From assembly GCA_021809545.1 (NCBI GenBank), contig JAKAYL010000016.1, positions 1 through 32,855 on the forward strand: 32,855 bases of DNA, written 5' to 3'. The notes under the pieces are model-generated. The model saw only the letters and a program-made list of their open reading frames with translations. It made no database searches and was not told the origin of the DNA. Shown here in pieces: positions 1-32,855 of this stretch (position 1 is its first letter; each line of letters starts with the position of its first letter). This stretch comes from Thermoplasmata archaeon (GTDB taxonomy: Archaea > Thermoplasmatota > Thermoplasmata > Lutacidiplasmatales > UBA184). The position numbers were made by a program, and so were the translations under genes.

Positions 1-162
1 ATCGTCGGGATCAATCTGAACCCGGAGGAACCGATCTTCGAACACTGCGATCTTGGGTTAGTTGGGGACTGGAAGGAACTCCTCCCTCCGCTAGTAAGGG
101 CCCTTCAGGAACGCCGCGCCGAGATCGGAGACTCAGACACCTCGCCGAGCCTTTCACACTAA
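1..162 (+). CDS. etfA: Electron transfer flavoprotein alpha subunit, C-terminal fragment
   Basis: Frame 1 is open from the window edge to a TAA at 160-162 and gives 53 residues. The stretch IVGINLNPEEPIFEHCDLGL followed by VGDWKELLPPLVRAL matches the FAD-domain tail of ETF alpha (FixB), where a buried strand ending in a conserved INxDPxAPIF is followed by a D-x-G-(I/L)-VGD turn and a helix. ETF alpha with ETF beta carries electrons from acyl-CoA or other flavin dehydrogenases to the respiratory chain. The gene is cut by the window start, so the partner subunit cannot be seen. Its last 13 residues are acidic and probably unstructured. It converges with the zinc-ribbon gene, with 73 bp between the stop codons. 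The family call rests on this short tail only. Confidence 0.75.
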   Translation: MVGINLNPEEPIFEHCDLGLVGDWKELLPPLVRALQERRAEIGDSDTSPSLSH

Positions 163-235
163 AGGTTGGGTGAGCCTCAGTCCAGAAGCTCGACCGCGGG
201 ACCCTCCCCGTTGGGTTACGGCTTCAGTAGGTTTC

Positions 236-922
236 TCAGAGGTACTGTCCGCAACCGTAGCAGTAGTAGCGGTTGTATTGCTGCACGAAGGTTGCCGGCT
301 TTCCGCACCGGGGGCATGTCGGTCCGCTGGCTGCGGGCGGGGGAGGCATCGGCTGAGAAACGGGAGCCGCCGCCTCCGGAGGAGGGGACTGAGTGGGCGG
401 GGGGGCATACGAGGGGGCGGGCTGGGGGGCAGCCATGTAGGGTGTCCCGTACACCATCTGGCCCATGGGAGGGGCGCGAAGGGCACTCTCGATCTCCTCG
501 AATTTGAGGTACGCGATGAGGAGAAGGATACCCAGCAGCACGCCGCCGAGGATGAATCCGAGGACCATCCAGAGCAAGGTCTTCTCCTTGGCCGCCGGGT
601 ACTGACCCTGGTCGACCATGACCTCGATCTTTTTGATCTGGAGGTAGACAAAGATGTCAACCAACCCGAAGATCACGAGAAGGATGGGCTCCCAGAGAAG
701 CCAGACCAGTCCGCTGCAGACTGCACCGGCCGCGGACGTGCAGGCTGCTTGGGCTGCAAAGGCGAACGCCGCGAAGACCAGCCCACCGAGCACGAGCAGG
801 ATACCGAAAATGATCGCCAGGATACGCACGATCCCGAAGATCTCTTTGATGGAGGATACCGCGGACGCGACCTGGGGATTACCAGCGGGAGCGGGCGCTG
901 CGTAGTAGACGGGTGGTTGCAT
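236..922 (-). CDS. Membrane protein with proline-rich linker and C-terminal zinc ribbon
   Basis: A 228-aa protein of unknown function. Three hydrophobic segments (about residues 31-58, 70-95 and 114-139) are followed by a Pro/Ala-rich linker (about 150-199) and a short zinc ribbon, CPRC at 203-206 and CYGC at 221-224, ending four residues before the C-terminus. The layout of a few helices, a disordered arm and a terminal zinc ribbon is common in uncharacterised archaeal membrane proteins; the ribbon is probably cytoplasmic. The reading frame stays open to 1180, but I chose the ATG at 920-922. The protein becomes membrane-like from there, and a TATA box (TTTATTTA on this strand) lies 33-40 nt upstream. 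The longer version would overlap the start of the aro operon. Function cannot be given. Confidence 0.7.
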   Translation of the reverse strand: MQPPVYYAAPAPAGNPQVASAVSSIKEIFGIVRILAIIFGILLVLGGLVFAAFAFAAQAACTSAAGAVCSGLVWLLWEPILLVIFGLVDIFVYLQIKKIEVMVDQGQYPAAKEKTLLWMVLGFILGGVLLGILLLIAYLKFEEIESALRAPPMGQMVYGTPYMAAPQPAPSYAPPPTQSPPPEAAAPVSQPMPPPPAASGPTCPRCGKPATFVQQYNRYYCYGCGQYL

Positions 923-940
923 AGAGTGTCTCAGTTCCGG

Positions 941-955
941 AGGAGGCTTCCTCCT
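941..955. repeat. 15-bp dyad AGGAGG-CTT-CCTCCT next to the TATA box
   Basis: Perfect 6-bp arms around a 3-bp centre, abutting the TATA box and lying just upstream of the expected start site of the zinc-ribbon transcript. An operator is possible, but the arms are low-complexity purine/pyrimidine tracts, so chance is also possible. Confidence 0.3.
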
Positions 956-962
956 AAATAAA
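955..962 (-). promoter_or_regulatory. TATA box of the zinc-ribbon gene, possibly shared with the aro operon
   Basis: TTTATTTA on the minus strand, an island of A/T in GC-rich DNA, centred 36 nt before the ATG at 922, implying a leader of about 10 nt. Read on the plus strand it is TAAATAAA, which could also fire toward the aro operon and would give it a leader of about 100 nt. Confidence 0.5.
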
Positions 963-1082
963 CCTATGCGCAGATTCTCGGAAGCCCAGTTTTGAAGCCG
1001 GGGCCGTGTGCAGACCGGTCGGGCAAAAGTTGATGAGCGGCATTCTGCTGACCTTTCCCGGGCGAGACTCAAGGTCGAAACG

Positions 1083-1850
1083 ATGAGCGGGAAGGATATC
1101 CGTTTGAAGCGCTTGTTTCCCACGCCTGACCACTCTCTCTTCTCGGTTCCGCTCGACCATAGCCTCACCATGGGGCCCATAGCGGGCCTGGAGACCCTGC
1201 CCCCGCTGGCCCGAAGACTTCAGGAGGGTGGCGTTACGGCGCTCATCGTCCACAAAGGGGCGGTGAAGAGCCTCCAGCCCGTTCTTCAGCCTCACACCCT
1301 CCTTGGAATCCACCTTTCGGCCTCCACAACCCTGGCGGAAGACCCCTCCTGGAAGTACCGGGCCGGCACAGCCGGAGAGGCGGTCCGCCTGGGTGCGGAC
1401 TTTGTCAGCGTGCAAGTGAACTTCGGAGTCCCCGGGGAAGGAGAAATGCTCCGGGACTTGGGGACCGTCGCCGAGGAGACCGCCGCATTGGGGCTTCCTC
1501 TCCTTTGCATGGCCTACGTGAAGAAGAAGGGCAAGGAGTACGATCCCGAAGCGGTGGCTCACGCTTGCCGTGCCGCCGCGGACCTGGGTGCGGACATCGT
1601 GAAGACCTCCTTTACGGGAGCGGAAAGCTTTCGGAAGGTCGTCTCCTCAGTCCATGTCCCGGTATTGGTGGGCGGGGGCCAGAAGCTCTCCAGCAAGGAA
1701 GACCTCCTTCACCTCGTGAGCGATTCTCTCAAGGCAGGGGCCCGGGGGATCTGCATAGGGAGGAATCTGTTCCAGGACGCGGATGTCACCGGCCTCTGCG
1801 GTGAGGTAGCATCGATCCTTCGAGGGGGAGCGGGCACCCGCTCGGACTAG
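1083..1850 (+). CDS. aroA': ADH synthase (2-amino-3,7-dideoxy-D-threo-hept-6-ulosonate synthase)
   Basis: First enzyme of the archaeal route to dehydroquinate. It joins L-aspartate 4-semialdehyde to 6-deoxy-5-ketofructose 1-phosphate (DKFP) to make ADH (MJ0400 type). The protein has 255 aa and is a class I aldolase TIM barrel of the DhnA/FbaB family. VPLDHS (22-27) holds the conserved Asp-His of strand 1, HKG (57-59) follows strand 2, Tyr145 sits in MAYVKKKG, and Lys174 in ADIVKTSF is the expected Schiff-base lysine. A phosphate-binding loop, GGGQK, and IGRN near the end complete the barrel. I chose ATG 1083 because the family begins right before the RLKRLF helix; the frame runs back to a GTG at 1008. 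The gene heads the chorismate operon, 18 bp before dehydroquinate synthase II, and that context separates it from ordinary fructose-bisphosphate aldolases. Confidence 0.88.
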   Translation: MSGKDIRLKRLFPTPDHSLFSVPLDHSLTMGPIAGLETLPPLARRLQEGGVTALIVHKGAVKSLQPVLQPHTLLGIHLSASTTLAEDPSWKYRAGTAGEAVRLGADFVSVQVNFGVPGEGEMLRDLGTVAEETAALGLPLLCMAYVKKKGKEYDPEAVAHACRAAADLGADIVKTSFTGAESFRKVVSSVHVPVLVGGGQKLSSKEDLLHLVSDSLKAGARGICIGRNLFQDADVTGLCGEVASILRGGAGTRSD

Positions 1851-1868
1851 CGGGAGCGTTCCACGAGC

Positions 1869-2888
1869 ATGTCCTTCCCCCGGATCGTTCTCGAGATCAC
1901 CTCAGGCGGAGCCTCGGAGGACCTGAGAGCGTTCGCTAGGAAACGGGGCTTCCATCGGTTCCTGCTCTCCGAGGAGACCCCAGGCGTTCCGCCCGAAGGT
2001 GAATCCGTCTACCGGAAAGGGACGTCGGGAGAGATCTCTGACCAAGGAAAACCGCTCGGTCAGGAAGCCACCGTCCGAGAACCGAAGGAACTCGAAGGCA
2101 TTGCCGAGCGCTTGCACGGGGGCCACTTCGTTCTGCTCTCCTTTGTCGGCGAGAGCGTGATCCCGCTCGAGAACCTCATTGCTTATCGGCAGGGAAAGGG
2201 AACCCTATGGGTACGGGCACCGAACGCGCGCAGCGCTCCGGGCCTGCTCGGAGCCCTCGAGAGCGGCTCTGATGCCGTGGTCGTACCCGTGAAGAACGGA
2301 GAGGAGGTCACCCAACTGGAGGGGCTCCTAGAACTCATCCCCCGGGCCCTCACCTGGAAGGAGGCGGAAGTGCTTCGGGTCGCCCCGGGAGGGATGGGTG
2401 ACCGTGTGATCCTGGACACGACCTCGACGCTCACCGAGAAGGAGGGGATGCTGGTCGGTAGCGCGGGGGCGTTCCTCCTGCACGTCGTCAGCGAGGCAGC
2501 CGGTTCCCGATACACCCGTCCCCGCCCCTTCCGGGTCAATGCGGGGGCGATCCACTCCTACACCCTCCTCGCAAACGGAGAGACCCGGTATCTTTCGGAG
2601 GTGGAGCCGGGAGACCAGGTCGTGGTCACGGTCCCTGGCGGGAGCTCCCGCGCCGTACGTGTGGGACGAATCAAGATCGAACGCCGGCCCTTGTCGCTCA
2701 TAGAGGTCGCCGTGGAGGGGGGGCGGTTCACGCTCTTCGCTCAGGAAGCCGAGACCGTGCGATTGAGCGGGGTCGACGGCCCACTTGCCGTCACCGGGCT
2801 CAGCCCTGGGAGCAAGGTCTGGGGAGTCACACTCCCGAAGGCACGTCACTTCGGCCGGGCTGTCGAAGAAACGATCCAGGAACGATGA
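1869..2888 (+). CDS. aroB': 3-Dehydroquinate synthase II
   Basis: Converts ADH to 3-dehydroquinate by oxidative deamination and cyclisation with NAD (MJ1249 type). It is unrelated to bacterial AroB. The product has 339 aa, usual for the family. Diagnostic segments are LENLIA (100-105), GMGDRV (175-180), DTTSTL followed by EGMLVGS (183-198), and RPFRVNAGAIHSY (219-231). A C-terminal beta-rich domain (about 235-339) follows, with repeated strand pairs such as GDQVVVTVPGG. ATG 1869 is the natural start: it begins the first beta strand and lies 18 bp after the previous stop. The 3' end overlaps the next gene by ATGA, which suggests translational coupling. Side ORFs on the other strand are shadows. 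Confidence 0.93.
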   Translation: MSFPRIVLEITSGGASEDLRAFARKRGFHRFLLSEETPGVPPEGESVYRKGTSGEISDQGKPLGQEATVREPKELEGIAERLHGGHFVLLSFVGESVIPLENLIAYRQGKGTLWVRAPNARSAPGLLGALESGSDAVVVPVKNGEEVTQLEGLLELIPRALTWKEAEVLRVAPGGMGDRVILDTTSTLTEKEGMLVGSAGAFLLHVVSEAAGSRYTRPRPFRVNAGAIHSYTLLANGETRYLSEVEPGDQVVVTVPGGSSRAVRVGRIKIERRPLSLIEVAVEGGRFTLFAQEAETVRLSGVDGPLAVTGLSPGSKVWGVTLPKARHFGRAVEETIQER

Positions 2889-4435
2889 CCGCGGAGGCTC
2901 CGCAGAGCTCGCACCCCAAGCCCCAGCTTGTGGTCACACTCCCCGGGCGCACCCCTGACGAACTTCGGCATGAGTTCCGGAGGGCCTCCGAAGCCGGTGC
3001 CGACTTGGTGGAGGTCCGTCTGGATCGCATTCCCGCGGGAGACGTGGAGGGGCTTGCGACGATCCATCAGATCCCCATGGACTACGAGTGGATCCCGGCG
3101 ATCCTCACCCTTCGGTCCCGGTCCGAGGGGGGCGAGGGACCCGATGAGGAGACGGCCCGGCTCTCCCTCCTGCAACGGGCCCTTGAGGTCCTCCCCTTCA
3201 CGTACGTTGATCTGGAGTTGGCACGGGACCTGCGGATCGCACGCAGCCTCCGCGATTCCTATGGCCGTAACCTGGGGCAGATCTTCTCTGCCCACCTGGT
3301 GGAATCCACCCCCCTCGGACTCCTCCGGAAGACCCTGCGGGACTCGCTGGAGATCGGGTCCTATGGGAAGGTCGTCCTTCCTGCCACGGTCGGGCGGACC
3401 CTGGGGGAGCTGGTTCCCCTTGCCCGGGAATTTGCCGGGCAGCACTACGTGCTGCACACCACGGGCCCCTCCGGGCCCTTGCTCCGCGTCCTTGCCGCAC
3501 CCCTTGGGATGGGCCTCGTCTATGCCAGCCTGCCCGGGGATGGCTCGCAGACCGTGGAACCTTCGCAGCTGCCCGCCGATCGGATGCGGAGCTTTCTCGA
3601 TGCGAAGAAGGGGACGCCCTGGCTCGCCGTTATGGGCCATCCGATCCGACACTCGCGTTCTCCGCTCGTCCATCACCGCTTCCTCGAGCAGGTAGGTCTA
3701 CCCTGGCTCTATGTGGCTCTAGACCTAGTCGAGGCGGAGGAGTTTCGTCCAGCGCTCACGGCCCTCAAGACCCTTGGACTCCGCGGAGTGAACGTGACCC
3801 TCCCCTACAAGGAGCTCGCCGCAGAGCTTGCGGATCTCAAAGAAGAGGAGGTCGTAACCTCGGGGGCCGCCAACACCCTCGCCTGGGAGACAGGGTCCCC
3901 TGGGGCACTGCATGCCTTCAACACCGATGTGTCCGCGCTGGCCAGGATCCTGACGGAAGTGGGTGAGGAGGGATGGTCCGGGGAGTCCCTCCTCGTGCTG
4001 GGCGCGGGCGGTGCCTCCCGGGCGGTCATCGCCGCGGGGGTGGAGCAAGGAGCCCACGTCTTCGTGACGGGGCGCGACCGTGCCCGCGTGGAACGAACGG
4101 TCCAAGACTTCCCCTCCGAGTTCGTTTCCTACCTCCCACCGGATGCCCTGCGTCCCGAAGGTCTCGTCGTGAACGCCACTCCGGTAGGGATGGCCGGATC
4201 GGCCCCGCTCTCGGTACCATTGGAAAAAGCGTTCCGGAGGGGAGGGATCCTCCTGGACCTCGTCTATTCCCCTGCAGATCCCTTCCTCCGCCGCGCAGCG
4301 GAGCAAGCGGGGGTGAGATACCTGGGAGGAGGGCGAATGCTGGTCTACCAGGCCGCCGAGAGCTTCGAACGCTTCACGGGAAGGAAGGCGCCCCAGCAAC
4401 TCATGTCCGAGCTGGTTCGGGAGGTCGACGGCTGA
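2885..4435 (+). CDS. aroDE: Bifunctional 3-dehydroquinate dehydratase / shikimate dehydrogenase (AroD-AroE fusion)
   Basis: One 516-aa chain carries steps 3 and 4 of the pathway. Residues about 12-240 form a type I dehydroquinase barrel: EVRLD (43-47), the catalytic pair His137 (in IFSAHLVES) and Schiff-base Lys162 (in GSYGKVVLP), and a late YASL strand. Residues about 245-512 form shikimate dehydrogenase: VMGHPIRHSRSP (249-260), NVTLPYKE with Lys309, AANT (328-331), NTD with Asp348, the NADP loop GAGGASRA (373-380), NATPVGM, and a final QAAESFE helix. The dehydroquinase half departs from common motifs: the residue after His137 is Leu rather than Asp, and the usual APGQ lid motif reads EPSQ. 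The order resembles the plant DHQD-SDH enzyme. The gene overlaps its neighbours by 4 nt upstream and 1 nt downstream (TGATG). Confidence 0.93.
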   Translation: MTAEAPQSSHPKPQLVVTLPGRTPDELRHEFRRASEAGADLVEVRLDRIPAGDVEGLATIHQIPMDYEWIPAILTLRSRSEGGEGPDEETARLSLLQRALEVLPFTYVDLELARDLRIARSLRDSYGRNLGQIFSAHLVESTPLGLLRKTLRDSLEIGSYGKVVLPATVGRTLGELVPLAREFAGQHYVLHTTGPSGPLLRVLAAPLGMGLVYASLPGDGSQTVEPSQLPADRMRSFLDAKKGTPWLAVMGHPIRHSRSPLVHHRFLEQVGLPWLYVALDLVEAEEFRPALTALKTLGLRGVNVTLPYKELAAELADLKEEEVVTSGAANTLAWETGSPGALHAFNTDVSALARILTEVGEEGWSGESLLVLGAGGASRAVIAAGVEQGAHVFVTGRDRARVERTVQDFPSEFVSYLPPDALRPEGLVVNATPVGMAGSAPLSVPLEKAFRRGGILLDLVYSPADPFLRRAAEQAGVRYLGGGRMLVYQAAESFERFTGRKAPQQLMSELVREVDG

Positions 4436-5322
4436 TGGACACCCCACGGTCCCTCTCGGCCACGGCACTCACGTGGGGCGCGGTCTCTTTCGTGAATGCG
4501 ATCCCCGCCGGCATCGGCGCGAGCGCGGCCATACGGTTGAGCTGCACCTGCCGGGTCCTTGTCGAGCGAGCGCCCCGGGATGAGGGGATCACGCTCTCCT
4601 TGAGCGGGGAGCGCGCATCTCCGTTCCTGCGCCAAGTGCTGGCCAAGACTGCCGGGGCGACGGAGGAGCGGGGAGGGCTGAGGGTCGTGGCCCACATCGA
4701 TTCCCAGATACCTCCCGGAAAGGGACTGAAGAGCTCCTCGGCGGTCTCCACGTGCCTTGCAAAGTCGGTGGCGGTCGCACTCCGCCACCCTCTCGCCGAG
4801 GAGGCTTTGGCTCGGATCAGTGCCGAAGCTGCCGTGGAGACCAGCACCAGCGTGACGGGAGCCTTTGACGATGCCCTCACCTCGGTCGCCGGAGGCGTCG
4901 TCGTCTCGAACGTCCGGGAGATGCGTCGGCTCCGGGCGGATGCGCTCCCGGCCGACCTGCGCTCGGTGTTGTGGGTCCCGCGAAAGGAGCACCCCTCCAC
5001 CTCGGACCTGCGCGCGCTATTCTCCGGAGTGAAGGAAGACGCAACCGAGGCGGTCCGGTTGGCGATCGCGGGAAGGTTCTTCGAGGCGATGCGCCTCAAC
5101 ACCCAGTTGGTCGAGCGGGCGTTGGGGTACGACTATGCGCAGTTACATGCTCTGGGAAAGGAAGGGGGCGCCCTGGCGTCCGGTGTCTCCGGGAACGGGC
5201 CTGCGCTCGCGTTCGTGGTGCCTTTGGCGAAGGTGCCCGCCGTGGTCCGGCGGCTCCCGACCGAGGGAGCGGAAGTGATAAGCGCGGGATTCATTCCCGG
5301 GCCGTCCGCGTCCCATGAGTGA
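4435..5322 (+). CDS. aroK: Archaeal shikimate kinase (GHMP kinase superfamily)
   Basis: Phosphorylates the 3-hydroxyl of shikimate with ATP. Archaea use this GHMP-fold enzyme in place of the bacterial P-loop AroK/AroL. The 295-aa product begins with the N-terminal strand around ALTWGAVSFVNAIPAGIGAS, and has the phosphate-binding loop IPPGKGLKSSSA (92-103), a VTGAFDDA segment (about 138-146) before the third motif, and SGNGPALAFV near the end as GHMP motif 3. GLKSSSA is the form specific to archaeal shikimate kinases, as opposed to homoserine or mevalonate kinases. ATG 4435 shares its A with the stop of aroDE, and the 3' end runs 8 nt into the EPSP synthase gene. Position between aroE and aroA in reaction order confirms the substrate. 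Confidence 0.92.
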   Translation: MDTPRSLSATALTWGAVSFVNAIPAGIGASAAIRLSCTCRVLVERAPRDEGITLSLSGERASPFLRQVLAKTAGATEERGGLRVVAHIDSQIPPGKGLKSSSAVSTCLAKSVAVALRHPLAEEALARISAEAAVETSTSVTGAFDDALTSVAGGVVVSNVREMRRLRADALPADLRSVLWVPRKEHPSTSDLRALFSGVKEDATEAVRLAIAGRFFEAMRLNTQLVERALGYDYAQLHALGKEGGALASGVSGNGPALAFVVPLAKVPAVVRRLPTEGAEVISAGFIPGPSASHE

Positions 5323-6667
5323 TCCGCCCCCCTTCGGAGAATCCCCTGTCCCCGCTTCGTGCGTTCGGATCTTCCCTTCGATCGCCGGGGGAAGGATCCG
5401 CGTGCCCCCGTCCAAGAGCTACACCCACCGCGCCCTCGCCAGTGCCCTGCTTTCCGACCGACCCACACGACTGAAACATCCTCTGCTGAGCGAAGACACC
5501 GAGGCCAGCCTACGAGCTGCCCGCGGACTGGGTGCGGAGGTCCGACGAGAGGAAACGACCGGCGGAGAGCACGTTTGGAGTGTCGAACCGCCCGAGGCTC
5601 TTGCCGGTCATCCTTCCCAGATCGACGTGGGAGAATCGGGTACCACTCTCAGGATCTTTACCTCGCTTTCCTCCCTGGGGACCGCGAGAGTGACATTTGT
5701 TGGGAAGCCGGGGCTGGCCCGTCGGCCCATCACCGACCTCCTTCGAGCGCTGGGTACGCTGGGAGCCAGGATCGACGCACCGCCGACCGGAACTTCCCTG
5801 CCCTTCGGCGTCCGAGGACCGATCCATGGAGGTGCGGTGCGCGTGGACGTCTCCCAAACCAGTCAGTACCTCTCCGGGCTCCTGCTTTCCCTTCCCGCCG
5901 CCGAGGGGGAGAGCGTGATCCGACCCGAAGGGGCCCCCGTATCGGTGCCCTACGTCGAGGCCACCCTCGCGTTCGTCCGGTCCCGCGGCATCCGGATCGA
6001 GGAGCGGGAGGGGGCCATTCATGTACCCGGAGGGCAAGTGTATTCCGCCGACCCCTTCGAGATCCCAGGGGATGCTTCGTCCGCAGCCTACTTGGCGGCC
6101 CTCGCCGCCATCACGGGAGGAAAGGTTACGCTTCAGGGACTGCCTGCCACTTGGCCTCAGGCCGACTTGGTGCTCCTCGACATCTTGCGAGAAGCGGGAG
6201 CGGAGGTCCACCGGACCGAGGAAGATAGCGTCGAGGTCCGCGGTCCCGGTCCCCGCGGGCTCACAGCCTTCCGCGCGGACCTCGATGCGAATCCCGACCT
6301 TGCCCCCTTGCTTTCCGTTTTGGCGGCCTACGCGCAGGGGACTTCGACCCTGACCGGTGGGTCCCATCTAGCCCTCAAGGAATCCGACCGGCGGAGCGGT
6401 GTGCTCCGGCTGGCGCAGGCCCTGGGATCCGTGGTCGACTCGTCCGCCGAAGGCATCACGATCCGGGGGGGACACCGTGCCCCGCGTCTCCAACTTCTGG
6501 ACCTCACCGACCATCGCATGTTCATGAGTGCGGTGGTGGGAGCGGCGGGGTTGGAGCAGCCGTCCCTCCTCGGTCCCACGAGCGCCCCGTCGAAATCCTA
6601 CCCGGGGTTCCTTCGCGATATAGAAGCCCTGGGGGTCACATGTCACGGAGAAGAGGTTAAGTCGTGA
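5315..6667 (+). CDS. aroA: 3-Phosphoshikimate 1-carboxyvinyltransferase (EPSP synthase)
   Basis: Transfers the enolpyruvyl group of PEP to shikimate 3-phosphate. It is a 450-aa two-domain inside-out barrel of usual length. Substrate residues lie in PPSKSYTHR (31-39, Lys34), ESGTTLRI (107-114), PGLARRPI (132-139), SQTSQYLSG (180-188), and GDASSAAY (252-259). Asp328 in DANPDLAP is the likely general base. LALKESDR (352-359) and TDHRMFMSA near the C-terminus complete the active site. The common PEP-site sequence NAG around residue 107 reads ESG here, a frequent archaeal form. ATG 5315 lies inside the last codons of the kinase gene, and the stop is 7 nt before the chorismate synthase start. Confidence 0.94.
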   Translation: MSDPPPFGESPVPASCVRIFPSIAGGRIRVPPSKSYTHRALASALLSDRPTRLKHPLLSEDTEASLRAARGLGAEVRREETTGGEHVWSVEPPEALAGHPSQIDVGESGTTLRIFTSLSSLGTARVTFVGKPGLARRPITDLLRALGTLGARIDAPPTGTSLPFGVRGPIHGGAVRVDVSQTSQYLSGLLLSLPAAEGESVIRPEGAPVSVPYVEATLAFVRSRGIRIEEREGAIHVPGGQVYSADPFEIPGDASSAAYLAALAAITGGKVTLQGLPATWPQADLVLLDILREAGAEVHRTEEDSVEVRGPGPRGLTAFRADLDANPDLAPLLSVLAAYAQGTSTLTGGSHLALKESDRRSGVLRLAQALGSVVDSSAEGITIRGGHRAPRLQLLDLTDHRMFMSAVVGAAGLEQPSLLGPTSAPSKSYPGFLRDIEALGVTCHGEEVKS

Positions 6668-6674
6668 CCGGAGA

Positions 6675-7778
6675 ATGTTCCAGCGCCTCCCCATGATGCG
6701 ATTCGGTCACACCCTCAGCATGACGCTCACGGGAACGAGCCACGGACCCCAGGTCGGAGTCATCGTCGAGGGGATCCCCCCGGGAACCCCGATCGACGCC
6801 GCCGCTATCCAACGTGAGTTGGACCGACGGAGACCCTATGGGCGCCGGCTCGCCACGATGCGGAAGGAGGAGGATCGGCTCATACTTCACTCCGGGGTAC
6901 GGGAAGCCAAAGCGACGGGGGACCCTATCGTCGCTTACGTCGAGAACCTCGACGTGAAGCGCGGGCCTTACGCCGAGCTCGAGGATGTTCCTCGGCCGGG
7001 CCACGCGGACTATCCGGCCCGAGCACGATGGGGAAATACCCGGGACCTTTCGGGAGGAGGCATCTTTTCGGGAAGGATGACCGTGGGGATCGTGATCGCC
7101 GGCGCGCTGGCCCGGGGTCTGCTTTCACCCAAAGGGATCGAGGCCGTGGCCTATACGCGGTCGATCGGAAACGTGGAGGTTCCCCCGGAGACGCTCGACC
7201 TCCCGCTGTCGGAGCTCGCACGGCGTTCCCAGGGGAATGAGGTCGGGGCACCGGACGAAGACGCTGCAGCACGGATGGCCACCGCCATAGAGGAGACCCG
7301 GAGGGAAGGGGACAGCCTTGGCGGGATCGTAGAGGTGCAGGTCGCAGGAATGCCCGTCGGGGTCGGAGAACCCTTCTTTGATTCCCTGGAGAGCGTGCTC
7401 TCCCACGCCTATTTTTCGATCCCCGCCGTCAAGGGTGTCGAATTCGGGGCCGGATTCCGATCGGCCCGGATGCGGGGAAGTGAGCACAACGATGCATTCC
7501 TTGTGGAGGAGGGTCGGGTGCGCACCCGAACGAACCATGCGGGAGGGATCCTCGGGGGCCTTTCCGACGGGATGCCGCTCGTGGCTCGCGTGGTGGTCAA
7601 ACCCACGAGTTCGATCCCTCGGGAACAGGACTCGGTCTCCCTGTCCCGGAAGGAACCGGTGCGCCTGGTCGTCAAGGGAAGGCACGATCCCTGCATCGTT
7701 CCCCGAGCGGTGCCCGTGGTAGAAAACTTTACAGCCTTTGTCGTTGCAGACCTGATGAAGAGGGGAGGATTCCTTTGA
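6675..7778 (+). CDS. aroC: Chorismate synthase
   Basis: Last step of the pathway: trans-elimination of phosphate from EPSP to chorismate, requiring reduced FMN. The product has up to 367 aa. Family signatures run in order: MRFGHTLSMTLTGTSHGP at the N-terminus, RPGHADY, SGGGIFSGRMT, GVEFGAGFRSARMRGSEHND, the FMN-binding RTRTNHAGGILGGLSDG, and GRHDPCIVPRAVPVVEN at the C-terminal end. The start could be ATG 6675, 6693 or 6696. Most homologues begin only a few residues before the FGH motif, so 6693/6696 is biologically attractive, but 6675 keeps the tight operon spacing. The stop TGA overlaps the TTG start of the next gene. Confidence 0.93.
   Translation: MFQRLPMMRFGHTLSMTLTGTSHGPQVGVIVEGIPPGTPIDAAAIQRELDRRRPYGRRLATMRKEEDRLILHSGVREAKATGDPIVAYVENLDVKRGPYAELEDVPRPGHADYPARARWGNTRDLSGGGIFSGRMTVGIVIAGALARGLLSPKGIEAVAYTRSIGNVEVPPETLDLPLSELARRSQGNEVGAPDEDAAARMATAIEETRREGDSLGGIVEVQVAGMPVGVGEPFFDSLESVLSHAYFSIPAVKGVEFGAGFRSARMRGSEHNDAFLVEEGRVRTRTNHAGGILGGLSDGMPLVARVVVKPTSSIPREQDSVSLSRKEPVRLVVKGRHDPCIVPRAVPVVENFTAFVVADLMKRGGFL
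7762..7768 (+). promoter_or_regulatory. Ribosome-binding site that fixes the TTG start of asd
   Basis: GGGGAGG lies 6 nt before the TTG at 7775. There is no ATG or GTG nearby, and the protein's dinucleotide-binding strand begins only five codons later, so this Shine-Dalgarno site decides the start. Confidence 0.65.
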
Positions 7779-8842
7779 GGAGACGCAAGGTCGCGCTGTT
7801 GGGCGCCAGTGGATGGATTGGTCAGCACTTCGCCCGATTGCTCGCCGACCATCCCTTTTTCGAAGATCCCATTCTCTCCGCCGGGCCCAAGTCCGTCGGG
7901 AAGCTGCTGGAGGACGTCTGGCTCCTGCCCGAAGAAGGCCCGCCGCCCTCGCTCACCGCCCGCACGCTCGTGCACACGACCCCCGAAACGCTCGAGTCCG
8001 AAGGGGTCGAGGTCGTCTTCAGCGCTCTGCCCTCCGACGAGGCGGGGCCCTTGGAGACCGAACTGGCCCGCCGCGGGATGGCCGTCTTCTCCAATGCCTC
8101 GGCCCACCGAATGGACCGGGACGTCCCGCTCGTCATTCCAGAGGTCAACGGCGACCATCTGAACCTTCTCAAGAACCGCGGGAAGCAGGGGTTCATCGTT
8201 ACCAACTCGAACTGTTCGACCGCCGGGCTCGTGGTCGCACTGAAACCGCTCCTTCCGCTCCTCAAGCCCCGGGAGGTCACCGTGACCACCTATCAGGCGC
8301 TATCGGGTGCCGGATACCCGGGAGTCCCCTCCCTGGCCAGCCTGGACAACATCCTCCCCTATATCCCGGACGAGGAGACGAAGTTGGGATTGGAGGCGTC
8401 CAAGATGTTCGGGAGCCTCCAGAACGGGGCCATCACGCCCCTTGAGCTTCCCGTCTACGCGAACTGTGCGCGTGTCGGCACCCGGGAGGGTCACCTCGAA
8501 GCTGTGGTCGTGGATTCCAAGAGCGAGGTCTCGGTCGACTCGGTCTGCGCGGCCTGGGCAGGTTTCCGGCCCATGGCGGACGTCCGGGAAGGCACACTGC
8601 CCACCGCACCGGAATCCCCCGTTATCTACCGCACGGAACTGAACCGGCCCCAGCCGCTCCTGGATCGATGGGCCGGTACCCCGGTCCGGGCCAAGGGCAT
8701 GGCGGTCACCGTCGGCCGGCTGCGGGTCCAGAATCGCAAGATCCTGTTCTATCTGCTCGTGCACAACGCCGTCCGCGGTGGGGCGGGAGGCTCCGTCCTG
8801 AACGCGGAACTGGCACTGAGGAAGGGTCTCCTCGGGGACTAG
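7775..8842 (+). CDS. asd: Aspartate-semialdehyde dehydrogenase, archaeal type
   Basis: Reduces L-aspartyl 4-phosphate to L-aspartate 4-semialdehyde with NADPH. The 355-aa protein opens with a Rossmann loop LLGASGWIGQHF (8-19). The catalytic cysteine is Cys147 in VTNSNCSTAGL, and Arg237/His240 in VGTREGHLEAV are the expected substrate and base residues. Length and the SNCST motif fit the archaeal/fungal branch of the family. The start is TTG, overlapping the aroC stop (TTTGA), with GGGGAGG six bases upstream. Aspartate semialdehyde is the C4 input of ADH synthase, so its place in this operon supplies the first enzyme as well as the threonine/methionine branch. The stop overlaps the aspartate kinase start (TAGTG). 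Confidence 0.93.
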   Translation: MRRRKVALLGASGWIGQHFARLLADHPFFEDPILSAGPKSVGKLLEDVWLLPEEGPPPSLTARTLVHTTPETLESEGVEVVFSALPSDEAGPLETELARRGMAVFSNASAHRMDRDVPLVIPEVNGDHLNLLKNRGKQGFIVTNSNCSTAGLVVALKPLLPLLKPREVTVTTYQALSGAGYPGVPSLASLDNILPYIPDEETKLGLEASKMFGSLQNGAITPLELPVYANCARVGTREGHLEAVVVDSKSEVSVDSVCAAWAGFRPMADVREGTLPTAPESPVIYRTELNRPQPLLDRWAGTPVRAKGMAVTVGRLRVQNRKILFYLLVHNAVRGGAGGSVLNAELALRKGLLGD

Positions 8843-10164
8843 TGCCGACCCCCCTGGTCCTCAAGTTTGGGGGAGCGACCCTCGGACGGGAGGATCGCGT
8901 CCGGAAGACCGTGGGAATGGTCCGGGAGACGACCGCCCCGCGCGTCGTCGTGGTCTCGGCCCGGGAAGGCGTCACGGACCGTCTGAAGAAGGCGCTCCTC
9001 CTCGCGGAGGGCGGGAAGCAAGACCCCACCCTCAACGCGGTCCTCGCCGAACTCCACCCCGGGATTCCCGAAGTGCTCCAAAAGAACCTATCGGCCCTCA
9101 CGGGGGACCTCCGGCGAGCGGCGGCCAGCCGAAAGGTGAGCCCCAGCCAGGGGGACGCGGTGCTCGCCCGAGGGGAGCGCCTTTCCGCGCATTGGTACGC
9201 CGCCCGGCTCACGGAAGTGGGGCTCCCCGCCGAAGCCCTCGAAGCCGATCTCATGGGGTTGGAGACCGACGGGAACTTCGGGGGAGCCATCATCCGCCCC
9301 CTCCCGTCGCGGGGGCCCGTCCGGAACGCGATACGGTCCGTTCTGCGGAAGGGGCGCGTCCCGGTCATCACCGGGTACATCGGGCGAGGAACCCGGGGAA
9401 AGGTAGCCACCCTGGGAAGGGGGGGTTCGGATTACACCGCGACCTCCGTAGGCTGCCTCATCGGGGCCCGCCGGACGGTCCTCGTCAAGACCGATGTCTC
9501 CCTGTTCACCGCGGATCCCAAGCTCATCCGCCGGGCGGAGCCGGTGCGCCGGCTCTCCTACGAAGAGGCCGAGGAACTCGCCCAGTTCGGCGCAAAGGTG
9601 CTCCACCCGCTCACCGTCGAGCCCGCCCGGCAGTGCGGCATGGAAGTAGCCGTAGAATCGCTCGATTTCCCCGGGCTCTCCACGACCATCGGCCCCGCGA
9701 TCGCCAACGTCGGGATACGTGCGATGACCCTCCTTTCTCCTGTGGCACTCCTCTTGTTGCGGGTACCCGGAGGGCGCCAGCGCAAGGGTGTCATCGCCGA
9801 CGTCTCCCGGATCCTCTCGGAAGCGAGGATCAACGTGGTCACCCTCTACACCTCCTCCGCGCTCTTGTGCATCCTTGTGGAGTCTGCCCAGGGCCCCCGG
9901 GCCAGGGCTGCGCTCCTCCCCTTCGTCGAGGGGGACGGCCTCGGAGCCTCACTGAACGGCCCACTTCCGGTGGCCCTCGTGACGGCCATCGGAGAGGGCA
10001 TCGCCGCCGACCTGAGCCGGCTTCCTCGATCGATCTCCTCGAAGGTCTATGGGGTGAGCGGAACCACCCGTACCCTTTCCCTGGCCGTCCCGGTCTCCCG
10101 TGGAAAGCACACCCTGAGGGAGGTCCACCGCCTCTTGGTCGAGGAACGTTCCGGTCCCGCTTAG
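8842..10164 (+). CDS. lysC: Aspartate kinase with C-terminal ACT domains
   Basis: Phosphorylates aspartate, committing it to aspartate semialdehyde. The 440-aa chain has an amino-acid-kinase domain (about 1-290): LVLKFGGATLG (5-15), VVVSAREG, RGERLSAHW, GRGGSDYTA for ATP and aspartate, TADPKLI, and FGAKVLHPLTVEPA. A regulatory half (about 300-440) follows with two ACT-like units beginning near VALLLLRVPG and ALVTAIGEG, which suggests feedback control by an amino acid; the effector cannot be read from sequence. The usual KFGGTS reads KFGGAT here. The start is GTG 8842, sharing its first G with the asd stop; the frame continues upstream to 8668, but only over asd. The gene ends the operon and overlaps the convergent PHP gene by 4 nt. 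Confidence 0.92.
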   Translation: MPTPLVLKFGGATLGREDRVRKTVGMVRETTAPRVVVVSAREGVTDRLKKALLLAEGGKQDPTLNAVLAELHPGIPEVLQKNLSALTGDLRRAAASRKVSPSQGDAVLARGERLSAHWYAARLTEVGLPAEALEADLMGLETDGNFGGAIIRPLPSRGPVRNAIRSVLRKGRVPVITGYIGRGTRGKVATLGRGGSDYTATSVGCLIGARRTVLVKTDVSLFTADPKLIRRAEPVRRLSYEEAEELAQFGAKVLHPLTVEPARQCGMEVAVESLDFPGLSTTIGPAIANVGIRAMTLLSPVALLLLRVPGGRQRKGVIADVSRILSEARINVVTLYTSSALLCILVESAQGPRARAALLPFVEGDGLGASLNGPLPVALVTAIGEGIAADLSRLPRSISSKVYGVSGTTRTLSLAVPVSRGKHTLREVHRLLVEERSGPA

Positions 10165-10826
10165 ATCGGGCGGAATCCCCTGCGTACTCGCCGGAATAGA
10201 TTGCCCGCCCCTATCGCGGTGAGCTGTCCAAGACTCAGCCCAATCCCCTGGGCTTTCACCGAGGAGCCATTGAGCAAATCCTTGAGGTCGGAGCCAGTAC
10301 CTTCGATCTCGGAGAAGTAGGCACCCAGCGTCCCGGGTCCATGGGCGTCGCTTCCACCAAAGCTCCTACCCGGGCGGGAAAGATGCTCTGCCCGGATGTT
10401 TCGGCCCCGGGAGGTGTGTGCGTTCCGTACCTCGATCCCATCGAACGCTGCAAGGTCCAGGGAACCGGAGCGGGCCGCCCCGTGGAAGAAACGGTACGGA
10501 TGGGCGAGGACGGCAAAGCCCCCTTTCTCGTGGATCTCCTGGGCGGTGAGGGTGATGGAGCGCCCCGGGGCGGGAGGTTCGGGAACGAAGTAGGCCAGAA
10601 GGTGGCCCTCTTGGGTCGAGACCTCGACGCCGGGCACGACCTTGAGCCCCAACTTCTCTCCGAGAGCGACCGCAGTGGCGACGGCGGACATGGTGTTGTG
10701 GTCCGTGATCGCGATTCCATCGAGCCCCTTTGCCTTGGCCTCTTCCAGGGCCCTCGGCACGGTGAGCGTGGAATCCGGGGACGCGTCCGTGTGCACGTGC
10801 ATGTCCAGGCGGAGGATCGCACTCAT
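10161..10826 (-). CDS. PHP-domain metal-dependent phosphoesterase
   Basis: A 221-aa PHP hydrolase. The metal-binding motifs occur in order: DMHVHTDASPDS (HxH, motif I), ITDHN (motif II), PGVEVST (motif III), LAHPYRF, NAHTSRGRN, and a closing GGSDAHGPGTLG. Proteins of this small class hydrolyse phosphoesters such as histidinol phosphate, 3',5'-bisphosphonucleotides or short RNA; the substrate here is not known. The start ATG overlaps the stop of the methionyl-tRNA synthetase gene (ATGA), so the two are translated from one message. This is unlike a histidine-operon context and favours a nucleotide or RNA substrate, which is inference. Its TAA stop overlaps the convergent aspartate kinase TAG by four bases (TTAG). 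Confidence 0.85.
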   Translation of the reverse strand: MSAILRLDMHVHTDASPDSTLTVPRALEEAKAKGLDGIAITDHNTMSAVATAVALGEKLGLKVVPGVEVSTQEGHLLAYFVPEPPAPGRSITLTAQEIHEKGGFAVLAHPYRFFHGAARSGSLDLAAFDGIEVRNAHTSRGRNIRAEHLSRPGRSFGGSDAHGPGTLGAYFSEIEGTGSDLKDLLNGSSVKAQGIGLSLGQLTAIGAGNLFRRVRRGFRPI

Positions 10827-13021
10827 GAAACGGAAGTGCCTGGCGGGACAGGACGGTCGGGGACGAGCAGCGCCCCCGTGGACAGGCGGACAAGGGAAGG
10901 GGTGCCCCCGTCGTTCCGGGACAACGCTACGGTGGCATCCGATCCGGAAGGGGACGTCTCCACCGTAAGGTGGGCTCCGGTGAACTCCTCATACGTGATC
11001 TCCCCGAGAGGGGCGGTCACCCCTTCGAGAGGGGTTCCAGGAGGTACGTCCTCGCCCGCGCGGAGAACAGAGACCGTGGACCCGGCGGTGGCCGCGAGGA
11101 TCATCCCCTCGGACTTGATCCCCCGGAGGGTGCGGGGCTGGAGATTGGCCAGGATCGCCACATGCTTGCCCTGGAGCTCTTCGGGAGAGTAGAACTGCCG
11201 GAGCCCTGCGACGACGGTCCTCCCCTCGGGTCGTCCGTCGTCCAGTTGGATGACGTAGAGCCGCTCGGCGTTGGGATGGGGCGTGACCGACACCACGCGC
11301 GCTACCCGGATATCGAGCCGCGCTGTGACCGGGGCGGAGGGTGGAGGGGACGGAGGGGTAGGGGCGGGCGCCCGCGGGACCGAGGGTTTCGGGAAGAGCG
11401 GGACCACGGTCCCGATGGGCTTTCCGGAAGCGGGAGGTTCCCCGGCCCTTCCCCATGATCCGTTCTGGAGCAGGTCCTTCTCTCCGAGCATCTCCGCCAC
11501 CTTGGCGGAGGAGAAGGGGAGGAACGGAGAGAGCAGAAGGCAGAGGGCGCGGATCGCCCACAGCGTCTCGTAGACGGCGGTGTCCTTCGCCGCCTTCTCC
11601 GCGGACCAGGGTTTGGCCTCGTGGAAGTACCGGTTGGACTCTCGGACCAGGGCGAGCACGAGATCGAGGGCTTCCTTGAGGTGGACCTTCTCGAACTCGG
11701 ACCCCGATTCCGCGACCGTGGCAAGGATGCGTTGCCCGAGCGGGGAACCGGCAGGGGTCCAGCCCGAGGCCGGATGCGGAACGATCCCGTTGTAGTTGGA
11801 ACGGACGAAGCTGAGAACTCGCTGGACCAGGTTCCCCCACTGGTCCGCCAGGATCTGGTCGCGCTCGTGCGAGAGCTCTTCCAGGTTGAATTCGGTGTCG
11901 TGGTTCTGGGGCATGTGATAGGCGGCGTAGAACCGCACCACGTCAGGGTCAAATCTCGCGAGCAGGTCCGGAAGATAGACGGGGGTCTCCTCCTCCCGGT
12001 CCGTGCGGCTCTTGGAGAGCTTGGATCCCCCGAGGTTCATGAACTCGTTCGCCGGCACATCGTAGGGGAGCTTGAGGCCGCCCACAGCGAGAAGGATGGC
12101 GGGCCAGAGCACCGTGTGGAAGGAGATGTTGTCCTTCCCGAGGAAGTTGTACATCCGCCCCGGTTCGTTCTCCGCCCAGAAACGCTTCCATCGATCCGGG
12201 TCTCCGCTGAGGATCGCCCATTCCCGGGATGCGGAAAGGTACCCCATCACGGCCTCGAACCAGACGTAGATCCTCTTGGACTCGTATCCCTCGAGGGGGA
12301 TGGGCACTCCCCACTGGATGTCGCGGGTGATCGCCCGCGGACGGAGGCCGGCGGCGAGGTAGTTCTGGGTGAACGCCCCCACGGAGGGCCGCCAGTGATC
12401 TCGGACAGTGTCGTGGTAGCTCTTCAGGGCCTCCGCAAGCTTCGGGAGGGTGAAGTAGAACTGCTCGGAAGGGCGGAAGATGGCCGGGGTCCCGCACAGG
12501 CGACACTTGGCATCCTTGAGATCCTTGGGTTCCAGCACGCGCGAACAGACATCGCATTCGTCCCCGCGGGCCGAGGGATTCCCGCAGAAGGGGCACGTGC
12601 CCGTGACATACCGGTCCGGGAGAAAGCGTTCCTGCTTCGTGCAGTACGCGGCGTCTTCCGTCTTCTTCTCCAGGTACCTCTTCTCGAGCAGGGAGAGGAA
12701 GATCTCCTGCACCGTCTTCTCGTGGACGGGCGTGTGCGTGGTGGTGTAGAGATCGAACGAGAGGCCCAGCTTCTGGAAGGCTTCCCGGTTCATGAGGTGG
12801 TACTGGGTCGAGAGCGCTTCGGGAGAGACCCCTTCCATCTCGGCTCGCAGGGTGGTGGGGGTGCCGTGCATGTCCGAGCCGGAGACCATCAACACTTCGT
12901 CTCCCTTGAGCCGGTGGTATCGGGCGAAGATGTCGGCGGGGAGCAGACACCCGGCCAGGTGCCCGATGTGCTGGGGGCCATTCACGTACGGCCAGGCGGC
13001 CCCGATGAAGATCCGCTCCAT
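10823..13021 (-). CDS. metG: Methionyl-tRNA synthetase with C-terminal tRNA-binding domain
   Basis: Charges initiator and elongator tRNA-Met. The 732-aa class I synthetase has HIGH at 18-21 in a Rossmann fold that starts ERIFIGAAWPYVNG, a zinc knuckle insertion (Cys143, 146, 156, 159 and Cys173, 176), KLSKS at 334-338, and a helical anticodon domain (about 380-540). A Pro/Ala-rich linker (PAPTPPSPPP) leads to an EMAPII/Trbp111-type OB fold, beginning near ARLDIRVARVVSV and including GLRQFYSPEELQGK and SEGMILAA, which binds tRNA or dimerises the enzyme. About 30 further residues follow. I placed the start at ATG 13021 rather than the upstream TTG at 13036 because a TATA box is centred 27 nt before it, as for a leaderless message. 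The gene is followed, overlapping, by the PHP gene. Confidence 0.95.
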   Translation of the reverse strand: MERIFIGAAWPYVNGPQHIGHLAGCLLPADIFARYHRLKGDEVLMVSGSDMHGTPTTLRAEMEGVSPEALSTQYHLMNREAFQKLGLSFDLYTTTHTPVHEKTVQEIFLSLLEKRYLEKKTEDAAYCTKQERFLPDRYVTGTCPFCGNPSARGDECDVCSRVLEPKDLKDAKCRLCGTPAIFRPSEQFYFTLPKLAEALKSYHDTVRDHWRPSVGAFTQNYLAAGLRPRAITRDIQWGVPIPLEGYESKRIYVWFEAVMGYLSASREWAILSGDPDRWKRFWAENEPGRMYNFLGKDNISFHTVLWPAILLAVGGLKLPYDVPANEFMNLGGSKLSKSRTDREEETPVYLPDLLARFDPDVVRFYAAYHMPQNHDTEFNLEELSHERDQILADQWGNLVQRVLSFVRSNYNGIVPHPASGWTPAGSPLGQRILATVAESGSEFEKVHLKEALDLVLALVRESNRYFHEAKPWSAEKAAKDTAVYETLWAIRALCLLLSPFLPFSSAKVAEMLGEKDLLQNGSWGRAGEPPASGKPIGTVVPLFPKPSVPRAPAPTPPSPPPSAPVTARLDIRVARVVSVTPHPNAERLYVIQLDDGRPEGRTVVAGLRQFYSPEELQGKHVAILANLQPRTLRGIKSEGMILAATAGSTVSVLRAGEDVPPGTPLEGVTAPLGEITYEEFTGAHLTVETSPSGSDATVALSRNDGGTPSLVRLSTGALLVPDRPVPPGTSVS

Positions 13022-13044
13022 TGTCCCCGTTCCCAACCTAGCCG

Positions 13045-13052
13045 GATATAAG
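13045..13052 (-). promoter_or_regulatory. TATA box of metG (leaderless spacing)
   Basis: CTTATATC on the minus strand, centred 27.5 nt upstream of the metG ATG, so transcription should begin at or within a base or two of the start codon. The same octamer recurs at 14168-14175 before the malic enzyme gene. Confidence 0.6.
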
Positions 13053-13095
13053 ACACTGCCCCGAGAACGCCGGGGGAGGCTGTGCGGCGGATCGC

Positions 13096-13968
13096 CTACG
13101 AGCTCTCCGCAGGATGCCCCGATGCCGAGGGAGACGCGCCGGGCTTCTTCCGTTCGACGAAGGCGGAGATCTCCTGGGCCACTTCGTCCGGTGCTTCCAC
13201 CTGGGGGAAGTGTCCCACGCCGGGAAGGAGGAATCCCTCTGCTTCCGGAAGGAGCTCCCCGAGGCGGGCTGCGACCTCCTTGCCCCCCAGGATGTCGTCC
13301 TCACCCCAGAGGATGAGCACCGGGATGCCCGTGCTCGCAAGGGCCTGGAGACGGTCCTTGGTGTGCACGATGGATTCCTCGATCGCGTTGCCCAGCTTCA
13401 CGTGGCTCCGAAGGTACCCCTGGATGTAAGAGTCCCACGCCGCTTGGGCCAGCCCCTCATCGAGGGAGTCCGGGTCCCCATAGCACTTGATGAGACGACG
13501 GCGATGCGCCATCCGGTCCGTGGGAAGGTCGCGGCCCTTGAGGAAGTGGGAAGGTCGGCTCGAGAAGACCCCCCCCTTCTGCTCCTCGAAGACGAGGCCG
13601 TTCATGAGAATGACCGCTTCGATCTTGTCGGGGGATATCAACCCCTCGCGGAATCCCTCCAGACCGATCGGTAGGCCCAGATCCTGGAGCACGAGGATGA
13701 TCCGACCCCCGCCAACGGTGGCCAGGGCTTCTCCCAGGAAGCGGGCGTAGTCCTTGGGAGTGAGCGGATAGTCGTTCGGGAGAGGGGAACCCCCAAACCC
13801 GGGGGGGTCCACGGTGTAGACCCGGAACCGGTACTGGAGCTTGGTCACCAACGAGTCCAAGCCCGCAGAGGTGTGCCACTGGTCGTAGAAGAAGAAGAGG
13901 GGCGGACCCCGACCTTCGGAGCGCGAGCGGACCTTCATCCCGCCTATCTCCAGGATTTGCTCGACCAT
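13096..13968 (-). CDS. Alpha/beta hydrolase with aspartate nucleophile (haloalkane dehalogenase/epoxide hydrolase-like)
   Basis: A 290-aa alpha/beta-hydrolase fold. The nucleophile elbow reads VLQDLGLPIG with Asp96 where serine esterases have GxSxG. This places it with dehalogenases and epoxide hydrolases, which form an alkyl-enzyme ester on Asp. The acid is Asp224 or Asp225 in WGEDD and the base His253 in GVGHFPQVEAPDEV; VDPPGFGGS (53-61) is the usual strand-4 loop. The HGxP oxyanion motif before the first helix is replaced by YDQW (28-31). A cap domain spans about 125-200. The substrate is unknown. The ORF is open to 14163, but ATG 13968 is preferred: the fold starts there and a TATA box lies 44-52 nt upstream. 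It ends 74 bp before metG, which has its own promoter. Confidence 0.8.
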   Translation of the reverse strand: MVEQILEIGGMKVRSRSEGRGPPLFFFYDQWHTSAGLDSLVTKLQYRFRVYTVDPPGFGGSPLPNDYPLTPKDYARFLGEALATVGGGRIILVLQDLGLPIGLEGFREGLISPDKIEAVILMNGLVFEEQKGGVFSSRPSHFLKGRDLPTDRMAHRRRLIKCYGDPDSLDEGLAQAAWDSYIQGYLRSHVKLGNAIEESIVHTKDRLQALASTGIPVLILWGEDDILGGKEVAARLGELLPEAEGFLLPGVGHFPQVEAPDEVAQEISAFVERKKPGASPSASGHPAESS

Positions 13969-14011
13969 AGCATCCGGGTCACGGAACCGGAGGAGCCAAG
14001 CCCGGAGGTGG

Positions 14012-14020
14012 CATAAAAGT
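14012..14020 (-). promoter_or_regulatory. TATA box of the alpha/beta hydrolase gene
   Basis: ACTTTTATG on the minus strand, centred 48 nt before ATG 13968, implying a leader of about 20 nt. It supports the shorter start. Confidence 0.45.
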
Positions 14021-14167
14021 ACCTGGACCACGGGAGGGATCCCCTGCGCAAACCGTCGGGACGGAGCCATTTGGGGGGATCCCGCCTGTCGCTCGGAGCG
14101 GCGGAAGAGACGCGATGTCGGGTGCGGAATCCTCCCGGAATCACCGGCGTAAAGCTCGTCCAATGAG

Positions 14168-14175
14168 CTTATATC
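14168..14175 (+). promoter_or_regulatory. TATA box of the malic enzyme operon
   Basis: CTTATATC, identical to the metG box. A start site about 26 nt downstream (near 14198) would give a leader of roughly 90 nt before ATG 14287, unlike the leaderless genes in this window. Confidence 0.55.
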
Positions 14176-14264
14176 TTCTCGGAGAAATCATGGTACTTGT
14201 TGAGCAACATGATAGCTTGGGCGAGAACGTCGTTCTCACGTCACCTTCCTGATTTCGCGCGAAA
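14176..14264. repeat. Four short dyads in the malic enzyme leader
   Basis: In order: TTCTC-G-GAGAA at 14176-14186, directly after the TATA box; TGTTG-AG-CAACA at 14198-14209, at the expected start site; GAGAACG-T-CGTTCTC at 14223-14237; and the perfect 12-bp palindrome TTTCGCGCGAAA at 14253-14264. The first and third share the half-site GAGAA/TTCTC. These could be operators or RNA hairpins that control malic enzyme. Confidence 0.4.
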
Positions 14265-14277
14265 GGTACGAGCGTAG
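14209..14277 (+). other. 22-codon upstream open reading frame in the malic enzyme leader
   Basis: ATG 14209 to TAG 14277, in the same frame as malic enzyme and ending 9 nt before its ATG. It encodes an Arg-rich peptide starting MIAWARTSF. The ATG falls about 11 nt after the predicted transcription start. It has no recognisable family and no clear ribosome-binding site, so it may be a leader peptide or simply an open stretch. Confidence 0.25.
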
Positions 14278-14286
14278 GGGGCGAAG

Positions 14287-15720
14287 ATGGCCAACGCGGC
14301 TCAGCGGCAGATCGTCGACCCCCGGAAGGCGCAGGACCCCAACCCTGCGAAGGCGGAAGCCAACGCTGCCGAGGAAGAGACTGCGATGCTCTCCCGGAGG
14401 GCCGTGGAGGTTTCGCGGTTGTACGGGGGCAAGCTCGAGGTCATCCCCCAGGTCCCCATCCAAGGACTCCAGGATTTTTCTCACCTGTATACCCCAGGGA
14501 TCGCCGAAGTGAGCCGGGAGATCGCCAAGGATCCCGAAAAGGCCTTCGAACTGACCGGCCGCTGGAACACGATCGCCATCGTGACGGACGGGAGCCGGGT
14601 GCTCGGGCTCGGGAACATCGGCCCCGAGGCAGCGCTCCCGGTGATGGAAGGGAAATCCCTCCTTTTCAAGTACCTCGGCGGGGTCAACGCCTTCCCTCTG
14701 CCGGTGAACACGAAGACGCCCGAGGAACTCGTCGACATCGTGCGCCGGATCGTGCCCTCGGTCGGGGGCATCAACCTGGAGGACATCGCCAGCCCCAAGT
14801 GCTTCTACGTCCTCGAGCAATTGCAAAAGTCGCTTCCCATCCCGGTCTGGCATGACGATCAACTGGGCACGGCGGCCGCCACCGTGGCCGGGCTCATCAA
14901 TGCCCTGGCCCTGACCGGCCGGGAGATCTGGAAGACCGGCATCGTGCTCCTAGGGTCCGGGGCGGCGAACATCGCCACCGCCCGTCTCCTGAAGGCCATG
15001 AACGCGGACATGGGAGCCCTGACCGTCGTCGACCACAAGGGCATCCTCCACGCGGAGCGGGAGGACCTGGATGAGATGATGCTCCACAACCGGTGGAAGT
15101 ACGACTTGGCGCTGACCACCAACGAGGCGAGCACCAAGGGTGGCCTCAAGGAGGCGCTCAAGGGCGCGGATGTGCTCCTCGCCGCCAGCACCCCCGACCC
15201 GAACACGATCAAACCCGAGTGGATCCGGGGCATGGCCCCTCGGCCGATCGTCTTCGCGCTGGCCAACCCGAAACCCGAGATCTGGCCGGATGTCGCGAAG
15301 GCCGCCGGCGCAGCCATCGTGGCCACCGGGCGCAGTGATTTCGCGAACCAGGTCAACAACTCCCTCATCTTCCCACCGGTCTTCCGGGGCATCCTCGACG
15401 CCCGGGCCCGGGGGATCCCGGACGACGTCGTCCTTGTGGCCGCCCAGGAGCTCGCCAAGGGGGCGAGCCTGCGAGGCCTCACGGAGGACCACATCCTCCC
15501 CACGATGGAGGAGGCCGAGGTCTTCCCCAAGGTCGCTGCGGCCGTCGCGATCAAGGCGGAGGAGTTGGGATTGGCCCGGGTCCACCGGTCCCGCGCAGAG
15601 TACGAGGCGAACGCGGAGCGCCTCATGTCCCGGCCGAAACTACTCGGCAAACTCCTCACGGAGAGCGGCCTCATCTCCCTTCCCGAGCATAAGGTTAAAG
15701 GAGAGAAGGTGATACGTTAG
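14287..15720 (+). CDS. maeA: Malic enzyme (oxaloacetate-decarboxylating malate dehydrogenase)
   Basis: Oxidatively decarboxylates malate to pyruvate with NAD(P). The 477-aa protein lacks a C-terminal phosphotransacetylase domain, so it is the short prokaryotic form. Visible signatures are YTPGIAEVSREI (about 64-75), VTDGSRVLGLGNIGPEAALP, the metal and substrate segment INLEDIASPKCFYV, PVWHDDQLGTAAATVAGL, and the nucleotide loop VLLGSGAANIATARL. The cofactor cannot be decided by eye. The first 33 residues are Ala-rich and polar; a second start at Met34 (14386) is possible, but an in-frame TAG at 14275 makes ATG 14287 the earliest. An acetyltransferase gene begins 2 nt after the stop and a UspA gene follows. 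A TATA box and several dyads precede the gene. Confidence 0.92.
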   Translation: MANAAQRQIVDPRKAQDPNPAKAEANAAEEETAMLSRRAVEVSRLYGGKLEVIPQVPIQGLQDFSHLYTPGIAEVSREIAKDPEKAFELTGRWNTIAIVTDGSRVLGLGNIGPEAALPVMEGKSLLFKYLGGVNAFPLPVNTKTPEELVDIVRRIVPSVGGINLEDIASPKCFYVLEQLQKSLPIPVWHDDQLGTAAATVAGLINALALTGREIWKTGIVLLGSGAANIATARLLKAMNADMGALTVVDHKGILHAEREDLDEMMLHNRWKYDLALTTNEASTKGGLKEALKGADVLLAASTPDPNTIKPEWIRGMAPRPIVFALANPKPEIWPDVAKAAGAAIVATGRSDFANQVNNSLIFPPVFRGILDARARGIPDDVVLVAAQELAKGASLRGLTEDHILPTMEEAEVFPKVAAAVAIKAEELGLARVHRSRAEYEANAERLMSRPKLLGKLLTESGLISLPEHKVKGEKVIR

Positions 15721-15722
15721 GT

Positions 15723-16232
15723 ATGCAGCGGACAACGGAGACCGTCGTGAGTCCGCCTCTCACGATCCGAAAGGCGGAAGCGAGAGACATGGAAGCCCTG
15801 GCATCCCTCCTGGTGCGCTTGAAACGATTGAACTCGGAATTCGATCCCCTGCTCACGGTCCGGGCCGATATCCAAGAGAAAGCGCTCCATATCCTCCAGA
15901 ACGATCTCGCAGACAAGAATTCTCTCCTCTTGGCGGTCGAGGGAAGCGGAGACGACAAGGGCAAGGTCATCGGAGTCGCTCGCGGAGCGGTCCGCGAGAG
16001 AACCTTCTACAGCCCCACCAAGGAAGGGGTCATCATGGACATCTACCTCATGCCCGCCTACCGCCGCTCGGGGGAAGGCGCTCTCCTCCTCAAGGAGACG
16101 ATGGAACGGCTCAAGACCATGGGGGCCGGGATCGTGACCGCCGAGTTCCCCTCCCAGAATGTCATCGCCGTCAAGTTCTACGCCAAGCACGGTTTCCGCC
16201 CCATCACTTCGCACCACGCCAAGGGAGTCTAG
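15723..16232 (+). CDS. GNAT-family N-acetyltransferase
   Basis: A 169-aa single-domain GNAT. Motif A is IMDIYLMPAYRRSGEGALLL, with R-R-x-G-x-G as the acetyl-CoA pyrophosphate loop. The C-terminal motif B is VIAVKFYAKHGFRPI, the usual N-A-x-x-F-Y-x-x-x-G-F helix and strand. The helical N-terminal half (about 17-70) varies among relatives and probably recognises the acceptor, which is unknown. ATG 15723 follows the malic enzyme stop after only two bases, so the two are translated together. Lysine acetylation of malic enzyme by its neighbour is an obvious thought but only inference. Confidence 0.85.
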   Translation: MQRTTETVVSPPLTIRKAEARDMEALASLLVRLKRLNSEFDPLLTVRADIQEKALHILQNDLADKNSLLLAVEGSGDDKGKVIGVARGAVRERTFYSPTKEGVIMDIYLMPAYRRSGEGALLLKETMERLKTMGAGIVTAEFPSQNVIAVKFYAKHGFRPITSHHAKGV

Positions 16233-16237
16233 GGAGG
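16233..16237 (+). promoter_or_regulatory. Shine-Dalgarno site of the UspA gene
   Basis: GGAGG, 9 nt before ATG 16247 and starting directly at the stop of the acetyltransferase gene. It is one of the clearest ribosome-binding sites in the window and marks an internal cistron. Confidence 0.6.
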
Positions 16238-16246
16238 AGACAGAAG

Positions 16247-16681
16247 ATGCTTGGAAAGATCGTAGTCGCCGTGGACGGTTCGCCGCACGCGGAACGGGCG
16301 CTCGAGGTCGCGGTCGATCTCGCGAAGAAATACCAGTCGGAACTCGACATCGTGACCGTCATCCCCACGATGGTCGTCGTCGCTTCTACCGAGCCGTGGG
16401 TGCCCCCTCAACTGCCGGAAACCGAGACCAAGTACTACCACGACCTCATCGAGAAGGCGACCCGGAAGGCGACCGAGCTCGGGGTCCCCCCGAAGAAGAC
16501 CCTCTGCCTGGAAGGGCACGTCGTCGACGAGCTCCTCGCGTTCACCGAGAAGGAGCTCCCGGACCTCTTCATCGTCGGCTCCCGCGGGCTCTCGACCGCC
16601 CGACGGCTCCTCCTGGGGAGCGTCTCCGATGCCCTGGTCCACCACGTGAAGTGCCCGATCCTCATCGTCAAGCGAGGGTAA
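16247..16681 (+). CDS. Universal stress protein (UspA family, ATP-binding type)
   Basis: A 144-aa single Usp domain. It begins KIVVAVDGSPHAERAL, the first strand and Asp-binding loop, and ends GSRGLSTARRLLLGSVSDAL followed by VHHVKCPILIVK. The G-2x-G-9x-G-(S/T) motif is the ATP-binding signature of the MJ0577 class. Such proteins bind nucleotide and act as dimers in stress or energy signalling; the target is unknown. It is the last gene of the malic enzyme-GNAT-UspA unit, 14 bp after the acetyltransferase stop. A 77-bp gap with a weak TATA-like island separates it from the next gene. Confidence 0.92.
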   Translation: MLGKIVVAVDGSPHAERALEVAVDLAKKYQSELDIVTVIPTMVVVASTEPWVPPQLPETETKYYHDLIEKATRKATELGVPPKKTLCLEGHVVDELLAFTEKELPDLFIVGSRGLSTARRLLLGSVSDALVHHVKCPILIVKRG

Positions 16682-16758
16682 GTCCCCGGGCATTTCTGGT
16701 CAGCCCCCGACCCTCCTTTCGCAAAGCTTAGAAGCCCCGCTCTCTTCTTGCATCTTCC

Positions 16759-17769
16759 ATGGCCGAGATATCCGCTATTGTTCTTGTCGGAGGACTCGGG
16801 ACGCGGCTGCGTCCGGTGACCTACACGGTCCCGAAGCAGCTCATCCCGATCGCGGGACAATGCGCCCTCTACCATGCCTTCGACGTGCTCCCACCCTCGG
16901 TCGGGAAGATCGGCCTCGCCTGCGGCTACAAGGCCGAGGAGATCGAGCTGTACTTGAAGCGACATCCCTACCCCACGCCTGTCGAAGTGGTCCGCGAGGA
17001 GACGCCGCTCGGCACGGGAGGCGGCATGAAGAATGCCGAGAGGTTCGCGACAGACCCCTTCGTCCTGCTCAACGGGGACGTGGTGAGCGGGGTCGACGTG
17101 GAGGCGATGCTCTCCCTTCTGGAGGAACGGAAGGCCTTCGGGGTCATGAGCCTCTACAAGGTCGACGACACCTCGCCCTACGGCGTCGCGGAACTCGACC
17201 CCGAGGGTCGCATCCAGCGCTTCGTGGAAAAGCCCCCGAAGGACCAGTCCCCCTCCCCCTGGATCAACGCCGGTGCGGGAGTGTGGAGACGGGATGTCCT
17301 CAGCGCCATCCCCGCAGGCAAGGTCGTGAGCTTCGAGCGGGAGATCGTCCCGGACATCCTCCCGAAGGGAGTCTACGGATTCTGTTTCAAGAACTGGTGG
17401 GAAGATGCGGGGACCCCCGAGCGCGTGCTCAACGCGCAGAGGCTTCTGTTCGACCACCCGGACCGACGCAGAACCCCCTGGACCACCCCGGAGGGGAAGG
17501 ACGTACATCCCCCCGTCGCAGTCGGAAAGGACTGCCAGGTGGTGGGCCGAAAAGTGGGCCCCTACGTGACCCTAGGGGATGGGGTGATCCTCGAAGAGGG
17601 GTGCATCGTGGAGGACTCCATCCTCATGGACGGAGTCCGGGTCGGCAAGGGGGCCATGGTCGTGCATTCGATCCTCGGACCAGGGTACGCCGTCCCTCCT
17701 GAGACCATCGTCGAGAAGGAGTGCCGGGCCCTTGAGAACGGTCCCGCATCTGATTGGCGCCACCCGTAG
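16759..17769 (+). CDS. Sugar-phosphate nucleotidyltransferase (mannose-1-P guanylyltransferase/glucose-1-P type) with left-handed beta-helix tail
   Basis: Makes an NDP-sugar from a sugar 1-phosphate. The 336-aa protein has the nucleotide loop LVGGLGTRLRPVTYTVPKQL (residues 9-28), a second substrate loop TPLGTGGGMKNA, LLNGDVV with the metal-binding Asp, VEKPPKD, INAGAGVW, and WEDAGTPERVL. From about residue 245, hexapeptide-like turns (VAVGKDCQVV, VGPYVTLGDGV, ILEEGCIVEDS) form a beta-helix domain. Which base and sugar are used cannot be told; archaeal relatives include GDP-mannose and UDP/dTDP-glucose enzymes. It could feed the surface glycan suggested by the flippase and sequon-rich protein to its right. 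A weak TTAGAA box 26-31 nt upstream suggests a leaderless single-gene transcript. Confidence 0.87.
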   Translation: MAEISAIVLVGGLGTRLRPVTYTVPKQLIPIAGQCALYHAFDVLPPSVGKIGLACGYKAEEIELYLKRHPYPTPVEVVREETPLGTGGGMKNAERFATDPFVLLNGDVVSGVDVEAMLSLLEERKAFGVMSLYKVDDTSPYGVAELDPEGRIQRFVEKPPKDQSPSPWINAGAGVWRRDVLSAIPAGKVVSFEREIVPDILPKGVYGFCFKNWWEDAGTPERVLNAQRLLFDHPDRRRTPWTTPEGKDVHPPVAVGKDCQVVGRKVGPYVTLGDGVILEEGCIVEDSILMDGVRVGKGAMVVHSILGPGYAVPPETIVEKECRALENGPASDWRHP

Positions 17770-17844
17770 CTTCGTGGCCAAAGGCCCGGAGTCTCGGCGC
17801 TCTAGGTACACATTACCGCCCGCATCACGGAGGCGGATTTCTGC

Positions 17845-17865
17845 GGACCCGGAGGCTGCGGGTCC
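17845..17865. terminator. GC-rich 7-bp hairpin between convergent genes
   Basis: GGACCCG and CGGGTCC pair around a 7-nt loop in the 160-bp gap between the convergent nucleotidyltransferase and acyl-CoA synthetase genes. No T-tract follows on either strand, so termination is a guess from position. The rest of the gap shows nothing recognisable. Confidence 0.25.
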
Positions 17866-17929
17866 TTGGACGGGTCGTCGGGACGGTGAGTGAGCGCCAC
17901 GCCGACGCTCCCGGGTGATCTCACGGGGC

Positions 17930-20623
17930 TCACCGTTTCTTTGCCCCAACGGGGATCTCGGATTCAGGTGGGGCGACCCGGATCCGTGCATCGACCACGG
18001 CGTACCCCCTGCCCTCCGGGAGCACCATGACCGGATTCAGATCGAGCTCGACGATCCCCTGCAGGTCGGCCGCCATGCGGCCCACCCGGAGAAGCAACTG
18101 CTGGAGCGCAGCCACATCGTGCTTGGGACCTCCCCGATAGCCCGTGAGGAGAGGGTAGGTTTTGAGCGAGGAGACCATCTCGCCGGCGTCGAAGTCACTA
18201 AGGGGGGCGAGGTGGACGGAAACATCCTTGACCAGTTCGACGAGGGTACCTCCGGCCCCGCAGGCGACCACAGGGCCGAATGTGGGGTCGTGCGTCACCC
18301 CGACGAGCATCTCGACCGCCTGAGTGATCATCGGCTGGACCAAGTAGCCGGAGAGTCTGATCCCCGCGGTGTCAAGTCGGTTGGACAAGGCCCGTGCCGC
18401 ACGGACCACCTCCTCCTTGCCTTGGAGATCGAGCGTGACGGCCCCGGCATCCCGCTTGTGGAGCAGACCGGGTGCGACCCCCTTGAGCACAACGGGACCC
18501 CCTATCTCCTCCGCCGCCTGGCCGGCCGCCTCCGGGGTAGGGCAAAGCCGCGTGCTCACGGTCGGAATCCCGCAGTAGCCCAAGAGCTCGTTCACCTTGT
18601 CGGGGGGAAGCCATCCTGTCCCGGCCGAGATGCTGGCGCCGACCAGGGCCGCGGCCTTTGCCTTCTGTGAGTCGTTGAAGGTGGGGACAGTGCCTTCGGG
18701 CTTCCGCAACCACTCGGCGTACTCCACGGTCTTCGAGAGCGCCGCCACAGCGGCCTCAGGGAATTGGAACGTGGGGACCTTCACCTCTCCGTCCGAGAGG
18801 ACTGGAGGGACGTCCTTGCTGGAGACCAGCACAGCGACGATCGGAAGCTTTCCCCCGACGTCCCGAGCCGCCCGCACGATGCTCGCGCCCACCTCGGCGA
18901 CCGTCAGGTTCAGGGGCGGAATGAAGATCACGATCAGCGCGTCCACTCCGGGCTCTGCGGCCATCGTCTTGATCGACTGGTAGTAGTTCTCAGCGGTCGC
19001 GGAGGCCACCATGTCGACCGGATTGCCCACCGAACTGTCCACGTGCAGGAAGCGGCGGAGCGCTCCTTGGGTCTCTTTCGAAGTCTCAGGAACTCGCAAG
19101 CCGGTGCTCTCGCAGGCGTCGGTGGCAAGGATCCCCGCGCCTCCGGCATTCGTGATGATCCCCACGTTCCGTCCCTTGGGGAGGGGTTGGCAATCTAGGA
19201 GGGCCGTCACACTGAACATGTCGCCGAGGGTGTCGGTGCGGATGACCCCGCACTCCCGGAAGAGGGCCTCGACGGTCACGTTGGAGGTGGCGAGGAGGGC
19301 CCCGGTATGGGACTGTGTCGCCCGGAAGCCCGCCGAGGAACGGCCTCCTTTGACCACCACGATCGGCTTCTTCCGGGACACGCGCCGGGCGATCCGGGCA
19401 AACTTGCGGGGATTCCCGAAGGACTCCAGGTAGAGCAGGATGATCTTCGTGTCGGGGTCCGTCTCCCAGTAGGTTAGAAGGTCGTTCCCAGAAATGTCGG
19501 CCTTGTTCCCCACCGAGACAAAGCTGGACATTCCGTGCCCCCGGCTGTTCGAGTAGTCGATCAAGGCGAGGCCCACTGCCCCCGACTGTGAGAGGATCCC
19601 GATCGCCCCCCGTGAGGGGACATTCGCGGAGAACTGCGCGTTCAGGCTCACCTCGGGGTGGGTATTGGCGAGGCCCATGCAGTTCGGACCGATGAGACGC
19701 ATCCCGTGCTTCCTGCAGGTGTCCACGAGCTGACGTTGGAGGTCCTTTCCTTGCGCTCCCGATTCGGCAAATCCTGCCGAGATCACGAGCACGGAGCGGA
19801 CGCCTTTCTGGGCGCACTGCTCCACCACCGCCAGCACGGCCGGCGAGGGAACCGCCACGATGGCCAGATCCACCGGTCCCGGACAGTCGAGTACCGTCCG
19901 GTAGGCGAGAACGGACTGGACGACCCCGGTCGTTGCGTTGACGGGATAGACGGGCCCGGGGAACCCACCGCTGAGACAGTTGTGGAAGAGCTCGCCCCCG
20001 ATGGTTCCCCGCTGGCGCGAAGCTCCGACGACCGCGATGGATCGAGGTCGAAGGAACCCGCGGACCGCAGCGGCGTTCGCTACAGCCTCCCGGGCCTCGA
20101 ACCGCGCGAGGACATCCGGGGAGAAGGAGGTGGGGTGCGTGATCCGCATCAGTCCGGGCTCGTAGCGATGGGTGAGGGGAAAACCCAGGTCCCGGACGAC
20201 CGAGACCACCCGAAGATTGTCGGGGGAGATGAGGTATTCCATGATGCTGATCCCGGCTTCGCTCGCCGCTTCGGACAGTTGTCCCAGGAGGATCGTCCCG
20301 AGTCCCTTTCCCATCATGGCCTCCGACACCAGAACGCCGGCCTCAGCAACCTCCTTCGAGGCTGTGTGATAGGAGGCCTGGGCCACGATCTTCCCCTCGT
20401 GCCATCCCAGCAAGGTGAACACTTTCTCTGATGGCAGCAACCACTGAAGCAGGGATTCGTGGTCTGAAACCGCCCCGCTGAACCTCCGGCCCAATGCTTC
20501 CGGGCTCAAACCCTTCAGAAACTCTAGCAGTGAGGCCCTATCGTTGGCGGTCGCAGGCGTGACGCGGACCAGTGAGCCATCACTCAGCACCACATCGGAG
20601 TTGAAACGAAGGGAAATCTCCAT
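17930..20623 (-). CDS. GNAT-ADP-forming acyl-CoA synthetase fusion (Pat/ACD-like)
   Basis: An 897-aa chain in four parts: an N-terminal GNAT acetyltransferase (about 15-165; acetyl-CoA loop around MMGKGLGTIL), a CoA-binding Rossmann domain (about 188-285; RSIAVVGASRQRGTIG), a succinyl-CoA-ligase-like domain (about 320-470; ILSQSGAVG) and an ATP-grasp domain (about 660-890; GGPVVLKGVAPGLLHKRDAG). In acyl-CoA synthetases (ADP-forming) a phosphohistidine relays phosphate; the matching His439 in TQSHTGALL is present. Bacterial Pat lysine acetyltransferases with this composition have, as I recall, lost that residue. This protein could therefore make acyl-CoA/ATP, acetylate proteins, or both. ATG 20623 is preferred to the TTG at 20629 because a CTTTAA box lies 27 nt upstream. 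It stands alone on this strand. Confidence 0.87.
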   Translation of the reverse strand: MEISLRFNSDVVLSDGSLVRVTPATANDRASLLEFLKGLSPEALGRRFSGAVSDHESLLQWLLPSEKVFTLLGWHEGKIVAQASYHTASKEVAEAGVLVSEAMMGKGLGTILLGQLSEAASEAGISIMEYLISPDNLRVVSVVRDLGFPLTHRYEPGLMRITHPTSFSPDVLARFEAREAVANAAAVRGFLRPRSIAVVGASRQRGTIGGELFHNCLSGGFPGPVYPVNATTGVVQSVLAYRTVLDCPGPVDLAIVAVPSPAVLAVVEQCAQKGVRSVLVISAGFAESGAQGKDLQRQLVDTCRKHGMRLIGPNCMGLANTHPEVSLNAQFSANVPSRGAIGILSQSGAVGLALIDYSNSRGHGMSSFVSVGNKADISGNDLLTYWETDPDTKIILLYLESFGNPRKFARIARRVSRKKPIVVVKGGRSSAGFRATQSHTGALLATSNVTVEALFRECGVIRTDTLGDMFSVTALLDCQPLPKGRNVGIITNAGGAGILATDACESTGLRVPETSKETQGALRRFLHVDSSVGNPVDMVASATAENYYQSIKTMAAEPGVDALIVIFIPPLNLTVAEVGASIVRAARDVGGKLPIVAVLVSSKDVPPVLSDGEVKVPTFQFPEAAVAALSKTVEYAEWLRKPEGTVPTFNDSQKAKAAALVGASISAGTGWLPPDKVNELLGYCGIPTVSTRLCPTPEAAGQAAEEIGGPVVLKGVAPGLLHKRDAGAVTLDLQGKEEVVRAARALSNRLDTAGIRLSGYLVQPMITQAVEMLVGVTHDPTFGPVVACGAGGTLVELVKDVSVHLAPLSDFDAGEMVSSLKTYPLLTGYRGGPKHDVAALQQLLLRVGRMAADLQGIVELDLNPVMVLPEGRGYAVVDARIRVAPPESEIPVGAKKR

Positions 20624-20647
20624 GATCAAGGAAAGAACGGTGAAGGG

Positions 20648-20653
20648 TTAAAG
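20648..20653 (-). promoter_or_regulatory. TATA-like box of the acyl-CoA synthetase gene
   Basis: CTTTAA on the minus strand, centred 27.5 nt before ATG 20623, the same spacing as at metG. This indicates a leaderless message and supports the ATG start. Confidence 0.45.
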
Positions 20654-20795
20654 CCCTGCGCCCCACTGATTTACACAAAGGTACGCGGAAAAATCCGGGC
20701 TAGAGTCGCATCCGCCAGACCTCGCCGTCACTAGCAGAGCGACCGGCACACCCACGGGGACCTGGGATCCCCACGCAAGAGGTAAGAGGGAAGAG

Positions 20796-21620
20796 TTACG
20801 TCTCGGCGGAACCGGGGGTCTTTCGCGCGGGCAGTTTCGAGGATTCGAGGAGGGAGACCGCCTGGTCCACCGTCGCGTTCTCGTGAACCACGGCACGGAC
20901 CGCCCGGATCATGGAGACCGGGTGCTCGGACTGCCAGATGTTCCGGCCCATGTCCACACCCACGGCGCCCAATTCGATCGAGCTCCGGACCAGTTCCAGC
21001 GCCTCCCGGTCCGTCTTGAACTTGGGGCCGCCGGCCACTACGATGGGGACGGGGCAGCCTTCCACCACCTTCTCGAAGCCGTCACAATAGTACGTCTTGA
21101 CCACGTGGGCCCCGAGCTCGGCCGAGATCCGGCAGGCCAGCGAGAGATATCGGGCATCCCGCTTCTCCAATTCCTTTCCGACCGCGGTGATGGCGAGGAC
21201 CGGCATCCCGTAACGCTCCCCTTCGTCGACCAGCTTGGCCAGGTTGACGAGGGACTGGTGCTCATGCTTCGAACCGATGAAGACCGAGAGGGCCACAGCG
21301 GACGCGTTGAGCCGGAGGGCCTCCTCCAGGGAGGTGGTGAGGTCTTCGTTGGAGAGATCCTCGTTCAGGACGCTGGCGCCTCCCGATACCCGCAGAATCA
21401 CCGGGGTTTCGGAGGTGGCGTCGAGAGATGTACGCAACACCCCTCGGGTCAGAGCAATGGCATCGCAATAGGGGAGAAGGGGCCCTATCGTCTCCCGGGG
21501 CTTCTCGAGACGGTGCGTAGGACCCATGAAGTACCCGTGGTCCACCGCGAGCATCACGGAACGTCCCGTGCTGGGTTTGATCATCCTCGCCAACCGGTTC
21601 TTGAGCCCCCAGTCCCCCAT
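20796..21620 (-). CDS. LsrF-like class I aldolase/thiolase (DhnA family)
   Basis: A 274-aa TIM-barrel protein very close in pattern to E. coli LsrF, which cleaves 3-hydroxy-5-phosphonooxypentane-2,4-dione in autoinducer-2 breakdown. Shared marks are RMIKPSTGRSVMLAVDHGYF (12-31), TRGVLR (58-63), RVSGGASVL, FIGSKHEHQS (114-123), AVGKEL, Lys175 in AHVVKTYY, CPVPIVVAGGPK, and GVDMGRNIWQSEHPV. No other lsr genes are present, so AI-2 degradation is unlikely to be its job. A class I aldolase that makes or cleaves short keto-sugar phosphates is more plausible, including the DKFP needed by the chorismate operon; this is inference. A weak TAATTC box 25-30 nt upstream of ATG 21620 suggests leaderless transcription. 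It is divergent from the helicase gene. Confidence 0.82.
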   Translation of the reverse strand: MGDWGLKNRLARMIKPSTGRSVMLAVDHGYFMGPTHRLEKPRETIGPLLPYCDAIALTRGVLRTSLDATSETPVILRVSGGASVLNEDLSNEDLTTSLEEALRLNASAVALSVFIGSKHEHQSLVNLAKLVDEGERYGMPVLAITAVGKELEKRDARYLSLACRISAELGAHVVKTYYCDGFEKVVEGCPVPIVVAGGPKFKTDREALELVRSSIELGAVGVDMGRNIWQSEHPVSMIRAVRAVVHENATVDQAVSLLESSKLPARKTPGSAET

Positions 21621-21644
21621 CTCGATGCACCTAGGTTCCTCCCA

Positions 21645-21650
21645 GAATTA
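21645..21650 (-). promoter_or_regulatory. Weak TATA-like box of the LsrF-like gene
   Basis: TAATTC on the minus strand, centred 27.5 nt before the ATG at 21620. The sequence is a poor match, but its spacing equals that of the metG and acyl-CoA synthetase boxes. Confidence 0.3.
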
Positions 21651-21782
21651 GGGAGGGGATAGACTTTGCGGTCGCCCCGGAGCCCCCTTCCCGGGGGTCC
21701 GGACACGGAGGGGACTTACCTCGGAGCAAGAGGAAATGCTATGTAGAATGGGTAGGTCGTCGAGGAGAGTTCGCAGAGACCC

Positions 21783-23396
21783 ATGGCAGGCACGTTCGTA
21801 GAACATCCGGTGATCGTGCCCGGGTCCCTGGAGGAGAGGGCATACCAGCGGACCATTGCCCACCATGCTCTCCGTGAGAACCTTCTGATCGTCCTCCCCA
21901 CAGGACTTGGGAAAACCGCCATTGCGATCCGAGTCATGGCCCAGTACCTGCAGGAGGACCCGAGGCGGGCGGTGCTCTTCATGGCCCCCACCCGACCGCT
22001 GGTGGAGCAGCACGCCCGGTTCGTCCAGGAAACTCTGAAGGTCCCCCCTCCGGTCGTCTGGACGGGGGTCCTCACTCCCGGCCGCCGCCAGGTGGGTTCC
22101 CTCGAGGGCAAGGTCGTGGTCGCCACCCCACAGGTGATCGCAAACGATCTCGCGAGCGGTTCGCTCGACATCACCCAATTCTCCCTGATCGTTTTCGACG
22201 AGGTCCACCGTGCCACGGGGAACTATCCCTATGTGGCCATTGCGGATGCCTATCGGAACTCCTCGGCCGGGCGCATTCTCGGGATGACCGCTTCGCCTGG
22301 GAACAGCCTCGAGAAGATACGAGAGGTGATGGATGCCCTTTCGGTCCGACCCTCCGGCCTGGAAGTACGGGATGGGGCCGAGGAGGACGTCGGCCGGTAC
22401 ATCCACGGTGTGCAGATAGAGCAGGTGCATGTTGACGCTCCCCAGAACCTTCTCGATGCGGCGCGGCTTCTCCGGGATTCTCTCGACCGGACCGCCCGCG
22501 CCCTCCAGGACTCCGGCTATCTTTCCTCTCGGGAGAACGTGACCCGCCGAACCCTTCTGGACGCCGGGGCTCGGCTCCGGTCCGCAGTGGAGGGCCATCG
22601 GATGCGGGGAGAGAAGATCCCCCCGGGAATCTGGCAGGCGGTCTCGCGGCAATCGGTGGCCATGAAGCTCACGCATGCCATCGAGCTCATCGAGACCCAG
22701 GGGATCGATTCCCTCGAGAGGTACATCGATAGGATGACCAAGGAATCCAAGTCCCGGTCTCCTTCCACGCGCATGTTCCTCGGAGATGCCAACGTGCAGC
22801 GCGCTCTCGAGGCCCTTCGACAGGCCAAGTCGGAGCACCCCAAGATCGCCGAGGCCGTGCGGCTCGTGAAGGATGAGATCCTCTGGCGGCAGGGTGCGAA
22901 GGTGATCCTGTTCACGCACTATCGCGACACGGCGGACATCATGGTCCACCAGCTCCTCGCGCTGCACGAGCCGCAGATCGTCCCGGCCCGGTTTGTTGGA
23001 CAGGCGAGCCATGGCAAGGAGGACGCAGGGCTCTCCCAGAAGGAGCAGGTCAGGATCCTCGAGGACTTCAAGGAGGGACGGATCAACTGCCTCGTCGCCA
23101 CCTCGGTCGCGGAAGAGGGGCTCGACATACCGGCGACCGACCTCGTGATCTTCTACGAACCGGTCCCCTCCGAGATCCGGACCATTCAGCGGCGGGGCCG
23201 GACGGGGCGATCCCGGGCAGGCCGCGTGGTTCTGCTGCTGACCCGGGGCACGCAGGACGTCTCCACACACTTCTCCGCCCGGGGGAAGGAGTCGCGGATG
23301 AAGCGCCTCATCGAGCAGCTCAAGGAAGACGCGCGCGGTTCGGTTCCCCGGAAGGCAGCGGGCCAGACCAAGTTGGACTCCTACGCCCCGGACTGA
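21783..23396 (+). CDS. Hef-like superfamily 2 DNA helicase without nuclease domain
   Basis: A 537-aa helicase of the Hef/FANCM branch, which remodels stalled forks and branched DNA. Motifs: Walker A PTGLGKTA (39-46), APTRPLVEQH (68-77), DEVH (139-142) in FDEVHRATGNYPY, TASPG (169-173), a helical insertion between the two RecA domains (about 225-370) typical of Hef, VATSVAEEGLDIP, and QRRGRTGRSRAG as motif VI. Full-length euryarchaeal Hef continues into an XPF nuclease and HhH domain; here the chain ends soon after the helicase. The last residues contain QTKLDSYA (528-535), resembling a PCNA-interacting peptide. A TATA-like GCTATGTAGA lies about 40 nt before ATG 21783. The long ORF on the opposite strand (21648-23723) is a shadow. 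Confidence 0.9.
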   Translation: MAGTFVEHPVIVPGSLEERAYQRTIAHHALRENLLIVLPTGLGKTAIAIRVMAQYLQEDPRRAVLFMAPTRPLVEQHARFVQETLKVPPPVVWTGVLTPGRRQVGSLEGKVVVATPQVIANDLASGSLDITQFSLIVFDEVHRATGNYPYVAIADAYRNSSAGRILGMTASPGNSLEKIREVMDALSVRPSGLEVRDGAEEDVGRYIHGVQIEQVHVDAPQNLLDAARLLRDSLDRTARALQDSGYLSSRENVTRRTLLDAGARLRSAVEGHRMRGEKIPPGIWQAVSRQSVAMKLTHAIELIETQGIDSLERYIDRMTKESKSRSPSTRMFLGDANVQRALEALRQAKSEHPKIAEAVRLVKDEILWRQGAKVILFTHYRDTADIMVHQLLALHEPQIVPARFVGQASHGKEDAGLSQKEQVRILEDFKEGRINCLVATSVAEEGLDIPATDLVIFYEPVPSEIRTIQRRGRTGRSRAGRVVLLLTRGTQDVSTHFSARGKESRMKRLIEQLKEDARGSVPRKAAGQTKLDSYAPD

Positions 23397-23486
23397 AAGC
23401 CGGGGAAGGCTCCTTCCGGGACCCCCGAATCCACCGAGGGAGACGGAATAGCTGAAATAGGCAGGTAGTCTGGCTGAGGGCGAAGT

Positions 23487-23714
23487 ATGAAAACCTACAT
23501 CAAGGTCCAACTGGACTCTGAAGGAGGCAGTTTCTCGGACATCGCGGAAGTTCTGGAAGACTTGGGTTTCCGGCCAGTGAAAGGGGAATATGACTTCGTC
23601 TACAATTGGGACAAGCACGCCACGGTGAAGGAATCCATCTGGTTCGCGGACAAGGTCCAGCTCGCCCTTCGCGGCCTCGGGGTCTGGTTCCGGGTCGAGA
23701 CCGTAGACACGTAG
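23487..23714 (+). CDS. Conserved-looking small hypothetical protein, 75 aa
   Basis: I do not recognise this protein. It is 75 aa, compact and without membrane segments. A beta-alpha-beta pattern can be read: strand MKTYIKVQLD, helix SDIAEVLEDLG, strands FRPVKGEYDFVYNW, helix ESIWFADKVQLALRGLG, and strand VWFRVETV. The amphipathic helices and hydrophobic strands suggest a real ferredoxin-like or ACT-sized fold. The aromatic cluster (Tyr, Phe, Tyr, Trp) in the middle is notable. It begins 90 bp after the helicase stop, with a faint AAATAG island about 30 nt upstream. The flippase gene follows on the same strand. Confidence 0.65.
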   Translation: MKTYIKVQLDSEGGSFSDIAEVLEDLGFRPVKGEYDFVYNWDKHATVKESIWFADKVQLALRGLGVWFRVETVDT

Positions 23715-23755
23715 AACCTTCATGCGGACCGGAGCTCACGCCCGGAGGTTCGGGT

Positions 23756-23761
23756 GGAGGT
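23756..23761 (+). promoter_or_regulatory. Shine-Dalgarno site before the apparent CTG start of the flippase
   Basis: GGAGGT within GGTGGAGGT, 6 nt before the CTG at 23768. It is well placed for that codon. The GTG at 23763 is too close and out of frame. Confidence 0.4.
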
Positions 23762-23767
23762 CGTGCC

Positions 23768-25387
23768 CTGTCCGAGGCTCCTAAGTCAACCCGGTTCGGC
23801 ATCAATACCCTCTTCGGGCTGCTCGCAGCGGTCAGCATCCAGATCCTGGGCTGGATCGGGACCAAATCGCTCTTCGTCTACGTCGTCGGTACCTCGAAGG
23901 TCTCCCCGGCCCTTGAACTGGTCGGGATCGCGACCACCCTCATCCTCACCTACTCGGTCGTCACGGGGATCGGGGGGTGCCGCATCTCCTCGGCGTACAC
24001 TTTCTTCGTAGCCCGCGGCGCCGATAGGAAACCTCTGACGGGCACGTACATCATTTTTCATCTCATCAGCTATAGCGTGCTCTCCAGCAGCATCCTCCTC
24101 CTCACGCAATTCCTGAACTGGTTCCCGCCGGGGTTCCTCGAGGCGGAAGTCCTGCTGATCGTCGTCGTTCCGCTCCTCCACGTCACGACCGGTGCGTACC
24201 TCACCGAAAGGACCGCCCTCGGAAGGGCCGCCGCAGGGCAGTTGCCTGCGGTCGTGGAGTCGATTGTCCGGATGGTGGCGATCGTCTACGTTGCGCTGCA
24301 GTACACCCCCTGCCAGCCGCCCTTGTTCTCCTCCTGCCTTGCCCCCTCCTTCGGGGTCCACCTGGTGACCCAGATAGCGTGGGCCTACGTCCTGGGGAGC
24401 GTGGCCGGCTTCGTCGTCTCTCTTCCCGTCCTCCGGGACTTTTCCCCCCAACGGTTCCTGCCCACCCTCCGAGACCTGTTCACCTACGCCACCCCGCTCA
24501 TGGCCGCCATGCTGCTCACCTTCAGTGTGACGATCATCACCCCCTTCATCCTGCGGTACCTCGCCGGCTCCGCGATCATGCAGGTCTTCACGACGGTGAA
24601 TGCCTTCCTCATCCTGCTCATGTTCCTTCCCAACGCGGTGATCCTGCCGCTCTTTCCGAACTTGGCCCGCCTCCATGCAGAGGGCCGCATGGACGAGCTC
24701 AAGCTCAGGGTCTCGAAGGCCATCCGCTACACCTTCCTTCTCCTTGCGCCAGGCATGATCGCCTTCTCCGTCTTCCGCGTGCCGATCCTCGACATCGCCT
24801 ACAGCGGCTCGGTCGTTCCCTACGGTGCCCAGGGCATGATCGTGATCTCGCTCGCGGCACTCCCCATGTCCCTCTTCCTGATCACCGGGACCACGTTGGA
24901 CTCGGTGGGGCTCCAACGAAGAGAGTTCTATGCCTCCTCGGTGCAGCTGGCCACGCTCGTCGTCTCCCTCTTCATCTTCGTCCCCTTCTTCGGCCGGTTC
25001 GGCCAGGCCTATGTCGTGGGCGCCACCGTCAGCATGGTGCTGGGCTCGATCGCGGGGCTTGCCATGAATGCCTTCTACCTGCACCGCCATCTTCCCATCC
25101 ACATACCGGTGCGTTCGATCTTGACGGTCCTCCTCGCCTCGGTCGCCACCTTCGCGGTCTTCTCGAACACGGTCATGACCCGGATCGGGCTCCACCTCAA
25201 CCTGGGAAGCCCCTACATTCTTGCTCCGGTGATGGTGCTGGGCCTGGTGGTCTATGCTGGCGTCTTGATGCTCATCGGAGAGTTGTCCAAGGAGGATGTG
25301 ATCGAGTTGACCGCTTCCGCGGGCCTACCTCCCTCGTTCGGAAAGGCCCTCTCCCGTTTGTGCTGGAAGACCTCGAGCGCTCCCTGA
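23768..25387 (+). CDS. Polysaccharide/oligosaccharide flippase (MOP superfamily, Wzx-like)
   Basis: A polytopic membrane protein of about 539 aa with roughly 14 hydrophobic segments, from FGINTLFGLLAAVSIQILGW near the N-terminus to a final pair around ILAPVMVLGLVVYAGVLML. Length, helix number and the charged loop MDELKLRVSKAIRYTF, typical of the second half of these transporters, fit flippases that move lipid-linked glycans outward. The start is a problem. The frame has no ATG, GTG or TTG between an unlikely TTG at 23606, deep inside the small gene, and the first membrane helix. A CTG at 23768 with GGAGGT six bases upstream gives a natural N-terminus. A frameshift or base error could also explain this. 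It may serve surface-glycan export together with the sugar nucleotidyltransferase at 16759. Confidence 0.82.
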   Translation: MSEAPKSTRFGINTLFGLLAAVSIQILGWIGTKSLFVYVVGTSKVSPALELVGIATTLILTYSVVTGIGGCRISSAYTFFVARGADRKPLTGTYIIFHLISYSVLSSSILLLTQFLNWFPPGFLEAEVLLIVVVPLLHVTTGAYLTERTALGRAAAGQLPAVVESIVRMVAIVYVALQYTPCQPPLFSSCLAPSFGVHLVTQIAWAYVLGSVAGFVVSLPVLRDFSPQRFLPTLRDLFTYATPLMAAMLLTFSVTIITPFILRYLAGSAIMQVFTTVNAFLILLMFLPNAVILPLFPNLARLHAEGRMDELKLRVSKAIRYTFLLLAPGMIAFSVFRVPILDIAYSGSVVPYGAQGMIVISLAALPMSLFLITGTTLDSVGLQRREFYASSVQLATLVVSLFIFVPFFGRFGQAYVVGATVSMVLGSIAGLAMNAFYLHRHLPIHIPVRSILTVLLASVATFAVFSNTVMTRIGLHLNLGSPYILAPVMVLGLVVYAGVLMLIGELSKEDVIELTASAGLPPSFGKALSRLCWKTSSAP

Positions 25388-25399
25388 TCCCCTGAGAAG

Positions 25400-25407
25400 G
25401 TTATTTC
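25400..25407 (+). promoter_or_regulatory. TATA-like box of the Kae1 gene
   Basis: GTTATTTC, centred 25.5 nt before ATG 25429, just after the flippase stop. Its spacing fits a leaderless message and gives Kae1 its own promoter. Confidence 0.45.
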
Positions 25408-25428
25408 TTCCGGGAGCATTGGCTCTCC

Positions 25429-26445
25429 ATGGCGATTCTCGGGATCGAGACCACTGCCCACACCGCATCCATCGGGATTGTGGACGAGCAGGCGAGGGTC
25501 CTTGCCTTGGTCTCGGACGTGTACAAGCCCGCGGCGGGAGGGATCCATCCCCGGGAAGCGGCGAATCACCATGCGGAGGCCTTCCCGGCCCTCCTCGAGA
25601 GACTGGCTCAAGAGGGAAAGCTGCACCCATCGGAGATCGAAGGGATCGCCTTTTCTCAAGGGCCGGGCCTGGGTCCGTGCCTGCGCACCGGCGCTACCGT
25701 GGCGCGCGTACTCTCGCTCGCGTGGAAGAAGCCCCTCATCCCCGTCAACCACTGCGTGGCCCACATCGAGATCGCCCGGATCCTGAGCGGGATGGAGGAC
25801 CCCATCCTCCTCTATGCCTCGGGCGGCAACACCCAGGTCGTTGCCTTCGCCCATGGGCGCTACCGCGTCCTGGGAGAAACGCTGGACATCGGCGTGGGGA
25901 ACTTCCTGGACAAGCTCGCCATCGAGATGGGGGGCACGTTCCCCGGGGGTCCCCTCATTGAGAAGTGGGCCCTGGAGGGGTCCCGTCTCCTCGATCTCCC
26001 CTACTCGGTCCATGGGATGGACGTGAGCTTCTCGGGACTGCTCACGGCGGCGGTGGCCGCCCACAACTCCGGAGTACCCCGGGGAGACCTGGCCCACAGC
26101 GTTCAGATGACCGCCTTCTCGATGCTCTGCGAGGTATTGGAACGGGGCCTCGCCCATCTCGGGAAGTCCGAAGTCGTTCTCGGGGGTGGCGTGGCCGCCA
26201 ACAAGGTACTCCGCGCCATGGTGGAAAAGATGGTGGCGCCTCGGGGCGTTCGGGCCTTTGCCCCCCCTCCGAGTCTCTGCACCGACAACGGGGCCATGAT
26301 CGCTTGGACCGGACTCCTCGCGCTCCGGAACGGGATCACCGCGGAGGTGGAGCAGAGCCCGGTCTTGCCCAAGGAACGCACCGACCAAGTGGAGGTCCGG
26401 TGGAGGTTGAGTCCCCGGTGGGCCCCTCAGAAGCCCATCCCATGA
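25429..26445 (+). CDS. kae1: tRNA N6-threonylcarbamoyladenosine synthase subunit Kae1
   Basis: Catalytic subunit of the KEOPS complex, which transfers threonylcarbamoyl to A37 of ANN-decoding tRNAs. It is a 338-aa ASKHA-fold protein: ILGIETTAHTASIGI (3-17), HPREAANHH (40-48), FSQGPGLGPCLRTGA, metal ligands His108 and His112 in VNHCVAHIE, ASGGNTQVV, LDIGVGNFLDKLA, a GGGVAANK nucleotide loop, and CTDNGAM with the last metal Asp. It ends after the Kae1 domain; there is no Bud32 kinase fused at the C-terminus, although many euryarchaea have this fusion, and none is next door. ATGA overlaps the start of the following gene. A TATA-like box 22-29 nt upstream suggests leaderless transcription. Confidence 0.95.
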   Translation: MAILGIETTAHTASIGIVDEQARVLALVSDVYKPAAGGIHPREAANHHAEAFPALLERLAQEGKLHPSEIEGIAFSQGPGLGPCLRTGATVARVLSLAWKKPLIPVNHCVAHIEIARILSGMEDPILLYASGGNTQVVAFAHGRYRVLGETLDIGVGNFLDKLAIEMGGTFPGGPLIEKWALEGSRLLDLPYSVHGMDVSFSGLLTAAVAAHNSGVPRGDLAHSVQMTAFSMLCEVLERGLAHLGKSEVVLGGGVAANKVLRAMVEKMVAPRGVRAFAPPPSLCTDNGAMIAWTGLLALRNGITAEVEQSPVLPKERTDQVEVRWRLSPRWAPQKPIP

Positions 26446-27383
26446 CTTCTTCCCAGGTCGAACCGAAGTCCTCGACCGTTCCGACGGATCCGGTGGGCGA
26501 CCGGATCGATCTCCTGCTTGCGGTCGCCCGGGCCCTGGGGACGGGGATCCCCCTCGACGAAATGGTCTCACTCCTCCCGGCCCGGGGACCCACCGCTCCT
26601 TCCGAGCTCACAGCGTGGTTTCGGGATCATCCCCAGATGGGCCTCGTCCGCGAGGGTGTCGTGTTTCCTTCGGGAACGGAGACCAACTCTCAGAGGATCA
26701 GGGAACGAATACAGGAGAGTGCCCGGCGGATGGAAATGGCCCGCGCGGCTTTTGACGGGCCCTTGGGCTCCCTTGCCCCCTTCCTCAAGTTCGTGGCCGT
26801 CACGGGATCGACAGCCTTCGACTCGGCGGAGCGGCAGGACGACCTCGACCTCTTCGTCGTCACCAAGAACGGTAGCCTTTGGACTTTCCTCCTGTTGGCG
26901 TACCTGTTGGCCCGGTTCCGATGGGATCAAAAGACTACCCTCTGCCTGAACTATGTGCTCGACGAGTCGACGGCTCGGAACGAGTTCCTGGTCTCCCGGC
27001 GGTCCATCTTCGCGCGGGAGGCACTGGCCATGAAACCGATCCTGAACCCCGAGTACGGGCGGAAGATGCTCGCGCGGGCCGCTTGGATCCGGGAGTTCTT
27101 CCCCCGGAAGGCCAAGGATCTTGGCTCACCCTCGAAGGACGCACCCTTGGAATCTCATCCTGGGGCGGCTCTGATCAGCGCCGTTGTTTTTCCCCTCCTC
27201 TCCAGCTACCTGATGCTCGTGGGGCTCTACCGCAACCACCGATATCGTGGCCGGGGAGAGGAAGATGGAGTCTTCCGAACCGAAGTTGGATGGGGCCGCC
27301 TCACGTACCGCTCCCACAAGTACGATCGGCTGATTTCCCTCTACGACGAACCCGATTCTATCCGACTTGGCCCTAAGACGTAA
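26442..27383 (+). CDS. Nucleotidyltransferase-fold protein with C-terminal membrane segment
   Basis: A 313-aa protein with a Pol-beta-type nucleotidyltransferase core. Gly122-Ser123 in AVTGSTAF is followed by DDLDLFVV, with Asp134 and Asp136 as metal ligands, spaced as in minimal nucleotidyltransferases. Further conserved-looking parts are LCLNYVLDE and AMKPILNPEYG. A hydrophobic stretch at about 243-263 is probably a membrane helix, followed by a basic tail. The first 110 residues resemble a helical leader domain. Similar proteins occur in bacterial glycan and uncharacterised loci, but their substrate is not known to me. ATG 26442 overlaps the Kae1 stop (ATGA), so the two are translationally coupled. 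The larger open frame from 25965 only covers Kae1 in another frame. Confidence 0.75.
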   Translation: MTSSQVEPKSSTVPTDPVGDRIDLLLAVARALGTGIPLDEMVSLLPARGPTAPSELTAWFRDHPQMGLVREGVVFPSGTETNSQRIRERIQESARRMEMARAAFDGPLGSLAPFLKFVAVTGSTAFDSAERQDDLDLFVVTKNGSLWTFLLLAYLLARFRWDQKTTLCLNYVLDESTARNEFLVSRRSIFAREALAMKPILNPEYGRKMLARAAWIREFFPRKAKDLGSPSKDAPLESHPGAALISAVVFPLLSSYLMLVGLYRNHRYRGRGEEDGVFRTEVGWGRLTYRSHKYDRLISLYDEPDSIRLGPKT

Positions 27384-27454
27384 GAGCTTTCGAACCCGAC
27401 ATCCGCTGAAATGGAAACCCAGGAACTAAGGTTCGGGGGGCGGTGCGTTGACGT

Positions 27455-27468
27455 GGGAAAAAGTTGAT
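27455..27468 (+). promoter_or_regulatory. Promoter-like A-rich element before the surface protein
   Basis: GGGAAAAAGTTGAT, 35 nt before ATG 27503. A 13-of-14 match (GGGCAAAAGTTGAT) lies at 1021-1034, upstream of the aro operon. The position suits a BRE/TATA region, although the T-A pattern is not classical. Confidence 0.3.
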
Positions 27469-27502
27469 TAGTCGGAGACCCCTCAATCCCACCAGGCGTG
27501 CC

Positions 27503-30500
27503 ATGGAGGGCCAAGTGATCTTCTGGACGGCAGTCCTGCTCCTCGTCCTTCCGGCGGCTCCGGTGAGTTCCTCCGCTATCCACCAGAGGTCCGGCGCATT
27601 CCCAGAGTCCTTCTTGGTCCCCGCCCCATCTTCTTCTCCCGCAGCCAGCTTTCTTACGGCGAGCAATCTCACGTGGAATTACTCCATCGCTCACACCCCG
27701 CGGGTCAGCCTTCTGGGGAGTTGCGGTAGGCAGCAGGCCGCCATGGCCGCCGACGGACCGTTCGCCGTGGTCTTTGTCAGCGCCTTCACCGGAGCCAGCT
27801 TCTCGTGCACCGCCTTCGACTACGCAGCCCGCACTCTGAGGTACAACGAGACCAACAACACATGGTGGACCGTGACGAGTGCGGTGCATCCTCCTCCACT
27901 CGCGAACTTCTCCCTTGCCTCCGACACCGGCTATTCGGGAGGGGTCGCGGTGCTCTTCGACGGAGAGAACCTCACCACGAGCCAACCCTACAACGGCACC
28001 TGGCTCTTCTACTTCGGGAACTCCACCTGGAGGCAGATCCATCCCGCCGGCGGACCGAGCGCCCGCTCGCTTGCGGCCGTGGCCGCCGATCCTACCACGA
28101 ACCATCTCCTTGTGATCGGAGGGGTCAATTTCACCTCCGGCTCTGACGACGCCGACTGGTGGGACCTCAACCTATCGGCCGACACCTGGAGTTACGTCGG
28201 GAGCGCACCTCAGATGATTCCCGGGACTTCCCGCCTCTACGGAGCGTCCCTCCTCTCGAACGGAACCGGGAGATTCCTTCTCTTTGGGGGATGCTCCTCC
28301 CTCATCACCACCAGTTGCTCCAACCTTACGGCCGACCTGTACGCCACCTCTGGAGGAGGTTGGGGGTACGCGTTGAACACGACCGAGGGGCCCGCGCCGC
28401 GCGCCTTCGCGAGCTGGCTGTGGGACCCCGCACAGAGGTTCGCCCTGCTCTTCGGTGGGGAGAGACTGGAGACGACCCCCACCACCGTTCTCGGTGACAC
28501 CTGGGTGTTCCTCCCCGGGCGGGACCAGTGGGTCCGCCAATCCACCCCCCCGACCCCGTCCACGGCGCGATACCTGGCCGCTGCCTCTTGGCTGGACAAC
28601 CCCGCGAACGAGACCGGACTGTTGGTCGGCGGACTTTCGTCGGTCGCTCTGAAGAACCTATCGTGGCGGATTTCGCCGACCATCGACGTCACCGTGAACG
28701 TGACCAACAGTTCCGGAGGACGCGTGCCCGGTGCCAATGTCACCGTGTTTTCCGACGGGTACCGGTGGACCGGGGTGAGCAACGCATCGGGGGTCGCCTA
28801 TCTTCCCCAGGTAGCCTCCGGACCGCTCGAGATCGTCACGAATGCCACGGGATACTACCAGAACACTACCTTCCAGACTGTTCCGCCTGCCGGCTCCCTC
28901 GTCACGACCGCCCGACTGGTCCCACTTCCGATCCTCCGGGTCCGGACCTTCGAAAGGACAACCCTCGGGACGAACTACCTCGGAGCGGTGGATCTCCTGT
29001 GGAACGGCAGCACTCCAGCCATCGGCACCTCGGACTCCCGTGGGTACTGGAATCACACGGCGTGGCACGGGGGTCCGGTCAACGTGACGGGACAGAAACG
29101 GGGGTACTCCTCGACAACCAATTCCACCACGTTGCCCACCACCGGGGTGAGCTACCTCAACCTCACCCTCCGGCAACTGTCGCCGGCGAACCTGAGCGTC
29201 CGCGTGATCAGCACCGTCGCCGTCCCGATCGCGGGAGCGGTCACCCAAGTGTCCAACCTTTCGCAATCGATCGCGCTCCAGAACATCTCCGACAACAAGG
29301 GGTATGCCAATTTCACCGGGTTGCCTGGAATCATCAATGTGACGGTGGCGGCCAGCACGAACTTCGGCTTTTACAACAATAGCACCCGCGTGGCCCTGAG
29401 CTCGGGGAACACGACCCATGTCAACTTGACCCTCACCCCCTGGCCGACCCTCCATGTGCGGGTCCTGGGTGGGGTCGACGGAGGGGTCACTCCAGTGGCG
29501 CTGATCGGGGCGAACGTGGATCGGAACGGGACCCTCCTTGGGAGTACCGGGTCCGGAGGTTGGCTCAACGTCACCACCACGACGGGGCAGGCCAACCTCC
29601 TTGCCTTGGCCCAGTTCTTCTATCCGGGGACCTTGTCCGTGACCCTGAACCATACGGGCCCGACAAACGTCACCCTCCTTCTCGTCCCATGGCCGGCGTT
29701 GCACGTGCACGTGTGGGGGAACCAGACCCAAGCGCCGCCGCTTCCCTTACCGGGAGCGCGGGTGGAATCCAACCGGAGCGGGCTGGTGGGGCTGACCAAC
29801 CTCCAAGGCTGGTCGAACACCACGGTGCCGTCGGGGGCCACAGCGCTCACGGTGACGGCCACGGCTTACCGCACGGGCTACCGGAACGTTACCTTGAACT
29901 ACACAGGGATCCTGAATGTCACCTTCTTCCTGAACCCGCTCGTCGGGACCATCCACGTTCACGTTGTCACCACCCTTGCCCCGGACTACCACAACGGGAC
30001 GATCGTCTACCCCCTCTCCTTTGCCACGGTGAACTATTCCTCCGCGACCGGAACGAGCGGTCAGGTCTTCACCAATGGCCTCGGTTGGGCGAATAGCACC
30101 CTCCTCCAAGGCAACTACACGTTCACGGCGTGGAAGTACGGCATGAAACCCGCGCCCAACCTGGGTCCTTTCTTCGTGGGACAGGTCTGGATGAACTTCA
30201 CGCTCTATCCGATCCGGGGGGCGAACGTGAGCGCCCTCGTCCAAGACCGCAACACGAGTGCGCCGATCGCCAACGCCACGGTGGAGGTGGGCCCCTACTT
30301 CTCGGGACAGACGAACCTCAGGGGCTGGGCGAACTTGACCGACATACTCCCTCCCGGACGTTACGAGGTGCTCGCCTACGCACCCGGATACGAGCCGAAC
30401 CAGACCAACGTGAGCCTCACGTTCCATGAGGTGATCCCTCGATTGCTCATCAAGCTCACACCGATACCGCCTCCTCCCTCCAAGCGTGTGCCAGGGAACA

Positions 30501-30640
30501 CCTCCTTCTCCCTGGTCCCGCCTGCGGAACAGTACACTTGGTGGCCCTTCCTCATCCTACCCGTGGTCTTCGCCCTGGGAGCGGTCCTGGTCATCTTGAG
30601 CCAGCGTTCATCCCGGCGCGGGCGCACCGGGGAATCCTGA
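27503..30640 (+). CDS. Secreted, membrane-anchored surface protein: Kelch motifs plus seven carboxypeptidase-regulatory-like repeats, 57 N-glycosylation sequons
   Basis: A 1045-aa protein. Residues 1-25 are a signal peptide (VIFWTAVLLLVLPAAPVSS). About 60-390 is a Kelch-like propeller with blades around LLVIGGVNF, LLFGGCSS, LLFGGERL and LLVGGLSS. About 395-980 holds seven repeats of 80-92 residues of the carboxypeptidase regulatory (Ig-like) type. A linker leads to a membrane helix (1014-1033) and an Arg-rich cytoplasmic tail. I count 57 N-x-S/T sequons. In repeats 2-7 one sequon sits at the same place, G-(Y/W)-x-N-x-T (Asn517, 603, 689, 772, 864, 944). The protein is therefore probably heavily N-glycosylated, as part of the cell surface or an adhesin. 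ATG 27503 is preferred to TTG 27464 because it opens the signal peptide. Its last 33 nt overlap the convergent membrane gene. Confidence 0.88.
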   Translation: MEGQVIFWTAVLLLVLPAAPVSSSAIHQRSGAFPESFLVPAPSSSPAASFLTASNLTWNYSIAHTPRVSLLGSCGRQQAAMAADGPFAVVFVSAFTGASFSCTAFDYAARTLRYNETNNTWWTVTSAVHPPPLANFSLASDTGYSGGVAVLFDGENLTTSQPYNGTWLFYFGNSTWRQIHPAGGPSARSLAAVAADPTTNHLLVIGGVNFTSGSDDADWWDLNLSADTWSYVGSAPQMIPGTSRLYGASLLSNGTGRFLLFGGCSSLITTSCSNLTADLYATSGGGWGYALNTTEGPAPRAFASWLWDPAQRFALLFGGERLETTPTTVLGDTWVFLPGRDQWVRQSTPPTPSTARYLAAASWLDNPANETGLLVGGLSSVALKNLSWRISPTIDVTVNVTNSSGGRVPGANVTVFSDGYRWTGVSNASGVAYLPQVASGPLEIVTNATGYYQNTTFQTVPPAGSLVTTARLVPLPILRVRTFERTTLGTNYLGAVDLLWNGSTPAIGTSDSRGYWNHTAWHGGPVNVTGQKRGYSSTTNSTTLPTTGVSYLNLTLRQLSPANLSVRVISTVAVPIAGAVTQVSNLSQSIALQNISDNKGYANFTGLPGIINVTVAASTNFGFYNNSTRVALSSGNTTHVNLTLTPWPTLHVRVLGGVDGGVTPVALIGANVDRNGTLLGSTGSGGWLNVTTTTGQANLLALAQFFYPGTLSVTLNHTGPTNVTLLLVPWPALHVHVWGNQTQAPPLPLPGARVESNRSGLVGLTNLQGWSNTTVPSGATALTVTATAYRTGYRNVTLNYTGILNVTFFLNPLVGTIHVHVVTTLAPDYHNGTIVYPLSFATVNYSSATGTSGQVFTNGLGWANSTLLQGNYTFTAWKYGMKPAPNLGPFFVGQVWMNFTLYPIRGANVSALVQDRNTSAPIANATVEVGPYFSGQTNLRGWANLTDILPPGRYEVLAYAPGYEPNQTNVSLTFHEVIPRLLIKLTPIPPPPSKRVPGNTSFSLVPPAEQYTWWPFLILPVVFALGAVLVILSQRSSRRGRTGES

Positions 30641-31642
30641 AGGCAGCGGCGGGGCAGCTGGTGCGCCCCGGCCCTCCCATCGCGGGTGAGGGATCGTAGG
30701 GCCAGGCGGAGCGGAACGCAGAGCTCGCCGGGTCATCGCGATGACCAGAAGGACCACCGCGGCGGCAATTCCCATCGCGGGGAGCAGGGCTTGCTCGGGC
30801 CATTCTAACGACACCACGATGAACGTGAGCGTCGTGGCCGCGGTGATGAGGATGGCGGAAAGTCCCGGCAGATGCCGGTACGTGGGTGGCTTGGAGGTGG
30901 ACTGCACCTGCAGGATGCCCAGGGTGCGTTCCCCCACTTGCTCAAGGCTGGGGTCGTACGCCATCGCGCGGCCCATGCCCTGGGTCTCGTTGAAGGGCAG
31001 GGCGGTCCCGGTCCCCGTCTGGGGTCGGAGGACGGGGGCCAGCACTCCCACGAACGCGAGCCCGCCGAGGACCACGAGCGGAGCGGTCATCGCCCCCTGG
31101 AGGGGGAAGGTGGTCACCCCGGCGGAGCCGGGGTAGAGCGCCGTAAGCCCCAGGATGTTGAGGAGCCCCTCCACCTGGGTGATGTTGACCTGGGCGAAGG
31201 CGGCGATGAGCGAGGAGGAATTCACGATGGTGGCGGAGCCCGAGAGCGTGTTGAGGGCAGCTACGAGGACGACCCCGTCCAAGAAGGCGAGCTGGAGCGC
31301 CACGATCCTCTTCCCCGGGGACTCCTCGGTCTGCCAGATCCACGACTCGAGCAGGAAGGGGGAGGCCAGGATGAGCCCGGCCGTGATGTCCAGCCCGACG
31401 CCGCCCAACAGGCTGAAGGCGAAGATCGAGAGGACCCCGAGCGCCACGAGAACCCAGATGCCCGACAGCGAGAGCCAACGGCCCTTCCACGGCGAGAGCT
31501 GAAGCCCGTTGAAGAAGAGGACGACGAGGAAGACCCCCGCGCTCAGCGTATCCCACCCCGAAAAGGAGACCAAGAGAAGATACCCGAGGTAGAGGAAGAG
31601 CGGCAGGATGAGGACCAGGGAGAGGGTCCGGTAGGAGTTCAT
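30608..31642 (-). CDS. Polytopic membrane protein partner of a DUF58 protein
   Basis: A 344-aa protein with about eight hydrophobic segments: five in the first 135 residues, one near 185-205, and two near 262-307. A cytoplasmic-looking Pro/Gly-rich tail of about 35 residues follows. The loop between the sixth and seventh helices (about 210-255) is polar. I recognise no family. Its ATG overlaps the stop of the DUF58 gene by ATGA, so both come from one message. Bacterial and archaeal DUF58 genes usually sit with MoxR ATPases and membrane proteins thought to assemble or fold complexes at the envelope; this may be such a partner. The 3' end overlaps the surface-protein gene by 33 bp, tail to tail. 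Confidence 0.7.
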   Translation of the reverse strand: MNSYRTLSLVLILPLFLYLGYLLLVSFSGWDTLSAGVFLVVLFFNGLQLSPWKGRWLSLSGIWVLVALGVLSIFAFSLLGGVGLDITAGLILASPFLLESWIWQTEESPGKRIVALQLAFLDGVVLVAALNTLSGSATIVNSSSLIAAFAQVNITQVEGLLNILGLTALYPGSAGVTTFPLQGAMTAPLVVLGGLAFVGVLAPVLRPQTGTGTALPFNETQGMGRAMAYDPSLEQVGERTLGILQVQSTSKPPTYRHLPGLSAILITAATTLTFIVVSLEWPEQALLPAMGIAAAVVLLVIAMTRRALRSAPPGPTIPHPRWEGRGAPAAPPLPSGFPGAPAPG

Positions 31643-32855
31643 CGGGCGGCCCCCCAGGCGCGTAGCGTCGAATACAGGCTCAAGACCTTCACCGTCGCAC
31701 CCCGGCGATCGTAGGGCACCACCGGAATGCCGAGACTGCGGAGCGCACGCAGCACCTCCCGGGAATGGGTGCCGTCCATCGTCTGTGCCAGCGCGAGCGT
31801 GCGCTGCTTCGTCTCGGTCGCAGGTGGAGGGTACATCGCGAAGAGCTCGGGGGAGAAGAGGTAGAGCTTGTGCCCACGGGCGGTGAACTTGGCGTAACTG
31901 TCCAGGAGCCCCCGGGTGGGGGGCTGGGCCGAAGCGAAGGCAAAGACGTGCGTACGGTCCTCTAGCGTGCGGCTCAGGAAATCCAAGGCTAACTCGAGGT
32001 CGAAGCGCCCTCTCCCGCTGTTCACCACGGCAAGGGTCTGGAGGAGCTGCGAGATGTTCCTCGCCCCACGCTTCGGGGGAAGGTAGAGCAGGGGGTGGCT
32101 GGGATAGGCGAGCAGGCCGATCCGGTCCTCGCTGTTCATGATGTAGTTGGTCATCAGGGTCGCCGCGTCCACGGCGATGTCCATCGCGTCCTCCCCGAGG
32201 CGCCCGGCCCCCATGAGAGGACCCGAGTCCAGCAGGATGAGGAAGTCCTGACGCATCTCCTGCTCGAACTCCTTCACGTAGAGCTTGCCTTTGGTCGAAT
32301 GCTTCCAGGCGATGCTCCGGAAGTCGTCGGTGGAGTGGTACTCCCGGAGGGAACGGAACTCGGTCCCGTAGCCCCGCTGACGCAGCACGGTCGTGCCGAT
32401 GTATTTCGTGCGGAGGCGCATGGCGAGGTGCCCCGTCGGCATCGAGGAGCTGGAGGGCACCACCGTGAGCTCATGGTGGGTGTTGAGATGGATCGCCCGG
32501 TAGGCAAGTCCGAAGGCGTCATGGGCCACCACGACGGTCGGGCCCAGGAAATAGACTCCCCGGCGGAAGGGACGGAACCCGTAGACGAGGTTGAGGTCCT
32601 CTCCGGGGGCCCACCAGGTGAGGAGACGGGGAGACCCTGCGACCATCTGGAAGGTCTGAGGGAAGAAATCCCAGACCTCCGCGTAGAAGGAAGACCTGCC
32701 CTCGTGGTGGAGCCGGAGGCCCATCAGGCCGAACGCCCGGCGGTTCACCCGGTTCGGCGCCTCGAATCGCTCGACACGGAACCAGGAGGGACCGAAACCG
32801 CGCGTGGACCAGGCGAAGGAGAAGTACTCGGCGGCGACGAAGGAGAGGACCAGCA
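31639..32855 (-). CDS. DUF58 domain protein, 5' end outside the window
   Basis: The frame is open to the window edge and gives 405 complete residues. It begins mid-protein with an apparent membrane segment (VLSFVAAEYFSFAW) and a beta-rich region (FRVERFEAPNRVNRRAF). The DUF58 signature REYHSTDDFRSIAWKHSTK lies in the middle. A von Willebrand A-like fold follows: DFLILLDSG with a MIDAS-like DSG, then ATLMTNYIM, DRIGLLAYP and HVFAFAS. DUF58 proteins commonly partner MoxR AAA+ ATPases, whose gene would be expected upstream, beyond this window. A GTG at 32746-32748 would give a 369-aa protein, but homologous sequence clearly continues before it, so I treat the gene as truncated by the edge. It is translationally coupled to the membrane protein downstream. 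Confidence 0.85.
   Translation of the reverse strand, partial: LVLSFVAAEYFSFAWSTRGFGPSWFRVERFEAPNRVNRRAFGLMGLRLHHEGRSSFYAEVWDFFPQTFQMVAGSPRLLTWWAPGEDLNLVYGFRPFRRGVYFLGPTVVVAHDAFGLAYRAIHLNTHHELTVVPSSSSMPTGHLAMRLRTKYIGTTVLRQRGYGTEFRSLREYHSTDDFRSIAWKHSTKGKLYVKEFEQEMRQDFLILLDSGPLMGAGRLGEDAMDIAVDAATLMTNYIMNSEDRIGLLAYPSHPLLYLPPKRGARNISQLLQTLAVVNSGRGRFDLELALDFLSRTLEDRTHVFAFASAQPPTRGLLDSYAKFTARGHKLYLFSPELFAMYPPPATETKQRTLALAQTMDGTHSREVLRALRSLGIPVVPYDRRGATVKVLSLYSTLRAWGAAR

Follow-up and report, generated by a model that had tools for sequence, protein, structure and literature searches.

In-register aromatic N-glycosylation sequons in the stalk of a predicted archaeal surface glycoprotein appear to be preserved beyond the demands of its fold

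The window analysed here, a stretch of 32,855 nucleotides from a Thermoplasmata archaeon, encodes a predicted membrane-anchored protein in which six of seven stalk domains bear the motif G-[W/Y]-x-N-x-T at the same position. From sequence comparison, these putative N-glycan attachment sites appear to have been preserved by evolution beyond what the protein fold alone would require. Selection for glycosylation sites, which the original prediction had suggested from the regular placing of the motif, is well supported by such comparison: the conservation of the sites in homologues, the linkage between the Asn and the Ser/Thr that completes the sequon, and the rarity of the sequon in bacterial repeats of the same fold.

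The protein is encoded on the forward strand, as are all the features described below, by an open frame at positions 27503..30640. Its 1045 amino acids are counted from an ATG, an alternative upstream TTG giving 1058, and homologues with the same neighbours are found in three relatives. The gene is convergent to those of a 344-aa protein and a DUF58 protein, an arrangement kept in the three relatives; no Pfam match was listed at E 0.001 for the 344-aa neighbour, and the gene context gives no functional hint. A hydrophobic helix predicted at residues 5-18 (27515..27556) is likely a signal sequence. Residues 53-394 (27659..28684) form the Kelch beta-propeller head that had been proposed at the outset, an assignment upheld by the profile PF24681 (54.9 bits, cut-off 50) and by a fold match to the Kelch domain of LZTR1 (VIA Z 33.5, rmsd 2.5 over 297 residues). 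The stalk was delimited with a repeat profile into R1 (residues 394-475, 28682..28927), which lacks the sequon of the other six, R2 (476-560, 28928..29182), R3 (561-648, 29183..29446), R4 (649-731, 29447..29695), and R5 (732-815, 29696..29947) and R6 (816-905, 29948..30217), these two also covered by a structure model; R7 (906-990, 30218..30472) was placed by PF13620 and a fold match. A transmembrane helix is predicted at residues 1014-1035 (30542..30607), its hydrophobicity and the basic tail that follows it having been read directly.

The whole protein matches PF13620 (CarboxypepD_reg) with 80.7 bits over four stretches (cut-off 32.3). In a six-frame search of single repeats only R7 passes (34.5 bits), R1 (31.6 bits) and R3 (27.5 bits) remaining below; the stalk thus differs from typical CarboxypepD_reg, its single repeats other than R7 being under the Pfam cut-off or without a listed match. 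The model of R5-R7 (mean pLDDT 89.1) matches carboxypeptidase D/N domains with Z 12.4-13.3, which indicates a transthyretin-like beta-sandwich. Most of the 50 matches listed span R7, among them duck carboxypeptidase D (Z 13.3, rmsd 1.4 over 79 residues), and the rest span R6 or R5-R7. The listed matches of the stalk are mainly transthyretin-like and CnaB-type, and immunoglobulin domains are not named among them, although unlisted folds could differ. The repeats, first described as Ig-like, are beta-sandwiches to which that term applies only loosely; the matches listed place them with CarboxypepD_reg and transthyretin-like domains. Their likeness to carboxypeptidase D/N and to CnaB-type pilin repeats lies in the fold and in the PF13620 profile, which both the complete protein and R7 match. 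A Kelch propeller on seven CarboxypepD_reg / transthyretin-like domains with a C-terminal membrane helix is supported, and the stalk of the original prediction finds its membrane anchor and its multi-domain build in PF13620, the fold match and the predicted helix.

If the strand is numbered from the glycine, the aromatic stands at +1, Asn at +3 and Thr/Ser at +5, with the two x positions at +2 and +4. The motif reads GYWNHT at Asn517 (29042..29059), GYANFT at Asn603 (29300..29317), GWLNVT at Asn689 (29558..29575), GWSNTT at Asn772 (29807..29824), GWANST at Asn864 (30083..30100) and GWANLT at Asn944 (30323..30340). The Asn codons span 29051-30334, and the spacings of 86, 86, 83, 92 and 80 residues confirm the regular interval of 80-92 residues first reported. 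Two further matches to the pattern G[YWF].N.[ST], at Asn625 (GFYNNS) and Asn795 (GYRNVT), lie elsewhere in the repeat. The first five sites are kept in all of three close homologues and the sixth in two, Pro replacing Asn in the third (G004). A second in-register sequon, N-[LVF]-T, which the original prediction did not list, lies on the last strand: NLT at Asn553 (29159..29167) and Asn641 (29423..29431), both kept in 3/3 homologues, NVT at Asn722 (29666..29674; 2/3) and Asn805 (29915..29923; 3/3), and NFT at Asn898 (30194..30202; 1/3).

A recount gave again 57 sequons (N-[^P]-[ST]; 40 NxT and 17 NxS), among 70 Asn in all, while 10,000 residue shuffles yielded a mean of 13.3 (sd 3.2) and a maximum of 28. 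When the sequons of R2-R7 were placed at random within their repeats, six fell in one column in 0 of 20,000 draws. In a sample of the same genome, genes with 1-2 predicted membrane segments contain 316 sequons against 135.9 expected, a set that includes the 57 of the window protein itself (13.4 expected), whereas genes without a predicted membrane segment contain 77 against 83.5 expected. It could be proposed that a high glycan density is selected over the whole protein and position is not, the in-register sites being those where the fold tolerates a sequon. Fifteen sequons in the head (residues 1-393), many others in further stalk columns, and a linkage of Asn to Ser/Thr at most tested Asn columns agree with this proposal. 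However, the +3 column is a sequon in 82 of 112 family repeats and the next best column in 36. In addition, 17 of the 18 +3 sequons compared across the three homologues (41-54% identity) are retained, while for sequons belonging to neither in-register set the figure is 94 of 138. Such a general saturation, which is compatible with sites preserved for glycosylation, is possible but rather doubtful as the account of the pattern. The same homologues keep 129 of 171 sequon Asn and 7 of 39 other Asn.

The linkage was followed in 20 family proteins, which supplied 111 repeats. Ser or Thr is present at +5 in 84 of the 84 repeats with Asn at +3, and in 12 of the 27 without it. Taking into account that the initial profile had been trained on the repeats counted with it, a masked-profile run was added, in which +5 is Ser/Thr in 82 of 83 Asn-bearing repeats; the single exception reads GYLNVS in the raw sequence and is an alignment artefact. 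In this run the last repeat of G022 (raw GWANFT) was shifted one column and counted as sequon-less, the counts being left uncorrected. A count made without a profile gives x[ST] after G[FWY]xN in 92 of 97 cases, and in 64 of 200 when another residue takes the place of the Asn. Of the family columns holding at least eight sequons, 16/18 show the Asn-S/T linkage (p < 0.001), and the last-strand Asn is in a sequon in 36/36, while the turn Asn (column 31) shows no linkage in the family repeats. Sequons account for 736 of the 1073 Asn of the 20 proteins, x-[ST] follows D, Q, E and K in 11-18%, and Pro is depleted at x (8/744 N-x-[ST] vs 41/329 other Asn, odds ratio 0.08). Absence of the sequon from the first, head-adjoining repeat was considered as a rule and discarded; it holds in G000, G002, G003 and G004, but across the family the +3 sequon is present in 14 of 20 first repeats and in 68 of 92 others (p 0.78).

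These counts would mean less if the repeats had descended by recent duplication from one glycosylated repeat, with too little time for the motif to be lost. The repeats are indeed homologous and their counts not independent, and the supported branches of the tree give two independent pairs for the Asn/Ser-Thr and Asn/aromatic couplings, too few for a phylogeny-corrected test. Nevertheless, the seven repeats are visibly diverged in the alignment, and the tree of 111 repeats requires at least 45 changes, among 16 residues, for the middle residue x, whereas the at least 19 changes at +5 of Asn-bearing rows are exchanges between Thr and Ser, except in one alignment-artefact row. The homologues also keep the sites at the identity given above, and this origin is considered very unlikely.

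Alternatively, the transthyretin-like fold might by itself favour Asn and Thr at this place, for instance through a hydrogen bond between their side chains, with no glycan involved. The glycine, the hydrophobic +2 and +4 and some of the Thr are features of the fold, and on the last strand (column 73) Asn occupies 52 of the 115 filled bacterial rows. In addition, N-x-[ST] can accumulate at a column without glycan selection, since it does so at three bacterial columns, 16 (12/18 Asn), 25 (16/26) and 67 (21/35), a pile-up that is probably due to copied repeats. At +3, however, the bacterial repeats of the same fold have Asn in 8/129 and a sequon in 2/129, their last-strand Asn are in sequons in 19/52, and 133 of all their 570 Asn are in sequons, roughly what the frequency of S/T would give, whereas the family has 436 of 595. 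The linkage at most family columns, with the turn column as one exception, and the avoidance of Pro at x across whole proteins, for which there is no fold reason, also speak against the fold as the only cause. Judged from the complete Asn-Ser/Thr linkage and from the bacterial rarity of the sequon, the motif is not explained by the fold alone, and an origin of this kind is improbable.

At each of the six sites a strand is predicted, and the +3 Asn is its third residue. The share of hydrophobic residues in the family is 80% at +2 and 73% at +4, and falls to 13% at +3 and 6% at +5, the lowest from +1 to +5; by the same count, +1 reaches 83%, and the bacterial +3 44%. The residue pattern suggests that the Asn is exposed. 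The bacterial CarboxypepD_reg repeats differ in that their aromatic stands at +2 (column 36 is Y or F in 99%), while in the window protein it stands at +1 and +3/+5 form the sequon. For this reason a register shift of one residue was considered, with W as the core aromatic and Asn +3 turned inward; it was judged unlikely because +2 and +4 stay hydrophobic and +3 and +5 are lowest, even though +1 is at 83%. Both phmmer alignments, with carboxypeptidase D and N (E 0.37 and 0.19), place an Asp opposite Asn944 and point the same way, but they are weak. A placing of these Asn in the core, with the motif following from the fold, was thus not borne out, given their alternating strand position between hydrophobic neighbours and the scarcity of bacterial sequons there.

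An aromatic two residues before the Asn (-2) accompanies all six in-register sites of the window protein and 78 of the 84 sequon-bearing family repeats, against 5 of the 27 without Asn. As a general rule for sequons it was rejected, its frequency without the G-preceded sites being 93/736 vs 40/337 (odds ratio 1.07). In other Thermoplasmata, an aromatic is found in one of seven repeats with the sequon. Since the association concerns one strand only, five of 27 repeats keep the aromatic without Asn and it is missing in other Thermoplasmata, it may be partly a feature of the fold.

The following mechanism is proposed. Seven transthyretin-like domains would lift the N-terminal Kelch propeller off the membrane, and in six of them the strand after a conserved turn ending in G would bear the motif, with +2 and +4 pointing into the sandwich, while the outer face would hold the aromatic +1, the Asn +3 and the Thr/Ser +5 together. 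The oligosaccharyltransferase AglB would be expected to glycosylate the +3 Asn outside the cell, the site being kept for that reason, and the neighbouring aromatic would probably pack on the first sugar in the manner of enhanced aromatic sequons. Each sequon-bearing domain would then hold a glycan clamped at one fixed place, which could stiffen and shield the stalk, and the glycans may form the regular row of the original prediction. From these patterns we infer glycan occupancy, stacking and stiffening, together with any protection against acid and any function of the head. As a whole, a membrane-anchored glycoprotein with sites kept for glycosylation by AglB and an aromatic clamp is considered the probable explanation. 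It is put forward more tentatively that the aromatic-Asn-Thr set is encoded in the domain unit as a clamp, the glycan being a structural part, in an organism whose own oligosaccharyltransferase would itself carry a fused array of domains with the stalk fold.

A profile search of the genome found the STT3 region (PF02516, 27.1 bits vs a cut-off of 24.5) and an AglB-like gene with WWDYG. For 2117 residues of the long AglB-like protein, hmmscan scored PF02516 at 18.3 and AglB_core-like at 20.2 (cut-off 27), neither reaching its cut-off, and the frame scored 170 against TIGR04154, under the cut-off of 450. In 44 of the 73 genomes of the phylum with a match, the AglB frame is of fusion size (1863-3277 residues). 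Comparison of the AglB tail with plasmids returned no match at E 0.001; from a second plasmid search, 11 of the 40 matches listed were retrieved, eight of them bacterial and three haloarchaeal.

The enhanced aromatic sequon F-x-N-x-T is an engineered element defined in reverse turns, according to the excerpts of PMC7390894, PMC6152320 and PMC4259341. The window motif shares with it the aromatic two before the Asn and the Thr/Ser two after, but is natural, repeated and located in a predicted strand; for this last reason it is not classed as an enhanced aromatic sequon, and possibly works like one. Among S-layer components, one domain of SlaB from Sulfolobus acidocaldarius shares the stalk fold (8qox_B, Z 11.8, rmsd 1.7 over 82 residues). 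SlaB is described in part of PMC10903991 as a membrane-anchored component of an acidophile with 14 predicted N-glycosylation sites, with three beta domains plus a long coiled-coil helix, that forms a trimer; the window protein, in contrast, combines a seven-domain stalk with a Kelch head and a single membrane helix, and the likeness is limited to one stalk domain. Thermoplasmatales are reported to have an unordered layer of surface glycoproteins, with S-layer-poor members, in a text (PMC12448462) that does not identify the layer proteins; the link to the window protein is membership of the class Thermoplasmata. The same text gives 8/9 sequons glycosylated for the archaellin of O. meridianum and reports that the number of glycans does not correlate with growth pH, the latter being counted against the proposed explanation. 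In titles and abstract beginnings of the papers listed on enhanced aromatic sequons, archaeal or Thermoplasmata glycosylation, and kelch or carboxypeptidase regulatory-like domains, no description of this protein or motif was found.

The linkage test, which asks whether an Asn at a column demands Ser/Thr two residues later and sets the result against bacterial copies of the fold, offers a simple way of separating selected sequons from motifs of the fold. As the sites are in register, the effects of N-glycan position and density would be separable by experiment in one protein. If the proposal is correct, the stalk would provide a natural, repeated and testable aromatic sequon in an archaeon, and would suggest concretely what kind of protein might make up the glycoprotein coat of the S-layer-poor Thermoplasmata described in PMC12448462.

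The Kelch-stalk surface protein is encoded by an open reading frame of 1045 aa (27503-30640, forward strand). The original prediction placed Asn517, 603, 689, 772, 864 and 944 in a G-(W/Y)-x-N-x-T motif recurring in stalk repeats R2-R7, and counted 57 sequons (N-x-S/T, x not being Pro); all six residues are present at these positions and the count was reproduced, 57 of the 70 Asn of the protein lying in sequons. The shuffled-sequence comparison that it proposed also bore out the density, as 10,000 residue shuffles gave a mean of 13.3 sequons (sd 3.2) and a maximum of 28. The pattern G[YWF].N.[ST] also matches at Asn625 and Asn795, where the repeat has its second G-[YF]. Another set in register, N-[LVF]-T, missing from the original prediction, lies on the final strand in five of the stalk repeats (forward strand), at Asn553 (29159-29167), Asn641 (29423-29431), Asn722 (29666-29674), Asn805 (29915-29923) and Asn898 (30194-30202).

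Pfam searches recognise a Kelch domain (54.9 bits) and four stretches of CarboxypepD_reg (80.7 bits). In a whole-protein AlphaFold2 model, obtained with 20 sequences of the Kelch-stalk family (mean pLDDT 78.3), a helix at 5-18 is followed by propeller strands between residues 56 and 375, a series of beta-domains, a helix at 1014-1035 and a basic tail, the placement of domains relative to each other being uncertain because pTM is only 0.46. Structure comparison relates the modelled head to the LZTR1 Kelch domain (Z 33.5, rmsd 2.5, 297 residues), and by analogy its ligand could plausibly be a protein or a glycan. Repeats R5-R7, modelled separately (mean pLDDT 89.1), match duck carboxypeptidase D (Z 13.3, rmsd 1.4, 79 residues), human carboxypeptidase N (Z 12.9) and CnaB-type domains, and share their fold with SlaB of Sulfolobus acidocaldarius (Z 11.8, rmsd 1.7, 82 residues); on these matches, the stalk is predicted to be composed of transthyretin-like domains.

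In the AlphaFold2 model, each of the six Asn (+3 from the conserved G) stands third in a predicted strand (515-519, 601-608, 687-691, 770-774, 862-868 and 942-948). Within the family, hydrophobic residues make up 80% and 73% of positions +2 and +4, but only 13% and 6% of +3 and +5, an alternation from which the Asn and Thr of the motif are predicted to point outward. The corresponding values in bacterial repeats are 100%, 98%, 44% and 20%, a comparison whose register calls for caution, as the aromatic residue lies at +2 in bacterial and other Thermoplasmata repeats and at +1 in the family.

Chance and fold were both tested as explanations of the motif. Using a profile with the motif columns masked, Asn was found at +3 in 8 of 129 distinct bacterial repeats (8 reading frames) and a sequon in 2, both belonging to one corresponding pair on two Priestia plasmids, whose repeats are not independent because the plasmids share them. 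The +3 count is 0/9 in haloarchaeal repeats and 2/15 in those from other proteins of the same genome (overlapping loci counted twice); in other Thermoplasmata (30 loci, one per genome, 30 genomes) Asn occupies +3 in 7/64 repeats, all seven being sequons. The share of repeat Asn lying in sequons is 436/595 in the family, 113/245 in the class sample and 133/570 in bacteria, this last value (0.23) standing against an S/T frequency of 0.21. Asn of the last strand, also common in bacteria, forms a sequon in 36/36 family rows versus 19/52 bacterial ones, and Asn of the turn column (T-N-x-x-G) in only 8/42 family rows. In three bacterial columns, too, the majority of Asn lie in N-x-[ST] (12/18, 16/26 and 21/35), so sequons may pile up by repeat copying without glycosylation; for the family, such copying is disfavoured by sequon retention among homologues and by T/S exchanges on the repeat tree.

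In homologues from three same-genus genomes (54%, 51% and 41% identity), Asn was retained in 129/171 comparisons at sequons and 7/39 elsewhere, and S/T as S/T in 137/171 versus 210/471; by class, 17/18 of the +3 sequons, 12/15 of the last-strand and 94/138 of all others were kept. A tree of 111 repeats from the 20 proteins, built without the motif columns, requires 19 or more changes at +5 among the rows that have Asn, where T stands in 51, S in 31 and L, an artefact, in one. The middle sequon residue, for which 16 amino acids occur, requires 45 or more; only 2 independent pairs are held by supported branches. Across these repeats, S/T occupies +5 in 84/84 with Asn at +3 and 12/27 without it. 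Because the first profile had been trained on the same repeats, the count was redone with the motif columns masked, giving 82/83 (the exception being an alignment artefact) versus 10/28; free of any profile, x[ST] follows G[FWY]xN in 92/97 cases versus 64/200 when the residue is not Asn. The linkage has p < 0.001 in 16 of the 18 family columns holding 8 sequons or more. Throughout the 20 proteins, Pro is depleted between Asn and S/T (8/744 vs 41/329), and NxT exceeds NxS (479 to 257) beyond the overall ratio of T to S (1862 to 1700), both being usual oligosaccharyltransferase preferences. Among 133 genes of the same genome, predicted with a simple codon score in 13 stretches as well as the window, those without a predicted membrane segment contain 77 sequons versus 83.5 expected from composition, those with one or two 316 versus 135.9 (57 versus 13.4 from the protein studied), and those with three or more 128 versus 58.1 (53 from the AglB frame). 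We consider it very probable that the sequons are selected.

An aromatic residue (W, Y or F) fills position +1 in 78/84 sequon-bearing repeats and 5/27 others (76/82 and 6/29 in the masked run). No aromatic preference appears at other sequons of the 20 proteins (93/736 vs 40/337, G at -3 sites set aside) or at +3 sequons of other Thermoplasmata (1/7). The layout W-x-N-x-T is that of the enhanced aromatic sequon F-x-N-x-T, described as having its ring packed on the first sugar, and as folding faster and being more stable when glycosylated (PMC6152320, PMC7390894). That sequon is described in reverse turns (PMC4259341), whereas the family motif lies in a predicted strand and is therefore termed aromatic-sequon-like; the chances that the aromatic packs on the sugar here seem about even.

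The genome (1.96 Mb, 83 contigs, 98.98% complete) has a single outstanding STT3/AglB candidate, with SWWDYG, in an open frame of 2195 residues (contig C45, about 42130-48714, L058 with L149). Its scores are modest: it reaches 27.1 bits for PF02516 in the genome search (cut-off 24.5) but 18.3 in hmmscan, and falls under the cut-offs for AglB_core-like (20.2 vs 27) and TIGR04154 (170 vs 450). Ten N-terminal membrane segments (simple hydropathy count) precede the catalytic motif; behind it come a tail of some 1350 residues, containing 47 sequons, and a membrane segment at the C-terminus. CarboxypepD_reg also matches (106.3 bits). The enzyme is a giant here: AglB matches occur in 58/61 genomes, with frames of 1931-2409 residues in 54 of them, and of the 77 genomes searched in the phylum sample 73 gave a match, 44 of them with frames of 1863-3277 residues, the five over the family cut-off having 910-1004. 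WWDYG and the C-terminal segment were found in five of the relatives examined (G051, G053, G028, G042 and G039), and no WWD frame in the stretches examined of G044 and G056.

Same-genus homologues of the surface protein occur in Thermoplasmata archaeon FK3.bin56, YF1.bin117 and DBS1-1.bin134 (55%, 52% and 36%, best segment), bins presumably from acid mine sites, judging by their names. Matches were found in 40/61 genomes, own included (33/37 within the same family and 7/24 outside it), many to the Kelch part alone; full stretches were taken from 19 of the 39 others. Six more long frames of the genome (L002-L007, 569-2077 aa) match the Kelch part, so its Kelch surface proteins may be a set of paralogues. 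Convergent to the gene (30608-32853, reverse strand) lie the genes of a 344-aa protein that has no Pfam match and of a DUF58/VWA protein, an arrangement kept in three relatives (L125, L126 and L127), with weak matches in L052.

In Oxyplasma (Thermoplasmatales), 8/9 archaellin sequons are reported as glycosylated, the ninth facing inward and being likely inaccessible (PMC12448462), and 27/31 predicted sites were confirmed in SlaA (PMC10903991); by analogy, high occupancy is likely in the surface protein, whose sequons are probably glycosylated. PMC12448462 also describes a dense coat, likely of glycoprotein, around cells such as those of Oxyplasma, and reports no correlation between glycan number and pH. 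The components are all familiar (Kelch propeller, CarboxypepD_reg stalk, archaeal N-glycosylation). A natural module of the aromatic-sequon-like type, recurring at matching positions along a stalk of this sort, is not described among the papers listed on aromatic sequons (also in archaea), Thermoplasma N-glycosylation and AglB, Thermoplasmata oligosaccharyltransferases, and Thermoplasmata kelch or carboxypeptidase regulatory-like proteins. Most likely, AglB would glycosylate the Asn of the stalk once the protein is exported, and most stalk domains would bear glycans at a single fixed position; more tentatively, these might stiffen the stalk or shield it from acid.
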